Shown here one piece after another: positions 1 through 64,000 of a DNA stretch of 64,000 bases (positions within the stretch are counted from its first letter, which is position 1; the number at the start of each line of letters is the position of its first letter). Source of the stretch: Deltaproteobacteria bacterium (GTDB lineage Bacteria; Myxococcota_A; Polyangia; Polyangiales; Polyangiaceae). The DNA lies in assembly GCA_003235365.1 (NCBI GenBank), contig QJWJ01000430.1, forward strand, positions 1 through 64,000, in the 5' to 3' direction. The notes below the pieces were generated by a model. That model ran no database searches. It saw nothing but the letters and a program-made list of their open reading frames with translations, and was not told the origin of the DNA. The translations under genes were made by a program, and so were the position numbers.

Positions 1-396
1 GAAGCCAGCAAAAGCGATGCGCTGGTGTCCGTGTTCGATCAAATGGCGCGTCGCAGCCCTGGCCCCCCCGGCGTTGTCCGGAAGCACGGAACAGCAGGGC
101 AGTCCCGCTCGCCGTTCACTCAGATAGACCAGAGGTTTACCACTCGCGACGATGCGCGACGTGAAGTGGAACGAGTCGAACTCGTTGACCGCAATCCAAC
201 CGTCGATGGCGTCGAGGGAAAGCGGCTGGGCGCCTTCCTCGTGAGGCCAGAACAAGTCGAGACCGGTCGTGTGAATGGCCACGGTCGCGATCCCGCGCTG
301 ACGGGCAGTAGCGTGGATCCCAGCCAGGATGGCGCCGTAGTAGAAGCCGCCCGTGAAGGGCGTGAGAACGCCAATTGTTGGTCTCGATTCGTGCAT
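1..396 (-). CDS. LacI-type periplasmic-binding-like sensor domain protein (5' part, cut by window edge)
   Basis: The reverse strand reads 132 codons from an ATG at 396 to the window edge without a stop. The protein opens directly with the first beta strand of a LacI/periplasmic-binding-protein fold (RPTIGVLTPFTGGFYYGAIL) and ends in the segment typical of the family, with an ATRHLIEHGHQRIAFAGF-like stretch. This domain normally binds small sugars or similar ligands. There is no helix-turn-helix before it, so it is not a standard LacI repressor. In other bacteria such an N-terminal sensor can precede GGDEF, PAS or phosphatase output domains, but the output part here lies outside the window. 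No clear Shine-Dalgarno sequence precedes the ATG. The domain call is fairly sure, the function unknown. Confidence 0.8.
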   Translation of the reverse strand, partial: MHESRPTIGVLTPFTGGFYYGAILAGIHATARQRGIATVAIHTTGLDLFWPHEEGAQPLSLDAIDGWIAVNEFDSFHFTSRIVASGKPLVYLSERRAGLPCCSVLPDNAGGARAATRHLIEHGHQRIAFAGF

Positions 397-937
397 GAAC
401 GACGCGGACGGGGGCAGAAGGCGGGACGGCTTGCGACTGGGGTCAGAGACGTTGCGCCAACCGAGCTGTTGCGCGATGGGATGACCCCATCGGTAAGAGC
501 CCTCGCAGAACCTGTTTCGTAGAGGTGGAGATTGGGTGTCCAACGCGGCCCAGCGTCACACCAGCCCGCCCGCTACTTCTGGCATTTTCTTCCGCCGCGT
601 GCACCTGAGCCTTAGTGGCCTCCAACATCCTGATTTCTCACCTATCCCCGGTCAGACGCCGGAGCTGTGCGACGGAGTCGCAGATCGTGTACCTACGGCC
701 GCACATCGGTTTTCGCGTGACGACCGATAATCTCATGCCACCAATGGCGCAAACCGGCGCGGAGTTTCGCTTTGGAGCATCCACACTGTCCAGCTGGCTA
801 CTTCGGTAGCTGAGCGAGGGCAGGGACGACATTCGATGGACCCTGCCACCTTTCTTTCAAGGCTCCACAGTCAGCTCCAAAAATCAAAGTGGCAGAAAAA
901 CGCCACACCAGTTGCCTACATGCTATAGCCCCGCCCG
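397..937. other. 541-nt spacer without a recognisable gene
   Basis: This stretch separates the divergent sensor-domain gene and the glycosyltransferase gene. Short open frames occur in several frames, but none has a family-like sequence, a good ribosome binding site or consistent codon use. Promoters for both flanking genes presumably lie here; I could not define one. Confidence 0.5.
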
Positions 938-1831
938 ATGACCGCGTACGTGTTGACGACGCCTATGCGCGACGAGATGGCCCACGTCCCAGCGTTGCTG
1001 GCAGGCCTGGAAAAGCAGACACTCCCGCCCGCTCTGTGGGTCGTCGTGGACGATGGCAGTACCGACGGCTGCCGCCAGTGGTTGCAGAAGCAGGCCGCAA
1101 GTCGTCCGTGGTTGCTGGTGCTCGAATCGGTGGATGATCCGTCCGAATACCTCGGTGCCCACATCGCGCGCATCAAACGCTGGGGACTGCAGCAAGCGCT
1201 ACAGATCGCCGAACAGCGCAGCATCGCCCCAGTCCTGGCCGGTGTCTTGGACGCCGACGTAGACCTGCCCCCGGAGCACTACGAACTCATTGCGGCCGCC
1301 TTCGAGGCGAACCCTCGTTTGGGCGTGAGTTCGTCGCTGCTGTACCTCGAAGATCCGAGCGGTCGCGAGCGAGAGCAGTTTCAATCGGACGAGCTACCGC
1401 GCGGGCCGACTCAGACGTTTCGAACGGCATGCCTTGCCGAAATCGGCGGCCTGCCCCCGTACCCCGGCTTCGACGGTGCCGCCAACGTCAAGGCGCAAGC
1501 ACACGGCTGGCAGACCCGCATCGCACAGGGGGCTGTGGCAATTCACTCGAGACCCACAGCAACGCGCTTCGGAACCGCCGCTGGCTTTCGTCGCAAGGGC
1601 GAGTACGCATGGTTTCTCGGTGTCCACCCCGTGCTCGTCGCAGCTCGCGCCGCGGCGTACACGTTGCCAGCACCACACGATGCGGGTTGGTACTTCTTGA
1701 AGGGTTGGACCGATAGCGCCGTCCACCGCAGACCGCGCTGCCCCGATCCGGAAATCCGAGCCGGCTACGGTTGGCCACGAGTGCTCGGCGCGGCACGGCG
1801 TGCGCTTCGACGACTCGCGACCAAGAGCTGA
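938..1831 (+). CDS. Family 2 glycosyltransferase
   Basis: This 297-residue protein has the GT-A fold signature of GT2 enzymes: an N-terminal strand, then VVVDDGSTDG (residues 35-44), which contacts the nucleotide sugar, and a DAD motif (residues 105-107) in the position of the metal-binding DxD. There are no obvious membrane segments, so it is probably cytoplasmic or peripheral. Family members transfer sugars to cell-envelope polysaccharides, glycolipids or proteins; the acceptor cannot be told here. It stands alone: the upstream gene is divergent and the next gene is convergent, with only 10 nt between stop codons. The substrate is unknown. Confidence 0.85.
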   Translation: MTAYVLTTPMRDEMAHVPALLAGLEKQTLPPALWVVVDDGSTDGCRQWLQKQAASRPWLLVLESVDDPSEYLGAHIARIKRWGLQQALQIAEQRSIAPVLAGVLDADVDLPPEHYELIAAAFEANPRLGVSSSLLYLEDPSGREREQFQSDELPRGPTQTFRTACLAEIGGLPPYPGFDGAANVKAQAHGWQTRIAQGAVAIHSRPTATRFGTAAGFRRKGEYAWFLGVHPVLVAARAAAYTLPAPHDAGWYFLKGWTDSAVHRRPRCPDPEIRAGYGWPRVLGAARRALRRLATKS

Positions 1832-1841
1832 GCCGCGACGT

Positions 1842-4052
1842 TCAGGGGATCTGTACGTCGTTGGGCAACTTGGGCCTGGCGAGACCACGACTCTCTGCCA
1901 ACAGGTCGCGCGCCATACGCACTTCGACGAGTTCGATCGCCTCACTGGAGGCGACCGCTTCCAGCGGTTCCAGGCTCTGCTTCTTGCGATCGCCAAAATG
2001 CTTCGTCAACGCGACGTAGAACCTCGCTTCGACCTTCTGAACCGCGCTGTCTGCCCTCCCCAACAACTGCTCGTCGGTGATCGTGCCTCGCGCCCAATCG
2101 CGCAACGACCCATGCCAAGTGCCGTCGCTATCCACGCGCGCCAGCGCTTCCTCGACGCTGCCATCGCTCGAAGCACCGACGCGCTCGTTGAGCAACTTGA
2201 CCCAAAGGGCGGCGTAGATGAGGTCCTGATCGTCCAGGTCCCACTCGAGCGCCCAGTGCATCGCCTGGCGCCCCGCGTTCAGATCGCCCAGCACCAACGC
2301 GCGGCGCGCGGCGTCGAGGACCGTCGCGGTCAACTGCTGCAAATCGTTGCGCGCCGCGTCCCCCGCTCGCGCGACCGCGCGGGACGCGGCGGCGAGTTCG
2401 CCGTAACGTTCGAGCACGTCGGCGAGCACGCGCTCGACAGCCGCCAATTCGGGACTCGTGCGGGCGCTGAGGCGCGCGGCAAGCACACTGTGCAGCGCCG
2501 AACTCAACGCGCTGTTGGCTTCGGGTTGGCGTCCAGACTCGCGAAGCACGTCGTAGATCATCAGCTGCGTCGCAGCCTCGGTTCCTGGGTCGCCCAGTTT
2601 GCGCACGAGATTGAGCATCTGCGCCAACGAACGGAGCGCCGCTCCAGAATCGCCGCGCTGCCGTTCAATCGCGGCGATCAGTCGATAGCACTGAGGCGTG
2701 GGCTCGAGAGCAACGGCGGCCTCGAGATGTGCGTGCGCGGCGTCGAGATTGCCGGCCCGACTCTCCATCGCACCCATCGCGTACCAGAAGTCCGCAGCCC
2801 CGGGTCGCGCCTCGTCCGCGTACGCGCGTTTGGACGCCAAGCCGACCAACCTCTTCGAGTTGTCGAAGATACCCCGCGCGAGCTGGACGTCGCCGCGCTG
2901 CTCGGCAGTAGCCAACGCCTGCATGACGGAACGCAACGCCCAGTTCAGCTCCTTCACGTCCGGCTGGGGCCCCAACGCACTTTGGAAGAGCAGCGGCGCC
3001 GCATCCGCCATCCCATAGTCGATGAGCAACATCGACAGTGGCAACACGGCGCGGATCTGCTCGGGCTCCTCACGGTACAACGCCACCGCCGCGCCCCACG
3101 CCGCGCCGCGCGCCAAATCCGGGTCGAGCGAAACCTGCCCCGGGGTTGCCGGCGACTCGTAAAAGCCGAACATGTCGGCCCAGGCATCCGCTTCGCCGTC
3201 GGCGGCATCGCTGAGGCGACTGATCAGTCGCGTGCTGGCGATCGCCGTCATCGGCTCGCTGTCCAGCGCGGCCACTGCCCCCGCCGCATCGCCGTCTCTG
3301 AGGTAGATCGCCACCATCGCCGCGGCCCCAAGCATCACCGCGCGATGAGCTTCGCTGCGCTCGTCGAAATCGTCGTGGCTGCGAGGTGGCCCGTCTTCGC
3401 GCCCGATGGCAAATGCACGCTCAACCCACTGCTGAGTGCGACGCCGAGCAACGTCGACGTGGTCCGGACTCGGCCAAACCAGGCCCCGCTTCGCAGCTTC
3501 CATGCGCCGAGCCCCCGCACCCACCATCGACCCCTCGGTGCTGATGGTCTTCTCCCATGCTTCCAGCGCACGCAAATGCTCTTGAACGTCGTTGCGCACT
3601 TGCGGATCGGTCAGGTGAGATTCCACGAGCGAGTAGAAGGCGCCTGCCCGACCCTCATCCCCCGTTCGGGCGACCACGTTGGCGGCGCGGATCAACGTAT
3701 CGGTAGCCCCGAGGAGCATCTCGTCTCGGAACTCCCCGGCACGCACCAGCAACAACGCGCCCATCACGGACGACAATCCCTGCTCCTCTTGGCCCGAGTC
3801 GAAGTACGCTTGCGCGCGGCCGAACTGGTGACGAACCACGGCGACGAGATCGTTGAGCCTCTTGGGCGTGGCCTCGCCGTCGCGGAGTAACTTCGCCAAC
3901 ATCGGCGCAAAGCTCTCACGGGCAAGCTCCACGTGCGTGATCTTCACCGAGCGTAATCCCGCCGCATCCACGGGAGCCGGAACGGCTCCGCTCGAACAGG
4001 CGAGCGCGCCACACAGCGCCCACACCCACTGACTGTGCTTGAGAGTTGACAT
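1842..4052 (-). CDS. Large TPR-rich lipoprotein
   Basis: The 736-residue product starts with a short hydrophobic signal peptide ending in a lipobox (ALAC, Cys19), so it should be lipid-anchored in the envelope. The rest is almost entirely alpha-helical with degenerate tetratricopeptide-like helix pairs; the clearest runs are around residues 395-460 (FWYAMGAMESRAGNLDAAHA) and 470-600. There is no catalytic motif. TPR arrays serve as protein-binding scaffolds, so a structural or assembly role in the envelope is likely but unproven. It is convergent with the glycosyltransferase gene and divergent from the giant kinase gene. The partner is unknown. Confidence 0.8.
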   Translation of the reverse strand: MSTLKHSQWVWALCGALACSSGAVPAPVDAAGLRSVKITHVELARESFAPMLAKLLRDGEATPKRLNDLVAVVRHQFGRAQAYFDSGQEEQGLSSVMGALLLVRAGEFRDEMLLGATDTLIRAANVVARTGDEGRAGAFYSLVESHLTDPQVRNDVQEHLRALEAWEKTISTEGSMVGAGARRMEAAKRGLVWPSPDHVDVARRRTQQWVERAFAIGREDGPPRSHDDFDERSEAHRAVMLGAAAMVAIYLRDGDAAGAVAALDSEPMTAIASTRLISRLSDAADGEADAWADMFGFYESPATPGQVSLDPDLARGAAWGAAVALYREEPEQIRAVLPLSMLLIDYGMADAAPLLFQSALGPQPDVKELNWALRSVMQALATAEQRGDVQLARGIFDNSKRLVGLASKRAYADEARPGAADFWYAMGAMESRAGNLDAAHAHLEAAVALEPTPQCYRLIAAIERQRGDSGAALRSLAQMLNLVRKLGDPGTEAATQLMIYDVLRESGRQPEANSALSSALHSVLAARLSARTSPELAAVERVLADVLERYGELAAASRAVARAGDAARNDLQQLTATVLDAARRALVLGDLNAGRQAMHWALEWDLDDQDLIYAALWVKLLNERVGASSDGSVEEALARVDSDGTWHGSLRDWARGTITDEQLLGRADSAVQKVEARFYVALTKHFGDRKKQSLEPLEAVASSEAIELVEVRMARDLLAESRGLARPKLPNDVQIP

Positions 4053-4317
4053 TCAGGCAGGCTAAAATGGTCCGTTGAGCCGCCGGTGGCAAGCGTGCGG
4101 TTGGTGGAACTACCCGGCACGCGACGCATTCCGGCCCACAAGCGAACCAGCCAGTACGCGACGGACAGCCGCCGCAATGTGGGGCGACGGACGGGCGAGG
4201 CTGTTTGCCCCCTACCCCGAAGGTTCCGAATCGAACGCGATCGTCTGGCCACGGGCCCGGAGTACTCACTTAGGGTGGCGCCGGGGCGGACGGATCGCGT
4301 TAGTTTAGCGACGGACC

Positions 4318-7300
4318 ATGGCGCAGGTGGACCCCCGTCCGACACCCAAGAAGCTCGCAGACTTCGAAGTCATCCGACGGCTCGGAACTGGTGGCATGGC
4401 GGAGGTGTTCCTCGCCAAAAAGCGCGGCGCGGAGGGCACTTTCAAACTGCTCGTGGTCAAGCGCATCCTGCCGGCGCACGGTTCGTCGCAAAAGTTTCGC
4501 AGCATGTTCGCCGAGGAGGCGCAACTGGCGACGCGGCTGAACCATCCCAACATCGTCCAAGTCTACGACTTCCAGGATTACGGCGAAGAGGGTCAACTGC
4601 TGAGCATGGAGTACGTCGAGGGGCCTGATCTCCGACGGCTCAACCGAGCGGCGAAGGCCAAGGGCGAACGGCTATCACCATTCATCGCCGCGCACATCGT
4701 CGCGGAGGTGGCCAAGGGTTTGCACTACGCCCACGAGCGCAAAGACGAAGGCGGCGCACCACTCGAGATCGTACATCGAGACGTCTCGCCGCAGAATGTC
4801 CTGCTCAGTTTCGACGGCGCCGTCAAGGTGGCCGACTTCGGCATCGCGACGGCGAACGTGTTCCGCCAAGAGCCCGGTGTGCTCAAGGGCAAGACTTCGT
4901 ACATGTCGCCGGAACAGGCACGAGGCGAGAAGGTCGATCGGCGGTCGGACATCTACTCGTTGGGCGTCGTGTTTCACGAGCTGTTGACTGGCCGTCCCTT
5001 GCACGGCGCTGCCGAAGGCAAAGAACTGCTCGAGGCGGTTCGCTCCGGCAACGTCGAGCCGCCGAGCATGTTCGTGCGCGGCGTACCGCCAGAGCTCGAA
5101 GCGATCGTGATGCAAGCGCTGTCCATCGAGCGAGAGAATCGCTTTCCCAACGCCCGCGAGATGGCGCACGCGATCACCAAGGTCTTGTTCCAAAAACAAG
5201 AACCCGTCGACTCGCACACGCTGGAGAGCGTGATCGCACGCTTCGTCAGTCGCGAGCACACGTCACCCGGCGAAGAACCGCCGCGCACGGGCTCTCGTGA
5301 CCTCGAGTCGATCGGTCTCGATCTGAAGGCGGCGTCGACCGCCGGCAGCGGCGAAGAATCGGGCACTCTCGATTCGGAACTGATGACACGCCAGCGGCAA
5401 CTGCGCAGTCGCGCAGGCCGCGAGGTTCGGCACATCGCCTTGGTCGCCATCCGCGTTCACGGACGTCAGGAGATGGAAGGAGCGATCGGCAAGGCACAGA
5501 CGGCGCGCCTGGCCGAACAACTGCGTTCCATTTTCGACGAAATCGCCTACAAGCGAGGTGCGCGGTGGACCTGGGAGCAGGACGAGGGAGAGTCGCAAGA
5601 GCCATCCCACTCGTTCGGCATTGCCCAGGGCCGCGCCGTGGTGGGGTTGATGGCCAACCCGTCGAGGGCCACGTCGTATGCGGCGTCGTTGGCCATCGAC
5701 GTGCACGAGACGTTGGCGGGAGCGTGCGACGGGTTACCGGCTCAACTGACCGCGAGCGTGTCCATCGTGCGCGGCATCGCAGAGGGACGCAGAGACAAAG
5801 CCGGGCACTTGACCCAGTACAAACTGCAGGCCCCGGCCGACAGTTTGGCGACGCTGCTGGGTGCGCACACCAGCCCCAAGCAGACTTGGGTGGCCGGGGG
5901 GATCTACCGCGTGGTGCGACGCGACTTCGTGTGGAACGACTTGCCCAGTCTGAAACTCGACGACCTCGGACAGCACGATCTGCCGCGCACGATGCGCATT
6001 TACGAACTGCTGCGGCCACTGACCAAGGACGAGAAGCGCTTGCAGCTGTCGCTGGCACCTCGGGATCTCGTCGGCCGCGACGCCGAGTTGGCGGATCTAC
6101 ACGCCGCCTACCACCAGGCGGTCACCAGCATCACGCCGGGTGCGCACGGTCAGTTCACGGCGCGCCTCGTGATCGGCGAGATGGGGATCGGCAAGAGCGC
6201 GCTGCTCGCGACGTTCCTGAGCGAGCTGCCTCCAGACGCTCGAGAGCTGCGCGTCGAGTGCTCCCCGCACCGAAGCGAACTGCCGTTCAGCAATGCCGGT
6301 CACTGGTTGCGGGAGCTCACCGGCATTCGCGCCGACGAACCCATCGACCAGGCCCGGGGCGCGATTGAAGAAATGATGGGCGAGTTGCCAGACGAGCGGC
6401 ACGCCGAAGACATCATTCGACGCATGAGCGAGCTGGCCACGGGCCGCGTCGCGCTGGCGGCGGACGAGTCCGACGCGGCGCTGAACCGACGACTGCTCAG
6501 CAGCGGCCTACGCCACTTCTTCTCCCGAGCCGCACAGCAATCGCCTCTGGTGGTCAGCGTGGATGGGCTGCACTGGATAGACATCCCCAGCCTCGAGCTG
6601 CTCGTGTCGCTGGTACGCCGCGCCGACGCGCTACCGATCCTCGTCCTATTGATCACGCGCCCCGACGATCGCGTGCTTCCCTACGTCGAAGGCATCGTGC
6701 GCATCGAGCTGACCGCGCTGAGCAGCGAGAACCAGGTACGGCTCGTCGAAGCTCATATCGGAGCCAGCTCGGGCGTAGAGGAAGCCTGCGCCGACCTCAT
6801 CCCGCGCGCCGCGGGCAATCCGTTCTTCCTGATTGAAATGGTCGACGCGTTGCTGGAGCGCGGCAAACTCGACCTCAAGGAGGACGAAACGGGACAGGTC
6901 AAACTCGTGCGGGTGCTGCAGCCCGGCGAGCACGACCAATCCCTGCCGTCGACCCTGGAGCAGCTGATCGCCGACCGGCTCAACGAGCTGCCCCCCGAAG
7001 AGCGCGCCGTGGTCGATTGGCTGGCGGTCAGCCGCTCCCCCCTGGCCCACACGGATCTGACGTCGTTGCTCGGTGTCGAAGCCGACGATGCCATCGCGCG
7101 ACTGTGCGCGCGTGGCCTGTGCGACATCAAGGTGGAATCCGTCGACGTGCGGCACCCTCTGACGCGCGACGTGGCGTACCTGGCTTTGGAGCGCAGTGAA
7201 CGCGCCGAAATGCACCAACACCTCGGTGAGCTGCTGGCACGAGGAGACGCCGCACGTGGTCTGGGGGCGGCCATGGTAGCACGACACTTCTCGCGTGGGC

Positions 7301-8721
7301 ACCAGCCCGAACGCGCCGCCGACTACTACCTCGAGGCCGCCAGCGTGGCGCGCTCGGGGTTCCAGTTGAAGCTCGCGGCCGGATACTACGAAAATGCCCT
7401 CGAGGTGTTACCCCAGTTCGACGAACGGTGTCTGGAACCGTACAGCGCACTCGAAGAGATCTGCCGCGTGCAAGGTCGCTGGAAGGAACGCAAACGCCAC
7501 CTCGAGGCGCTTCGCGAATGTGCCAAGCGTTGCAAGAAAGGCAACTGGATCGCTACCTCGCTCATCCGCCACGCGCAGTTCGACTTCGACGCAGGGCACA
7601 TCACTCACGGGCTGAGTCTCGCCCAACTCGGCGAAGAGGTAGCACAACGTGCGGCTTCGCCGACGCTGATGGTCCAGGCCCAGTCGCTGATGGCAGAAAT
7701 GCTTCGGGATCTGGGCGAAATGCAAGGTGCACTGGCGGCGTGTGATCGCGCGTTGGAGACGGTGAGCGAAGGCAACGTCCCGGCCCGACTTCGCGCCGAA
7801 GTGTTGCGTGCCCAAGCGACGCTCCTGCTCCGCGTCGGCCGCGTCCAGGAAGCGGTCAGTGCACACGCCGAGGCGATCGCCGTATTTCGACAGACCCAAG
7901 CGCGACGTCAGGAGGCGCGCGCGAAGAGCTCGCTGTCCTTCGCAATGTACGTGCTGGGGCAATTCGAAGACGCGATCGCGCTGGCCCTCGAAGCAATTCG
8001 CATCGACCTGTCGATTGGTGGCCGCTTTCAGATTGCCAAGACGCTGAGCAACATCGGGCAGTGCTACGCTCGCCTCGGCGACTTGCGGCGCGCGCGGAGC
8101 TATCTCGATCGGGCCCGCGACGCACACGAGAAGCACGAAGACCAAGACAGTCTCGCTGATACCCTACTGTGTTGTGCCGAGCTGCACGTGGAACTCGGCG
8201 AGTACGACCGGGCGCTCGACTACGTTACCGAGTCGGAGGCCGTCAGCGACTTCAGCGACAGCAGCTACGACGCCGTCCACGCGCGTTTGGTGCGCGCACT
8301 CATCGCGCGTCAAACGGGCAACAGCGGCGCCGCAGTCATGTACGCCTTCGACGCCCGGCAAGTCGCCGAAAGCCAAGCCTACGTCGCTTTCCACTTCTAC
8401 GCGATGGCCCTCGAAGCCGCCACGCGCGTCGACATCGGCGAGCAGCACACGGCCATCCTGCTCGCGACGACGACGATGGGCGCAATCGAAACCCTGCAAG
8501 GCTCCGAGTATGGTCTGGAGACTCGGGCGCTCTGTCTGGAAACGCTCGCCCGCACCCGTTCACCGCAAACGGCCAGCGCCCGCACCCGTGCCGCCCTGTA
8601 TGCCAAACGCTTACTGGAAACGATCCGCAGCCCCGAACTGAAGCTCAGCTTCGCGTCACGTCCGGTCGTGGCCGAGTTGTTGCGCGCGACCTCGGATCCC
8701 CTACAAGAGCCGGGGGCATGA
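4318..8721 (+). CDS. Giant Ser/Thr protein kinase with cyclase-homology, AAA-type ATPase and TPR domains
   Basis: This 1467-residue cytoplasmic regulator has four parts. Residues about 16-290 form a Hanks-type kinase with glycine loop GTGGMAEV (23-30), lysine K48, catalytic HRD at 153-155 and DFG at 173-175. Residues about 370-575 look like a class III nucleotide-cyclase homology domain (an AIRVHG start and a GIAQGRAVVGLM-like segment), but the metal-binding aspartates are not evident, so it is probably non-catalytic. Residues about 585-920 carry an AAA/STAND-type ATPase with Walker A GEMGIGKS (Lys626) and a Walker B-like LVVSVDGLHW. The remainder is a TPR array to the C terminus. This is the kinase/ATPase/TPR layout seen in PknK-like regulators of Myxococcota. 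No DNA-binding domain is visible. Confidence 0.9.
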   Translation: MAQVDPRPTPKKLADFEVIRRLGTGGMAEVFLAKKRGAEGTFKLLVVKRILPAHGSSQKFRSMFAEEAQLATRLNHPNIVQVYDFQDYGEEGQLLSMEYVEGPDLRRLNRAAKAKGERLSPFIAAHIVAEVAKGLHYAHERKDEGGAPLEIVHRDVSPQNVLLSFDGAVKVADFGIATANVFRQEPGVLKGKTSYMSPEQARGEKVDRRSDIYSLGVVFHELLTGRPLHGAAEGKELLEAVRSGNVEPPSMFVRGVPPELEAIVMQALSIERENRFPNAREMAHAITKVLFQKQEPVDSHTLESVIARFVSREHTSPGEEPPRTGSRDLESIGLDLKAASTAGSGEESGTLDSELMTRQRQLRSRAGREVRHIALVAIRVHGRQEMEGAIGKAQTARLAEQLRSIFDEIAYKRGARWTWEQDEGESQEPSHSFGIAQGRAVVGLMANPSRATSYAASLAIDVHETLAGACDGLPAQLTASVSIVRGIAEGRRDKAGHLTQYKLQAPADSLATLLGAHTSPKQTWVAGGIYRVVRRDFVWNDLPSLKLDDLGQHDLPRTMRIYELLRPLTKDEKRLQLSLAPRDLVGRDAELADLHAAYHQAVTSITPGAHGQFTARLVIGEMGIGKSALLATFLSELPPDARELRVECSPHRSELPFSNAGHWLRELTGIRADEPIDQARGAIEEMMGELPDERHAEDIIRRMSELATGRVALAADESDAALNRRLLSSGLRHFFSRAAQQSPLVVSVDGLHWIDIPSLELLVSLVRRADALPILVLLITRPDDRVLPYVEGIVRIELTALSSENQVRLVEAHIGASSGVEEACADLIPRAAGNPFFLIEMVDALLERGKLDLKEDETGQVKLVRVLQPGEHDQSLPSTLEQLIADRLNELPPEERAVVDWLAVSRSPLAHTDLTSLLGVEADDAIARLCARGLCDIKVESVDVRHPLTRDVAYLALERSERAEMHQHLGELLARGDAARGLGAAMVARHFSRGHQPERAADYYLEAASVARSGFQLKLAAGYYENALEVLPQFDERCLEPYSALEEICRVQGRWKERKRHLEALRECAKRCKKGNWIATSLIRHAQFDFDAGHITHGLSLAQLGEEVAQRAASPTLMVQAQSLMAEMLRDLGEMQGALAACDRALETVSEGNVPARLRAEVLRAQATLLLRVGRVQEAVSAHAEAIAVFRQTQARRQEARAKSSLSFAMYVLGQFEDAIALALEAIRIDLSIGGRFQIAKTLSNIGQCYARLGDLRRARSYLDRARDAHEKHEDQDSLADTLLCCAELHVELGEYDRALDYVTESEAVSDFSDSSYDAVHARLVRALIARQTGNSGAAVMYAFDARQVAESQAYVAFHFYAMALEAATRVDIGEQHTAILLATTTMGAIETLQGSEYGLETRALCLETLARTRSPQTASARTRAALYAKRLLETIRSPELKLSFASRPVVAELLRATSDPLQEPGA

Positions 8722-8733
8722 CGTCGCAGTCAT

Positions 8734-8769
8734 GGGGGCTCGAAAGAACGCCGAACAATCGTGCTCGCC
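8734..8769. repeat. 36-nt dispersed repeat, copy 1, in a convergent spacer
   Basis: These 36 nt match 52644-52679 at 31 of 36 positions without gaps and in the same orientation; the last 15 (ACAATCGTGCTCGCC) are identical. The copy lies in the 86-nt gap between the stop codons of the giant kinase and the aminotransferase. Function unknown; it could be a conserved terminator or processing element, or the remnant of a dispersed intergenic repeat. Confidence 0.6.
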
Positions 8770-8807
8770 AGTGCTCGCCCATTTGGAGTGGCGGTCGACG
8801 CTTGCCG

Positions 8808-9995
8808 TCAGCACGCCTCGCACTGAAGCTGAACGAACTGTACCAGCGCCTCGGTTCCACTGCGCAGCTCCTCGCTCTCAACGAGTAAACTCACGACACA
8901 CACCGGCTGCATCTCGAAGTCGTAGAACCAGCCCGGTTGCACCAATACGCGTCGCTGGAGCAACAATTGCGAAACCCAGTCGTCCTCGGTCATCAAGTTA
9001 GGCAACCGCAGCACCGCGTACCAACCGCCCTCGACGTCCAACCGCGTCACCGCGCTCCCTCGACACACGTCGTCGACGATGCGCAGGTTGGCTTTCAAGC
9101 GGTCGCAAAGCTCGAGACGTGTATCCTCAGCGGCCGCCAGCAACGCGTCGAGCGAGTCCTGAACGGGGCCACCCACTGAAAGGTAGGCATCCAGGACGAA
9201 CTCCAGGCGTCGCATTGCCACCTCGACGAGCGCCGAGTCGCCGGCGAAGGTCATCCAGGCGAGCTTCATTTGCGGCAAACAGGCGAACTTGCTCAGGCCG
9301 TCGAGGGAAATGACCAGGCCATGCCGCGCTTCGACGGCCCAAACCGCATTGGCAACCTCTTGGAGCTCGTAGGCACCGAATACCTCGTCGCAGATCAACG
9401 GAAGCCCCAGATTGAGCAGCGCTTCCAACTCGCTCCGCTTGAGGCGATTGCCTGTTGGGTTGTTGGGCGAAACGACGACGACCGCCTTGACCCGGTCCGT
9501 AACGAGCCGGGCGATCGACTCGACGTCGATGTGCCAGCTTCCGTCGTAGCCAAGGGCGTAGTCCACCAACTCGACGGCCTCGTACTTCGCCAACTCGGCG
9601 AGCAGCGGGTAGCTCGGGCGGGGCACGAGCACGCGGTCACCGGGGTCGCAGAACAGCTTGAAGAGCTGCGCGTACGCTTCGCTCGTGCTCGCGGTCAGCG
9701 CCACCTGGTCGGCAGAGACGGCCATGCCCCGCTGGTGCCACAGCTTTGCAATCACCTCGCGGGCCTCGAGACTGCCGAAACTTTCAGCGGCGTACCGATC
9801 GACCCGAGCAGCAGCCAACGCAGCCGACAGCTCCTGCTTGCGATAACCGAGGGCTGCTCGAGTCGGATTCGACAGCGTCAAATCACGGAGCTGAGCCGTC
9901 TCTGAAACGCTTCGGACCAACTGGGAGAACGCGTTGGGGGTCGGGTCGAAGCTCACGCGACGGGAAAACACGACCGGAATGTCTCGGATCACCAA
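8808..9995 (-). CDS. PLP-dependent aminotransferase, class I/II
   Basis: The 395-residue protein is a fold-type I aminotransferase. It has the NPTG turn (179-182), the DEVFGAY stretch (203-209) whose aspartate contacts the pyridine nitrogen, and the likely Schiff-base lysine K236 in LDGLSK. The length is normal. The substrate (amino acid, or amino acid used in secondary metabolism) cannot be assigned. Its start overlaps the end of the upstream lipoprotein gene by 7 nt, suggesting translational coupling, although the two products would act in different compartments. It ends convergent with the giant kinase gene. Confidence is high for the family and low for the pathway. Confidence 0.88.
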   Translation of the reverse strand: MVIRDIPVVFSRRVSFDPTPNAFSQLVRSVSETAQLRDLTLSNPTRAALGYRKQELSAALAAARVDRYAAESFGSLEAREVIAKLWHQRGMAVSADQVALTASTSEAYAQLFKLFCDPGDRVLVPRPSYPLLAELAKYEAVELVDYALGYDGSWHIDVESIARLVTDRVKAVVVVSPNNPTGNRLKRSELEALLNLGLPLICDEVFGAYELQEVANAVWAVEARHGLVISLDGLSKFACLPQMKLAWMTFAGDSALVEVAMRRLEFVLDAYLSVGGPVQDSLDALLAAAEDTRLELCDRLKANLRIVDDVCRGSAVTRLDVEGGWYAVLRLPNLMTEDDWVSQLLLQRRVLVQPGWFYDFEMQPVCVVSLLVESEELRSGTEALVQFVQLQCEAC

Positions 9996-10717
9996 GTGCT
10001 GAAGGCGGTGTACTCGGGGTCACCCGCCGAGAAGGAAAAGGTGTACCCGACCGTTTCGGGGGCGGGCAGGGATGGGGGACTTGCGGTCTCGCCGTTTACC
10101 GTCAGGGTTCGGGTCCCGAGGTTCGATACCTGCCACCCCATCACGCCCTCAGGAACGATGAAGCAAGCCGCCTCGGTCCCGATGTCACCGGAGGCCATCC
10201 CAATCGACAACGGCGTGCAATCGTCCGCGTCGACCGTGGGGGGCACCGCCGGGCCGCTTCCCATCGGGTCTCCCGCCTCGGAGTCTGTAGCGGGTGTAGG
10301 CGTGCCAAACCCTCCGCCGAAGTCGATGCCTCCGAAATCCGGCGCGTCGCTGGATGCCTCCGGCGTCGCGGGTTCCGGCTGCGGTTGAGGAGCAGAGTCG
10401 GGCTCGGCCGGGGCTGGCTGCGCATCGACGGCCGGAGGCTCCGCGACCGGCGCCGGTGGGTCGGGCGGCGCTTCGACCACCAACGACTCGAGATCAGCCG
10501 CTCGGGGGACGTCGTTCGACGTCTCCGCGCCGGCAGGAGCCTGCGCCGGTGGTTTTGCTGCACCTACCGCGGGCGTCTGACCAGGCCCCACCGGGGTCGC
10601 GATCGTCTGCGGAGCGAGGTCTCCGCACGCCAAAGCCATCACGACGACAGACGCGAGCGCCAGAACACGACTATCAGGTGAGCGACACACGCGACTGACG
10701 GTAGCCTCGATGTTCAC
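9989..10717 (-). CDS. Pro/Ala-rich lipoprotein of unknown function
   Basis: This 242-residue protein has a signal peptide ending in a lipobox (MALAC, Cys31) followed by a long low-complexity Pro/Ala/Glu-rich linker (about 35-150). The C-terminal 90 residues form a small folded part with two cysteines (CTPLSIG and AACFIVPEG) and beta-like sequence ending in TFSFSAGDPEYTAF. The linker may span the periplasm or peptidoglycan. The stop codon lies inside the start region of the aminotransferase gene, so the two are probably co-transcribed. No family was recognised. Confidence 0.7.
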   Translation of the reverse strand: MNIEATVSRVCRSPDSRVLALASVVVMALACGDLAPQTIATPVGPGQTPAVGAAKPPAQAPAGAETSNDVPRAADLESLVVEAPPDPPAPVAEPPAVDAQPAPAEPDSAPQPQPEPATPEASSDAPDFGGIDFGGGFGTPTPATDSEAGDPMGSGPAVPPTVDADDCTPLSIGMASGDIGTEAACFIVPEGVMGWQVSNLGTRTLTVNGETASPPSLPAPETVGYTFSFSAGDPEYTAFSTW

Positions 10718-11034
10718 CGACGTACAAGCCGGCGAAACCGGGGCTCCCAGACGAGCCGTCCAGCAATCGTGGACATCTTCAGTCTAAGCCCACGGTCCTG
10801 CAACGCCGCGACGCGCGGTCACTCACCACGAGTCTGGTCGAATCTCCGAGATCGCCAACCCGAGCGACCGATTGATGGCTTCGCAGGACACGGAACTGGC
10901 AGATCTCAGTGTCGGCCGAGCGTCCACATTTTGCGCGGCGCCCGGCTCGCGGCGAAACACTTGGAAAAAGGGCGCAAAAACCCATTCGCCCGCTATCCGT
11001 CGATGGCGATCCCCGCTATGGCAGCCGAACTCTC
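10718..11034. other. 317-nt divergent spacer
   Basis: This spacer lies between the lipoprotein gene (leftward) and the TraB-family gene (rightward). An open frame runs from 10909 into the TraB gene, but the extension is basic, low in hydrophobics and unlike the family, so I treat 10909-11034 as untranslated. Promoters are expected here; none is clear. Confidence 0.5.
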
Positions 11035-12195
11035 ATGAGCGACGCCGGTCACGTTACCCTCCTGCAATACCAAGGGCGCGAAATACATCTCATCGGGACC
11101 GCCCACATTTCTCAGCGCAGCGTCGATGAGGTCACGCGAGTCATCCGAGAGGTCAAACCGGACACGGTTTGTGTCGAGTTGGACCCAATGCGCTACGAGG
11201 CGATGACGGACGACCATCGCTTTCGCAAGCTCAACATCTTCCAGATCATTCGGGAGAAGAAGGTGTTGTTCTTGCTGTCGAGTCTCGTGCTGACCGCCTT
11301 TCAGCGTCGCATGGGAGAGAAACTCGGCGTCCGACCCGGGGCCGAGCTGCTGGCGGCAGTCAATGCCGCCAAGGAGGTCGGTGCGGAGCTGGTGCTCGCC
11401 GACCGCGACATCCAAGCGACGCTCAAGCGCAGTTGGGCCAACCTGGGGTTCTGGAACAAGATGCGCCTGCTGAGCGAGATGATCGCTTCGTTTTTCGCGT
11501 CCAACGAAATCACCGAAGAGCAAATCGAGGAGCTCAAGGACAAGGACACGATCAACGAGATGATGCGCGAGTTCGCCAAGCACATGCCCGAACTGCAGAC
11601 ACCGCTGATCGACGAACGAGACCGCTACCTCATGAGTTCGATTCAGGAGGCGCCTGGCAAGACCATCGTGGCAGTCGTCGGCGCGGGACACGTGGGGGGC
11701 ATGGTCGGCTACCTCGGTGCGGATGTCGACCGAGCTGCGCTGAGCGTGATCCCGAGCGCCAGCTTGCTGTCTCGGTCGCTCAAATGGGTCATCCCTGCGA
11801 TCATTCTTGGAGCGTTCTACTTCGGCTACACCAAACACGAGGGGGAAGGCCTGGCGCGCATGATCTACGCCTGGGTCCTGCCCAACTCGATCGGCGCGGC
11901 GCTGCTCAGCATCGTCGCAGGCGCCCGGCCTTTGACCGTGTTGACGGCCGCGGTCGCTTCACCAATCACGTCACTCAATCCCACGATCGGCGCGGGCATG
12001 GTCGCCGCGCTGGTGGAAGCGTGGTTGAGGCGTCCCACGGTCGAGGACTGCGAACAGATCAACGACGCCATCCTGTCGCTGCGCGGGATGTACGACAACG
12101 CCTTCACTCGGGTCTTGCTCGTCGCGGTAGGAGCGACGCTGGGCTCGGCATTGGGGGCCTACGTCGGTGCGGCTTGGGTCGTGAAACTGTTGTAG
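11035..12195 (+). CDS. TraB/PrgY-family membrane protein
   Basis: The 386-residue product belongs to the TraB/PrgY (GumN-like) family. It opens with the hallmark IHLIGTAHISQRSVDEV, followed by VCVELDPMRYE, and has a conserved GAGHVGGM later. The C-terminal third carries several hydrophobic segments (for example SLLSRSLKWVIPAIILGAFY, then two or three more), so the N-terminal domain is probably tethered to the inner membrane. The family includes the enterococcal pheromone-shutdown protein PrgY and shares a fold with putative metalloproteases (Tiki-like); the biochemical activity is not settled. The ATG at 11035 is chosen because family similarity begins a few residues later. Confidence 0.85.
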   Translation: MSDAGHVTLLQYQGREIHLIGTAHISQRSVDEVTRVIREVKPDTVCVELDPMRYEAMTDDHRFRKLNIFQIIREKKVLFLLSSLVLTAFQRRMGEKLGVRPGAELLAAVNAAKEVGAELVLADRDIQATLKRSWANLGFWNKMRLLSEMIASFFASNEITEEQIEELKDKDTINEMMREFAKHMPELQTPLIDERDRYLMSSIQEAPGKTIVAVVGAGHVGGMVGYLGADVDRAALSVIPSASLLSRSLKWVIPAIILGAFYFGYTKHEGEGLARMIYAWVLPNSIGAALLSIVAGARPLTVLTAAVASPITSLNPTIGAGMVAALVEAWLRRPTVEDCEQINDAILSLRGMYDNAFTRVLLVAVGATLGSALGAYVGAAWVVKLL

Positions 12196-12579
12196 TGATC
12201 CGAACTTGGGTGCTGCCGGTTCACGATTTTCACGAATCGACGGTTCACCGGCAACGAGCAGCTGACCACGACAACCGTGGCATGGTTGCACCTCTCGCTG
12301 CGCACCGTGGCACGTATGGCGCACGCTCGCGAGCGGTGTACCACCCGGAGACATCGTACGGCCCAGTGTGACCTGGGCGCACAAAAGGGCGTTGCTGGGG
12401 GAAGAGTACCTGCGACCGACGGGTTGGGAAATCATCGCTGAGATTGCCCAAAAGCGCGGCCACGAAACACTCATCCATTCGGGCGCCTCGGCACCGCCGC
12501 CGTCCGAAGACGTCTCGACTCCCCAATGGCACGACACTTGCTGTGTCTTTGGTCAGGTCGACTCACTCAACCCCACGTC
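12196..12579. other. Spacer containing an imperfect long hairpin
   Basis: The spacer holds a two-part inverted repeat at 12214-12253: an outer 7-bp stem TGCCGGT/ACCGGCA and a nested 5-bp stem CGATT/AATCG. It begins 18 nt after the TraB stop codon and may act in termination or RNA stability; there is no U-run. A rightward frame from 12368 has plausible codon use for about 70 codons but no recognisable similarity. Confidence 0.45.
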
Positions 12580-13584
12580 ATGTCCTCTGAATCCAACCCC
12601 ATCAGTAGTGTTCGCCACCCGTGGCTGCCCTGTGGCACGGTGGTCGCCGGGCGCTATCGTGTCGACGAATGGATCGGCGGTGGAGGCATGGGCATCGTGT
12701 ATCGTGCGACGCAGCTCGACACGGGGCGAGCGGTCGCGCTCAAGCATCTCCAACCGCGTTTGGCTGAAAACGCGTGGGCGAAGATGCGTTTTTTGCGCGA
12801 AGCGAGGATGTTGGGGCGTTTTCGCGGGGAGCATTTGCCTCGTTTGCTCGACGTAGGCCAAGCGCCGGGCGGAATGCTCTACACCGTGCTCGAGTTGTTG
12901 GACGGACCCGACCTGCGTCGCGTACTCAACCACGGACTCATCGAGCCCGAGCAAGCCAAGAGCATCACGTTGCAGCTGTGCGACGCATTGCAGGAGGTGC
13001 ACGCCGCGAACGTCGTGCACCGCGACATCAAACCGGAAAACGTCGTGTTTACCGCCAACCCCGGGTCGTTTCCGACGGTGAAATTGGTGGACTTCGGCAT
13101 CGCCAAAGAGATCGCGTTCGGATCGCGCCCCCGACGCTCCGGCACTCAAACGGTGGGGTCGCCCAAGTACATGGCCCCAGAGCAACACCAAGCCTCGCAA
13201 TGGGTCGACCACCGGGCGGACATCTGGTCCTTGGGCGCGGTGTTGTTCGAAATGCTCACTGGCGCAACGCCGCCACGCCCCGACGAAACGACCGAGCCGT
13301 ACCGACCGCCAATCCCATTGGTGTCCGCCGAGTTCGAAGCGCTCATTCACAAGTGTCTCGCACCCGATCCGGCGCGCCGCTACCAATGCGTCCAGCACTT
13401 GGCCGTCGAGTTGGGCAAGCTCGACAGCCTGACGATGCCCGGGCAACTGGCTCTCGGCACGGCCAACTCGGGCGTGCACAACCCAAAGACGAGCGGCATC
13501 TACAGGCGTCCCAACGCAAGAAGCGACGCCAACCAGGATCGCGTGGTGACCCTGAATGTGGTCGACCGTGTCGGTCAGTACTGA
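12580..13584 (+). CDS. Hanks-type Ser/Thr protein kinase
   Basis: This 334-residue cytoplasmic kinase has a complete core: glycine loop IGGGGMGIV (from about residue 32), ATP-binding lysine K55 in VALKH, catalytic HRDIKPEN (147-154), DFG (171-173), and an APE-like APEQ in the activation segment. The domain ends near residue 285, and a short polar tail follows with no membrane helix or sensor domain, so it is a soluble single-domain kinase. An alternative ATG at 12526 would add 18 residues; 12580 was chosen because the kinase homology begins shortly after it. Substrates are unknown. The gene is monocistronic as far as visible. Confidence 0.88.
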   Translation: MSSESNPISSVRHPWLPCGTVVAGRYRVDEWIGGGGMGIVYRATQLDTGRAVALKHLQPRLAENAWAKMRFLREARMLGRFRGEHLPRLLDVGQAPGGMLYTVLELLDGPDLRRVLNHGLIEPEQAKSITLQLCDALQEVHAANVVHRDIKPENVVFTANPGSFPTVKLVDFGIAKEIAFGSRPRRSGTQTVGSPKYMAPEQHQASQWVDHRADIWSLGAVLFEMLTGATPPRPDETTEPYRPPIPLVSAEFEALIHKCLAPDPARRYQCVQHLAVELGKLDSLTMPGQLALGTANSGVHNPKTSGIYRRPNARSDANQDRVVTLNVVDRVGQY

Positions 13585-13729
13585 CGACACCCCGCTGCAC
13601 CGACATCCTTCGTCCAAGGGCTCGTAACTCCGGGTGACAGCAGGGCTTTCGACACTGGCGTCGTCCGTCGTTGGTGACACGCTGTCGGAGTCTGGGCCGT
13701 TGGGGGCCCACGTTGCGCTTCGAGGTACC

Positions 13730-14887
13730 ATGCCGCGTTCGATCGCCCGTCTGAGTTTGCAGACTTCTCACGCCCGCATTCCCATTCTGCGGTCGCCCGG
13801 CGCGCGCACGGCGACTGCGTTGTTGGCGGTGCTGTGCAGCGCATGCGGCGACGAGGGCGAAGGCAGTGTCGAAGTCGTCAACCCACTGACCAATCCCGAG
13901 TCGGGACCGGCAGCAGGCAACGCCGACGGCGATTGCGACATTCCGGCATCGGCGGGACTCGAAGACGTGTCGAACCCGACGACGGTGGTCGGAGACGGAA
14001 GCGCGGACAGTTGTACCGGGGACGCCTTCATCGATGCGGTCGCCAAAGGCGGCGTGATCACGTTCGACTGCGGCGACGACCCGGTCACGATTACCCTCGA
14101 CCGCCCCGCAAAGGTGTTCAACGACGCCAGTGAAGAGATCGTGATCGACGGCGGTGGCCTGGTCACACTCAGCGGCGCTGGACGAACCCGCATCCTCTAC
14201 ATGAACACCTGCGACGAAAACCAGAAATGGACGACGAGCCACTGCCAGGATCAAGACCATCCCCGCTTGACGGTGCAGAACCTGACGTTCATCGACGCCA
14301 ACTCCAAGAACGAGGACGAATACGACGGAGGCGGCGCCATCTACGTTCGCGGGGGGCGCTTCAAGGTCATCAACTCTCGCTTCTTCAACAACGTCTGCGC
14401 CGATCGGGGCCCCGACGTCGGCGGCGCGGGGATCCGCATCTTCTCTCAGTTTCAAGGAAACCCCGTCTACGTCGTCAACAGCACGTTTGGCGGCGAGGAT
14501 GGCTTCGGAAACACGTGCTCCAATGGGGGTGGCATCAGCAGCATCGGTGTGTCCTGGACGATCCTCAACAGCACGTTCAGCTACAACCACGCCATCGGCA
14601 ACGGCGGCAACCCAGCTGAAGGCGGCACCCCGGGTGGCGGCAGCGGCGGGGCGATCTACAACGACGGCAACACGATGACGTTGTCGATCTGCGGCACGCT
14701 CATCGAACACAACGACGTCAAAGCCTACGGGTCGGGGATCTTCTTCGTCACCAACGACCACAGCGGGGACATCCGTATCGTCGACTCCGTAGTCCGTGAC
14801 AACACGGGCGGTGCTTGGAACGTGTTGCCTGGCATCTCGATGCACGACGACACCAAGCGAGACATTCGGAACTCGACGATCGAGTGA
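13730..14887 (+). CDS. Right-handed beta-helix (polymorphic-outer-membrane/pectate-lyase-like) lipoprotein
   Basis: The 385-residue product starts at an ATG with GAGG 5 nt upstream. It has a signal peptide with lipobox CSAC (the frame could also start at 13634). From about residue 75 the sequence has beta-helix features: VVGDGSADSCTGDAF, then repeating short strands with Asn ladders (VINSRFFNN, VVNSTFGG, ILNSTFSYN, IVDSVVRDN). This is the parallel beta-helix layout of pectate-lyase-like and Pmp-like surface proteins. No catalytic residues could be placed. It is likely a surface lipoprotein that binds or cleaves polysaccharide, or a structural adhesin. Confidence 0.75.
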   Translation: MPRSIARLSLQTSHARIPILRSPGARTATALLAVLCSACGDEGEGSVEVVNPLTNPESGPAAGNADGDCDIPASAGLEDVSNPTTVVGDGSADSCTGDAFIDAVAKGGVITFDCGDDPVTITLDRPAKVFNDASEEIVIDGGGLVTLSGAGRTRILYMNTCDENQKWTTSHCQDQDHPRLTVQNLTFIDANSKNEDEYDGGGAIYVRGGRFKVINSRFFNNVCADRGPDVGGAGIRIFSQFQGNPVYVVNSTFGGEDGFGNTCSNGGGISSIGVSWTILNSTFSYNHAIGNGGNPAEGGTPGGGSGGAIYNDGNTMTLSICGTLIEHNDVKAYGSGIFFVTNDHSGDIRIVDSVVRDNTGGAWNVLPGISMHDDTKRDIRNSTIE

Positions 14888-14954
14888 CGGCTCAGCGCGT
14901 CGAGCATTCGCCATCCGACTGGTGCACGGCGAAACCGCAGCCCGTCCGCCCTGC

Positions 14955-14975
14955 CCTCGCAATCCTGGTGCGAGG
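14955..14975. terminator. Weak hairpin between convergent genes
   Basis: A 7-bp stem CCTCGCA/TGCGAGG with a 7-nt loop lies between the beta-helix gene and the convergent glutathione S-transferase gene. There is no T-run on either strand, so intrinsic termination is only possible. Confidence 0.3.
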
Positions 14976-14992
14976 CTCCGCGGGAGGGGCGC

Positions 14993-15595
14993 TCACGCGG
15001 GGGGGCGGCTCTGCGCCACACTCGGACGCTCGGCGTGGCGCTCGCAGGCAGCGACGATGCGCGGATGTCGATCGATGGGATAGGCGTTGCGCAGCCGCAT
15101 CCAGCCAACACTAGTGACCAAGGCGATTTCCGGCAGCCCGAAGCTGTCCGGCTCGTCCCAGCGCCCCCCCGTCATGCGCTGCTCGACCCAGGTCATCGCC
15201 GCGGCTGCACGCTGACCCTGCTTGTGCACGTAGCCGCCCTCGTCCGCGGTGACGCCGTCTTTGCCGAGATAGAACGCATTGATCAGCGAGTCGAGCGCGC
15301 CGTCCACGACGGTGACGAAGTTGATCAAATCGAGATTGGACGAGGCCTGTGGCGTGAGGGGACCGGGGCCGAAGCGCTCGATGAGAGTGCGGATGATGAC
15401 CGCCGAGTCGAACAGTTCTTGCCCGTCGAGCCGAGCCGTCGGCACCTTCCACAACGGGTTGCAGCGACGCAGTGCCGCCTGTCCTTCGGTCGTCGTCACG
15501 TCGACGAAGTCCGTTTCGACCCCGAGCTCCGAGGCAACGATGCGCACGCGGCGAACGTAAGGAGACGTCAGTGACCCAAAAAGCTCCAGCGCCAT
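14993..15595 (-). CDS. Glutathione S-transferase family protein
   Basis: The 200-residue protein has the two-part GST layout. The N-terminal thioredoxin-like domain (ELFGSLTSPYVRRVRI, then the cis-proline turn NPLWKVPTARLDG and the glutathione-contacting FDSAVIIRTL) covers residues 1-80; a helical C-terminal domain follows. The N-terminal Ser/Tyr region (SLTSPYVR) suits catalytic Ser-type GSTs. The length is normal. It probably conjugates or reduces electrophiles with glutathione, but the substrate is unknown. The gene lies alone between convergent and divergent neighbours. Confidence 0.85.
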   Translation of the reverse strand: MALELFGSLTSPYVRRVRIVASELGVETDFVDVTTTEGQAALRRCNPLWKVPTARLDGQELFDSAVIIRTLIERFGPGPLTPQASSNLDLINFVTVVDGALDSLINAFYLGKDGVTADEGGYVHKQGQRAAAAMTWVEQRMTGGRWDEPDSFGLPEIALVTSVGWMRLRNAYPIDRHPRIVAACERHAERPSVAQSRPPA

Positions 15596-15886
15596 GGCGG
15601 TTATTTCGCACGAATCACCGCAGGGCGGAAGACCGACGTCGAGAGTGCACGCCGCCGCATCCGGTGCCGCGCGGACGAGACGTGACGCGGCGAGTGCGAC
15701 GCGTCAGCCCCCGTCGAACCGCGAATCGACCCAACCCATTCGACCCACACCGGAGGCGAACTTCCAACACAAACCGAACTGTTCGCTCCGCAGCGATTCG
15801 CAGTGGGATCTGCATTGAATTGATCGCGGCTGCCCGCCGACTTCGAGTGACCCACACTCGTGCCGCGAGACGTCTGTGTGCGCACG

Positions 15887-17008
15887 ATGTCGATTTCCGT
15901 CTCATTCAGTCGTCAGGTCGCGCTTCTTGCCATTTGCGCCAGCGGTTCGGCCGCGTGCTCATCGGGCTCGGCCGAGCGCCAAAGTTCCCCGGCCATTGCC
16001 GCACGACCCACCACGGCAACGCCCACGCAACCCGTTGAACGAGCGGCACCACCCACGCCGAGCCCCGAGCAGCTGAGCGGCACGCCGGTCGCCTTGCACG
16101 GCGCGTTGCACACCGAAGGGGCGAAGCTGATGGATGAACACGGTGCCGTCGTGCAGTTGCGCGGTCCGAGCTCGATGTGGCTCAACTGGGAGCAGTCGGG
16201 GTACGCGTCCAATCCCGACCTGTTGACCCTGATGCGCGACAGCTGGGGTGCCACACTCGTCCGGGCAGCTATGGGCGTCGACGCTCCGGGCGCCTACTTG
16301 ACCGTGCCCGACAAGGCGGAGCGCGACTTGCGCGCCGTCGTGGACAACGCGATCAATCTCGGGCTGTACGTGATCATCGATTGGCACGACCACGAAGCGT
16401 TGGATCACGTCGAAGAGTCGGTCGCGTTCTTCAAGAAGATGGCGACGACTTACGGCGGGTATCCAAACATCATCTACGAGGTATTCAACGAACCGCTGCA
16501 GCTGGACTGGTCGACGGAGCTCAAGCCGTACCACGAGCGGCTCGTCAGCGAGATCCGCGCGATCGACCCCGACAACCTGATCATTCTGGGCACGCCCAAT
16601 TGGTCGCAGTACGTCGATGACGCCTCGGACGATCCCGTCGTGGGGGAGAATCTGGCTTACACGCTGCACTTCTACTCGTGCACCCACAAACGTGAATTCC
16701 GCAACCGTGGAGATTGGGCATTGAATCGCAACGTGCCGGTGTTCGTGACCGAATGGGGAGCGAGTCATTCGGACGGGGGCACGGCGGACAACCCGGGCTT
16801 GTGCCTCGACGAGGCCGAACTGTGGCACGAGTGGATGAACACGCACCAGATCAGTTGGGCGGCGTGGAAGCTGGACGACTGCCCCGACGAAACCTGTTAC
16901 TTCACCGCTGGAGCGCCGGCGGACGGGAGCTTCCGCCCCGACCAACTCACCGCCCACGGTGCGTTCGTCCGGGACAAGATGATGACGGCGACCGCCAGCG
17001 CCCAGTAG
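15887..17008 (+). CDS. GH5-family glycoside hydrolase (cellulase-like), lipoprotein
   Basis: This 373-residue protein has a signal peptide with lipobox SAAC and a Pro/Thr-rich linker, so the catalytic domain is probably displayed on the cell surface. The TIM-barrel domain (from about residue 65) has the GH5 features: RGPSSMWLNW near the first strand, YEVFNEP with the acid/base Glu202, and VTEWGAS with the nucleophile Glu289 (numbering from the ATG at 15887). Members hydrolyse beta-1,4-glucans, mannans and related polymers. A GTG at 15860 would add nine residues; the ATG gives a better signal peptide. The polymer substrate cannot be told. Confidence 0.9.
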   Translation: MSISVSFSRQVALLAICASGSAACSSGSAERQSSPAIAARPTTATPTQPVERAAPPTPSPEQLSGTPVALHGALHTEGAKLMDEHGAVVQLRGPSSMWLNWEQSGYASNPDLLTLMRDSWGATLVRAAMGVDAPGAYLTVPDKAERDLRAVVDNAINLGLYVIIDWHDHEALDHVEESVAFFKKMATTYGGYPNIIYEVFNEPLQLDWSTELKPYHERLVSEIRAIDPDNLIILGTPNWSQYVDDASDDPVVGENLAYTLHFYSCTHKREFRNRGDWALNRNVPVFVTEWGASHSDGGTADNPGLCLDEAELWHEWMNTHQISWAAWKLDDCPDETCYFTAGAPADGSFRPDQLTAHGAFVRDKMMTATASAQ

Positions 17009-17061
17009 GCGGGCAAATCGCGAACGCGCCCGTTCTCACCGACCCGGTCACACCAACGCAA

Positions 17062-18987
17062 TCACGACTTGGGACGAGGCGCCCCCGGCGCACGCCAGCT
17101 CGTCACGCGGAACTTGCGCGTGGGGTTGGCGGGTTGCCCCGGCGCCGGGCTGTCGACTTGCAACGTGTCGACTTCGAAGCTGACGACCTTGTCTTGCTCA
17201 CGCCCAGTGCGCTCGTGATACTTCTGAATCCACTCCGTCAGCGGCCGATGATGGCGCTTGTCGCCCGGTAACCGTTGCATGTACGAAACGAAGTACACGG
17301 AAAGCCCCGGTCGGAGCGGCATCTCTCGACTGGTCGCATCGCGAGCGACCCCGGCAGCCTCGGCGAGCGGATCGACGTGACGCCCATCCGTCGTCACTGC
17401 GTCGACTGCCAGGTACACGTCGTTGCGCGGGACGTCGGGCGCGAACATCTGCCAACCCTGTTGCAGGCGCGTGATCGAAATCACCGCCAGGTGCCAGCGC
17501 CCCGGTTCAGGCTTGAACTCCTTGGGGATCGCACGATTCTCCATCAGCATCTGCAACGTCGAAGCATAGATGAGAAAGACGACCACGGCTTCGCGCAGGA
17601 CGTGCGAGACACGACGAGCAATGAGCCGATGACCCGGCAACTCGCTCGACGCGGCATCGTCGGCCGTGGCCGCCGCACCCGCGTCTTCCTGCACGAGTGG
17701 CGAAATCCCCCAGAAACGACTCTGGCCCTGGGGATCTGAATCCATGTGCGCGCAGAAGCGCTCGCACAGTTGCCAGAACGGCGGAAGCCGCATCCCCCAC
17801 GCCACGGGCAGCAGTAACGGCGCAACGGACACCAGTCGAACCAAAGCGGCCGCACCGGCAACCCACGACTTGCCGTCATCGCCACCGACGACCAACGCCC
17901 GGCCTCGCAACTGCTCGGGCACCGTCGCAGCACTGTCGTCGTCGCTCACCGAAGAGACCAGGCGCAAGCGCCCCAGCCAGTCGAGGCGAACGAACACCCG
18001 CAGCAGCTGATGCGCCACCGCGTTGTCGGGATCCACCACTACTTGCCAAGTGCGACAGTGTCTTCGGAGCTTGCGTTCGGCCCAGTCCCAGTTCTCCTTC
18101 GGTAAGAGAATCAGACTGTAAACCATCATCACGTACGAGAAGACTCCCAGATTGGCAAACGAGGCGATACCGACGTGCAAGGCAACGACCAGAACGATTG
18201 CCAGGGGGCGAGCCACGGCGCGGAACACCGGCGTCAGGATCAACAGGCTGAGCGCGGCTTCCATCGCGAGGGTGCTCCAGGACAACCCCTTCGCGACAGC
18301 GAGCGGAAGGTCGCGCGCCCAAACGGCAAAGGCCGTAGCTTGGCGTGTCTGTTGCCACATGTAGTAGACGGCCGACCCGTCGCGCCACGTCTCGCCGTGC
18401 TTGTGAATGGTGTTGAAGAAGTAAATGGACGCAAACTGAACTGACGCGGCCATCACGGCCAAAGACACGATAGGAGCCGAGTCCGGTGTTCGCGACTGGG
18501 TCGCCTCGAGTTGCGCGAAGCTCCTTTCTCGACAGGAACGCAGATCGGCGAGCAGCGCGTCGACCGAAAACCGCCGTCCGAGCGGAAGAAAAACGGTCCA
18601 AACACACAGGATGCACAGGACGAAGTCGCCACCATTGGACAGAATGTCGACTCGGATTTGCAGGCTCAGGATGGAGACGAGCGCCAGGACCTGAAACAGC
18701 CGCGTTCGATAGCCGACGAGCAACCCCAGGTAGGCGGCCGCCACGCCCACCATGAGCACGCGCGACTCCTCGATGGTGGAGCAGCCCCAGAACACCGACG
18801 GCACCCAGGCGCGAAGCGGGCGCCACAAGCCGGTGTGGTTGGGCAACAGACCGTCGTTGGCGTACCAGAGCCCCGCGTCCATTGCCCGATGCAGCAGATC
18901 GCCGAGCAAGAGAATCGCCAGGGCGATGCGAAACAGCCCCAACGTCCGGGGGTCGACGCTCAGTACCTTGCGCTTGAACCAATCCAC
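17062..18987 (-). CDS. HTTM-domain (vitamin K-dependent carboxylase-like) membrane protein
   Basis: The 641-residue protein matches the HTTM family, bacterial relatives of gamma-glutamyl carboxylase. It starts with VDPRTLGLFRIALAILLLGDLL and has several transmembrane helices in the first 300 residues, with the family-like ASIYFFNTIHKHGETWRDGSAVYYMW around residues 185-215. Further helices sit near 360-390 and 450-475, and a soluble C-terminal region follows. The true reaction of bacterial HTTM proteins is mostly unknown. The gene is convergent with the GH5 gene (53 nt between them) and follows the VIT/VWA gene in the same direction, though a strong hairpin separates the two. Confidence 0.85.
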   Translation of the reverse strand: MDWFKRKVLSVDPRTLGLFRIALAILLLGDLLHRAMDAGLWYANDGLLPNHTGLWRPLRAWVPSVFWGCSTIEESRVLMVGVAAAYLGLLVGYRTRLFQVLALVSILSLQIRVDILSNGGDFVLCILCVWTVFLPLGRRFSVDALLADLRSCRERSFAQLEATQSRTPDSAPIVSLAVMAASVQFASIYFFNTIHKHGETWRDGSAVYYMWQQTRQATAFAVWARDLPLAVAKGLSWSTLAMEAALSLLILTPVFRAVARPLAIVLVVALHVGIASFANLGVFSYVMMVYSLILLPKENWDWAERKLRRHCRTWQVVVDPDNAVAHQLLRVFVRLDWLGRLRLVSSVSDDDSAATVPEQLRGRALVVGGDDGKSWVAGAAALVRLVSVAPLLLPVAWGMRLPPFWQLCERFCAHMDSDPQGQSRFWGISPLVQEDAGAAATADDAASSELPGHRLIARRVSHVLREAVVVFLIYASTLQMLMENRAIPKEFKPEPGRWHLAVISITRLQQGWQMFAPDVPRNDVYLAVDAVTTDGRHVDPLAEAAGVARDATSREMPLRPGLSVYFVSYMQRLPGDKRHHRPLTEWIQKYHERTGREQDKVVSFEVDTLQVDSPAPGQPANPTRKFRVTSWRAPGAPRPKS

Positions 18988-19035
18988 GAGCGCCTTTTAC
19001 CCGATGCACCCGCAACCGGTCCTGAAAATACTGCG

Positions 19036-19064
19036 GCCGTGAGCGTGCGGACCACGCTCACGGC
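19036..19064 (-). terminator. Strong hairpin terminator after the VIT/VWA gene
   Basis: A perfect 12-bp stem (GCCGTGAGCGTG/CACGCTCACGGC) with a 5-nt loop begins 12 nt past the leftward stop codon at 19076. On the minus strand it is followed by a T-rich stretch (GCAGTATTTTC). It probably ends the VIT/VWA transcript before the HTTM gene. Confidence 0.65.
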
Positions 19065-19075
19065 GCGGCGAGCAC

Positions 19076-22000
19076 TCACCGGGCAGCGCGCAGCGGTGTC
19101 CCCTTCGCACCGCTCGACTCGACAACCTCGCCCAGCGACAATTTTGCGTGATCGCTCATGATCACGAACGGGCGGGTCTCGAACGTCAGCTTGCCGTGGC
19201 CATCGTGTCGGATCACCTCCACGCGCCCCATGCCGTAGCCCATCGGCCCGCGGCTGTAGTAGTGCACGCCGAGCTCGTAGGGGTAGCCACGAGCAACGCC
19301 TTCGATGGCAAACAACTCCGGGCCGTAACCACGTGTGACATCCTCGAGCAGAGCACCACCGCTCGGCAAGTGACGCTCACTGTAGAAGGCGTGCCCTCCA
19401 CGTCCGTCCAACACGTGCAGGTCGACATCGTTGGCGTCGGTTTCCCAACTCAACACGAAGCTCAACGACGATTTGCGAGCCACGGGGGCAACGCCAGCGA
19501 CCTGGCGCTTGATCTGCGCCGCGCTCCCCGGAGCCGCGCGCAGCCACGCAGCCGCGATCAGGCCGACGTCGTGGCGCAGCACGCTCGACCCCTGGGCGGC
19601 GCGTCGAATGCGCGAATCGCTGTCGAAAGCGCCGAGCAATACGTCCAAGGCCTCTTCGTATCTTCCCTGTTTGACCAAGGCGTAGGATTCCAAACGATAC
19701 CCCGTGAGGTGATCGGGGCGTTGGGCGCGCGCCTTCTGAAAACTGTCGATTGCCAACCAGTGACCTTCGTCACTCAGGTGGTCGAGACGAGTCGCGGCGA
19801 ACCGGCGCAAATCCGTTCGAGCGGGGAACAAGTCAATCACACTGCCGTAGGCGCGCGCGGCGAGGCCGAGCTCCCCCAGAGCCTCGTACGCTTCACCGAG
19901 GGCAAACAGCGCCAACGCGTCGCCGGGCTGATCGGCGAGCCACCGCCAAGCAACTTCCAGCGCGCGTTTCGGTTGCTTGTTTGCGAGTAAGCGCTGTACC
20001 TCGGCGTACGTGCCGTCGTGAGCAGCGGGACCTGTGACGTCGAATCCTCCGAGTGTGCGCCCAGACTGTTCGTAGGGGAGTTCGAAGCGGCCCCCAAGCT
20101 GGCTGCTTCCCCGCGTCTGACGTCGCGACGCGGGCCGGGAACGCGACGCACGCGGGGCCCGACCACTGCCGGCTACTCGATCGGCGGAATCGTCTACCGC
20201 TTCCTCTTCGGAGAGGCGTTCAGCTGAGTCTTCCCAGTGCGGAGGAGCCGCTGCGGGAGAAGGCGGTGGTGCGACCGAAGGCGAACGAGCGGGCGGCGGC
20301 GCTTCGTCCAATGCCACACGCGTGCGGGCGGACGCTGACTTCCGTTCACCCATTACCCGTTGCGCCGGCTCGGGCGCCGCTTCGGTCGGCTCGGGTGCAG
20401 GCTCGGGCACCATCGGTGCCTCGGCTGACCCCATCGCCTTTTGATCTTCCTCCGCGTCGAACTCGCGCGACATGGCCACCCGCTTCTTCAGTTTCATGGC
20501 GCCCCGGGAGCGAGCCTCAGGCTTGGGGCGCGGCGGGCGGGCCGTATCATCCTTGGCTACTGCAGCGTCACCGGAGGTGCGAGACATCAACTCGATGCCG
20601 CTCGGCCCGATGGTGAGAATGTCCGCGAGCGCGTCCCGGCGTAGACCGTAGCGGGCGTAGTCGGCGTCGGATTCGAGAACCAGCAATGCGGTTTGATTGC
20701 TCAGAACGCGGTACCTCCTGCTCAGATCGACGATCTGCGAGCGCAGTGTGTCGGCGTCCCGCGGCGACTCGGACAGCTCAGCGGTGAGCCGACGGATCTG
20801 GGCCGAAGCCGCGGCCCGACTGAGCAGCGGGCTGTGCACCTCGATGGCCCCGACGTGTGTCGTGTTCGATTTTCCATCCGCAGAGAGCTGCAAGTCGAAG
20901 TTGCGCGGATCGACGCGACCGAGGGCGACGTACAGCAGTCGACTATCACCGGGCTGAACCCCCTCCAGCGTCGCCGGATAGACCCACGTCGCCCCGGCGA
21001 CGCGAGCATCGACGTCGAACGTCCGTCGCTGCAACTTCGAACTCAACAGCTTCGACGGCTGAGCCAACTCGCTGACGATGCCACGCCGTTTCGCCACGCC
21101 GCGGGCGAGTTCCTGCGCAACCCCCTCGTCACGCAGCCCACCGCTCAGCAACACGTCCAAGCGCCCAATGGTCGAATCCAGCCCCTTGACGCGAGCCATC
21201 AAGCCATCGACCTCACCAGCTGTGGCGATGACGTCGGAAACCAGCAGCACGCGGTCACGCGGTTCGCCTTTCAGCGCCGCCAATGCGCGGGCCAAGTCGG
21301 ACGCGCCCAATGCTTTTCGCTGGAGGATCTTCGTCGCACTGGCGTCGTCGAACTGACTGACCCGACCTGCGAAGACTGGTGCCACCTCTTGATCGAACGC
21401 CAGCACCGTGAGCGGCACATCGTGCCCAGCAGCGGCAAGGTGTGACAACAAGGCACGCAAACGGCGCACGTCCCCTTGCAAATTCAGCATACGGGACGCG
21501 CTGGTGTCGACCAGGACAGTCAGGTTGGCCATCGATGCGGCGCGCACATCCAGGTCGGGTTTGACGCGTAGCAGCGCGAGGCGCCCATCATGCACCGCGA
21601 TGGCATCCGGAGAGATTGGAACCGCCAGGTCGGCGCGTGGCTGGTAGTCAGTTTCGCGCAGCTCGACTCGTCGGGTGGGTTTGTCGGGGTCCGTGACGCG
21701 AACCTCCGCTGCGAAACGCGAAACGCGAGGCAACCCCGCGAGGGGCAGCGAATACCCGTCTCCCTCGAGCTCACTGGAAAACGAAACGATGATGTGCTTG
21801 TCCTCACCTGCGGCGATCGGGAATACGCGCGCAGAGAATTCGTTCCCTGCGCTGTTTTCCATCAAAGCCGGGTCGACGCGCCGGTGTAGATAGTCCTCGT
21901 AGATCAGTTGGGCTCGTTTGCGCTCGACGACCTCCGCCTCTTGCCAGCCTATCGGCCCATGCGTGGCAAAGCGACTGATGGCTGCATGAGCCGGCAACCG

Positions 22001-22381
22001 AACGGTGAAACGACCTTCGCGCACGCGCCGTTCTGGATTGCGAAACGTCAGCCGCAACTGGGTGAACGCGAGCGGCCCTTCGACGACGACTGAAGCATCG
22101 TACTGCGTGAGCTCCAGGCCCGCACCGTCACTGGTTGTCAGGCTCACCGGTGATTCAAGGGGTCCGTCGACCTCCGGTCGTACCGCCACGAGCAGCTCGT
22201 CGACGCAAGAACTTGCGCAAGGCACGGGCGCTTCGACGGGCGCTGTGTGAGCGCTACGCAGTGGCGGCTCTCCCGAGCCGCATGCCGAGAACAGCGGCAA
22301 TGCGGCCGAAACGGCCAAAGCGGCGCGGAACGGCGCGTTGAGCAAAACTCGATGCAGCGAATGGGCGGATTTTGCGGTCAT
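19076..22381 (-). CDS. VIT/VWA-domain lipoprotein with TPR and DUF2135-like C terminus
   Basis: The 1101-residue product has a lipobox (FSAC, Cys34). A VIT (vault inter-alpha-trypsin) domain covers about residues 60-190, and a von Willebrand A domain about 275-440 keeps the DxSxS metal motif in LVDTSAS. A long disordered Pro/Ala/Glu-rich stretch (about 620-780) follows, then TPR-like helices (about 795-900), and a C-terminal beta domain (about 985-1075) resembling DUF2135 (SWETDANDVDLHVLDGRGGH). Proteins of this layout are surface or periplasmic in Gram-negative bacteria and probably bind other proteins through the metal-dependent VWA face. The partner is unknown. A hairpin terminator follows the gene. 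Confidence 0.88.
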   Translation of the reverse strand: MTAKSAHSLHRVLLNAPFRAALAVSAALPLFSACGSGEPPLRSAHTAPVEAPVPCASSCVDELLVAVRPEVDGPLESPVSLTTSDGAGLELTQYDASVVVEGPLAFTQLRLTFRNPERRVREGRFTVRLPAHAAISRFATHGPIGWQEAEVVERKRAQLIYEDYLHRRVDPALMENSAGNEFSARVFPIAAGEDKHIIVSFSSELEGDGYSLPLAGLPRVSRFAAEVRVTDPDKPTRRVELRETDYQPRADLAVPISPDAIAVHDGRLALLRVKPDLDVRAASMANLTVLVDTSASRMLNLQGDVRRLRALLSHLAAAGHDVPLTVLAFDQEVAPVFAGRVSQFDDASATKILQRKALGASDLARALAALKGEPRDRVLLVSDVIATAGEVDGLMARVKGLDSTIGRLDVLLSGGLRDEGVAQELARGVAKRRGIVSELAQPSKLLSSKLQRRTFDVDARVAGATWVYPATLEGVQPGDSRLLYVALGRVDPRNFDLQLSADGKSNTTHVGAIEVHSPLLSRAAASAQIRRLTAELSESPRDADTLRSQIVDLSRRYRVLSNQTALLVLESDADYARYGLRRDALADILTIGPSGIELMSRTSGDAAVAKDDTARPPRPKPEARSRGAMKLKKRVAMSREFDAEEDQKAMGSAEAPMVPEPAPEPTEAAPEPAQRVMGERKSASARTRVALDEAPPPARSPSVAPPPSPAAAPPHWEDSAERLSEEEAVDDSADRVAGSGRAPRASRSRPASRRQTRGSSQLGGRFELPYEQSGRTLGGFDVTGPAAHDGTYAEVQRLLANKQPKRALEVAWRWLADQPGDALALFALGEAYEALGELGLAARAYGSVIDLFPARTDLRRFAATRLDHLSDEGHWLAIDSFQKARAQRPDHLTGYRLESYALVKQGRYEEALDVLLGAFDSDSRIRRAAQGSSVLRHDVGLIAAAWLRAAPGSAAQIKRQVAGVAPVARKSSLSFVLSWETDANDVDLHVLDGRGGHAFYSERHLPSGGALLEDVTRGYGPELFAIEGVARGYPYELGVHYYSRGPMGYGMGRVEVIRHDGHGKLTFETRPFVIMSDHAKLSLGEVVESSGAKGTPLRAAR

Positions 22382-22841
22382 GAGCCGCTAAGCGGGGCAC
22401 TCGGCGATCGCTTACACGTGCAAACGACAAAGGCCGTTCTTCGCAGTCTCAGCGGAACGCAAAGCGAAGTTCTCGCACACCGAGTTTCTTGGATCTTGGA
22501 AGGAAGGGTTGCGGGAACACAGACGTAATAGGGCCTCTCCATCTGCCCCCGAGCGCCTCGTTCCGCATGGGCCACAGGCCGACACAAAAGTACACCCATT
22601 GTGTCACGTGCTCGAGATATCGAGGCGAGTGATCACCCAACACACTGCAGAACGTCGCTGCTTGCGTAAACACGAGACAGATCGCACCTCGGGTGAGCAT
22701 TAACAATCAGCCGTACCGGTGAAACAGGGCGAACGCGACGGACCGGATTACTCAGATTAACGCTTCAGCGAACGAAGCATAGTCGGTATATACGCGCGAC
22801 AACGTCGCGGGGTGTGGCGTTGATATCAACATGGAGGACCA
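22382..22841. promoter_or_regulatory. 460-nt divergent regulatory region before the metalloprotease gene
   Basis: This gap separates the divergent VIT/VWA lipoprotein and metalloprotease genes. On the plus strand there is a TATATA box at 22787-22792, followed at once by an inverted repeat CGCGAC/GTCGCG (22795-22809, 3-nt loop). A GGAGG at 22833-22837 sits correctly before the ATG at 22842. The box and repeat could be a promoter with an operator or a 5'-UTR hairpin; no convincing -35 was found. The rest of the gap has no gene. Confidence 0.45.
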
Positions 22842-25800
22842 ATGACGAGATGGGTTAATTGGTTTGGAAACGACACGCGGCGCGCAGGCAAATGGACCTG
22901 CGCGGCAAGTGTAACGTTGCTCGCCTCAGCGTGCGGTATCGCAGGCTCGGGCAGCGAAGGTGGCGACGACGCACCGCGACGTGCGCCGGAACAACGCGTC
23001 GAACGGATACGCGAAGCACTGTCGACGTCGGCTCCTGGTGCCCAGGTGACGACGTCAGGTGGCATCGTTCGCGCGTTTGGCGCCACCCTCGCCAGTGGCA
23101 ACACTCCGGACGAAGCGGCAGCTGCGTTCGTCAGAGACCAGGCGCAGACCCTCGGTGTCCGCGTCGCGGATCTGCAGCAGGTGAATGGTGGGGGTGCGCC
23201 AAGCGCCGCACCCAAGCCACTCGGACTGATGCTCGATCGCGCAACGGGTAAGTACAAATTCTACTTGTATCGCTACCAGCAGCGGCGAGGCGGCACTGAC
23301 GTCTACGACTCGGAGCTGCGCACTCTGGTCCGCAACGGTGGCAACAATCCGGTGGTTTGGTCGTCCTCCACCGTGAAGAGCTTGGGCTCGTTCACGGTTC
23401 CCGCCCAGGCCAAGTCACTGGCGGTAAATCAGGCCAAGACACTCAGCGCTCTGCAGCAACTCACGGACTTCCAAGGTCGTCCCGTAGGTGCAGGCGCGAC
23501 CATCACGAACGTGTCGACGCCGACTGCAACCATCTTCGCAGGAACGGCGCAAGCCAGCGCCGCTCCGCGAATGGCAATGACCTACGTTGCCGAAACGGCG
23601 AACCCGCCCGGCAAGTGGAAGGTCATCGCCTCGGCTGAGACTGGCGACGTGCTCCACACGGAGAGCATGATCCACTTCGTCGACGTCCAAGGGAACGTAT
23701 CAGGCAACGTTACCGAGGGCGCCAAGGCAATGGACTGCTCCGACGAGGTACCCACGGCATTTGCGCAGGCTGAAGTGAGCCTGGCGGGCGGAGGCACGGC
23801 GACCACCGACGACAATGGCGACTTCACGCTCGCCAACTCGGGCAGTGGTCCGGTCGACGTCACGTCTGCCATCGGCGGCGTCTATTTCGACGTGAGCGAC
23901 TACGGTGGCGCCAACGAAATCCTCACCCAGAACGTGACTCCACCTGGTCCAGTCAGTTTGCTGCACAATCCTGCAAACTCGACGGATCTACTGCGCGCGC
24001 AGTCCAACGGCTATCGCAATGCGATGGACGTTCGGAACTTCCTCCTGCAGTACGTCCCGGACTATCCGGTCATCTCGACGCAAACCAACTTCCCGGTGTC
24101 AGTCAATCGCACAGACGGCTACTGCCCTGGAAACGCTTGGTACGACTACAGCTCGATCAACTTCTGCGTCGGGAACAGCACCTACGGGAACACGTCGTTC
24201 GGCAGTATCTCGTATCACGAGTACGGTCACCACATCGTCACGTCGGGTGGAAGTGGTCAAGGCGCATACGGTGAAGGCATGTCCGACACGATCGCCACGC
24301 TGATCGCCCAGGACCCCGGAACCGGATATGGCTTCTACCTCAACGACTGCAGCAACCCGCTGCGCACCGCGGACAACGATTGTCAATACTCGGCAACCAG
24401 CTGCTCGTCCTGTGGCAGCGAGGTTCACGCCTGCGGCAACCTGATATCCGGCACCATCTGGAGCATTCGGGAAAACCTCGCGCTCACCGAACCGACCGAC
24501 TACGTCGAGTTGATCAATTCGTTGGTGCTCAGCTCCGTGCCGATGCACACCGGAACGGCCATCGATGCGTCCATCGCCGAAGACCTGCTCATCCTCGACG
24601 ACGACGATGGTGTGCTTTCGAACGGGACGCCTCACAGTACCGAGATCTGCGATGGGTTTGCTGCCCATGGCATGACCTGCCCGATCCCCCCGAGCGGCCT
24701 GAGCGTCGGACCGAGCGATGAGGTCGACTTGGAAGGACCGACGGGCGGACCCTTCTCTCCCGATCCCGTCGACTACTCTCTGACGAACCTCGGTCCCGAC
24801 GCGCAGTTGGATTATCAGATCACCTCGAACGTCGCATGGCTGATCCCCCCTGCAGACGGGCAGGTCGCCTTGGACGAGACGGTAACCGCCAGCGTTCAGA
24901 TTGACCAGGCGGAGGCTGCAGCCCTACCGAATGGCGACCACAACGGTGCATTGACGTTTACCAACCTCAACAACGGCAAGAGTACGGTGCGGTCCGTCCG
25001 GCTCCGCGTCGGCATCCCCAGCCCGGTCTACACCGAAGACTTCGAGTCCGGTCTGAACGGTTTCACGATCGACGCAGGCTCGAGCAACCTGTGGCATCTC
25101 GCATCGGACTGCGCCTCGACCCAGAGCGGGCACTCCGCACCAGCGAGTCTGTACTTCGGCAATTCGAGCTGCAACTTCGACAACGGAGACGTATTCGGAA
25201 CTGCCACTTCCCCGACGATCACGGTGGAAGATACGACCCTCGTTCTGCTCCAATTGAACTACTTCCTCTCCACCGAGGGCAACGGAAGCTTCGACCGGGC
25301 CTCGGTGCAAGTGTCGGTCAACGGAGGGACGTACAACGTCGTGGCAAGCAGCTACGGTACGGGGGAACTGCTCTCCGTATCGAGCGCGGGGTGGCAATCA
25401 ATCGAAGTGGACCTCACGTCCCTCGTGGCAGGGCTGCCTTCGGCAGACCTGCAGATCCGATTCGGTTTCGACTCGATCGATTCGCTGTACAACACCTACG
25501 ATGGCTTCCTCGTCGACGACCTCGTCATCCGAGCGCTGGACTCGACGTGCACCACCGACGCAGACTGCGACGATGGGTTGTCATGCAGTGGTGTCGAAAC
25601 CTGTGTCAACGGCAGCTGTGTGGCAGGGGACCCAATCTCCTGCGACGATGGCGTCGAGTGTACGGTGGACACGTGTGACGAGCTGACGTCTTGCGTCAAC
25701 ACACCCGACGATTCTGCGTGTAGCGACGGCTCGCTCTGCACGGGCGTGGAGACGTGCGATCCGCTGAGCGGGTGCCAACCAGGTACGCCACTCGATTGTG

Positions 25801-27317
25801 ACGACGGTGATCTGTGCACCACCGACGGCTGTGACCCAGCCACGGGGTGTACGGCGACGCCAGTCGATTGCGACGATGGCGACGCCTGCACGGCAGAAAC
25901 CTGCGATCCAGAAACCGGTTGCCAACCGGGCACCCCCATCGATTGCGACGATTCAAACGTCTGCACCACCGACAGCTGCGACTCGGCGACAGGATGTGCA
26001 AACGAACCAATCAGTTGTGACGACGGCGACGCCTGCACGGTGGATAGCTGCGATCCCGTCACCGGCTGCAGCTCGACTCCACTCAGCTGCGACGATGGAA
26101 ACGAGTGTACCGTCGACAGCTGCGATCCGGCTACGGGCTGTTCCAACACCCCGGCCACCGGTAGTTGCAGCGACGACGGTGACAGCTGCACCGACGACGT
26201 CTGCAACGGGGGCGTCTGCACCCACCCGGACAACGGCAGCTGTGGGCCCCTGCCCTTCCTGGAAAGTGGCGGGCAGGTGGTGATGGAAGCAGAAAACTTC
26301 CACGACTACATCCCACGCGCAAACCACACCTGGACGCCTATCAGCAACGGCAACGCCTCGGGAGGTCAATTGCTGCGAGCTGAGCCGAACGTTAACCTGA
26401 ATATGAATACGGGCTACGTCACGGGCAGTCCCGAGTTGAGGTACGAGGTCAACTTCACGACCACCGGCACGTACTACGTATGGGTCAGGGGTATCGGGCC
26501 CACGCAAGATGACGACTCTTGCCACGTAGGCATCGACGGGACCGGCCCGGGCTCATCAGATCGCATCAGTTCGTTCTCGAGCAGCCTCAGCTGGTCGCGC
26601 AACACGATGGACGGCAACGTCGCCACCATCAACGTGACGACTCCGGGCCTCCACACGATCAACGTGTGGATGCGAGAGGACGGCTTCAGCTACGACAAGC
26701 TGGTGCTGACCACCTCGTCCGGATTCGTGCCCCAGGGCAACGGTCCGGCTCAGAGCCCCCAGGGCAACCCGGGCCAGTGCGGCAGCGATGCGGAATGCAA
26801 CGATGGCAACTCCTGCACGACCGACAGCTGCGTCGGCGGAACCTGCGAGTACGACGCCGTCCCCGACGGTGACACTTGCGGCGACGATGGCAACTCCTGC
26901 ACGGACGACGTTTGCAGCGCCGGACAGTGCACTCACCCGAACAACACCGACCCATGCGCTGACGACGGCAACAGCTGCACTGATGACATCTGTGGCGGCG
27001 GAGTGTGTACCCACCCCGACAACGGCACATGTCAGAACAGTGGCCCGTGCGCGAGCTACTGCTCGAACCCGGTGCAGTTCAGCGGCAACTTCCAGTCCGG
27101 TAACCTCGGAACGGGAGCAACCTGCCACGAGACGACGGGCAATCTGAACGGCGGCGTATGCGGCAACTTCACGGGTGGCCGAACGCTCTCCGTCAATGGT
27201 CAGGTCATGAGCTGCAACAACGGCAACTGGCCGTCACTACCGCAAAAGGTGAACGGTGGTTACTGTGTAACGACGACCGCCGGAAACTGGGCCTGGGCCT
27301 ACTTCGCCACTTGGTGA
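22842..27317 (+). CDS. Multidomain secreted zinc metalloprotease with CTxDxCD repeats (M36-like)
   Basis: The 1491-residue product has a signal peptide with lipobox SAC, and its start is fixed by GGAGG at 22833. A propeptide-like region (about 100-280) is followed by a zinc peptidase domain with HEYGH (459-463) and a downstream glutamate in GEGMSD (Glu478), as in fungalysin/thermolysin-like enzymes. After it come a beta-sandwich domain (about 640-725), a MAM/jelly-roll-like domain (about 730-895), a block of 8-10 Cys-rich units of the type CDDGDACTxDxCDPxTGC (about 900-1135), a carbohydrate-binding-like domain starting VVMEAENFHDYIP (about 1145-1290), a second repeat block (about 1315-1400) and a compact C-terminal domain with four or more cysteines. 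It is probably an exported predatory or scavenging protease. The exact peptidase family is uncertain. Confidence 0.85.
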   Translation: MTRWVNWFGNDTRRAGKWTCAASVTLLASACGIAGSGSEGGDDAPRRAPEQRVERIREALSTSAPGAQVTTSGGIVRAFGATLASGNTPDEAAAAFVRDQAQTLGVRVADLQQVNGGGAPSAAPKPLGLMLDRATGKYKFYLYRYQQRRGGTDVYDSELRTLVRNGGNNPVVWSSSTVKSLGSFTVPAQAKSLAVNQAKTLSALQQLTDFQGRPVGAGATITNVSTPTATIFAGTAQASAAPRMAMTYVAETANPPGKWKVIASAETGDVLHTESMIHFVDVQGNVSGNVTEGAKAMDCSDEVPTAFAQAEVSLAGGGTATTDDNGDFTLANSGSGPVDVTSAIGGVYFDVSDYGGANEILTQNVTPPGPVSLLHNPANSTDLLRAQSNGYRNAMDVRNFLLQYVPDYPVISTQTNFPVSVNRTDGYCPGNAWYDYSSINFCVGNSTYGNTSFGSISYHEYGHHIVTSGGSGQGAYGEGMSDTIATLIAQDPGTGYGFYLNDCSNPLRTADNDCQYSATSCSSCGSEVHACGNLISGTIWSIRENLALTEPTDYVELINSLVLSSVPMHTGTAIDASIAEDLLILDDDDGVLSNGTPHSTEICDGFAAHGMTCPIPPSGLSVGPSDEVDLEGPTGGPFSPDPVDYSLTNLGPDAQLDYQITSNVAWLIPPADGQVALDETVTASVQIDQAEAAALPNGDHNGALTFTNLNNGKSTVRSVRLRVGIPSPVYTEDFESGLNGFTIDAGSSNLWHLASDCASTQSGHSAPASLYFGNSSCNFDNGDVFGTATSPTITVEDTTLVLLQLNYFLSTEGNGSFDRASVQVSVNGGTYNVVASSYGTGELLSVSSAGWQSIEVDLTSLVAGLPSADLQIRFGFDSIDSLYNTYDGFLVDDLVIRALDSTCTTDADCDDGLSCSGVETCVNGSCVAGDPISCDDGVECTVDTCDELTSCVNTPDDSACSDGSLCTGVETCDPLSGCQPGTPLDCDDGDLCTTDGCDPATGCTATPVDCDDGDACTAETCDPETGCQPGTPIDCDDSNVCTTDSCDSATGCANEPISCDDGDACTVDSCDPVTGCSSTPLSCDDGNECTVDSCDPATGCSNTPATGSCSDDGDSCTDDVCNGGVCTHPDNGSCGPLPFLESGGQVVMEAENFHDYIPRANHTWTPISNGNASGGQLLRAEPNVNLNMNTGYVTGSPELRYEVNFTTTGTYYVWVRGIGPTQDDDSCHVGIDGTGPGSSDRISSFSSSLSWSRNTMDGNVATINVTTPGLHTINVWMREDGFSYDKLVLTTSSGFVPQGNGPAQSPQGNPGQCGSDAECNDGNSCTTDSCVGGTCEYDAVPDGDTCGDDGNSCTDDVCSAGQCTHPNNTDPCADDGNSCTDDICGGGVCTHPDNGTCQNSGPCASYCSNPVQFSGNFQSGNLGTGATCHETTGNLNGGVCGNFTGGRTLSVNGQVMSCNNGNWPSLPQKVNGGYCVTTTAGNWAWAYFATW

Positions 27318-27329
27318 TGAACATCGCTC

Positions 27330-27351
27330 GAGACCATCGGCGGATGGTCTC
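27330..27351. terminator. Small hairpin after the protease stop codon
   Basis: An 8-bp perfect stem GAGACCAT/ATGGTCTC with loop CGGCGG sits 12 nt after the stop. It lacks a T-run. Confidence 0.4.
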
Positions 27352-27360
27352 TGAGTGAAC

Positions 27361-27389
27361 CGTGGGCGCCGTCTGCCAAGCGGCGCCCA
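27361..27389. terminator. GC-rich 10-bp hairpin after the protease gene
   Basis: A perfect stem GTGGGCGCCG/CGGCGCCCAC with a 9-nt loop. It is the second of three consecutive hairpins after the protease stop and may stabilise the 3' end of the transcript. Confidence 0.5.
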
Positions 27390-27433
27390 CGACGCGGGAC
27401 GCCGCGACGAAAACGAAGAGAACTGCAACGAGG

Positions 27434-27460
27434 AAGGCTTCGCGAATGCGAGGCCTTTTT
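27434..27460 (+). terminator. Intrinsic terminator of the metalloprotease gene
   Basis: A 10-bp stem (AAGGCTTCGC/GCGAGGCCTT, one G-U pair) with loop GAAT runs into TTTTT on the plus strand, the standard form of a rho-independent terminator. It lies 7 nt before the convergent GtrA stop codon. Confidence 0.75.
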
Positions 27461-27466
27461 CGTTCT

Positions 27467-27898
27467 TCAGTCATCGGCGTCGTGGAACGCCCAATAACGC
27501 TGTCCCAAGTAGCTCCACGCCGTCATCACGACGAACGCGCCGAACTGACTGGGCCAGTACGCCAAACGCCACCAGTCGACGAGCAACCACAACAAGCCGC
27601 TGTTGATGGCCATGCCACCGAGCTGAACCGCGAGATGTCGGGGCCCGGCCTTCGTGTGGCTGCGCTGGCTGCGAAACGTAAAAGTTCGCTGCAGCGCGTA
27701 GTTGGCGATGATGCTCGGTCCGTAGGCGAGGGCCCCGCGCAACCAAGTCGGCAGGCCGTCGATCAAGCTGACAACACCGAACAGGGCGAAGTAGATCAAC
27801 GTCGAAAGAACGCCCACTGCCCCGAATCTCACGAGCTGCGTTGCGTTGCGGTAGACGACCTGGCGATCCATACGATCCAAGCGGGCGCAGAGCATCAC
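27467..27898 (-). CDS. GtrA-like membrane protein
   Basis: The 143-residue protein has four hydrophobic segments and the GtrA pattern: LVRFGAVGVLSTLIYFALF at the start of helix 1, then SIIANYALQRTFTF between helices 2 and 3, and YLGQRYWAF at the end. GtrA-family proteins sit in the inner membrane and are thought to flip or hand over polyprenyl-linked sugars for envelope glycosylation. The start may be the internal ATG at 27871, which would remove nine polar residues. No glycosyltransferase gene is adjacent, so the partner is unknown. Confidence 0.85.
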   Translation of the reverse strand: MMLCARLDRMDRQVVYRNATQLVRFGAVGVLSTLIYFALFGVVSLIDGLPTWLRGALAYGPSIIANYALQRTFTFRSQRSHTKAGPRHLAVQLGGMAINSGLLWLLVDWWRLAYWPSQFGAFVVMTAWSYLGQRYWAFHDADD

Positions 27899-27948
27899 GC
27901 CAGAGCGCGGAACACAAGCTCACTCGGCGCGGCTTCGGCGCTTTGTAG

Positions 27949-28638
27949 TCAGGGTCGCCCGGGGAAGGCGAAGCCCCCGTCACCGAACGGATTGAACATG
28001 CTGGTCAGCGCGCACAACCCGTTGGTGCAGGCATCGCCGCCACAGTCTCGGCGGGTTTCGCAGGTTGCGCGGCAAACGTTGGGCCCGCCCCCGAGGCGAG
28101 CCGCAACCGGTTCACACACGCAACCCGTTCCCAGATCGGAACAGGCGCTTTGACAATCGTCGTCGGTGTCGCACTCGACGATGCCGTCGATCGCGTCGAT
28201 CAGGTCCGATAGCGCGCCTCCGTCTTCTGGGGACATCGAAGCCGCATCCGCCACGGCCGCCATACCCGAGTCAGTCCTGCCCGCATCGCCATCGGCGCTC
28301 CCAGCATCGCTCAGCGACGCTCCGGAGTCGGTGCCCACCATCGGCGGCACGGGCGAACCCGCGTCCGACGCTTCACCGCCAGTCGGCTTCGAGGTCGGTG
28401 ACGGGTCCGCCCCGGGTTTGGTGTCGGACTCGACGGGCTCCGAGCCAGAAGAGGGAGACGGCCCGCCCGCATCGTCGAAGGTGACGTTTGCACCCGAATC
28501 CGCGCAATCGGCCCCACCACAGCCGGATTCGGTCGACGAATCATCGCCGCAGCCGATCAGCGGGACGCCGCCAACGACGGCGAGAGACAGTACTCGATGA
28601 AGAGAAGCTCGAAGCGAAGTCATGGCGTGACAATGCAT
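27949..28638 (-). CDS. Cys-rich lipoprotein with acidic low-complexity linker
   Basis: This 229-residue protein has a signal peptide with lipobox (LIGC) followed by a Ser/Asp/Gly/Pro-rich disordered region (about 35-150). The C-terminal 75 residues hold about ten cysteines in a knot-like pattern (CDTDDDCQSACSDLGTGCVC, then CRATCETRRDCGGDACTNGLC). The pattern recalls small disulfide-rich modules of secreted Myxococcota proteins; no enzyme motif is visible. It lies upstream of GtrA in the same direction with a 50-nt gap. Function unknown. Confidence 0.7.
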   Translation of the reverse strand: MHCHAMTSLRASLHRVLSLAVVGGVPLIGCGDDSSTESGCGGADCADSGANVTFDDAGGPSPSSGSEPVESDTKPGADPSPTSKPTGGEASDAGSPVPPMVGTDSGASLSDAGSADGDAGRTDSGMAAVADAASMSPEDGGALSDLIDAIDGIVECDTDDDCQSACSDLGTGCVCEPVAARLGGGPNVCRATCETRRDCGGDACTNGLCALTSMFNPFGDGGFAFPGRP

Positions 28639-28765
28639 CGCATCATCAGACTCCGCCCGAGTTTCTTCTGCCGTGTTGCGCCGATTGCACCAGGACGGCG
28701 CCTACGCGGGAACTCGCCCGTAGCAGGGTTGCATTGTTCCCCCTCTGGTTGAACCGGGCGTTCCC

Positions 28766-29239
28766 TCAACGACGCCGTTCTATCACCCTGGAACGGACCC
28801 CCTCGAAGTACACGACCCCTGCCTGATGGGCTTCGATTCCACGGCAGTGCAGCTCGATCACGGCGTCGACGAGCTGGTGCGGCGCAACAGCCCGAGCCAA
28901 ACCGCCGCACCCAGCGATCCATTGAGCCACCTCGGACAGCCGAGAACTGGTGAAGCTCAGATGCACTGAACCGTCCATCCGCTCGTCAATCCGTTGGTCT
29001 GCACCCCATGCTCGGCGAGTCGCCGAGGACAAAACGTCGGGGCTGAGTTCGATCACCATGTCGTACCTGGGCTTACCATCCAAGGCAGCCAGGGCCGACA
29101 CCCCAATGGAAACGGACCGAGCCCGCTTGGCTCGAATCGGTTTCGTCGATGGTGGTCCGCTCGCATCCGATGTCCCCGCCACACGCAGCTGCGCCCCCCC
29201 GCTGTGCCCCACTACTCGACTCTTCTGCTCGTTGACCAT
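28766..29239 (-). CDS. WYL-C (WCX)-domain protein without DNA-binding domain
   Basis: The frame is open further upstream, but an AAGGAGGGG ribosome binding site 4 nt before the ATG at 29239 decides the start, giving 157 residues. The C-terminal 105 residues resemble the WCX extension of WYL regulators: VIELSPDV, WGADQRIDERMDGSVHLSF, then VAQWIAGCGGLARAVAPHQLVDAV. In YafY-type regulators this part follows a winged helix and a WYL domain, both of which are missing here. It may be a decayed regulator or a stand-alone ligand-binding module. The sequence after the start is Ser/Arg-rich and unassigned. Confidence 0.55.
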   Translation of the reverse strand: MVNEQKSRVVGHSGGAQLRVAGTSDASGPPSTKPIRAKRARSVSIGVSALAALDGKPRYDMVIELSPDVLSSATRRAWGADQRIDERMDGSVHLSFTSSRLSEVAQWIAGCGGLARAVAPHQLVDAVIELHCRGIEAHQAGVVYFEGVRSRVIERRR

Positions 29240-29504
29240 CGCCCCTCCTTGGATCACCCAACCCCGAATCCTTTGTTTCCCCGGTTTCCGGGAGCGCGTC
29301 AAGTGGAACAACGAAGTGCCACAGGTTACGCACACTTGCGCATCTGATCCCAAACGGAACACGTACGCAGTACGGCCCCCAACTACATCAGGGGCGTTCA
29401 GTATCAACGCGGCGACGACTCCGCCACGCAGTTCACCTGAAACGAGACATCGAACTGGTCGATGAGGCTTCCCAACCGAGCGAGGAATTACTGAAGTACG
29501 AGCG

Positions 29505-31934
29505 TCAAAGCCCGAGCCGCCTGCGCGCCTCGCGGGACGTCGGACGTAGGCGAGCCGCCTCGAGCCACGCCCGCTTGGCGAGTTCTGGGTGCTTGTTCTC
29601 GGCATGTACGTCGCCCAGAGCCAGCTGCGCTTCGAAGCAAGTCGCGTCGAGTCGAACCGCCGTCGCGGCGTGCTTCTCTGCGATCTGAAGTTCGCCGCCA
29701 CGCAGCGAAACTTCCGCAAGGCCGGCGTGAGCGAGCGCGTTGTTTCCATCGAGCGTCACGGCGCGACGGAACAACCGTTCACCTTGTCCAGGGTCCAGTG
29801 CTCGGAGCGCCTTGTAGCCGGCGTTGGTGTACTTGCGCGCCACCTGCCGAATGACGCGGATGTCTGCGGCGGACACGTTCATCGCGTCGTGCAGCAGCGC
29901 CCTCGCCTCGTCCAGTCGCCCTTGACGATTCCTCACGTCCGCGAGTAGCTGCTTGACCTCGGGGTCGCTGGGGTGCTTGGCGTACGCCCACTGCGCCCAA
30001 TTCGTCGCCGCATCGATGTTGTTCTGCGAAAAGTGGAACCGGATGAGCCCTTCAGCGCCGGGCCCCGCCGGATCCATCACGACCGAAACACAGAGCAACT
30101 CTTCAGCCTTGACCATGTCGCCCACTTGAACTGCCTTGCGAGCCATGCGCCATGCAGATTTGGCTTGGTGCGGCTGAGGCAGTGGAGGCTGTTTGTCATT
30201 TATCCATCGCCCACACCCCGAGGGAAACGGGCTATCAGCAGCCGGCTTCGGGATGGCTTCGGGTGCGGTGGCAACTCTGTCGACTGATTCCGGTTCAGCC
30301 CGAGCACCGACAGCAGCCGGTGCGGTGGGGCTGGCGACGGGAGTTGACGCAGCGGCGACAGGTTTCGCAGCGGTGCGACTCGCGACCGGCGTCGCTGTGA
30401 CGAGCGGCCACAATGCGACGAGGAGGGCTCCGGTCGAAGCCATTCCGCCCGCCATCGCGACGGCGTTTCGCCCCGTCGGTCCCAGGCTGCGCCAACGGGA
30501 CAGCACGCGTCGGGCCAGCGGCCCAGACGACAGCCGGTCGAACGAGTCGATGAACATCCGCCAGTTTCTCCAGCGCGGACGCGCCGGCAGTTGGGGCGTG
30601 CCGTAGACAGCGTGTGCTTTCAGAATCGCGTCGATCGCACCGAGTGACCGGATCCCCGTCAGGTCCACGCCGGTGCGCAGCGAGAAGTTCGCCCCGGTCG
30701 CGCAGAGCAATCCGTCCAACGCCGCACCACAATCACTCTCCGCACAACGGCGACCGTCGAACGCGACGGCGTGGAGCTCACCGCGACACAACAGGACCTG
30801 CCACGTGTGAGCCTGATCGGTCACGGTCAACTCCGCGGGAGCGGGGATTGATGCAGCCGCTCGCAAAAACTTCGCAGGGCCGACCAGACTGCAATCGACG
30901 GTGTGCCCCCCGAGCAGTGCCGCGACGACATCGTGCTCCGGCTGCCAGTGGGGCAAGACCAGGAGCTTGAGCGACTCGTGGTCGACGCGGCTCGTCGCTT
31001 CGTCGAACACGCTCGCCCAACGCACTGGAACCACGCGCGTCCACCTGAGCCGAGAATCTTTTGAAAAAGCCTCGAGCAGCCCGGCAGAGGCGCTGAGCTC
31101 CGACTCGGAGAGCAAGACACCGCAGGCATCCAGATCGCGCATCGCCGCTAACCGAGCCGGCGACGGAACGGTTCGGCTGAGCTCGACACGGGCCCCGACA
31201 CGTTCCAACGCGCTGGCAATCGCATGAGCGCGGCTGACGTCGTCGTCCAGCAGCAGCCAACGCGACCCGGTCACCGTCATGTCTCGGGGCATCAGCGACG
31301 CCGCCCCCGCGACGACCGAACCGGGCGCGCCAGAGGTCTGTGAAACAGGAACGGGCGTCACCGCGGCCATCGGTTGTCCGGCGACCGTTGGGAGTTTGGG
31401 CGGTTGCGGGAACCTCAGGGCGTCCATCGCCGATAGCGAGAAGCCTGACCGCGGCTCTGGGCTGCCGTTCGGTCCTCGATGCGCTGGCCCGCGCGAGTGC
31501 GACATCGGCGGCTCAGCAGAGAGTCGCTTCTGAACGTTGGAGTCCGCTTCGAACTCGTCGCGATTGGCAGCAGGCCCTCTGGAAGCCCCCTTCCTGTCGA
31601 GGGTGGTCCCAATGCACTTCAACACCTGGCGAGCCACGTCATCGGCTGAACCCATTGGCAACACCCAACTGACGAGCAATTCCGCTGCAGCGCCGAATGG
31701 CAACTGCATGGGGTCACCCAAAACGACGATCGGCGGCTGGGCCGCGCCCAGTCCGCCTCGCAATTGAGACAGTCGTCGTTCGACGGCAACCAAGTAGTTG
31801 CCTTGCGCCAACAGCAATACGTCGTTTGCCGCTGGCGACCAGCCACCGAGTGATGGCTCGACGTTCTGACAATCGAGGCCAGCCCGTTGTAGCGCCGACG
31901 CAACTCCGGGCGGCAACGCCGAAGCACCGATCAC
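29505..31934 (-). CDS. Membrane protein with degenerate receiver domains, DUF4388-like region and TPRs
   Basis: The 809-residue protein starts at a GTG (31934); no other start exists before the upstream in-frame stop. Two receiver-like segments are visible, at residues 1-110 (RR-like strand and helix) and about 225-340 (LLLDDDVSRAHAIASALERVG). The second keeps the acidic triplet, but the phospho-acceptor position reads VLLSES, so it is probably not phosphorylated. A DUF4388/PATAN-like stretch follows (about 345-430), then one transmembrane helix near 505-525, an Ala/Pro-rich linker, and four or more TPRs (about 610-809). It may relay protein interactions across the membrane. The partner is unknown. 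Confidence 0.7.
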   Translation of the reverse strand: MIGASALPPGVASALQRAGLDCQNVEPSLGGWSPAANDVLLLAQGNYLVAVERRLSQLRGGLGAAQPPIVVLGDPMQLPFGAAAELLVSWVLPMGSADDVARQVLKCIGTTLDRKGASRGPAANRDEFEADSNVQKRLSAEPPMSHSRGPAHRGPNGSPEPRSGFSLSAMDALRFPQPPKLPTVAGQPMAAVTPVPVSQTSGAPGSVVAGAASLMPRDMTVTGSRWLLLDDDVSRAHAIASALERVGARVELSRTVPSPARLAAMRDLDACGVLLSESELSASAGLLEAFSKDSRLRWTRVVPVRWASVFDEATSRVDHESLKLLVLPHWQPEHDVVAALLGGHTVDCSLVGPAKFLRAAASIPAPAELTVTDQAHTWQVLLCRGELHAVAFDGRRCAESDCGAALDGLLCATGANFSLRTGVDLTGIRSLGAIDAILKAHAVYGTPQLPARPRWRNWRMFIDSFDRLSSGPLARRVLSRWRSLGPTGRNAVAMAGGMASTGALLVALWPLVTATPVASRTAAKPVAAASTPVASPTAPAAVGARAEPESVDRVATAPEAIPKPAADSPFPSGCGRWINDKQPPLPQPHQAKSAWRMARKAVQVGDMVKAEELLCVSVVMDPAGPGAEGLIRFHFSQNNIDAATNWAQWAYAKHPSDPEVKQLLADVRNRQGRLDEARALLHDAMNVSAADIRVIRQVARKYTNAGYKALRALDPGQGERLFRRAVTLDGNNALAHAGLAEVSLRGGELQIAEKHAATAVRLDATCFEAQLALGDVHAENKHPELAKRAWLEAARLRPTSREARRRLGL

Positions 31935-32364
31935 GAAGAGCCGAACGGTCGCAGACGCGCCACGCGCGTACGACGACCACTGTGGCCCACGATTCGTCGA
32001 CGTCGTTTGAAAGACACCCTTCGGAATCGGAGGAGCCTTGGAGGGACTTGCTGCGGAGGTCGCGATAACGTGACTTTAGCGCCGTACCGAGACGACGCAG
32101 CTCAATGTGGCAATCGAGATCGTGGAATCTCTCGGTCTGCTCCCTGCGTTCACGCGGACGCACACGTATGCTGCTGGTAATGTCTGACGGCAAGCGCACT
32201 ACCCGACCTCACTCGCTGAGCGATGGGCGGACGACGCCTCACGTCGACGGAAGCGGGACGAGCTTGGGGCGAGCGAGCCAAGTACGCGCGCATTGGGCGG
32301 GGCGTGACTCTCGCTTCGTCGATGCCGAGTTCGCCCACACCACCACCGATGTACCCGCGGGGCG
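31935..32364. other. 430-nt spacer without a recognisable gene
   Basis: This lies between the GTG start of the receiver/TPR gene and the stop of the next leftward gene. Open frames are present but show no family-like sequence. The promoter of the receiver/TPR gene should lie here; I could not define it. Confidence 0.4.
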
Positions 32365-33135
32365 TCAGTGCAACGTCGGGTCTTTGGAGCGTTCCAAAAC
32401 GGGAGGGTGCCGCGCCACGTGACCCAGCGCCGCGCCTTGCAACTCGGCGGGAACGCGCCGAGCGCGCGCGACGCTCGCCAGCTCTGGGCGCGTGCACAGG
32501 GACAACAACGGCACCGTCTGCCAGGTGGGCAGTGCAGGGTTCTGCAGTACCCCCATTCGGATCTTCGACGCGGTAACCCAGCGAGCATGGCGCAGCACGT
32601 GACAGATGCTCGCCACGTTGACTCGTGATGAGGTCACGAAATGCAGCAAATCGGGCTCGGTGAGCTGGGGGTTGCTCAGCAACTCCGCGATCACCGCCGG
32701 ATGCGGGTCACGGCACAGCCGCTCGATGTCCTTGCGCACGGAGCGACGCGCGAGATTCTTGCGTTCGCCCAGAGTCAGCGGGCGTGAACGACCATAGTCG
32801 GGCAAGCTGCTGTCAGGAGGCGCCTGGGAGAGATCAACGTCAGGGCATCGTTCGCCGAATGCCAACATTCGGCCAAGTCTGAATAGACTCGTCCGAAGCG
32901 CGTACTTGGAAAGCGCGCGATGCGTCGGCGGATCGAGCGCACCACTGATCCAACTCACCCACGCGACGAGAGCGGGGGTGGAGGCATCCGAGAAGCACTC
33001 GGCCTCTTCCATCAACCCCTCGAGTTCGACGCTCGCGACGTCCATCGGCGTCTGCCTCACCCAGGCCGCCAACCAACTCAGTCGCAGTGCGGGCTGGTCC
33101 AGGCCACCCAGGCGCAGTACGAGGGAATTGGTCAT
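32365..33135 (-). CDS. Conserved protein of unknown function, helical-repeat type
   Basis: The 256-residue protein is mostly alpha-helical, with no signal peptide. Two features stand out: RKNLARRSVRKDIERLCRDPHPAVIAELLSNPQL and HVLRHARWVTASKIRMGVLQNPALP. These are HEAT-like helix pairs each ending in a DP- or NP-type turn. I recall a similar pattern in hypothetical proteins of Myxococcota, but no function is known to me. It follows the AmpG-like gene in transcription order, with a terminator-like hairpin upstream of its own gene, so it is probably separately transcribed. Confidence 0.65.
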   Translation of the reverse strand: MTNSLVLRLGGLDQPALRLSWLAAWVRQTPMDVASVELEGLMEEAECFSDASTPALVAWVSWISGALDPPTHRALSKYALRTSLFRLGRMLAFGERCPDVDLSQAPPDSSLPDYGRSRPLTLGERKNLARRSVRKDIERLCRDPHPAVIAELLSNPQLTEPDLLHFVTSSRVNVASICHVLRHARWVTASKIRMGVLQNPALPTWQTVPLLSLCTRPELASVARARRVPAELQGAALGHVARHPPVLERSKDPTLH

Positions 33136-33191
33136 GGCGCGAGCGTAAACCGCTTGGACCGCCGGTGCCCTGAAAACTCGCTAGCGGGGTG

Positions 33192-33228
33192 GCGCCGAGG
33201 CAGCCGACCTCAGGAGGCTGCCCGGCGC
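33192..33228 (-). terminator. Hairpin terminator after the AmpG-like gene
   Basis: A compound stem (GCGCC/GGCGC, then GGCAGCC/GGCTGCC around a 10-nt loop) begins 12 nt past the leftward stop at 33241. About 15 nt further on the minus strand comes GAGTTTTCAGG. The same TTTTCAGG follows the 19036-19064 terminator. Confidence 0.55.
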
Positions 33229-33240
33229 GGCGCCGAGATG

Positions 33241-35109
33241 TCAAGGCGCGTCACAGGGTTTGCGCGGCTCGGTCTCTTCACCGCTGAAGAACCCCTTGAG
33301 CACGGACTGTTCTCGGGAGATGGTCTTCTGTTCGCACTGTTTCGGTGCTTTCTTCTCTGGTTGCAGGCATTCGGCCGCTTGATCCGAGAAAGCACACCCC
33401 CAGTCGGTGCTTACCGCTGTCTTGCCGGCATAACCCGCGAGCAGGACGGAAACGACCAGCATGATCCCGCCACCCCAAACCGCCCCTTTGGCGTTGCTCA
33501 GGTATGGTTTGTTCGATGCGTCACCTGGCAGGCCCTCGGTCAGCGCTACCGCAGCGCGACCGGCCCCAACCGCCTTGCCCGCCAATACGAGCTTCACGGC
33601 GGTCGTAACGACAATCAGAGCGAGGAAGAAGGCCAGCATCGCACCGCTCTCCGTTTTCGCCATCCAGCCGAGAAACAGAACGTCGGCGAACAAGAACAGT
33701 GCCGTCGCCAACAAGGCAAAAATGGTCGCTTCGCGGGCTGCCTTCTGAGACTTCCGCTCGGCGTCGCCGAGCTGATCATCATCATCGACGAAGTGGTCTT
33801 CGCCCAGGCCCTCCTTTTGAGGAAACGGTGCGAACCACGCGGCGACGAGCGACGGGGCAGCAGCGAAGATCACCATCCAGAAGAACTCCTTGAAGCCCAT
33901 CATGTCCGCCAACGGACCGCTCACCATCTGCGTCGGCACGAGCACCAGGTTCATGAACGCCGTCGCGAACGCGTAGTGCGTCATTTTGAACTTACCCGGC
34001 GCGATCTGCTGCATCATGTACAGCATGTTTCCGACGAAGCCGAAGCCGTACCAGAACTTCTCCATGCTCACCACGAAGGCGACGGTGTCGAAGGAAAGCG
34101 GGTTCTCGGGGGAAACTGCCTGGCTCAAGTACACATAGCAGAGGTTCGGCACGTTCACGCACAGCGCCAAGACGAAGAGAGTCCGTTTGAGGGTGAACTT
34201 CGAGATGAACGCACCACCCAGCAAGCCACCGGCAATGCTCACCAGTGTGCTCACCGTCCCGTCGATGATACCCTTGTCTTCGAGCGCCAACTGCAGCGCG
34301 CCGTCTTCGACGCACCCCTGCATGAACAGCGGCGCTTCGAGCAGGAGCAGACCCTCGCTCGAGCGATAGAAGAACACGAAGGCCAACATGCCCCACAACG
34401 AGCGCTTGTTGCAGAAGTCCGCCGCGCTGGTCAGAAAGTCGTCGACGACCTGACGCGCCGTCTGTCCTTGCTTCCCCTCGGGAACGCTACCGGTCGGCAA
34501 CATCGCCATGTGATAGACGCCGAACACCGCCATCAACGCGCCGGACCCGAACAGCGCGTACATCCACGCCGACTTGGGGGACATGCAGGACGTGCTCTGC
34601 AGATAGCCGGCAACCCACACAATCGCCGAAACCGCGATCACGCGGCCCAGGTTCCACGCCATGCCCTGCACGCCGATGTAGGCGGCCTGGCGGGACTTGT
34701 CCAAGCTCGAGATGTAGATGCCGTCCGAGCAGATGTCTTGCGTCGCAGACATGAACGCAACGAACCACATGATCGCGATGATTGCGCCGAAGTAGCCGTC
34801 TAGGTTCAATGCCAAGCCCATCAGCACGAACAGCACGCCGATGATGAACTCGGTGCTCAGCACGAAGAACTTCTTGGTCTTGAAGATGTCCAAGAAGCCC
34901 GCCCAGAAGGGCTTGAGCGACCACATGATGCCAATGGCAGCGATGGGAACCGTGATCTCGGAATCGCTGTGCCCGAGGTCTTTGAACATCGTTCCCGACA
35001 CCCAAATGACCATCGAGAACGGGATACCCATCGCGATGTAGTTGCTGATCACCCACAAGGCGGGGTGATGGACCTTCTTCTGCTCATTCGGTTGATTCAC
35101 GGCCCGCAC
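33241..35109 (-). CDS. AmpG-like major facilitator transporter
   Basis: This 622-residue inner-membrane protein has about 12-14 hydrophobic segments and matches the AmpG/PAT-type MFS group: NYIAMGIPFSMVIWVSGTMF in helix 1 and ATQDICSDGIYISSLDKSRQ with GVQGMAWNLGRV near helices 4-5. AmpG imports muropeptides for peptidoglycan recycling; related members transport other solutes. The C terminus is longer than typical AmpG, with an extra soluble/membrane stretch after residue 480 including two or three more helices and a Cys-containing tail. The substrate is not proven. A hairpin terminator follows the gene. Confidence 0.85.
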   Translation of the reverse strand: MRAVNQPNEQKKVHHPALWVISNYIAMGIPFSMVIWVSGTMFKDLGHSDSEITVPIAAIGIMWSLKPFWAGFLDIFKTKKFFVLSTEFIIGVLFVLMGLALNLDGYFGAIIAIMWFVAFMSATQDICSDGIYISSLDKSRQAAYIGVQGMAWNLGRVIAVSAIVWVAGYLQSTSCMSPKSAWMYALFGSGALMAVFGVYHMAMLPTGSVPEGKQGQTARQVVDDFLTSAADFCNKRSLWGMLAFVFFYRSSEGLLLLEAPLFMQGCVEDGALQLALEDKGIIDGTVSTLVSIAGGLLGGAFISKFTLKRTLFVLALCVNVPNLCYVYLSQAVSPENPLSFDTVAFVVSMEKFWYGFGFVGNMLYMMQQIAPGKFKMTHYAFATAFMNLVLVPTQMVSGPLADMMGFKEFFWMVIFAAAPSLVAAWFAPFPQKEGLGEDHFVDDDDQLGDAERKSQKAAREATIFALLATALFLFADVLFLGWMAKTESGAMLAFFLALIVVTTAVKLVLAGKAVGAGRAAVALTEGLPGDASNKPYLSNAKGAVWGGGIMLVVSVLLAGYAGKTAVSTDWGCAFSDQAAECLQPEKKAPKQCEQKTISREQSVLKGFFSGEETEPRKPCDAP

Positions 35110-35540
35110 CTTCTAGGCGAATTCGCCACGAAAAGGAACCGGCCGCTCGACGCCGTCGATCGCCCTTCGGGAGGAACTCGTCGTCGCGGCGCCGAGCTTG
35201 CGAAATTCGGGGGACCCGCGATCCGCTGGATTGCCCCACCTGCCCGGCTGAAGCTATATAAGGAGCTTCTGGCGTCATACGAGCCGCGGCTGGCTCTGCG
35301 CCACGTCGCGAGCGAGGTGAGACACGGACGCTCGCATGCCGTTTTCCAGGCGCGCACGGTGCGACGCGACGGAGATTCGAGCCGAGATGAATGTCCGCCG
35401 ACGTCGTTCGCCCCACGGGTCAATCGAGCTGCGATGAAGAGGATCTCACCCGTGACCACAGTCGGCACGACACGTGCGGCTACCGCGGTAACTGGAATTA
35501 TCGACTGGCAATCTCGTTGGCGTTCGCCAATCTCGAAGCA
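35110..35540. promoter_or_regulatory. Divergent spacer with a candidate promoter/operator
   Basis: Between the AmpG-like and propeller-lipoprotein genes, the plus strand has TTGCCC (35231-35236), 18 nt, then TATATA (35255-35260). The latter is enclosed by a 6-bp inverted repeat GAAGCT (35250-35255)/AGCTTC (35264-35269). This resembles a sigma70-type promoter under an operator. An upstream open extension of the lipoprotein frame (35391-35540) is probably not translated. Confidence 0.4.
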
Positions 35541-36761
35541 GTGCCACTCCCGCTGAGAAACTCACTCGTTACCCGCTCGTACCTGCCCTGCCTACTCGCG
35601 CTCGTCACCGCCGGTTGCGGCGGCGCGGAGTCGGCCAACACGAACGCCACGACTTCAGATCCCCCCATCGTTTCGGAAGGGCAACCAGCGACGCCAACGG
35701 TCAGCCCGGCACGATCGCCGACCGAGACCTCCCCACCCTCGCCGTCGACGGCTGGCTCTCCGACGACCTCCGGTAACCCCGAACCATCCCCGGGTGCGCC
35801 CTCCGTAGCGACTACCTCGGGTCCCTTCGAACCCGGCACGCCGGTAACGCTGCTCAGCGACCTGTGGTTCCCCGCCCGCATGGCGATCAGCGACGGCTGG
35901 CTCTACTTCGCGGACCGTCCGCGCTTGGGCGACAGCCAGAGACTGGACGAGTTCGTCCGGGTCTCTCTCGGCACCGACACTCCAACGGTCGAACGACTGT
36001 TCGAAGCACCGAGCATCGACGGCTTCACCGTCACCAGTGACACCATCTGGATCGCAAGCGCGGTGCAGAACGCGTTCATGGCGTTTTCATTGGACGGCAA
36101 ACCCGGTCTGGCACTGGCCAAGAGCACGCCCTTGGCGCTGTCAGTCGCGCACAACACTCACTCGGTCTACTTCGGCGGGCAGGACGGCTTCGTCCTGGCC
36201 TTGGAGTTCGGCGCCACGTCGCCGACGCAACTGTACACGGGACGCGAAGCTGACGTGCCGCAGTGGTTTCGCGCCACGGAGGACGCGGTCTACGCCGCTT
36301 TCGAGTCGGGACCGACCAATCAACTGGTTCGCATCGACGCCAGAGACGGACACGCCGAGATTCTGATCGAGCGCACGACGCGCCTGGGCGGCTTCTCAAT
36401 CGAACCGGACGGAATCTACTTCGCAGATGCGATACTGGGCACGATTGAAGTCGTGCCCCACGACGGCGGTGACACGCAGGTCCTGGCAAGCGTCCCTCAA
36501 CCCTGGAGTCTGCTCGTCGAAGGCGACTACCTCTACGTCGCCACTCAACCTGACGACTATTGTCAAACTGGGACTGAAGGTGATCTGCGGCGGGTCGATC
36601 GACGCGACGGCAGTGTCGTGGTCCTGGCTGGAGAACTGCCGTGTCCGAGCATGTTGGCGGCCACGAGCGAGGCGCTGTATTGGGTGAACAATGGCACCGC
36701 CTCTGCCGAGGATGGGTTCGAAGCGTACGGTGACGGCTCACTCATGATGTTGCGACGTTAG
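35541..36761 (+). CDS. Beta-propeller-like lipoprotein
   Basis: From a GTG at 35541 the 406-residue product has a short signal peptide with lipobox (TAGC), a Thr/Ser/Pro-rich linker (about 30-90) and a C-terminal part of repeating four-stranded units. The strand pattern recurs about every 45 residues with turns such as AISDGWLYFADRP, TVTSDTIWIAS, AHNTHSVYFGG, ATEDAVYAAF, SIEPDGIYFAD and VEGDYLYVAT. This fits a six- or seven-bladed propeller of the kind seen in YncE/SMP-30-like proteins. No catalytic residues are recognised. The frame is open back to 35391, but the GTG gives the best signal peptide. It is probably a periplasmic or surface ligand-binding protein. Confidence 0.7.
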   Translation: MPLPLRNSLVTRSYLPCLLALVTAGCGGAESANTNATTSDPPIVSEGQPATPTVSPARSPTETSPPSPSTAGSPTTSGNPEPSPGAPSVATTSGPFEPGTPVTLLSDLWFPARMAISDGWLYFADRPRLGDSQRLDEFVRVSLGTDTPTVERLFEAPSIDGFTVTSDTIWIASAVQNAFMAFSLDGKPGLALAKSTPLALSVAHNTHSVYFGGQDGFVLALEFGATSPTQLYTGREADVPQWFRATEDAVYAAFESGPTNQLVRIDARDGHAEILIERTTRLGGFSIEPDGIYFADAILGTIEVVPHDGGDTQVLASVPQPWSLLVEGDYLYVATQPDDYCQTGTEGDLRRVDRRDGSVVVLAGELPCPSMLAATSEALYWVNNGTASAEDGFEAYGDGSLMMLRR

Positions 36762-36963
36762 GGTTCGGCGACGAGATCCGTCAAAGTGTGCCATCGCGGC
36801 TGGCACACCGAAGGTGCCGGCCCAGACAAAGACCGGAAAAAGGCAGGAGAAGGGCCGGATCTTGGCCGTCTCTGCCACCAAGTTGCCGACCAAGCCGTGG
36901 CACGGTACCTGCATCGTACAATCAGAAGCCGCGCCCGTGCGGCACACAATCGCCAAGGCCTAC

Positions 36964-38697
36964 ATGTCCAACACCCGCCCGCTCGTCTCGTTTCGCCTCG
37001 CTCTGCTCAGCAGCCTCGGACTGCTGCACGCCTGTGGTGCTCGTTCCGCAGTGGACGCCGACCGCACCGACCCAATCGACGATTCGGGTCGGCAGACAGG
37101 TCCGCGTGCGACGGATCCGACCGCGCCTGATCCCTTCTCGAAGGTCGAGCCCACAGCGACGAACAACGTCACGCCGAGCTCACCCGTCGGGACGACGCCG
37201 GTGAACGTGCCATCGCCGACGCCACCTTCCATCCCGGTCCCTGCGCCCGTGATGACGAACGTCCCCGCGCCGCCCCCGACAGCAACCCCGCCGGTGCAGC
37301 CCATGCCCTCGACGATGGTGGACTCCGTGTGCGAAGGCCCGGAGGCCCGTCGCGGACTCAACCTCAGCCTGTGTGCGAACGGCATCACTCATCGCTTCGA
37401 CAACGCGGCATGTGAGTCGATCTACCCACGGCCAGAACCGGTCGTGTCGGCGGGCGCTGCCGAACTTCCACTACCACCTTCAACTGACGCGGGCATCGGC
37501 GGCGGACCAAACACGCAGGCGATGAACGACTTTTCCGCGTGCACTTCGGACAGTGACTGTACCGATGCGCCGCACGGCTACTGCAACCTCGGCGGCAACG
37601 AGCAGTGGGGTCGATACACGTACTGCAACTACGGCTGCGTCACCGACGACGATTGCGAAGGGGGCAACGTGTGCGAGTGCGGCGAAGGCATCGGTCAATG
37701 CGTCACCGCCCTATGTCGAGTGGATGGCGAGTGCGATCCGGGTCACGTATGCGCGCGCTTCGCGTTCGAGGACGGGTGTGGCACTTCGATTTCCTATGCT
37801 TGCACGACAGACCAGGACGAGTGTCGCACGGAAGCCGAATGCGATTTGGACACGCCTGCTGATCAGGGCGGGTGTAGACCGTCCTACCGCGCGGACGCTC
37901 CGGGAGCGCGCTGCGAGGGCATCAGCTGCGTCGAAGGCCGTCCCTTCCTCGTTCACGGTCAGGCGCGGGTCGCCGCAGCGGTCGAGAGAGGCGATTGGAT
38001 GGCACCCGTCTCACCGGGCTGGGAGCTCGATTCCGCAACTAGTGAGCAACTCGCCGCCCACTGGACGAGCATCGGGCAGATGGAACACGCGTCCATCGCC
38101 GCGTTTGCGCGCTTCTCCATGCAGCTGCTCTCGCTGGGAGCGCCACCTGAGCTGCTCGAGGCGACCCACCGCGCGATGGCCGACGAAACGCTCCACGCCC
38201 GGCTCGCGTTTGGTCTGGCAAGCCATTTCGGCGCGGCCGCCGTCGGACCAGGCCCGCTGAGCTTCGACGGAGCGCTGCAGAACGAAACACTCGAGTCGAT
38301 CACTCTCAACACCCTGCTCGAAGGTTGCATTGGCGAAACGTTCGCAGCGATGGAGGCGCGAACTGCGCTCGGCAGTTGCACCGACGCGGGAGTGCGCGCG
38401 GTCCTGCGACGAATCGTGGCGGACGAAACCGAGCACGCGCGGCTGGCGTGGCACTTCGTGCAATGGGCATTGCAGCGGGAGCCCGCGCTCGCACACGGTC
38501 TGCGCGCGCGCGTCGCCGAAGAACTCGAACTGGCACGACGAGCCGTAGGCGCGCCCGGTGAGTCGGATTCGGAGCTCTTGCGGTTCGGCGTCACGAGCGA
38601 TGCCCAACGCGCGGAGCTGCGAGTTGCGGTACTGGTCGATGTCGTTTCGCCGTGCCTCGACGCACTGATTGCACCGCACTCCCAACTCGCCGCCTGA
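36964..38697 (+). CDS. Lipoprotein with Cys-rich region and ferritin-like diiron domain
   Basis: The 577-residue product (ATG at 36964) has a lipobox (LHAC), a Pro/Thr-rich linker, then a Cys-rich middle (about 175-310, around 20 cysteines in EGF- or dickkopf-like spacing). From about residue 355 to the end it has a four-helix ferritin-like domain with a full diiron ligand pattern: Glu374, Glu408xxHis411 (DETLHAR), Glu458 and Glu488xxHis491 (DETEHAR). Such centres act as oxidases, oxygenases or peroxidases, or store iron. An exported, lipid-anchored, diiron-type protein is unusual. The substrate is unknown. A GNRA-loop hairpin follows the gene. Confidence 0.8.
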   Translation: MSNTRPLVSFRLALLSSLGLLHACGARSAVDADRTDPIDDSGRQTGPRATDPTAPDPFSKVEPTATNNVTPSSPVGTTPVNVPSPTPPSIPVPAPVMTNVPAPPPTATPPVQPMPSTMVDSVCEGPEARRGLNLSLCANGITHRFDNAACESIYPRPEPVVSAGAAELPLPPSTDAGIGGGPNTQAMNDFSACTSDSDCTDAPHGYCNLGGNEQWGRYTYCNYGCVTDDDCEGGNVCECGEGIGQCVTALCRVDGECDPGHVCARFAFEDGCGTSISYACTTDQDECRTEAECDLDTPADQGGCRPSYRADAPGARCEGISCVEGRPFLVHGQARVAAAVERGDWMAPVSPGWELDSATSEQLAAHWTSIGQMEHASIAAFARFSMQLLSLGAPPELLEATHRAMADETLHARLAFGLASHFGAAAVGPGPLSFDGALQNETLESITLNTLLEGCIGETFAAMEARTALGSCTDAGVRAVLRRIVADETEHARLAWHFVQWALQREPALAHGLRARVAEELELARRAVGAPGESDSELLRFGVTSDAQRAELRVAVLVDVVSPCLDALIAPHSQLAA

Positions 38698-38720
38698 GCG
38701 GCCCGGGCACGTCGTTGACA

Positions 38721-38738
38721 GACCGCGGAAACGCGGTC
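38721..38738. terminator. Hairpin with GAAA tetraloop between convergent genes
   Basis: A perfect 7-bp stem GACCGCG/CGCGGTC is closed by GAAA, a stable GNRA tetraloop. It lies midway between the ferritin-domain lipoprotein stop and the convergent isoaspartyl peptidase stop and could serve both. No T-run follows. Confidence 0.5.
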
Positions 38739-38777
38739 GCCCTGCGCCCGAACGCGCACTCGCGGCCGCAGGGTGCG

Positions 38778-39836
38778 TCACTCGTCCGCGTAGATCGCCG
38801 TCGTGACGACGCCGTGAACGTCAATCGAACCGCGGAACATTCCCAGGTCGTTCATCCCAAACACGACATTACCGTCCCGGTCCATCGCGATGACACCACC
38901 GCTCGCCCCAACGGCAGCCAGTTCGCCGTCGATGACGGCTCGCACGGCTTCCGTCAAGGTCACCCCCAGATAGCGGACGCGCGCGCAAATGTCGTGAGCC
39001 GCCGCAATCCGTAGGAAGGCCTCGCCCTGCCCGGTCGCTGACACCGCCGCGCTGCGGTTGTCGGCATAGGTCCCCGCACCGACAATCGGCGAGTCACCAA
39101 CTCGGCCCCAGCGTTTGTTCGCAAGCCCCCCCGTCGAGGTTGCCGCCGCCAAGTCGCCGTGAGCATCCAGAGCAACCGCTCCGACGGTGCCAAACTCGTG
39201 CCCATCCTGCTCCGCGGCAGGTAATTCGTCATCAGCGACGGGCTCCCCGACGAGCCGCCGCCACTGCGACAGCCGAGATGCGGTGACGAAGTACTCGGGG
39301 GTCTCCATACGCAGGTTGCGTTCCTGAGCGAAGGACTCCGCGCCGCTGCCTGCCAGAAGCACATAGGGCGAGTTCATCACCTCTCGAGCAGCCAGGACCG
39401 GATTGCGCACACCCCGTACCCCGGCCACGGCTCCGCTCCTCAACCCCTGGCCGTGCATGATGCACGCGTCCATCTCCACGTGCCCCTCGTGGTTGAGCAC
39501 CGACCCTCGACCTGCGTTGAAGCCGGGGCTGTCCTCCAGTAGAGCAACCGCAGCAACGACGGCGTCGAGACTACTGCCGCTCTGCGCAAGTACGGCGTGG
39601 CCCGCCTCGAGCGCCCGCCGTAACTCAGAGTGGTAGTGAGCTTGCTGCTCTTGGCTCAGGCCCCCCGCGACGTCCGGACTGGCTGCGGCGCGGGGCGTTT
39701 CCGCAAGAAGTTCGTTGGAGCGCCCTCCTGCGCGGACGTTCGTCGATGGGCCCGGGCGCGCGCGCAACAATCGGCCAGCGCCACCGTGAACGGCGATGGC
39801 AACCCTGGGTTCGCCGTGTGGACCACCCTTGCTCAT
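38778..39836 (-). CDS. Isoaspartyl peptidase / plant-type L-asparaginase (Ntn hydrolase)
   Basis: The 352-residue protein is a self-cleaving Ntn hydrolase. It has AVHGGAG near the N terminus, FNAGRGSVLN (106-115) and the cleavage and nucleophile site GTVGAVALD with Thr217, followed by TSTGGLANKRWGRVGDSPIVGAGTYA-type substrate-binding sequence. It should be cut into alpha and beta chains and hydrolyse beta-aspartyl dipeptides or L-asparagine. An extra stretch of about 35 residues (25-60, Arg/Ala/Pro-rich) interrupts the first helix region. No signal peptide is seen. The gene starts 22 nt after the cyclic-nucleotide-binding gene, so the two are probably an operon. Confidence 0.9.
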   Translation of the reverse strand: MSKGGPHGEPRVAIAVHGGAGRLLRARPGPSTNVRAGGRSNELLAETPRAAASPDVAGGLSQEQQAHYHSELRRALEAGHAVLAQSGSSLDAVVAAVALLEDSPGFNAGRGSVLNHEGHVEMDACIMHGQGLRSGAVAGVRGVRNPVLAAREVMNSPYVLLAGSGAESFAQERNLRMETPEYFVTASRLSQWRRLVGEPVADDELPAAEQDGHEFGTVGAVALDAHGDLAAATSTGGLANKRWGRVGDSPIVGAGTYADNRSAAVSATGQGEAFLRIAAAHDICARVRYLGVTLTEAVRAVIDGELAAVGASGGVIAMDRDGNVVFGMNDLGMFRGSIDVHGVVTTAIYADE

Positions 39837-39858
39837 GTCGACTCCCGACTCGCGTCCG

Positions 39859-40740
39859 TCACATCACGACGTCGAGGAGCTGCGCTCGAGCCATGTGGCG
39901 GTTGAGCTGCTCTTCGTAGGCGGGGATCATTTCGTCGAGATAGATGATCGCTTGCACCGAATCGCTCTTCTCGACGCGACCACTGATCGGGATCTCCTGC
40001 CCATCGAGCAGCAGCGTCATCGACAACTCAGCGTCGACCTTCACCGAGTCGGGCGGTTCGGCAACGTACAGCCACTCCGTCGAAAGTGCCAATACGGGCC
40101 GCTCCACACCGTCGGGCAACTTCACCGCTGTCGGGACCAGACGCGACGGCTCGACCAGGTAGTGGATCTTGCGGTTCTGTTCGATTAGTGCGTCGAGCTC
40201 CTCGAACAGCGCTGCGTGCAGCGGATTATCCTCACTTTCGAGGATCGCCTCTCGCATGCGCTTCATCGCCTTTTGAGTATTGACGATGTTCTCGCGCATC
40301 TCACCAAGGCGCCGCCGATCCCTGCCAATCTTTCGGGAAGCCAAGCGCAACAAGTTGCGCTGGAACACGAACCCGATCTGGGCATGCTCTCGCAGAAACT
40401 TCTCGAGCGCGGCGGCCGCGACGGCCAGCATCAACACGGGGCCCTTTGCCACGACCTCCAGGTTTCGAGATTCCCCGGTGAGCGCGCTCAGCTCGCCGAT
40501 TGGCGCGTAAGGGTGAACCTCGAACAGTTCATCATCCTCGCTGCGCACACTCAGCGCACCCTCCACCAGAATGCGCAAAAAATCCGACTGCGCGCCAACA
40601 GTAAACACTTTCTGTTCATCATCGAAGCGCTGGGGTTCGAACACCGAGAGCAACGTCGACGTATCGGCTTCGCTGAAACCAGCGAAGAGCGGCAGGTCAC
40701 GAACCAGAGTTGCAGCGATGGCGGGCTTGTCGAGTTCCAT
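39859..40740 (-). CDS. Cyclic-nucleotide-binding-domain protein with C-terminal PilZ-like domain
   Basis: The frame is open back to 41250, but family-like sequence starts at the ATG at 40740 (293 residues). Residues about 10-125 form a CRP-type cyclic-nucleotide-binding beta roll (LPLFAGFSEADTSTLLSVF, then the phosphate-binding-cassette-like PIGELSALTGESRNLEVVA). A coiled-coil-like helix (about 125-185) leads to a C-terminal beta domain (about 195-270: ALSTEWLYVAE, then ISGRVEKSD), which could be a PilZ-like barrel; the RxxxR motif is not obvious. There is no DNA-binding helix-turn-helix. It probably senses a nucleotide and acts by protein contact. Confidence 0.75.
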   Translation of the reverse strand: MELDKPAIAATLVRDLPLFAGFSEADTSTLLSVFEPQRFDDEQKVFTVGAQSDFLRILVEGALSVRSEDDELFEVHPYAPIGELSALTGESRNLEVVAKGPVLMLAVAAAALEKFLREHAQIGFVFQRNLLRLASRKIGRDRRRLGEMRENIVNTQKAMKRMREAILESEDNPLHAALFEELDALIEQNRKIHYLVEPSRLVPTAVKLPDGVERPVLALSTEWLYVAEPPDSVKVDAELSMTLLLDGQEIPISGRVEKSDSVQAIIYLDEMIPAYEEQLNRHMARAQLLDVVM

Positions 40741-40894
40741 ACCGCTGCAATACGAGGTCCGGGGTGGGAGGCGCAAACGGTTTGTGACACCCGCCGCTCG
40801 ATTCGCCGGGGTCGTCCCTGCAGTGCGAGTGAACGACGCACCTTGCCGTCGCAGTCGAACCACGGAACGAGGCGGAGCGGCGGGGCGGTGTCGC

Positions 40895-42634
40895 TCAACG
40901 CTGCCCGACTGCGCCATCGCGCAGCGCGTCTCGTCGCCCCGTCGGCCATGGCATGCAGTTGGAATCCGAGCCCGCGACGGAATAAACGAGCACCTGCCGC
41001 TGTCGGTCTTCGCCGTCCTTGAGACTGACGACGATGTCGAGCTGGCCATCGCCGTCGGCATCGGCAATGGTTGGAACCGGCATCGCCCCGCGGCCGGGCA
41101 GTGCCAGCGAATGCAGCTCGTTTCCGCCCGCGTCGAGCACCACGAGATGCCCCTTGCCGTCGTCGGGCGAGTAGGTGTTGAACACCACCTCTGGCACGCC
41201 GTCGCGCGACAGATCTGCAATGGCGACACCGGCGGTGAGGACGCGTTCATCAGTGGTATAGGTGTACGACCACAGGCGGCGGGCGGAAGCGCTCACGGCG
41301 TGGATACGGCCATCGAACCCGGCAAACACGAGCTCCGGGCCCGTTTCGTCAGGCGTCAGGTCGGCAACGCTGACTTGATTGGTCGCCCCGACCACGTTGG
41401 TTCCGTCGAAATCCCAAAGCCCCGCGAGGTAGTCGGGTAAGTGAACGGGGGTTTCCCAGCCATCGAGCCGCGTCCCGTCGGGGCGAAACGCCCACAACGC
41501 AACACCTTTGAAGCGATCGCTCTGCGCGGCGTTCTGCACCGACCCCAACGCGATCAGGTCGAGCTCTCCATCGCCATCCAGGTCGGCCAGCGCCGGTGCA
41601 GTGTTGGTGAAGTGTGCCTGCAAGGCTGATTCCTCGTCTTCCGCCCAGCCCTGCTTCGCTTCGTCCAAATCGTGTAGAAACCGCACACCGTTGGTCTTCG
41701 TGGGGTGCTCGAACATCGGATCGGCATCGAAGGCCGTGCCATCGCCACGATGCAGACTCACGTAGGCGTTGTCCTGCGGGGCAAAGATGTCTACCGCCCC
41801 GTCCGAATCGAGGTCGCCCAGCGCGAGCGTCTGATCGAACCCGCCCTGTGTGTAGCAGCGATCGTCGCACCCGGAAGCCCCCGTGGTGTTTGGAGGAAAG
41901 CCTTCGGCAACCTCGCCGTTCAATTCGAAAGCGATGACGATGTCGAGGCGATCGTTCGCCGACAGCTTGTTGGTGGTGACGGCGACGAGCTCGTATTCGC
42001 CGTCAGCGTCGATGTCGCCCGCGGCCAGCGCACGCAACTCGTCGCGCCACGACACCGGAAAACCCGGCACGGTTTGCCCCATCGAATCCCAAACCCAAAT
42101 TTGATCCCGAGAAGCAACGGCTACTTCGAGCCCCTCCACCTCGGGTAGCAAGTCGGCGACGACGGGCGATGCCCAAATCCGCCCACCGTCCGCCTCGGCG
42201 CGAAATACGATCTCGTTGTCGAGGTGCCACCCCAAGACCAGCCCGTCTCTCGGCACCACCACTTCGGGCTGCCCGTCGCCATCCAGATCCGCAACGGCAG
42301 GTGAGGCGAGCCAGGCCTCGTGCCAACGATCGCTGAGCGTGGCAACCAACTCGGGCTCCGCCACGTCAGGGCTACCGCCGGCAGCTTCACACGTCGCGCC
42401 CGGCAATTCGATGGCACCCGGGCCTGCGCCGCTCGGCGACTGCCGTCGGTCGCCACCAGGGTCATCGTCGGACGTCTCGCCGTTTCCGCAGGCCGCCACG
42501 AACAACGCGCCCAACGAAACCAACGCCCACAAGCGAGCCTCCGAACGCCGCGAACACTCGTGCGCGTGGGTCGCGCGCAGAACTCTCGGGAAGGTGGCCG
42601 GCAGCGAGTCCCGCGAATCGTGTGTCGTTCCCAC
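40895..42634 (-). CDS. FG-GAP/VCBS-repeat lipoprotein
   Basis: From a GTG at 42634 the 579-residue product has a long N-terminal segment, then a hydrophobic stretch with lipobox (VAAC). It has at least six FG-GAP-type units with calcium-binding DxDxDG loops: ADLDGDGQPEVV, GDIDADGEYELV, GDLDSDGAVDIF, ADLDGDGELDLI, ADLSRDGVPEVV and ADADGDGQLDIV. Such proteins form integrin-like beta propellers and sit outside the cell. The start is uncertain because no good signal peptide start was found close to the lipobox; upstream frame remains open to 42895. Divergent from the nifJ gene. Confidence 0.8.
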   Translation of the reverse strand: MGTTHDSRDSLPATFPRVLRATHAHECSRRSEARLWALVSLGALFVAACGNGETSDDDPGGDRRQSPSGAGPGAIELPGATCEAAGGSPDVAEPELVATLSDRWHEAWLASPAVADLDGDGQPEVVVPRDGLVLGWHLDNEIVFRAEADGGRIWASPVVADLLPEVEGLEVAVASRDQIWVWDSMGQTVPGFPVSWRDELRALAAGDIDADGEYELVAVTTNKLSANDRLDIVIAFELNGEVAEGFPPNTTGASGCDDRCYTQGGFDQTLALGDLDSDGAVDIFAPQDNAYVSLHRGDGTAFDADPMFEHPTKTNGVRFLHDLDEAKQGWAEDEESALQAHFTNTAPALADLDGDGELDLIALGSVQNAAQSDRFKGVALWAFRPDGTRLDGWETPVHLPDYLAGLWDFDGTNVVGATNQVSVADLTPDETGPELVFAGFDGRIHAVSASARRLWSYTYTTDERVLTAGVAIADLSRDGVPEVVFNTYSPDDGKGHLVVLDAGGNELHSLALPGRGAMPVPTIADADGDGQLDIVVSLKDGEDRQRQVLVYSVAGSDSNCMPWPTGRRDALRDGAVGQR

Positions 42635-42918
42635 GACTGGAAACGTGGCTCGCCGAGCGGGGGACGCGCAAGAGATCTGTGAACGCGCCCGGACGACCGC
42701 AGGATTTGCGCAGCGCGGGGGCCAACGTGTGCCCGGCAAACGAACGCGCCACAGCGACGACCCGATGTCGGTTCGTGAAGGTTCCGACCAAACGGAGGCC
42801 GATCTGCGCCCAGTTCGTTGCGCAATGTTCGGCTGTCCCCACGCGCGGCGATCCTCCAAATTGATCAATGACCTGTTGCCGCTGCGACTCGGCACGACAC
42901 CTGCACTTGCCCGTGCTC
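42635..42918. promoter_or_regulatory. Divergent spacer before nifJ
   Basis: This 284-nt gap should hold the promoters of the FG-GAP lipoprotein and pyruvate:ferredoxin oxidoreductase genes. I see no clear -35/-10 pair, operator or ribosome binding site in it. Confidence 0.4.
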
Positions 42919-45900
42919 ATGGGCCCCCGCATCATCCAAGACGCCAACGAAGCCGTCGCGTCGATCGCCTACCGACTCAGTGAAGTGATCGCCATCTACC
43001 CAATCACTCCCGCGTCACCCATGGGCGAGTGGGCCGACGATTGGGCGACTCACGAACGCCCCAACGTGTTCGGCTCCGTACCGGTCGTCGCAGAGATGCA
43101 AGCGGAAGGCGGAGCGGCAGGCGCCGTCCACGGCGCACTTCAAGCGGGCGCCTTGTCGACGACCTTCACGGCGTCCCAAGGCCTGTTGCTCATGATCCCG
43201 AATCTCTACAAGATCGCGGGTGAGCTGACTCCGTGCGTCATCCACGTCGCAGCGCGCAGCCTCGCCAGCCACGCCCTGAGCATCTTTTGCGACCACTCGG
43301 ACGTCATGGCGTGCCGCCAAACGGGTTTCGCCCTGTTGGCTTCGGACTCGGTACAACAGGCCCAGGACTTCGCTTGCGTGGCTCACGCGTCGACGCTGCG
43401 CAGCCGCGTTCCGTTCTTGCACTTCTTCGACGGGTTTCGAACGTCTCACGAGCTGATGCAAGTGGACGAACTGTCGGACGACGACCTTCGTGCCGCGGTC
43501 GATCATCGATTGATCGACGAGCACCGGCGACGCGCCCTGTCACCGGATGCTCCGGTGGTACGTGGCACAGCGCAGAATCCGGACGCGTTCTTCCAAGCCC
43601 GTGAAGCGGTCAACCCCTACTACGACGCTTGCGTAGGTGTCGTCGAAGAAGAACTTGCGAAGTTCGGGGAACGCACCGGACGTCACCACCGGCTGTTCCA
43701 GTATCACGGACACCCAGAGGCCGAGCACGTCGTGGTTTGCATGGGCTCAGCCGGCCAGACCGTCGCACAATCCGTGCAGGCGCTCAACGCCGAAGGTGCC
43801 CGACTGGGCGTGGTTCAGGTGGCGCTGTATCGGCCGTTCTCCGTCGAACGCTTCGTCGCAGCGCTACCAACGACGGTCAAACGCATCGCCGTCCTCGACC
43901 GCACCAAGGAACCCGGTTCGATCGGTGATCCGCTGTACCTCGACATCGTCGCTGCGATCGCGCGAGGTTGGGCGGGGGAGCAGCCGCCGCTGGTGCTGGG
44001 TGGCCGCTATGGATTGTCTTCGAAAGAGTTCACGCCGCAAATGGTTCGCGCCGTCTTCGATGCACTCGGCCAGCCGACACCCCCTCGAACGTTCACCGTA
44101 GGCATCAATGATGACGTCACTCATCTGAGCCTACCCGAAGCAAGACCGCTCGACCCGCTCGGCCAGGGGGTCACGCAGGCGTTGTTCTACGGCCTCGGCT
44201 CTGATGGCACCGTCGGCGCCAACAAGAACAGCATCAAGATCATCGGCGAGGAGACTGACCTGCACGTCCAAGGCTATTTCGTCTACGACTCGAAGAAAGC
44301 CGGCGCGGTGACGGTGTCGCACTTGCGCTTCGGGCCTGAGCCCATCGCTGCCCCCTACCTGATCGACGAGGCCGACTTCGTTGCTTGCCACCAGTTCGAC
44401 TTCCTGGCTCAGCGCGACGTCTTGGAGCGCGCAAAACCGGGTGGCGTCTTCTTGCTCAACTCGCCCTACGCCGCCGATCGAGTGTGGAAACACTTGCCAG
44501 CCGAGGTGCAGCAGCAAATCCGAAGTAAGTCGCTGACCTTCTACGTGATGGACGCGTACCGGGTGGCCCAGCAAGCTGGGATGGGTCGCCGTATCAACAC
44601 GGTCATGCAGACAGCGTTCTTCGCGATCTCCGGCGTGCTTCCCAAGGACGTCGCGATCGAGAAGATCAAAGGCGCCATCCGCAAAAGCTACGAAAAGAAA
44701 GGGCCGGAGCTCGTGCGCCGGAACTTGGAAGCCGTCGATACCGCACTCGACCACCTGCATCGCGTGGACGTTCCGACCAACGGCGAGGCCGGTTTGCCGC
44801 GTCCGCCCGTCGTGCCACGGCATGCCCCGGACTTCGTACAACGCGTCACCGCGATGCTGCTCGCCGGCAAGGGCGACTCACTGCCAGTCAGCGCCTTTCC
44901 CGTCGACGGAACGTGGCCGACGGCGACGAGCCAGTGGGAAAAGCGGAACATCGCCACCGAGATCCCGGTGTGGGACCCGCAGGTGTGCATCCAATGCAAC
45001 AAGTGCGTTCTGGTGTGTCCCCACGCGGCGATCCGCGCCAAGGTGTACGACCAAACAGCAACCGCGGGAGCCCCGGACGGCTTCAAGTGGGTCAACTGGA
45101 AGAGCCCACCTTTCAAAGGCCAGGCGTACACCATCGCCGTCGCACCCGAGGACTGCACCGGGTGCCGTCTGTGCGCTCAGGTCTGCCCGGCGAAAGACAA
45201 AGGCAATCCGCGGCACAAGGCGCTGGACATGGCCGATCAACGACCGCTGCGTGAAGCGGAAGGCGAGCGCTTCGACTTCTTTCTGAAGCTACCCGAAGTC
45301 GACCCCAAGCGCGTACCCCTCGACGTCAAAGGCACCCAGCTGCTCAGGCCGCTCATCGAGTACTCCGGGGCGTGTCCGGGTTGCGGGGAGACACCCTACA
45401 TCAAGCTGCTCACCCAGCTGTTCGGCGATCGTGCACTCATCGCGAACGCCACCGGCTGCTCATCGATCTATGGCGGAAACCTGCCCACGACCCCATACGC
45501 GACGAACGCGGATGGGCGCGGGCCTGCTTGGTCGAATTCGCTGTTCGAAGACAATGCCGAGTTCGGGTTCGGGATGCGCCTGGCATTGGACGCCCAGCGC
45601 GCAGCAGCGGTAGAGCTGCTTCGCCCGCTGACGTCCAGTATCGGGGATGAGCTGGTCGATGCGTTACTTTCCTCGCCGCAGACCACAGCCAGCGAAATCG
45701 ACGCTCAACGACAAAGGGTGACGATTCTGAGAGAGAAGCTCGCCGCGCTCGAAAACAACCAGGACGCAGGGCGCCTCATGACGCTTGCGGAGCACTTCGT
45801 CAACAAGAGCGTTTGGCTCGTCGGAGGCGATGGCTGGGCCTATGACATCGGCTATGGCGGCCTCGACCACGTGCTCGCTTCCCACCGCAACATCAACGTC

Positions 45901-46560
45901 CTGGTTCTGGACACCGAAGTCTACTCGAACACGGGTGGGCAGCAGTCCAAAGCGACGCCGCTGGGTGCTGCGGCGAAGTTCGCCATGGCCGGCAAGGGGG
46001 TCCCCAAGAAGGATCTCGGCTTGTTGGCCATGAGCTACGGCCATGTCTACGTGGCGCGCGTCGCATTTGGCGCCAAAGACGCACAGACGGTGCGCGCCTT
46101 CGTCGAAGCCGAAGCGCACCCCGGGCCATCACTGATCATTGCCTACAGCCATTGCATTGCTCACGGCTACGATCTGAGTATGGGTGCCGATCAACAGAGG
46201 CTCGCCGTCCAGTCCGGCGCGTGGCCACTATTCCGCTTCGATCCGCGTCGGGCAGCGGCCGGCGATCCGCCGTTGCTGCTCGACTCCGGACACCCCAACA
46301 AGAAGCTCCGCGAGTACATGCTCAACGAAACGCGCTTCCGAATGGTCGAGAAACTCGACCCGAAGCGCTTCGCACATTTGCTGGACGCGGCGCAGCGCTA
46401 CGCGGACCAACACACCAGCGTCTACGAGCAGCTGGCGCATCTCATCGTTCCACCCGGCACGGCACCGTCGCTACGCCCCGACGCGCAGGACGATCCAGCT
46501 GGGGACGACAAGAAGCCTGACTCCAAACCAGCGGCGCCCGTCGCCAAGGAGGCCAACTAA
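42919..46560 (+). CDS. nifJ: Pyruvate:ferredoxin (flavodoxin) oxidoreductase
   Basis: The 1213-residue enzyme is the single-chain type. Domain I begins VASIAYRLSEVIAIYPITPASPMGE and carries the catalytic pyruvate-binding segment. A ferredoxin-like domain holds two 4Fe-4S motifs, CIQCNKCVLVCP (from Cys690) and CTGCRLCAQVCP. The thiamine-diphosphate domain has CPGCGETPY (from Cys819) and GGDGWAYDIGYGGLDHV. The enzyme converts pyruvate and CoA to acetyl-CoA and CO2, passing electrons to ferredoxin or flavodoxin; it is often oxygen-sensitive. The ATG at 42919 is chosen over 42868 because the conserved start lies there. The stop codon abuts the next start, so both are co-translated. Confidence 0.95.
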   Translation: MGPRIIQDANEAVASIAYRLSEVIAIYPITPASPMGEWADDWATHERPNVFGSVPVVAEMQAEGGAAGAVHGALQAGALSTTFTASQGLLLMIPNLYKIAGELTPCVIHVAARSLASHALSIFCDHSDVMACRQTGFALLASDSVQQAQDFACVAHASTLRSRVPFLHFFDGFRTSHELMQVDELSDDDLRAAVDHRLIDEHRRRALSPDAPVVRGTAQNPDAFFQAREAVNPYYDACVGVVEEELAKFGERTGRHHRLFQYHGHPEAEHVVVCMGSAGQTVAQSVQALNAEGARLGVVQVALYRPFSVERFVAALPTTVKRIAVLDRTKEPGSIGDPLYLDIVAAIARGWAGEQPPLVLGGRYGLSSKEFTPQMVRAVFDALGQPTPPRTFTVGINDDVTHLSLPEARPLDPLGQGVTQALFYGLGSDGTVGANKNSIKIIGEETDLHVQGYFVYDSKKAGAVTVSHLRFGPEPIAAPYLIDEADFVACHQFDFLAQRDVLERAKPGGVFLLNSPYAADRVWKHLPAEVQQQIRSKSLTFYVMDAYRVAQQAGMGRRINTVMQTAFFAISGVLPKDVAIEKIKGAIRKSYEKKGPELVRRNLEAVDTALDHLHRVDVPTNGEAGLPRPPVVPRHAPDFVQRVTAMLLAGKGDSLPVSAFPVDGTWPTATSQWEKRNIATEIPVWDPQVCIQCNKCVLVCPHAAIRAKVYDQTATAGAPDGFKWVNWKSPPFKGQAYTIAVAPEDCTGCRLCAQVCPAKDKGNPRHKALDMADQRPLREAEGERFDFFLKLPEVDPKRVPLDVKGTQLLRPLIEYSGACPGCGETPYIKLLTQLFGDRALIANATGCSSIYGGNLPTTPYATNADGRGPAWSNSLFEDNAEFGFGMRLALDAQRAAAVELLRPLTSSIGDELVDALLSSPQTTASEIDAQRQRVTILREKLAALENNQDAGRLMTLAEHFVNKSVWLVGGDGWAYDIGYGGLDHVLASHRNINVLVLDTEVYSNTGGQQSKATPLGAAAKFAMAGKGVPKKDLGLLAMSYGHVYVARVAFGAKDAQTVRAFVEAEAHPGPSLIIAYSHCIAHGYDLSMGADQQRLAVQSGAWPLFRFDPRRAAAGDPPLLLDSGHPNKKLREYMLNETRFRMVEKLDPKRFAHLLDAAQRYADQHTSVYEQLAHLIVPPGTAPSLRPDAQDDPAGDDKKPDSKPAAPVAKEAN

Positions 46561-47556
46561 ATGGATCTGTCGGTCGAATACCTCGGGCTGAGACTGAAGC
46601 ACCCTTTCGTTCTGGGGGCATCGCCCATCGTGGACGATCTGGACAAGGTACGTCGCGCCGTGGAGGCAGGAGCCTCGGCAATCGTGATGCATTCGCTGTT
46701 CGAAGAGCAACTGCACGGCGAACAGTTGTGGCACGAACGCGTCGTCCAAGCGCCCAGTGAGACATTTGCCGAAGCGCTCAGCTATCTCCCGGAGCCAACC
46801 CAGTACGCACTCGGCCCACACGAGTACTTGGAGCAGATCCGACGGATCAAGCAAGCGGTCGACGTACCGGTGATCGGATCCCTCAACGGGACGACTCCGA
46901 GCGGCTGGCTCGAGTATGCTGCACTCATCGAAGGAGCAGGTGCGGACGCGCTGGAACTCAATTTGTATGCGTTGGCGAGCAACCCCGATACCAGTGCTGC
47001 CGAGCTCGAAGGCGTATGCGTCGAGGTCGTCCGGTCCGTCCGCGAACGGACCCGCCTGCCAATCGCGATCAAGCTGTCGCCCTACTACACCTGCCTCGGC
47101 CACTTCGCCAAGAGTCTCGTCGAGGCGGGAGCCAACGGCCTCGTTTTGTTCAATCGGTTCTATCAGCCCGACATCGACATCGACGAGCTCGAGGTCGAAC
47201 ACACGTTGCACCTGTCCGATCCCTCGGAGTTGTTGCTTCGGCTACGCTGGCTGTCGATTCTGTCGGGTCAGCTGCAGACCGATTATGCCGTCACCGGGGG
47301 CATTCACGACGTGACGGGCGCCACGAAAGCGATCATGGCCGGTGCCCAGGTGGTCCAGCTGGTCTCCCACGTGCTCAAGCACGGCCCCGGTTGTTTCGCC
47401 ACCCTGCCGAAGCAGCTGAATCTCTGGCTGGAAGTCAAGGAGTACGAATCGCTGGCGCAACTGCGTGGCAGCATGAACCTCGCCCGTTGCAGCGATCCCA
47501 GCGCGTTCGAAAGAAGCAACTACATCAAGGTGCTACAGGGTTGGCGCCAAGCGTGA
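46561..47556 (+). CDS. Dihydroorotate dehydrogenase-like flavoprotein
   Basis: This 331-residue TIM-barrel protein begins directly after the nifJ stop codon (TAA-ATG). It has the PyrD-like opening [32 protein letters not shown] in the FMN region, and [22 protein letters not shown] in the phosphate-binding segment. The genuine DHOD catalytic Ser/Cys loop is not clear, and this group is usually annotated as DHOD-like rather than pyrimidine-biosynthetic. The tight coupling to nifJ is known in other bacteria and suggests a shared redox role, though none is established. No other pyrimidine gene is nearby. Confidence 0.85.
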
Positions 47557-47575
47557 CTCTGCTAGTGTCGCAGCC

Positions 47576-48301
47576 ATGGCGCGCGCCGAGCAGAAGTCCG
47601 ACCAGGTACTCAGGGCAGCCGAGCTGCGCAAGACGTACCAGATGGGCGAGGTGGAGGTCCACGCGCTGCGCGGCGTGGACTTCACGCTGGAGCGCGGGGA
47701 GTTGCTGGTGTTGCTGGGCGCATCGGGCAGCGGAAAATCGACACTGCTGAACATCGTGGGGGGCTTGGATGTGCCCTCGTCTGGGCGCGTGTTTTACGAG
47801 AATTGGGAGCTCAGTGAGGCCACAGACGCAGAGCTGACGGACTATCGCCGCCAACACGTCGGCTTCGTTTTCCAGTTCTACAACCTGATCCCGAGCCTCA
47901 CGGCGCTGGAAAACGTAGCACTCGTCACCGAGGTCTCCAACGATCCGATGGACCCGATGGAAGCCCTCACCCTCGTCGGCCTCGCCGAGCGTTCGCATCA
48001 CTTTCCAGCTCAACTATCAGGAGGCGAGCAGCAACGCGTGGCAATCGCTCGCGCCATCGCCAAGCGGCCCAACATTCTGCTGTGCGACGAACCCACGGGC
48101 GCGCTCGACTACAAGACCGGCGTTGCCGTGCTCGAGGTAATCGAGCGTGTCAACCGTGAACTCGGAGCGGCGACCGCCGTCATCACCCACAATGCACCCG
48201 TTGCTCAGATGGCCGATCGCATCGTCGTGCTCGCCGATGGACTGATCACCCGCGACGAACGCAATGCCGAACGCCTCAGCCCCTCCCAGCTCAAGTGGTG
48301 A
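47576..48301 (+). CDS. ABC transporter ATP-binding protein (LolD/MacB type)
   Basis: The 241-residue ATPase is complete: Walker [12 protein letters not shown]-loop [10 protein letters not shown], signature LSGGEQQR, Walker B ILLCDEP and the switch histidine in ITHNAPV. It belongs to the MacB/LolD/FtsE group, which drives permeases by mechanotransmission rather than direct substrate passage. It is the first of four genes: permease, adaptor and a lipoprotein follow with 0-3 nt gaps or overlaps, and the previous stop codon (47556) is 20 nt upstream. It probably pairs with the next gene's permease. Confidence 0.92.
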
Positions 48302-50677
48302 GTGATGATAAGTGCCCTCGACCGCAAGCTGATCCGTGACTTGCTCTCCTTGCGCGGACAAGTCATCACCATCGCCCTGGTCGTCGCCTGCGGCATCAGC
48401 AGCTACATCACGATGCGCACCGCCTACGACTCGTTGGTTCAGTCGCGAGATCGCTATTACCTCGACACGCGCTTCGCGGACGTCTTTGCCAGTCTCGAGC
48501 GGGCTCCCAAGCCTGTGGCTCGCCATCTCGAAGCCATCCCGGGCGTCAGCCGAGTGGACACGCGAGTCGTCGAGCGCGTGCTCGTTCCGCTACCGAACAT
48601 GCCCCGTCCCGCAAGCGGGACCGTCGTTGGGCTCGAGCCACGGGAGGAGGGCTCACGCCTGAACGACGTGTACATCAAGAGCGGGCGAGACATCGACCCC
48701 AGCAGAGGCGACGAGATCTTGCTGCTGCAGGCTTTCGCAGAAGCACACGGATTGCAGCCAGGCGATGACATCGACGCGGTCGTCAACGGCACGCTGCGCC
48801 CATTGAAGATCGTCGGCGTTGCCCTGTCACCCGAGTACGTGCTGGCCTTGGCGCCGGGACAGCTCAGCTACGACCCCGCATCGGTGCCAGTCATTTGGAT
48901 GAATGAAAAGGCGTTGGCGGCTGCGTTTCAAATGGAGGGCAGCTTCAACAACGTATCGTTCGAACTGGAACCGGGCGCAAACGGCAAACAGGTGCTCGGC
49001 GACGTCGATGCGACGCTGAAAGCCTATGGTGGATTCGGAGCGATGCTCCGAGACAAACAGCCGTCCAATTACATGCTCGCCGGCGAGTTGCTCCAATTGA
49101 ACAACATGGCGGGCTTCGTGCCCTACCTGTTCTTGTTCGTCGCAGCGCTCTTGGTCAATGTAGTCCTATCGCGGCTCGTGCAACTTCAACGCCCCGAAAT
49201 CGCCACGCTCAAGGCCGTGGGCTACACGCCGCGAGCAATCGCCATGCACTACCTGGCTCTGGTCTCGGTGATTGTGGTTGGCGGCGCCATCTTGGGCGTC
49301 GCGCTGGGCGCCTGGTTCGGCAGCGCAATGACCGAGATGTACACGAGCCAGTGGTTTCGTTTTCCGCACCCTCGGTATCGACTCGCACCCAGCGCCGTCG
49401 CGTTTTCCGTCGGCATCAGTATCGGCTCGGCGGTAGTCGGCGCGTGGGTCAGTGTGTCGGGTGTCATGAGACTCCCCCCGGCGGAAGCAATGCGACCACC
49501 GGCACCGGCACGCTACCGCAGATCTGCACTCGAACTCGTCGGCCTTTGGGACCTGCTCTCGCCGGCGGCTCGGATGATCTGGCGGGAAGCGTCGCGACGG
49601 CCTCTTCGGCTACTGTTGTCCGCAGCAGGGATATCCCTGGCGACCGGGCTGCTCGTGGTCGCGCGCTCGATGTGGGACGCGATGGACCACCTCATGGACG
49701 TGCAATTCCACCAGTCGATGCGCGAGGACCTGACGGTGACGTTCATGCACCCCGTACCCCGGCGCGCGATTTCGGAGCTCGCGCACATTCCCGGAGTCTT
49801 CTACGCGGAAGGTCTGCGGAGCGTCCCCGTACGCATCGAATCGGGGCACCGTTTCCGCGACAGCGTACTGATGGGCTACCCCCAAGACGTTCGCCTGAGA
49901 CGACTATTGAGTGGGGACGGACAACGCTACGACCTTCCAGAGGGAGGCGTGATGCTCACCGACAAACTGGGCGAGCTCTTGCACCTCGAGGTCGGCGACC
50001 GAGTGACGCTGAAACTCCGAGAAGGCGAGTGGGCGACACGTCAGGCAACGGTCACCGGCTTCATCGATGAACCTTTTGGTCTGCAAGCGCACATGCGTCA
50101 GACGGATCTGGAGCGGCTCTTGCGCGATTCGGGGGCAGTGAACACAGCTCTGCTCCATGTCGATCGAGAGCAGTCGGCGGACATCGAACAACGCCTCAAG
50201 AAACTGCCCGCGGTCGCTGGGGTATCGAGTCCACACGACTTTCGCAAGCAGTTCGACGAACAAAGCGCGGCAATGATCGGCGTGTTTACCGGCATCATGA
50301 CGCTATTCGCGGCGGTGATCGCCATCGGAGTCATCTACAACAACGCGCGCGTCGCGCTATCCCAGCGCACGCGGGACTTGGCGAGCCTGCGAGTCTTGGG
50401 CTTCACGCGCCGAGAAATTGCCGCCATTCTGTTCGGCGAGCAAGCCATCCAGGTTGCCCTGGCGATTCCTTTGGGCATGCTCTTCGGCGACTGGATGGCA
50501 AATGCGATGATGAGCAATGCCGATCCTGAGATGTATCGGATGAAGGTGAATGTCTCCGAACGCACCTACCTGTTCGCCATAGCCGTAACGTTGGCATCCG
50601 CCGTGGCGAGCGCCCTCATTCTGCGGCGAAAGATCGACCGCCTGGACCTCATTGGAGTACTGAAGACGCGAGAGTGA
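48302..50677 (+). CDS. ABC transporter permease (FtsX-like, MacB-type)
   Basis: The 791-residue inner-membrane protein has an N-terminal transmembrane helix (about residues 17-38), a large periplasmic domain, three helices between about 265 and 400 (first FtsX domain), a further helix near 430-455, another periplasmic domain and a final FtsX domain (about 655-780). It starts at GTG 48302, one nucleotide after the ATPase stop; ATG at 48305 is the alternative. Unlike MacB, the ATPase is a separate chain. It probably moves a hydrophobic substrate, lipoprotein or small toxin out of the membrane with the following adaptor. Confidence 0.9.
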   Translation: MMISALDRKLIRDLLSLRGQVITIALVVACGISSYITMRTAYDSLVQSRDRYYLDTRFADVFASLERAPKPVARHLEAIPGVSRVDTRVVERVLVPLPNMPRPASGTVVGLEPREEGSRLNDVYIKSGRDIDPSRGDEILLLQAFAEAHGLQPGDDIDAVVNGTLRPLKIVGVALSPEYVLALAPGQLSYDPASVPVIWMNEKALAAAFQMEGSFNNVSFELEPGANGKQVLGDVDATLKAYGGFGAMLRDKQPSNYMLAGELLQLNNMAGFVPYLFLFVAALLVNVVLSRLVQLQRPEIATLKAVGYTPRAIAMHYLALVSVIVVGGAILGVALGAWFGSAMTEMYTSQWFRFPHPRYRLAPSAVAFSVGISIGSAVVGAWVSVSGVMRLPPAEAMRPPAPARYRRSALELVGLWDLLSPAARMIWREASRRPLRLLLSAAGISLATGLLVVARSMWDAMDHLMDVQFHQSMREDLTVTFMHPVPRRAISELAHIPGVFYAEGLRSVPVRIESGHRFRDSVLMGYPQDVRLRRLLSGDGQRYDLPEGGVMLTDKLGELLHLEVGDRVTLKLREGEWATRQATVTGFIDEPFGLQAHMRQTDLERLLRDSGAVNTALLHVDREQSADIEQRLKKLPAVAGVSSPHDFRKQFDEQSAAMIGVFTGIMTLFAAVIAIGVIYNNARVALSQRTRDLASLRVLGFTRREIAAILFGEQAIQVALAIPLGMLFGDWMANAMMSNADPEMYRMKVNVSERTYLFAIAVTLASAVASALILRRKIDRLDLIGVLKTRE

Positions 50678-50680
50678 ACC

Positions 50681-51925
50681 ATGGCAGAAAGCAGCACAGC
50701 TGAGCGCACCACTTCCAAACAACGCCAACGGGGCCGAACACTCCAACGCGTTTTCAAGCGCGTGCTGTGGGTCGTGGTGGGCGCAGGAGTCGTGGCGGGC
50801 GTCGTCGTCACAGCCATGCCAAAACCGGTCGGCGTGGAACGCCAAGCCGTCGCTCGCGGCGAGTTGCTCGTCACCATCGACGAAGACGGAAAAACGCGAG
50901 TCAAAGATCGCTACGTCGTCTCGGCCCCGCTCTCTGGAAACCTCGGCCGCATCGAGCTGCGCGCCGGAGACGAAGTCAAACAGGGCGAGGTGTTGGCGCG
51001 GTTGGTGCCACTTCGCGCGCCGCTACTCGACGCACGCTCGCGTTCGCAGACCGAGGCACAGGTAGCGGCCGCGCTGGCATCCACTCAACAGGTCAAAGCA
51101 CAAATCGAACGTGCACGTGCCGCACTCGAGTACGCCAAGAGTGAGGCTGCCCGCTACGACAAGCTCTTCAAGCAGAACGCGGTCAGCCAGATGGAGCTGG
51201 ACCGTGCAATGCTCGAAAAGCGCGCACGCACAGCGGAAATGACCTCGGCAGAGTTCGGAGCCAAAGTCGCAGCCCACGAACTACGAATGGCTCGAGCCGC
51301 ACTCGGACGCTACGACGAAAAGGAGAGCACCGAGTCGTTGACGATCCCCAGTCCGATTTCAGGCCTGGTGCTGAAGGTGATTCAGCAGAGTGAAGGGGTG
51401 GTGCAGGCAGGTACACCGCTCATCGAGATCGGCGATCCCAAGGCACTCGAGATTGTCGTCGATGTGCTCACCAGCGACGCCGTGCACATCACCCCTGGTA
51501 GCCCTGCGACCATAGAGGAATGGGGCGGCCCTTCCCTCCAAGCTGCAGTGCGCACCATCGAGCCGTCGGCATTCACTCGCCTTTCGGCACTTGGAGTCGA
51601 AGAGCAACGCGTCAATGCCGTCGTCGACCTGACCGCGCCTTACGACGACTGGTCGAAGCTGGGCGACGGGTATCGAGTCGAGGCCAGGATCGAGATCTTC
51701 CGCACCAACGACGTTCTGACGATCCCCCTCAGCGCGATGTTTCGCCACGACGGCAATTGGGCGGTCTTCATCGACGATGGCGGAGTCGCAAAGCTGCGTG
51801 CGATCCAGGTAGGCCGACGCAACGATACCGTCGCCGAAGTGGCCTCCGGGCTCGCCGAGGGCGACGTGGTGATCGTCCACCCGAGCGACAACGTCATAGA
51901 AGGTGTAAAGCTGGAGCCCCTGTGA
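50681..51925 (+). CDS. Periplasmic adaptor (membrane-fusion) protein, HlyD/MacA-like
   Basis: The 414-residue protein has a single N-terminal transmembrane anchor (about residues 28-45), a biotinyl-lipoyl-like half motif (SAPLSGNLGRIELRAGDEVKQGEVLARL), a helical hairpin (about 110-210), the second lipoyl half (IPSPISGLVLKVIQQSEGVVQAGTPLIEIG) and beta-barrel domains to the end. This is the RND/ABC adaptor fold, which links the permease to an outer-membrane channel. No TolC-like gene is in the window, so the channel must be encoded elsewhere. It follows the permease by 3 nt and overlaps the next start (GTGA). Confidence 0.9.
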   Translation: MAESSTAERTTSKQRQRGRTLQRVFKRVLWVVVGAGVVAGVVVTAMPKPVGVERQAVARGELLVTIDEDGKTRVKDRYVVSAPLSGNLGRIELRAGDEVKQGEVLARLVPLRAPLLDARSRSQTEAQVAAALASTQQVKAQIERARAALEYAKSEAARYDKLFKQNAVSQMELDRAMLEKRARTAEMTSAEFGAKVAAHELRMARAALGRYDEKESTESLTIPSPISGLVLKVIQQSEGVVQAGTPLIEIGDPKALEIVVDVLTSDAVHITPGSPATIEEWGGPSLQAAVRTIEPSAFTRLSALGVEEQRVNAVVDLTAPYDDWSKLGDGYRVEARIEIFRTNDVLTIPLSAMFRHDGNWAVFIDDGGVAKLRAIQVGRRNDTVAEVASGLAEGDVVIVHPSDNVIEGVKLEPL

Positions 51926-52617
51926 ATGAGACGGTAGACGGCACTGTCTTCGGACGAACCCTCTGTGGCGCAGCGTTCCGCTGCAGCGCGGCCGTTGCGC
52001 TCGGCGTCATCGGGGGGTGTGCCGCGACGCAGCCTTCGACGCCTCGAGCAACCTGCACGGATGCCGAGGGCCTGACGGCAGCCAGACCGTCAGTGACGAC
52101 GTCGGAGGCAAGGACAAGGCATCTGACTTCAGCGGCATCCGCACCGGAATCGCCCGAGCCGATCACGACCTTCCAGGGGACCATCGGCATCATCGACGTG
52201 CCCCGACCCAATCAATCGCCAGCCACCGTCGTCGACCTGCGTTCTGGTAGACACCCGGGGTTCGACAGGTTCGTCTGGCAGTTCGAAGGGGACACTGTTC
52301 CAGGTTACCACATCGAGTACATCGACAAGCCCGTTCGACGTTGCGGCAGCGGCGAGCCCACGTCCATCGCTGGCGACGCGTGGCTAGAAGTCCGTCTGTA
52401 TCCCAGCGCGGCTCACAGGGACGATGGATCGCCCACGGTCGACCGTGAAAGAACGGCACTTGGGCTGAGCGTCGCGCTCGAACTGGAACGCACCTGCGAC
52501 TTCGAAGCCGTCACGACGTGGGTGGTCGGCGTCACTCGCCCCAATGCTTACCGCGTCCTGGAACTCGACCACCCGACGAGGCTCGTCGTCGACATTGGCC
52601 ATCACGTCAGCCGTTGA
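51922..52617 (+). CDS. AMIN-like-domain lipoprotein of the efflux operon
   Basis: Starting with a GTG that overlaps the adaptor stop by 4 nt, this 231-residue product has a signal peptide with lipobox (IGGC) and a C-terminal beta-rich domain of about 140 residues: VVDLRSGRHPGFDRFVWQF, then YRVLELDHPTRLVVDIGHH. The pattern matches AMIN-like domains, periplasmic modules that bind peptidoglycan or outer-membrane parts. As a translationally coupled fourth gene of the efflux operon it may help dock the tripartite complex; this is inference from context. Confidence 0.75.
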   Translation: MNETVDGTVFGRTLCGAAFRCSAAVALGVIGGCAATQPSTPRATCTDAEGLTAARPSVTTSEARTRHLTSAASAPESPEPITTFQGTIGIIDVPRPNQSPATVVDLRSGRHPGFDRFVWQFEGDTVPGYHIEYIDKPVRRCGSGEPTSIAGDAWLEVRLYPSAAHRDDGSPTVDRERTALGLSVALELERTCDFEAVTTWVVGVTRPNAYRVLELDHPTRLVVDIGHHVSR

Positions 52618-52643
52618 AGCGGCCCGCGGCGGGCTCACCCAAC

Positions 52644-52679
52644 GGGGGTTCGAGAAAACGCCCGACAATCGTGCTCGCC
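52644..52679. repeat. 36-nt dispersed repeat, copy 2, in a convergent spacer
   Basis: This copy matches 8734-8769 (31/36, ungapped, same orientation). It lies in the 84-nt gap between the AMIN-like lipoprotein and the convergent lipoprotein at 52702. That gap is nearly the same length as the other copy's (86 nt), with the repeat at a similar offset from the rightward stop codon. Confidence 0.6.
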
Positions 52680-52701
52680 CACTCAGCGATCCCTGTCCGC
52701 C

Positions 52702-53763
52702 TCACTGCACCGGAGGCGCCATGGTGCAGGACCACGTGACCGTCGGCCGTACCTGCCCATCACCGAAGTCGCTCACCACCGTAATGCCTTCCAGGCTGTC
52801 TCCAACGAGTGAGTATCGCAGCGAACCCGACAAGCGGTCCGGATTGAGGTAGACGACATCCTGTGCTTCGGCGAGCAACGCGGTGCTGCCGTCGGTTGCG
52901 TGCACCTTCTCGAAAGTGAACGGGAGGCGACCCGAGTCGTTCAACTGCTGCACGCTGATCCGAGGAGCGTGCGCAAGGTACTGCACGTCGAACGCTCCCC
53001 GCTTCTGCCGATATTCGACTGACGACTCGAGCAGAACGGTTTGAACACTGGCAAACGCTCCGTACGCGGCACCCTGGTCGTAACCGAGCGCATCTCCACC
53101 CAGTTCGAGCAGGCTCATCGTCACCACGATGGGATTGGGCACCGCTCCCCCGTCAGCGAGCAAGTACGAGAGCGGTCCGAGTTCGGACCATTCGAAGGTG
53201 AACTCGACCGGCAGCGACGGATCGCGCTTCATCTCCTCCCAGTCATGACTGCTGTGGGTAACCACACCGCGCAAGTAGCTGTCCAGCGCGAATGGATTCT
53301 CCAGTATTGTCTGGCCAGTCATCGGGTCGACGAAACGCAGAACTGTTTCGGTGCCCGAACCCACCGCAACCCACGTCCCATCGGCGCGCGCTTCCAGAGG
53401 CGGCTCCGTCATGAGATCGAAAAGTGACGCCCATTCGTCCAGCTCTTGGCGCGCGGTTTCGTCGACCAGATCCTGATTGGACGAGAAGATCATCAGCTTG
53501 AGGCTGTACGACACCCCTGCCAACAAGCCGCCATCGCCGATCAACTCGTCGAGGCTAGCTTCCGTTTCGGCATACATGCGGTCCAGCGCCGGAGAGCCAT
53601 CGGGCCTGCACTCGTTCGGAAGCGCGACCGCGCTGAACGCAGTCGGTTCGTGAACGACCGAATCCGCCTCCGCTGCACTCGTACCGTCACCTACTCCGGC
53701 ACTGCCGCAACCTGCTGCCATGGCAGCGACCAAACCAAACGCGGGAAATCGAATTGAGCTCAT
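52702..53763 (-). CDS. Lipoprotein of unknown function
   Basis: The frame opens upstream to 53877, but the ATG at 53763 gives a 353-residue product with a signal peptide and lipobox (AAGC). The mature part is mixed alpha/beta, with two cysteines (PNECRPDG and SWSCTM) and no motif I recognise; sequences such as FALDSYLRGVVTHSSHDWEEM and FTFEWSELGPLSYLLADGG look like a folded ligand-binding or structural domain. It is divergent from the GPH-type permease gene, which may suggest a linked regulation. Confidence 0.6.
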   Translation of the reverse strand: MSSIRFPAFGLVAAMAAGCGSAGVGDGTSAAEADSVVHEPTAFSAVALPNECRPDGSPALDRMYAETEASLDELIGDGGLLAGVSYSLKLMIFSSNQDLVDETARQELDEWASLFDLMTEPPLEARADGTWVAVGSGTETVLRFVDPMTGQTILENPFALDSYLRGVVTHSSHDWEEMKRDPSLPVEFTFEWSELGPLSYLLADGGAVPNPIVVTMSLLELGGDALGYDQGAAYGAFASVQTVLLESSVEYRQKRGAFDVQYLAHAPRISVQQLNDSGRLPFTFEKVHATDGSTALLAEAQDVVYLNPDRLSGSLRYSLVGDSLEGITVVSDFGDGQVRPTVTWSCTMAPPVQ

Positions 53764-54130
53764 ACAGACCTGGCTGCGCGTTCGGGGGGCGCGCATCCGT
53801 GTCGATCTAGGGTGCACTCCGCGTGCCAGATCCCCGACTGGCAACAAAAACCGCAAAAACTCGGGGAGATCGAACATTGGTGAACAACTTGGTGAAATCG
53901 ATCGCGGACACTACCCGCGACAATCCGATCAGGGTTAGCCGGGGGCCAACAAAAGCGTATCTCTCCTAGTTTCACACATTCCGGAAACAGCGGCCACTCG
54001 CCCTGCTCGCGAACGAACCACCTTGGCGCACGGAACAGCACGCATCGCCACTCCCCGCGCTGCGCGCCACACATCGGCTCACCCGGATTTTCGCTCCAGC
54101 AATCACGGCGTCACGTATACGTTGCGAGGC
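53764..54130. other. 367-nt divergent spacer
   Basis: The gap separates the unknown lipoprotein and the GPH-type permease. No operator or clear promoter was found. A TTG-started extension of the permease frame from 54023 reads as Ala/His/Arg-rich and is probably not translated. Confidence 0.4.
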
Positions 54131-55417
54131 GTGAACGCGACCGGCCTGCTTCTATTCGGCTGCGGCCAGCTGGGCATGATGGCGCTCGCCCGATTCTTTT
54201 TCCAATGGCTGCTGCACTTCGCCGCCAATGGATCCGCACCCGGCTTGGCCGCTGCGACGGTTGGTGCGGCGTTCTTCGCATTTCGCATCTTCGACGGCGT
54301 GACTGATCCGCTAGCGGGTGCACTGAGCGACGGTTGGGTTCGAAAGGGACGCGAGCGCCGCGCCCTACTTCGCTACTCGTTCCTGCTTCCTGCGATCGGG
54401 CTCGTTCTGGTGTTCGCCCCCGCCCCATCCCTCTCGCCATTGGTCAACTGGCTGCTGCTCGGAATCGGCATGTTCACGTTCTTCGTCGGGTACACGTTGT
54501 ACGCGATCCCGTACTGGAGCCTTCTTGACGACTACTCCCGCGGCCCCTCCGGAACCGATACGGCGCTGCGAGCAACTCTCTCGAACGTTCTCGGGGCGGG
54601 GCTCCTCGCGGCCACAGCGGTCGGTTTTGTCGCGAGCCCAGTGCTGGTCGACTCGTTCGGTTACGGGTGGTCTGCAATCCTGTTTGCCGTCCCCTGCGCC
54701 GCGTTGATGTTGCTCCCCTATTTCTCTCAGCCGGCGACCGTCGGCCCCCCAGTCCCGAACGAGAAGGCGCCATCCTTGTGGCAGAGTTTTCGATTGGCAC
54801 TGACCCATCGCAAGTTCCTGGCGGTCATTGCGTTGTTTGCGGGCGGACAGATGTCGTTCACGATCATGACGGCTGCGGCGCCATTCATCGCAACGGAACT
54901 GGTCGGCGGGGATCTGACGGACGTCGCGTGGTTGCTCGGCCCATTCTTGGGGACGGCCTTGCCGTCTTTCGCGTTGGTTCCTCGACTGATCAAGCGCGCG
55001 GGGTGGGAACGTTCGACACTCGTCGCCACGGTGATGCTGGGAATCGTCTACGGCGGCACTGGAGTCTTGGGCGCCGCGTGGGTGGGAACCCCGCTGCAGT
55101 CGGCTATGTTGGTGTTCGCGATTGGCGGCCCGATGGCTGCTGTGCTGCTGGGCCTCGAGGGTGAAGCAGTGATCGCGTGTGCCTCGGAACGGGGGACCCA
55201 CGTGACGGCGGTGTACTTCGGAGTGTACAATTTCGTGGTCAAAGCACTCAATGGTGTCGCGCTGCTACTCACCGGCGTTCTGTCCGCGCTACGCGACGAT
55301 TGGGGAGTCCTAGCCGTACGCTCGATGGGCTGGCTCGCGGGTGGCCTGTTGTTCGTGGGGGTTCTGCTCTATGTCGCCGTGAGTGCACAGCACACACGCG
55401 GCGCTGCGGTAGGTTGA
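54131..55417 (+). CDS. MFS transporter, GPH (glycoside-pentoside-hexuronide) type
   Basis: The 428-residue inner-membrane protein has about 12 transmembrane segments. GPH-like features are the FRIFDGVTDPLAGALSDGWVRKGRERR segment at helices 2-3 (with the DxxxDP-like acidic cluster), FFVGYTLYAIPYWSLLDDYS near helix 4, and GVYNFVVKALNGVALLLTG late in the protein. GPH carriers cotransport sugars or sugar derivatives with Na+ or H+, but bacterial members with other substrates exist. GTG at 54131 and TTG at 54122 are both possible starts. The gene is followed by the ferredoxin/globin fusion with a 116-nt gap; whether they are cotranscribed is unclear. Confidence 0.85.
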   Translation: MNATGLLLFGCGQLGMMALARFFFQWLLHFAANGSAPGLAAATVGAAFFAFRIFDGVTDPLAGALSDGWVRKGRERRALLRYSFLLPAIGLVLVFAPAPSLSPLVNWLLLGIGMFTFFVGYTLYAIPYWSLLDDYSRGPSGTDTALRATLSNVLGAGLLAATAVGFVASPVLVDSFGYGWSAILFAVPCAALMLLPYFSQPATVGPPVPNEKAPSLWQSFRLALTHRKFLAVIALFAGGQMSFTIMTAAAPFIATELVGGDLTDVAWLLGPFLGTALPSFALVPRLIKRAGWERSTLVATVMLGIVYGGTGVLGAAWVGTPLQSAMLVFAIGGPMAAVLLGLEGEAVIACASERGTHVTAVYFGVYNFVVKALNGVALLLTGVLSALRDDWGVLAVRSMGWLAGGLLFVGVLLYVAVSAQHTRGAAVG

Positions 55418-55533
55418 ACCAGCAGAGACAAAGGCGCGGGAAAACCTCGTCACGTCACTCAATTCAGGGGAAATTGGCTTGCGAGGTAAACGATCGGACA
55501 TCGTTGCCGTCTGTCCATCGTGAGGGGAAGCCA

Positions 55534-57108
55534 ATGAACGATCGAGTCACGTTCGAAGGGATGCGCTACCCGCAGCGCGAAGGAGAGAGCGCGCTCGACG
55601 CGCTGCTGCGAGGCGGAGCCGCCGCGCGCTTTTCGTGTCGCAAGGGCTCGTGCCACATCTGTACGCTACAAGTGACTGGCGGTGAAATCGAAAGCTCTGC
55701 CGCGCAGACCTTGAACGATGAGCAAGTGCGCGCTGGCCTGTTTCTTCCGTGTGTGAGCCGTGCCTGCGGCGAAGTGACCATCCAACGGCCGGACCCATCA
55801 GTGTGGGTTCAAAAGGCCCTCGTTCACGACAAGGAACGATTGTCCGAGCATGTCTACCGGTTGCAGCTGGAGCCGGGTCTCGATGTCACGTGGCAGGCGG
55901 GTCAATACGTCAACCTCGAAGGCCCCAACGGCGACTGGCGCAGCTACTCCATCGCTAGCGTGAGATTGAGCGACTACTTCCTCGAACTTCACGTGAGGCA
56001 CTTCGAAGGCGGCGTCGTTTCGAGCTGGATTGCCGACCAGCTGTCGGCTGGAGACGAGGTGAGGTTTCAGGGCCCATTCGGCTCGTGCACGTACACCAGC
56101 GAGGTCTCAGAGGCACCATTGCTGCTCATCGGTACGGGAACGGGCATCGCGCCCTTGGTCGGCGTGGCGAAGCAAGCCCTACACGCACGGCACCAAGCAC
56201 CGATTTGGATCTACCACGGAGTCAGACAGGCACCCGATCTCTACTTCCACGCTCAACTGACCGAGCTGGCCGCGCACCACCAGAACGTGCAATACGTCGG
56301 GTGTCTGTCGCAGGCGCAAGACGCTGGCTTCGAACACGGGTACGCGGCCGACATTGCCGTTCGACAGCACCCTGACCTGAGCGACGTGCGCGTCTATCTG
56401 GCGGGTAACCCCGAGGCCGTGCAGGCCGCCCGCGTCCAGGCCATCGGGGCAGGAGCTCGGCGAGCGTGGATCTTGGCGGACCCTTTCGTGGATGGTCGCC
56501 CGTACGAACCGCAGGACCGCGAACTGCTTGGAGGTGTCCAACCAGACCCCGAGATTTGGAGCGTACTCGGCGAGGGCAAGCTGCTGACGACCATTCTCAC
56601 GGCGTTTTACGGAGCGGTGTACGCCGATCCGAGACTCGAGCCCTTCTTCCACCGGGTCACCAAGGCCCGTGCAATTCAAAAGCAGTACGAATTTCTACGC
56701 GACGTCTTCACGGGCTCGAAAGACTACTTCGGCGCGCGCCCATTCAACGCCCACCACTGGATGATCATCTCGGACGAACTGTTCGACCATCGCGAGGATC
56801 TGTTCTTCGAACACGTACGTCTGGCAGGCGTACCCGAGCGTCTGATCCGGCGCTGGGCGGCATTTCACGAACTATTTCGACCAGCTATCGTCAAGAGCAC
56901 ACCTCGCGGATTGATCGTCGATGGCGTCGAAACCGTACTCGAAGGGTACACGGAAGAGACCCTCGACACCGGGTCGATCTGTGACGGTTGCGAGAGCGAA
57001 ATGGCAAGCGGCGCGACAGGTAGGATGCACAAGCGAACAGGTGAATTGTTCTGCGATGGCTGCGCGGCTCGTGCCGTCGGCGAGAGTTTGCTGCCACCCG
57101 GCATCTGA
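55534..57108 (+). CDS. Ferredoxin-FNR reductase-truncated haemoglobin-zinc ribbon fusion
   Basis: The 524-residue protein starts at ATG 55534 (GAGGGG upstream). Residues 1-85 are a plant-type 2Fe-2S ferredoxin (Cys35, Cys40, Cys43, Cys73). Residues about 90-325 are an FNR-type reductase with the FAD motif RSYS (136-139) and NAD(P)H motif GTGTGIAP (200-207). Residues about 340-455 are a truncated globin (LLTTILTAFYGAVYADPRLEPFF, likely proximal histidine 407 or 408 in NAHHWMIIS). The tail has CDGC (483-486) and CDGC (507-510), a zinc-ribbon pattern. Flavohaemoglobin has globin first and no ferredoxin; this order is reversed and adds a 2Fe-2S centre. NO dioxygenation or reduction is possible but unproven. 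Confidence 0.85.
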   Translation: MNDRVTFEGMRYPQREGESALDALLRGGAAARFSCRKGSCHICTLQVTGGEIESSAAQTLNDEQVRAGLFLPCVSRACGEVTIQRPDPSVWVQKALVHDKERLSEHVYRLQLEPGLDVTWQAGQYVNLEGPNGDWRSYSIASVRLSDYFLELHVRHFEGGVVSSWIADQLSAGDEVRFQGPFGSCTYTSEVSEAPLLLIGTGTGIAPLVGVAKQALHARHQAPIWIYHGVRQAPDLYFHAQLTELAAHHQNVQYVGCLSQAQDAGFEHGYAADIAVRQHPDLSDVRVYLAGNPEAVQAARVQAIGAGARRAWILADPFVDGRPYEPQDRELLGGVQPDPEIWSVLGEGKLLTTILTAFYGAVYADPRLEPFFHRVTKARAIQKQYEFLRDVFTGSKDYFGARPFNAHHWMIISDELFDHREDLFFEHVRLAGVPERLIRRWAAFHELFRPAIVKSTPRGLIVDGVETVLEGYTEETLDTGSICDGCESEMASGATGRMHKRTGELFCDGCAARAVGESLLPPGI

Positions 57109-57210
57109 TCGGCACGCGCCTCGTTCCCGGGTGACGGCAGTTCGAGCGTTTGTGCCGCCCGTTCTAATCCCAATGCCATCGTGACCGTATCAGTCAAACG
57201 GGAGGGTCGT

Positions 57211-57402
57211 ATGAATCAGAGCGAATGTCCGCCGCTTTGCCTAACCGCGATGGGGGTGAGCGTCATCGGGTTGTTTGCAGTGGGGCCATCAGTGCAAACC
57301 GTCGTGCTGTTCGTGGTGGGGATGCTGGCCGTCTATGCCGGTCACGTAGGACGCGTCGGCCGGCGCGCACTGCCAGTCTCCGTGCGCAGTCGGGCAAAGT
57401 AA
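57211..57402 (+). CDS. Small membrane protein of unknown function
   Basis: The start is set by GGAGG at 57201-57205 before ATG 57211; the frame is open upstream to 57181. The 63-residue product has one or two hydrophobic segments (AMGVSVIGLFAVGPSVQTVVLFVVGMLAVYAG) and a basic C-terminal tail. It lies 102 nt after the globin fusion and 34 nt before the next gene, and could be part of the same transcript. No family was recognised. Confidence 0.6.
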   Translation: MNQSECPPLCLTAMGVSVIGLFAVGPSVQTVVLFVVGMLAVYAGHVGRVGRRALPVSVRSRAK

Positions 57403-57436
57403 CGGCCGCCGGTCCCGGTCGTCGAAGGGGAATGTC

Positions 57437-58747
57437 ATGAACCGTTTCAGGCGCGTGGCGATGCGCGCGCAATCCGTGGGCCCGCGCGCGGGGCGTGCAG
57501 CAGATGACCCGGGTTGGTCGTTCGCCGCCATCATCAACGATTTCGCGACCACGAAGGACGAACAGGGTCGCCCGGTGTACGAGAACCGCGCGCCAGCGGT
57601 GGTCAAAGAGGGGATCCCAATGGTCATGCGCCGCTGTGGATACCCCGACGAGCGCAAAGGCAAGATGATGAACGTCTCCGCCCTGGCGCAGATTACCGGG
57701 TGCCTGGACGAGACTCTGGGCGACATCGCCGCGTTCCACGCCGCACTGCCGAACGAAGAGCCCACCTGGGCACGGTTCGCGATGGCCCTGTGCGACCAAC
57801 TCGGACAACCCGCCAGGCGCGTCCTCGAGGACCGCGACGAGGACCCGGTACTGCCGACCCGCATGTCGGTGGGCTACAAGGTCGCCGCTGGATACCTAGT
57901 ACCAACACGCGAAATACTCCTGCTCGAGTTCGACGGCGCAGCGCCTCCAGCCACCGTTCCAGCCCTGCTCGAGTACGTCAAACGGCGAACGTCACTGGTT
58001 GGGGCCCGAGAAGTCTGTGCCGCCCCGATGACTATGGTCACGCGCGTCAGCGAGGCCTTCATGATGGGGATGGGCGGGGCGTATGGCGAGGTCTCCCCGA
58101 CGAGAATGGCCATGGCTCAGACACTCTGCCGCCAGCTTCTGGTCGGCCTGTTGTGGAAGCGATTCGACTTGGTTTTCGAACGCAAGCTGTTGTTCGAGGA
58201 TTGCCCCGCGTCCGCTCTCAATCCACGAACGGCCCACATCTCGAAGCAGCTGATTCAACGCCGGGAAGAGCTCGCCGATTCGACATTTGCCGAACACCCG
58301 CGGGTTCCGAGTCTTTTCGACGCGGTACACGCATCGCGTTTGAACGAGGCGTTCTCCCGGGCTAGCCACCCCGACGTCCCATGGCCCGCGCTCGAAGACA
58401 TGGTGGCGGAGTTGGTGCGGCACCAGGACGGAGCCATCACTCTGCAACAGGACAACTGCACTGCGCTAGTTGGACAGCGGTTCTCCACTTACCTGCGCGC
58501 CTTTCGGGAATTCGTCGAGGTGTTCGAAGAACTGGAGCGAGGCCTCAGGCAGGAGCTCGGGTTCCCCATTGAGTCGGCGGTCGTGCGGGATCCCACGTTC
58601 TTTCCCGAACCCCGCGCGCTGCGCTGGTTGGAACTGATCACCGGTCATCGCCTACGAAACGGACATGGCGAGCATGCGAGCTGGGTCTTTCGCAACCAAC
58701 ACCGAACGATAACATTGCCGCCACTGCCGATGCTCACTCACGCGTGA
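57437..58747 (+). CDS. Unknown helical protein downstream of the globin fusion
   Basis: The 436-residue protein has GAAGGGGAATGTC before the ATG and no signal peptide. It is predicted by eye as mostly alpha-helical, with several conserved-looking stretches: ALAQITGCLDETLGDIAAF, the Met-rich SEAFMMGMGGAYGEVSPTRMAM and the acidic VFEELERGLRQELGF. It is neither a recognised enzyme nor a known regulator. It ends by overlapping the convergent phosphatase-fusion gene by 10 nt, so transcripts from the two directions would meet here. Function unknown. Confidence 0.65.
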   Translation: MNRFRRVAMRAQSVGPRAGRAADDPGWSFAAIINDFATTKDEQGRPVYENRAPAVVKEGIPMVMRRCGYPDERKGKMMNVSALAQITGCLDETLGDIAAFHAALPNEEPTWARFAMALCDQLGQPARRVLEDRDEDPVLPTRMSVGYKVAAGYLVPTREILLLEFDGAAPPATVPALLEYVKRRTSLVGAREVCAAPMTMVTRVSEAFMMGMGGAYGEVSPTRMAMAQTLCRQLLVGLLWKRFDLVFERKLLFEDCPASALNPRTAHISKQLIQRREELADSTFAEHPRVPSLFDAVHASRLNEAFSRASHPDVPWPALEDMVAELVRHQDGAITLQQDNCTALVGQRFSTYLRAFREFVEVFEELERGLRQELGFPIESAVVRDPTFFPEPRALRWLELITGHRLRNGHGEHASWVFRNQHRTITLPPLPMLTHA

Positions 58748-59796
58748 TCGTCACCAAACATCTCGAGGAACCTCATCTGGGTTTGACTCTGGATGTACCC
58801 CGGGTTGGCTTTTCGAACCTCTTCGACTGCCGAAGCAGCACTGTGGCCTTGCCAGATCAGAAACGCAGCGAGCACGGTACCCGTACGGCCCAACCCTGCG
58901 TCGCAGTGGACCGCAACGGCCGTTCCATTGCCGATCGATCGCTTGATACCGGCAAGCGTGCGGGTCAACTGAGCGGTACCGGGGATGCCCATGTCCTTGA
59001 TTGGTAGGTGACGCCCCTCGATACCGAAGCCCTTCAACGCGGCGGGCGCAACGGGCACCTCAGTCAGGGAGATGAGCACTTCAACTCCGTTTTGGGCGAT
59101 CGCCTCCAGATCCTCTTCGACGCTGCCCAGCAGCCCGGGGCGTCCCATACCGGCAAGGCGATTCGGTATGACCCACCGGAAGTGGCTCGGGAGCGAGGGG
59201 CGGCGGGCAGAAGGCCAGCAGTTGCCCAATTGCAGGAAGCGTCGAGAGAGCGCCGTGGGAGGGTCTTCGAAGAAGGCCTTGGCCGGCCCCGACGCCTCGA
59301 GCCGTCCAGCGCAAAACAGACGAATGTCGTCTGCCACCTCACGCGCGAAAGCAAGGTCGTGAGTCACGATGACGAAGGTCCGTTGACCATGCTGTTCGGC
59401 GAGCACGCCACTGAGCCGCCGCATCGCACGCTCGCTGATGCCACGGGTCGGCTCGTCCAATAGCAAGACGGAAGCGTCAGACTCCAGCGCGTCGAACAAG
59501 ACTCGCTCACGTTCGAGGCTCACTCCCGCGTCGCTTGGGCGATGTGCCTGGTGAATGATTCGCAGTTGAGGACATGCTCGTGTTTCAGTATCACGAAAGC
59601 GCCAGACACCGGCGCGCGACCACCCTGCGGGCATCGGTTCTCCCGCAAGTTGCCCCAACAGCGCGCTCTTTCCGGTCCCCGAAGGCCCCAGCACGACAGT
59701 CGTGCGGCGCTCGTCGATGGAGAAACTGAGCGCGTCGAACAGACTGCCTGTCGGAGTGTTGATACCACCATCATCAACTACGAATGCGCGGGACAT
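58738..59796 (-). CDS. ABC-type ATPase fused to dual-specificity-like phosphatase
   Basis: The 352-residue soluble protein joins two domains. Residues 1-185 form an ABC ATPase with Walker A GPSGTGKS (37-44), a Q in RIIHQ, Walker B VLLLDEP (110-116) and switch His146. The helical signature region is very short, and no LSGGQ is found where it should precede Walker B (only GVSLERERVLFDALES). Residues about 205-350 form a protein-tyrosine/dual-specificity phosphatase: GMGRPGLLGSVEEDLEAI, a possible acid Asp268 in IKDMGIPG, and the P-loop HCDAGLGRT (297-305) with catalytic Cys298 and Arg304. It is the last gene of the leftward signalling operon, 3 nt after the phosphoesterase gene. No permease is present. 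Confidence 0.8.
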   Translation of the reverse strand: MSRAFVVDDGGINTPTGSLFDALSFSIDERRTTVVLGPSGTGKSALLGQLAGEPMPAGWSRAGVWRFRDTETRACPQLRIIHQAHRPSDAGVSLERERVLFDALESDASVLLLDEPTRGISERAMRRLSGVLAEQHGQRTFVIVTHDLAFAREVADDIRLFCAGRLEASGPAKAFFEDPPTALSRRFLQLGNCWPSARRPSLPSHFRWVIPNRLAGMGRPGLLGSVEEDLEAIAQNGVEVLISLTEVPVAPAALKGFGIEGRHLPIKDMGIPGTAQLTRTLAGIKRSIGNGTAVAVHCDAGLGRTGTVLAAFLIWQGHSAASAVEEVRKANPGYIQSQTQMRFLEMFGDDHA

Positions 59797-59799
59797 CTC

Positions 59800-60546
59800 T
59801 CACGTACCTTTCGCCAATCGTTCACCGAGCTCCATCGGGAACCCGGCCTTCTCCAGCGACGCCTGTGTGCGTCGCACGTCGTACGGTATTCGGTGCAGTT
59901 GCACGGTGCGCGCCAATGTGTCGACGAGGGCGACACTCGATCGCGTGTCGCGATCGCGAGGCTGCCCAACCGACCCCGGATTGATAATCACCGAAGACGC
60001 TGACGCCGGCCATTCGACGAGCCCGCTCAGCGGACGTTCCTCAACCTTTCCGTCATCCAACCAGGCGACGTTGGGCCGGTGCGTGTGCCCGCACAACGCA
60101 ACTTGCGGCCAGGCACCATTCTGCGCCACCGCCGCGAGATTCGTCTCAATCATCGAACCCGTCACGTAACCGTAGTAGTGCTCCGGATTGAGGTAGCACC
60201 CATGTACGGCACAGAATTCGTCGCGGACTACGATGTTGTCCAGAGACGAAAGGTAGCCCAACTCGTCGCTCGTCAACGTCTCCTTGGTCCAGCGATGGGT
60301 GAATGTCACGCTGGCAGACGTCATGCCCGGGACCGAAACGCCAGCGACCGCGCGATCGTGATTACCGGCGACGACGTGCGCGCGATGGCGCCGAATCAGT
60401 TCGAGAACCGGACGAGGTTCGGCGTTGTAGCCAACGAGATCTCCCAGGCACAGCGCGTCGTCAACGGACAACGAGTCGATGAAGTCGAGCACCGACTCGC
60501 ACGCGGCGAGGTTTGCGTGAACGTCGCTGAATACCCCTATCCGCAT
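59800..60546 (-). CDS. Calcineurin-like metallophosphoesterase
   Basis: The 248-residue protein starts at ATG 60546 (the frame is open upstream to 60612). It has all five metal-binding motifs of the family: DVH (Asp8, His10), GDLVG (Asp36), GNHD (from Gly61), a VHG and a C-terminal CGHTH. It is YfcE/MJ0936-like in size, probably binding two Mn2+ or Fe2+ ions and cleaving phosphomono- or diesters of small molecules. The stop of the GTPase gene lies at 60548, 2 nt before this start, and the next gene starts 3 nt after its stop, so it sits in the middle of the operon. Target unknown. Confidence 0.9.
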   Translation of the reverse strand: MRIGVFSDVHANLAACESVLDFIDSLSVDDALCLGDLVGYNAEPRPVLELIRRHRAHVVAGNHDRAVAGVSVPGMTSASVTFTHRWTKETLTSDELGYLSSLDNIVVRDEFCAVHGCYLNPEHYYGYVTGSMIETNLAAVAQNGAWPQVALCGHTHRPNVAWLDDGKVEERPLSGLVEWPASASSVIINPGSVGQPRDRDTRSSVALVDTLARTVQLHRIPYDVRRTQASLEKAGFPMELGERLAKGT

Positions 60547-60547
60547 G

Positions 60548-62278
60548 TCAATCGAGGAGTATCCCTTCCACCGTCGAAAGCAGTCGACGCTTTGCCGCCG
60601 CCGCTTCATCACTTCTCGTCGACGCGTCGGCCAGCGAGGACGACAAGCCGATCCTATCGACGTCCTCCCTGGTCAATCCCTCGCGAAGGGCCTCCTCCAG
60701 GGTCGTCAAATAAGACTCGATAGCCGTCGGCCACCGGACGTACTCATCGATTCGTCGCAACAAGCTGTGCCCCATCGCCGGCAGGTTGCTCGACAGTGCA
60801 ATGTCGTCATCGATGTAGTAGACGCGTTCCCGCACGCAAGCGAAGTTGCTCGGATGCACGTCCAACGCGAGCTTGTTGCGCGCCGCCAACTGCATCGACT
60901 CCACTGCGACACGCGCGAACGCGGCGAGTGTATCCTCCAACTGCGCGATGTTCTCGGTATCGACGGCGAGCGTCATCCTCGAGCGGAGCGTGGCAACCCA
61001 CGGCGACACGGTCCAGAGCCAATGGTTTCCCGTACTGTCCTCGGTGAGCGTCAGCACCGTGTCTTTGACCAGGAGTCCGCCCAAGAGTATCTTTTTGCGG
61101 GCCAAAGTGAGCAGTTGCTCGCGCGCGAGTTCCACGTCGCCAAAGCGCCGTCGGCGCGAAGTCTTGAGGCACCACGGGCCGGCTTCCAAGATGCACGTAT
61201 CGGCACTTCCACTGCCGTCTTGCGTGCCCAACTGCCCCACCAGGTCAGTCCTCACGACAGCTTCGTCGATCGGGATCCGACGCAAGATCTCCCTACCCGT
61301 CGCGCTCGGCCAGATGTATCCGCTCGGAACGACGGCCGTGGGCAGAGGAGCCTCCCCGACGCCAGAACGCTTGTCCTCCACAGCGGGGTCCAAACGCTCG
61401 GCTCCCACGTCAGCATCGGAGGGCATCGCTGCACCGGACGGCGCGACCGCTCCAGCGGCGTCAGCAGGAGTAGTCTGCTCAACCGCATCCGACGAGGCGA
61501 CCTCCCCCGCTGCGTCAGAAGACGCGAGGGAATCGTCGGAGCGGACCTCCGCGACGGTGATCGTTTCGTCCACGCTCTTTCGCGCCCGATGTCTCTCGAG
61601 AACGAGGTCGACTCGGCTGACCTGTTGCGAGTGCTCCAAACCCTTGAGCTCGGTCAACAGGTCTTCTCCACTGACGGCAACCCCTTCGAGCGCTGGTAGT
61701 CCCGCCTCGAGGATGGTTCGCTGCACGCCCGAAGACGCCGTACGCACGGCGATCACCATCGTCTCACGGACTCCAATGCCGTTGTCGGCCTGAGCCCCGA
61801 TGCACGGAACCGCGTCGCTGAGACCCAACGCGATGCGCAGCTCCTTGGGGCTCAGCGCCCCGACGACGTCCTGCTTGTTCGCCTGGAGCACCAGCGGCAC
61901 GTCTGGCGCGTCCTCCCTCAAGACGGTGAGCAACGTCGCATTCTCGCGGAGGCTCTCCGGATTGCTATTGGCGACGAACACCACGACATCGGCCAACGAC
62001 AACAAATGACTCCGCCGCGCGCTGAGCGTCGCCTGCCCAGGCACGGTGATTAGATGGCACGACATCGCGTTGCCGGCGATCAAGCCCCCGTCGACCCGCA
62101 ACCAGTCGAGGAACAGCGTGCGACCGTTGACTCCCTCGGACGAGAGCAACTCGCTTCGGCGCCGAGGTGTGAACACTTCGGTCAGCTGTTGCAGATTCGT
62201 CGTCTTGCCCGCAAACGCAGGTCCGTCGTAGACGATTCTGATGACGAGCTTTCCAGTTATGCGGTCGAAGACTGCCAT
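60548..62278 (-). CDS. MglA-like small GTPase fused to a protein-kinase-like domain
   Basis: The 576-residue protein has GGAG 5 nt before its ATG. Residues 1-190 are a Ras-like MglA-type GTPase: P-loop GPAFAGKT (19-26), the effector-like GRTLFLDWLRVDGG, TVPGQ (78-82) and NKQD (134-137). An Ala/Asp/Ser-rich linker (about 240-320) leads to a second domain (about 355-545) with a kinase-like layout: WCLK with Lys372, a helix with Glu383 or Glu387, DVHPSN (473-478) resembling the catalytic loop, and YYIDDD (488-492) in the place of DFG. The kinase-like call is by eye; activity is uncertain. The two upstream genes are Roadblock regulators. Confidence 0.8.
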   Translation of the reverse strand: MAVFDRITGKLVIRIVYDGPAFAGKTTNLQQLTEVFTPRRRSELLSSEGVNGRTLFLDWLRVDGGLIAGNAMSCHLITVPGQATLSARRSHLLSLADVVVFVANSNPESLRENATLLTVLREDAPDVPLVLQANKQDVVGALSPKELRIALGLSDAVPCIGAQADNGIGVRETMVIAVRTASSGVQRTILEAGLPALEGVAVSGEDLLTELKGLEHSQQVSRVDLVLERHRARKSVDETITVAEVRSDDSLASSDAAGEVASSDAVEQTTPADAAGAVAPSGAAMPSDADVGAERLDPAVEDKRSGVGEAPLPTAVVPSGYIWPSATGREILRRIPIDEAVVRTDLVGQLGTQDGSGSADTCILEAGPWCLKTSRRRRFGDVELAREQLLTLARKKILLGGLLVKDTVLTLTEDSTGNHWLWTVSPWVATLRSRMTLAVDTENIAQLEDTLAAFARVAVESMQLAARNKLALDVHPSNFACVRERVYYIDDDIALSSNLPAMGHSLLRRIDEYVRWPTAIESYLTTLEEALREGLTREDVDRIGLSSSLADASTRSDEAAAAKRRLLSTVEGILLD

Positions 62279-62462
62279 GCGTACTCCACGGGTTGCACTA
62301 CGTCGGGCGCGCCCCGTGAATGGTCCCCCTCGTTGTCCGAATCAGTGAAGAAACGAAATGTCCTGACAATCAGATTCGAAGCTGGGCGTCCCGGCGAAGG
62401 CCCCCCATCGAGCCGGCTGATCTGCCATCTCGACGCCCTCACCGACGACACCCAATTCGCAA

Positions 62463-62873
62463 TCAGGCCGCTGCAGCCTTTTCGACTTGCTCGAGATTGG
62501 CCCGCGACTTGGAGAGCACCATTCCGAGGTTGGCGGAAATCCGGCAGACTACCGTCAGCACCATGTCCTCGTTGCGCTTGCAGCGTTGGAACACGTGAAT
62601 GAGGTTGTCGGACATGATGATGATCTCCTGAAAGAAGTGGTGACCATCATCTTTGACGCCACGGATCCTCTTGAACGTCTGCTCAATCGCGGAGACGTTG
62701 GGCCCCTGAAAAAGCTCACCTGTCGCAGCGGCAACCAAGTCGAGCACCTCTTGCGGGTGGCTATCAACCGTCTTCACGCCGAGAAGCATACCGGTTTTCA
62801 TATCCACGAAACCAACCGCAACACACTCCGGCACAGCCGATCGAACCACGGTCAACGCGTCATCTAGACTCAT
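62463..62873 (-). CDS. Roadblock/LC7-domain protein (second copy)
   Basis: The 136-residue protein is a single Roadblock/LC7 domain with the family features MKTGMLLGVKTV, DLVAAATGELFQGPNV and a C-terminal strand (LTVVCRISANLGMVL). MglB-like Roadblock proteins dimerise and act as GTPase-activating or localisation partners of MglA-type GTPases. It lies 44 nt after the first copy and 184 nt before the GTPase gene start, all leftward; AGGAAAGGA precedes the ATG. It is about a quarter identical by eye to the first copy, mainly in the central helix. Confidence 0.88.
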   Translation of the reverse strand: MSLDDALTVVRSAVPECVAVGFVDMKTGMLLGVKTVDSHPQEVLDLVAAATGELFQGPNVSAIEQTFKRIRGVKDDGHHFFQEIIIMSDNLIHVFQRCKRNEDMVLTVVCRISANLGMVLSKSRANLEQVEKAAAA

Positions 62874-62917
62874 GAGAAATCATCCTTTCCTGCTGAAATG
62901 TTTACCCAAGCACGCCA

Positions 62918-63325
62918 TCAAGGCACCAACGGCTCCAACTTCGGAATACTCGCTTTGACCTGAGCCCAACCCATTCCGATGTTGGTGGTCTTCTTGGTCA
63001 CGAGCATCATGACTGCCTTGCCGCCCTTGAGCGTCTTGGCGAAGTGGAAATTGTGCCGCGACGTGATGTGAATTTCGTCGAAGTAGTGCGCACCGTCTTC
63101 GGGGGTTCCGCGGTGAGCACGAACCATCTGTTCCACCCGGCCCACGTTCGGACCTCGAAACATGTCCATCGTCGCTGCGGCGACGACTTCGTTCAGCGTC
63201 TGCGTATACGACGCCGAGTTGTATATCCCCAAAAGCATCCCCGTATCGAGGTCGATGACCCCGCAAGCGATTGCACCATCTACGTTCTCCACGACCTCTC
63301 TGCATGTGTCGTCAATCTTACTCAT
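62918..63325 (-). CDS. Roadblock/LC7-domain protein (first copy)
   Basis: The 135-residue protein opens the leftward operon with GGAGG 9 nt before the ATG. It is a complete Roadblock/LC7 domain (LDTGMLLGIYNSA, EVVAAATMDMFRGPNVGRVEQM, then AVMMLVTKKTTNIGMGWAQVK). It shares the GMLLG and MFRGPNV/LFQGPNV landmarks with the second copy, so the pair probably arose by duplication. They may form a heterodimer regulating the MglA-like GTPase encoded downstream, but this is inferred from gene order. Confidence 0.88.
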   Translation of the reverse strand: MSKIDDTCREVVENVDGAIACGVIDLDTGMLLGIYNSASYTQTLNEVVAAATMDMFRGPNVGRVEQMVRAHRGTPEDGAHYFDEIHITSRHNFHFAKTLKGGKAVMMLVTKKTTNIGMGWAQVKASIPKLEPLVP

Positions 63326-64000
63326 GTCCCTCTACCTCCATGGGCAGCGGCATCAGCCGCCACCCGTCATGCAGCGCCCTCCCCCAGTGGGTCGCCTGTG
63401 GTGGTTATACGTCGCGCTTTGAAAATGAATAACGGCAAGAAGGGCTTTTTTTGCATAGCCTTAGCTAATCCCCACCAACCGCTGAACGCACTACACGTGC
63501 GACGCTGCAGGCGCCTGTCGGGCCCGAACAAGAGCGCCCCCGCGCCGCTCGAACGAACTGCAGAACGACAACGCCCAACGCGCAATGGTATCCGCAACTA
63601 GTGATCAACGCAATGCGTCGCACGGCAGCGACCGACCCTGACCTACATTTCCCCGCACGACCGTCCACGGTATCCTGCCAAAGACCGTTTCCACTGCAGA
63701 ATGCTGAACTGGTACGCCGTTGGTGAGTGAACTGGAACACAGTTGAATGGGTGAACTTCGACTCAGCGCGGGCGCCAGCAAAAGACCTTGCTAGAATGGT
63801 CGGTGTATCGCCCCTCACCCGATGGGAGGGAACGACGGAGCGATACTCGTGGGTGGGGTCGTCGCTCCTTCATCGAATCGGGACGGGTCGTTTTGGGAGC
63901 ATTGTTGCTCAGGCGACTCAACCATCAGAACTTTGGCTCACAGGGGCTAATTCAATCGGACGAATCGTTCGTCCATTGAAAACGACGCAAGCGAGCATGG
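63326..64000. other. 675-nt spacer upstream of the signalling operon, right window edge
   Basis: No convincing gene is seen here. The leftward operon promoter should lie in it, but I could not define a -35/-10. On the plus strand, TTGCTAGAATGG (63789-63800) looks like a -10 region, and AACTG/CAGTT (63730-63744) is a small inverted repeat; a rightward gene may begin at or beyond the edge (ATG at 63997). Confidence 0.4.

Follow-up and report, generated by a model that had tools for sequence, protein, structure and literature searches.

Our analyses of a 64,000 nucleotide stretch of bacterial DNA (hereafter the window) have identified a gene whose product joins an ABC-type domain to a Cys-phosphatase domain, and which probably provides the phosphatase function in a hitherto undescribed Roadblock/Ras-like GTPase signalling module of one bacterial phylum. 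The gene for this fusion protein is the last member of an operon, whose genes are given below in operon order.

62918–63325 (−): RBL2, a paralogue of RBL1 (36% identical)
62463–62873 (−): RBL1, predicted Roadblock/LC7-fold protein and constant partner of the fusion
60548–62278 (−): MglA-like Ras-superfamily GTPase (residues ~1–235) with a putative kinase-like C-terminal domain (~310–570)
59800–60546 (−): calcineurin-like metallophosphoesterase (Pfam Metallophos_2, 1.7e-20)
58738–59796 (−): ABC–phosphatase fusion, with an ABC-type domain (~1–195) and a DUSP23-like Cys-phosphatase domain (~203–346)

The fusion is encoded by a single open reading frame of 352 aa, which starts with an ATG at 59796, ends with a TGA at 58738 and contains no internal stops. 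Its residues 21–56 match the Pfam family ABC_tran (30.9 bits against a cut-off of 25) and its C-terminal part matches Tc-R-P (82.1 bits), PTP-SAK (69.5 bits), DSPc (36.0 bits, cut-off 33.5) and Y_phosphatase (29.5 bits, cut-off 20.9). With both parts above the Pfam cut-offs, the original prediction that an ABC-type ATPase and a phosphatase are joined in one chain at exactly this location is borne out, and all of the motifs that it had listed (viz. Walker A, Walker B, the switch His, the phosphatase P-loop and Asp268) are present. The structure model of the fusion, predicted from the single sequence, has a mean pLDDT of 35.

The fusion was compared with homologues at 47 loci within the phylum of the window (48 sequences with that of the window). 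The ABC and phosphatase parts lie in one open reading frame at 45 of these 47 loci, and the other two are interrupted by the end of a contig. Full-length homologues with 35–48% identity were found in a search of 108 genomes from the family of the window, and profiles run against the order and the phylum retrieved full-length matches in many further families. A scan of contigs with the single sequence, an insensitive exact-pattern method that says nothing on absence outside the phylum, returned weak one-domain relatives only. In an alignment of 11 members, G37, G40, G42, K43, S44, D114, E115, D268, H297, C298 and R304 are invariant, which shows that selection acts on both active sites. Because of these invariant catalytic residues and the 45 loci with one reading frame, a chance join or a sequencing frameshift is excluded. 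The architecture is neither a merger of two separate genes nor missing from relatives, the two outcomes that had been named as counting against it, and the proposal of a non-transport ABC-type domain fused to a phosphatase is supported. Three short regions of the fusion are central to what follows.

58876–58908 (−): phosphatase signature loop HCDAGLGRTGT (H297, C298, R304)
59665–59688 (−): Walker A motif GPSGTGKS, residues 37–44, invariant in the 11-member alignment
59434–59550 (−): residual Q-loop, degenerate signature and Walker B motif LLLLDEP, with the helical subdomain mostly missing

The C-terminal domain contains the HCxxGxxR[ST] loop in the form HCDAGLGRTG, the Cys and Arg of which are present in all 48 sequences and the His in 47 of them; the acid Asp is likewise conserved throughout. 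Searches against the PDB matched, over the whole domain, the structures 2img (DUSP23; E 9.4e-18) and 25xa (another dual-specificity phosphatase; E 2.7e-26), the acid Asp, Cys and Arg of both of which align with those of the fusion, the general-acid residue D268 being aligned with the Asp of 2img. These observations support the view that the C-terminal part is a competent-looking Cys-phosphatase with a complete active site, which resembles DUSP23 (VHZ) and related small dual-specificity phosphatases in its entire domain and its catalytic residues. DUSP23-type chains, however, are single-domain proteins of ~150–160 residues, whereas the fusion carries an ABC-type domain at its N-terminus.

The ABC-type domain, which is soluble and has no permease, retains only part of the usual motifs. 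Walker B (LLLLDEP) supplies D114 and the catalytic Glu E115, and the switch histidine H146, in a TH motif, is present and conserved in at least 90% of the 11-member alignment. Where LSGGQ-RQRV of ordinary ABC domains aligns, the fusion has GVSLERERV, and the earlier observation that no LSGGQ signature is recognisable is therefore correct. The distance between Walker A and Walker B is ~77 residues in the fusion, whereas 18 ordinary ABC domains, most of them of the phylum of the window, have 119–139 (median 131.5). The helical region is thus indeed short, as had been noted, but that description understates the case, since the helical subdomain is largely missing.

Comparison of the relatives indicates that these losses occurred within the family. 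The signature is degenerate in most of the relatives; in most members it survives in a weakened form such as LSLADQRRLAIARA, and the helical region is of full length. Ten proteins with a short ABC domain, including that of the window, form one clade with support of 99/97 in a tree based on the phosphatase domain alone, and because all ten group together, the helical subdomain and the signature were lost once there, in the ancestor of this clade. In a more distantly related protein (L061) the ABC domain likewise looks short, a change that seems to have arisen independently, and a further homologue (L056) has lost Walker A as well. These degenerate features would suit a dead scaffold, i.e., a pseudo-ATPase that anchors the phosphatase to partners and in which nucleotide has no regulatory role. 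We consider this unlikely, as the Gly, Lys and Ser of Walker A, the Asp of Walker B and the catalytic Glu are unchanged in 11 diverse members, the window protein among them, and drift would not preserve them.

Three other relatives (L134, L135 and L136) have a tandem ABC-ABC-phosphatase architecture in reading frames of 1964, 1218 and 1195 codons (stop to stop), respectively. In these proteins the first ABC domain has a Walker A motif and the second does not, and the second domain retains, in two of the three, the signature-like motif LSSEQRRRLA. This complementarity of motifs would correspond to what is required of a heterodimer that sandwiches ATP and has a single working site, and it suggests that the ancestral form of the fusion did dimerise. 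It bears directly on the mechanism of the original prediction, according to which the ABC domain could gate the phosphatase by dimerising in an ATP-driven manner. The Walker A, Walker B, Glu and His residues are intact, and the tandem relatives suggest pairing within the family; however, the half of the site that is contributed in trans (viz. the signature and the helical subdomain) is missing from the window protein, for which the mechanism in full is accordingly rather improbable. A canonical ATP-sandwich homodimer of this protein is unlikely from its motifs, and such dimerisation is doubtful throughout its clade, whose ancestor had lost the residues that act in trans; the mechanism is partly supported in that dimer chemistry is suggested for the ancestral form. 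For the window protein, control through bound nucleotide and through partners is more likely than control through an ATP-sandwich homodimer.

Candidate partners are encoded by the other genes of the operon, whose last junctions are tight: the ATG of the phosphoesterase lies one base past the stop of the GTPase gene, and its own stop lies 3 nt before the start of the fusion. The sequence of RBL1 matched no Pfam family and no PDB entry. Its predicted model, which is of moderate confidence (pLDDT 74.7), has as its top Foldseek matches the Roadblock/LC7 structure 3kye and MglB (1j3w/3t12), with a probability of 1.00 and a TM score of ~0.7, and thereby supports a Roadblock fold for this protein. 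Residues 10–177 of the GTPase match MglA (3t12) in the PDB search (E 8.8e-25), and the protein also matches the Pfam family Arf (6.9e-6). Its C-terminal domain (60548–61348, −) matched no family in Pfam or PDB sequence searches; its K / DxxPxN / D-[DE] pattern is invariant and of a type typical of kinase-like folds, and from this pattern we infer that the domain may be kinase-like. The same domain is instead fused to a calcineurin-like phosphoesterase at three loci (L051, L052 and L114). The Roadblock/Ras-like GTPase context was overlooked in the original prediction and is the strongest functional clue in the region.

The association of the fusion with RBL1 extends well beyond the window. A close homologue of RBL1 was found by tblastn and profile searches at 39 of the 47 other fusion loci, on the same strand every time, and at 29 loci it follows the phosphatase domain on the downstream side within 350 nt. 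The occurrence of the fusion within the order is patchy (about 22 of 179 genomes), and the RBL1 family is present in 22/22 genomes with the fusion versus 1/157 without it (Fisher p 3e-27, shared ancestry being ignored). The patchiness of this distribution implies repeated joint gain or loss of the fusion and RBL1, though relatedness inflates the p value. One further genome with the fusion (G031) lies outside the 22/22 count, and RBL1 was found there in a separate search. The sole genome of the order with an RBL1-family homologue and no fusion is G082 (C1:5979360-5979755). The GTPase shows a narrower association, being present at 10/10 loci with a short ABC domain versus 9/38 others (Fisher p 1.4e-5, with loci of varying length and relatives that are not independent); the ten include one locus (L042) at a contig edge where only the C-terminal part of the GTPase is seen. 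It is missing from most of the long-ABC loci examined and hence is not a universal partner of the fusion.

Based upon these results, we tentatively propose a Ras-like circuit in which the Roadblock protein, together with the MglA-like GTPase-kinase in some lineages, may control the phosphatase through an ABC-type domain that was once a transport motor and now acts as a regulatory switch. The same proposal, held with equal caution, has the conversion of the ABC domain occurring in stages, which may be represented by tandem ABC pairs, by a single ABC domain with a weakened signature, and by an ABC domain devoid of both signature and helical subdomain. In the probable reading of the module given at the outset, the ABC domain, with Walker A and Walker B retained, would bind ATP and respond to nucleotide as a regulatory or docking unit; a dimer of the Roadblock protein, either by itself or by way of the GTPase, would engage it and thus set the time or place of phosphatase action. 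The phosphatase would then dephosphorylate a protein, and the phosphate that it removes may have been added by the kinase-like partner, the kinase-like domain of the GTPase in the operon being its obvious candidate source. Pairing of the ABC domains would still be feasible in most of the relatives in spite of their weakened signature. In the clade of the window, where the helical subdomain and signature were lost in one ancestor, regulation probably runs for that reason through partner proteins rather than through an ATP-sandwich dimer.

Two known systems invite comparison with this proposed circuit. MglA and MglB are a Ras-like GTPase and its Roadblock GAP, and the operon of the window similarly includes a Roadblock-fold protein and an MglA-like GTPase; it differs in the putative kinase-like domain of the GTPase, in the lack of any Pfam match for the Roadblock protein and in having an ABC–phosphatase as the constant partner. 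ABC ATPases outside transport function in DNA repair, chromosome organisation and translation, and most bacterial Roadblock proteins have, to our knowledge, no known effector. The second system is that of the actinobacterial conservons (CvnA-D), conserved operons in which a Roadblock protein and a small Ras-like GTPase occur alongside a signalling partner of kinase-like type (PMC13343842). The operon of the window likewise pairs a Roadblock protein with a Ras-like GTPase and a putative kinase-like partner. Neither a histidine-kinase-like CvnA nor a CvnC-type protein was seen in a Pfam scan of the operon genes, and signalling output would in this case come from a Cys-phosphatase and a kinase-like domain. 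A 2014 survey of prokaryotic small GTPases nowhere mentions phosphatases (PMC4316618). We found no account of the fusion in openly licensed papers, an earlier description elsewhere being possible, and within that literature the tie of an ABC-type domain and signalling phosphatase to a Roadblock/Ras-like GTPase system appears undescribed. If the proposal is true, ATP-binding machinery, small-GTPase switching and protein dephosphorylation would be joined in one bacterial module; the family would let the stepwise dismantling of ABC dimer chemistry be followed in a naturally occurring series, and bacterial Roadblock proteins would have a concrete, testable output.

A role in defence or conflict, with an ABC-type sensor comparable to AriA of PARIS or GajA of Gabija releasing the phosphatase as effector, might be suspected from the patchy occurrence of the fusion, from the Pfam names Tc-R-P and PTP-SAK, which are suggestive of toxin contexts and of those of Swiss Army Knife proteins, and from weak PADLOC matches to mad3, AriA, mad8 and GajA. 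These matches, however, are confined to generic N-terminal ABC motifs (best stretches of 37–83 residues) and leave the phosphatase unmatched, no full-length homologue of the fusion was found on plasmids, and the constant link to a conserved Roadblock protein, often with a GTPase, points to signalling. A defence function is hence quite improbable, and a signalling module remains the preferred reading.

Regarding the ancestry of the ABC domain, the best ABC model is PstB, which matches 11/11 of the members scanned and is ahead by about ten orders of magnitude in E-value, and because it scores best across the members, the probable origin of the domain lies in the branch of the phosphate-transporter ATPases. 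The fusion differs from PstB in scoring far below the NCBIfam equivalog cut-off (62.1 versus 343.2 bits), in the absence of a permease, in its degenerate signature and in the fused phosphatase. That the fusion could still be a Pst-like transporter ATPase with an unlinked permease and a phosphate-linked phosphatase added on, as the PstB match and a PstB-like tail pattern seen by eye at the C-terminal end of the ABC domain might suggest, is extremely improbable given this low score, the loss of the signature and of the helical subdomain, which is the coupling surface to permeases, and the pairing of the sole nearby ABC permease with an intact ATPase of its own. The latter belongs to an export-type set unrelated to the fusion.

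47576–51925 (+): ABC export-type set, comprising an ATPase with LSGGEQ, an FtsX permease and a HlyD-family protein

The original prediction had placed no permease gene nearby. The FtsX-type permease (48302–50677, +) and the HlyD-family protein lie ~8 kb from the fusion, and the statement holds only in that this permease has its own ATPase (47576–48301, +) with an intact LSGGEQ. The fusion as the ATPase of the FtsX permease was ruled out, the permease's own ATPase being encoded on the strand opposite to the fusion.

Several other neighbours of the fusion were also noted. A gene for a 436-aa protein (57437–58747, +) converges on the fusion gene; the protein matched nothing in Pfam, NCBIfam or PDB and, judged by eye, may resemble indoleamine dioxygenase-like proteins. 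Large clusters of neighbours without known domains, obtained from all-against-all comparison, look like reverse-strand shadow reading frames and were set aside. Genes for Hanks-type kinases were seen by eye near the fusion in a cluster of 11 loci; such genes are very frequent in these genomes, and for this reason no linkage is claimed. A TPR protein of ~610–670 aa is encoded directly upstream of the fusion at six loci (L123, L124, L125, L126, L127 and L129). The window also contains the following gene near the fusion.

55177–57108 (+): 2Fe-2S, FAD/NAD reductase and truncated-globin domains in one chain (Pfam Fer2, FAD_binding_6, NAD_binding_1 and Bac_globin)

This reductase–globin gene recurs beside the fusion and RBL1 at seven other loci (L048, L054, L055, L060, L124, L126 and L129).
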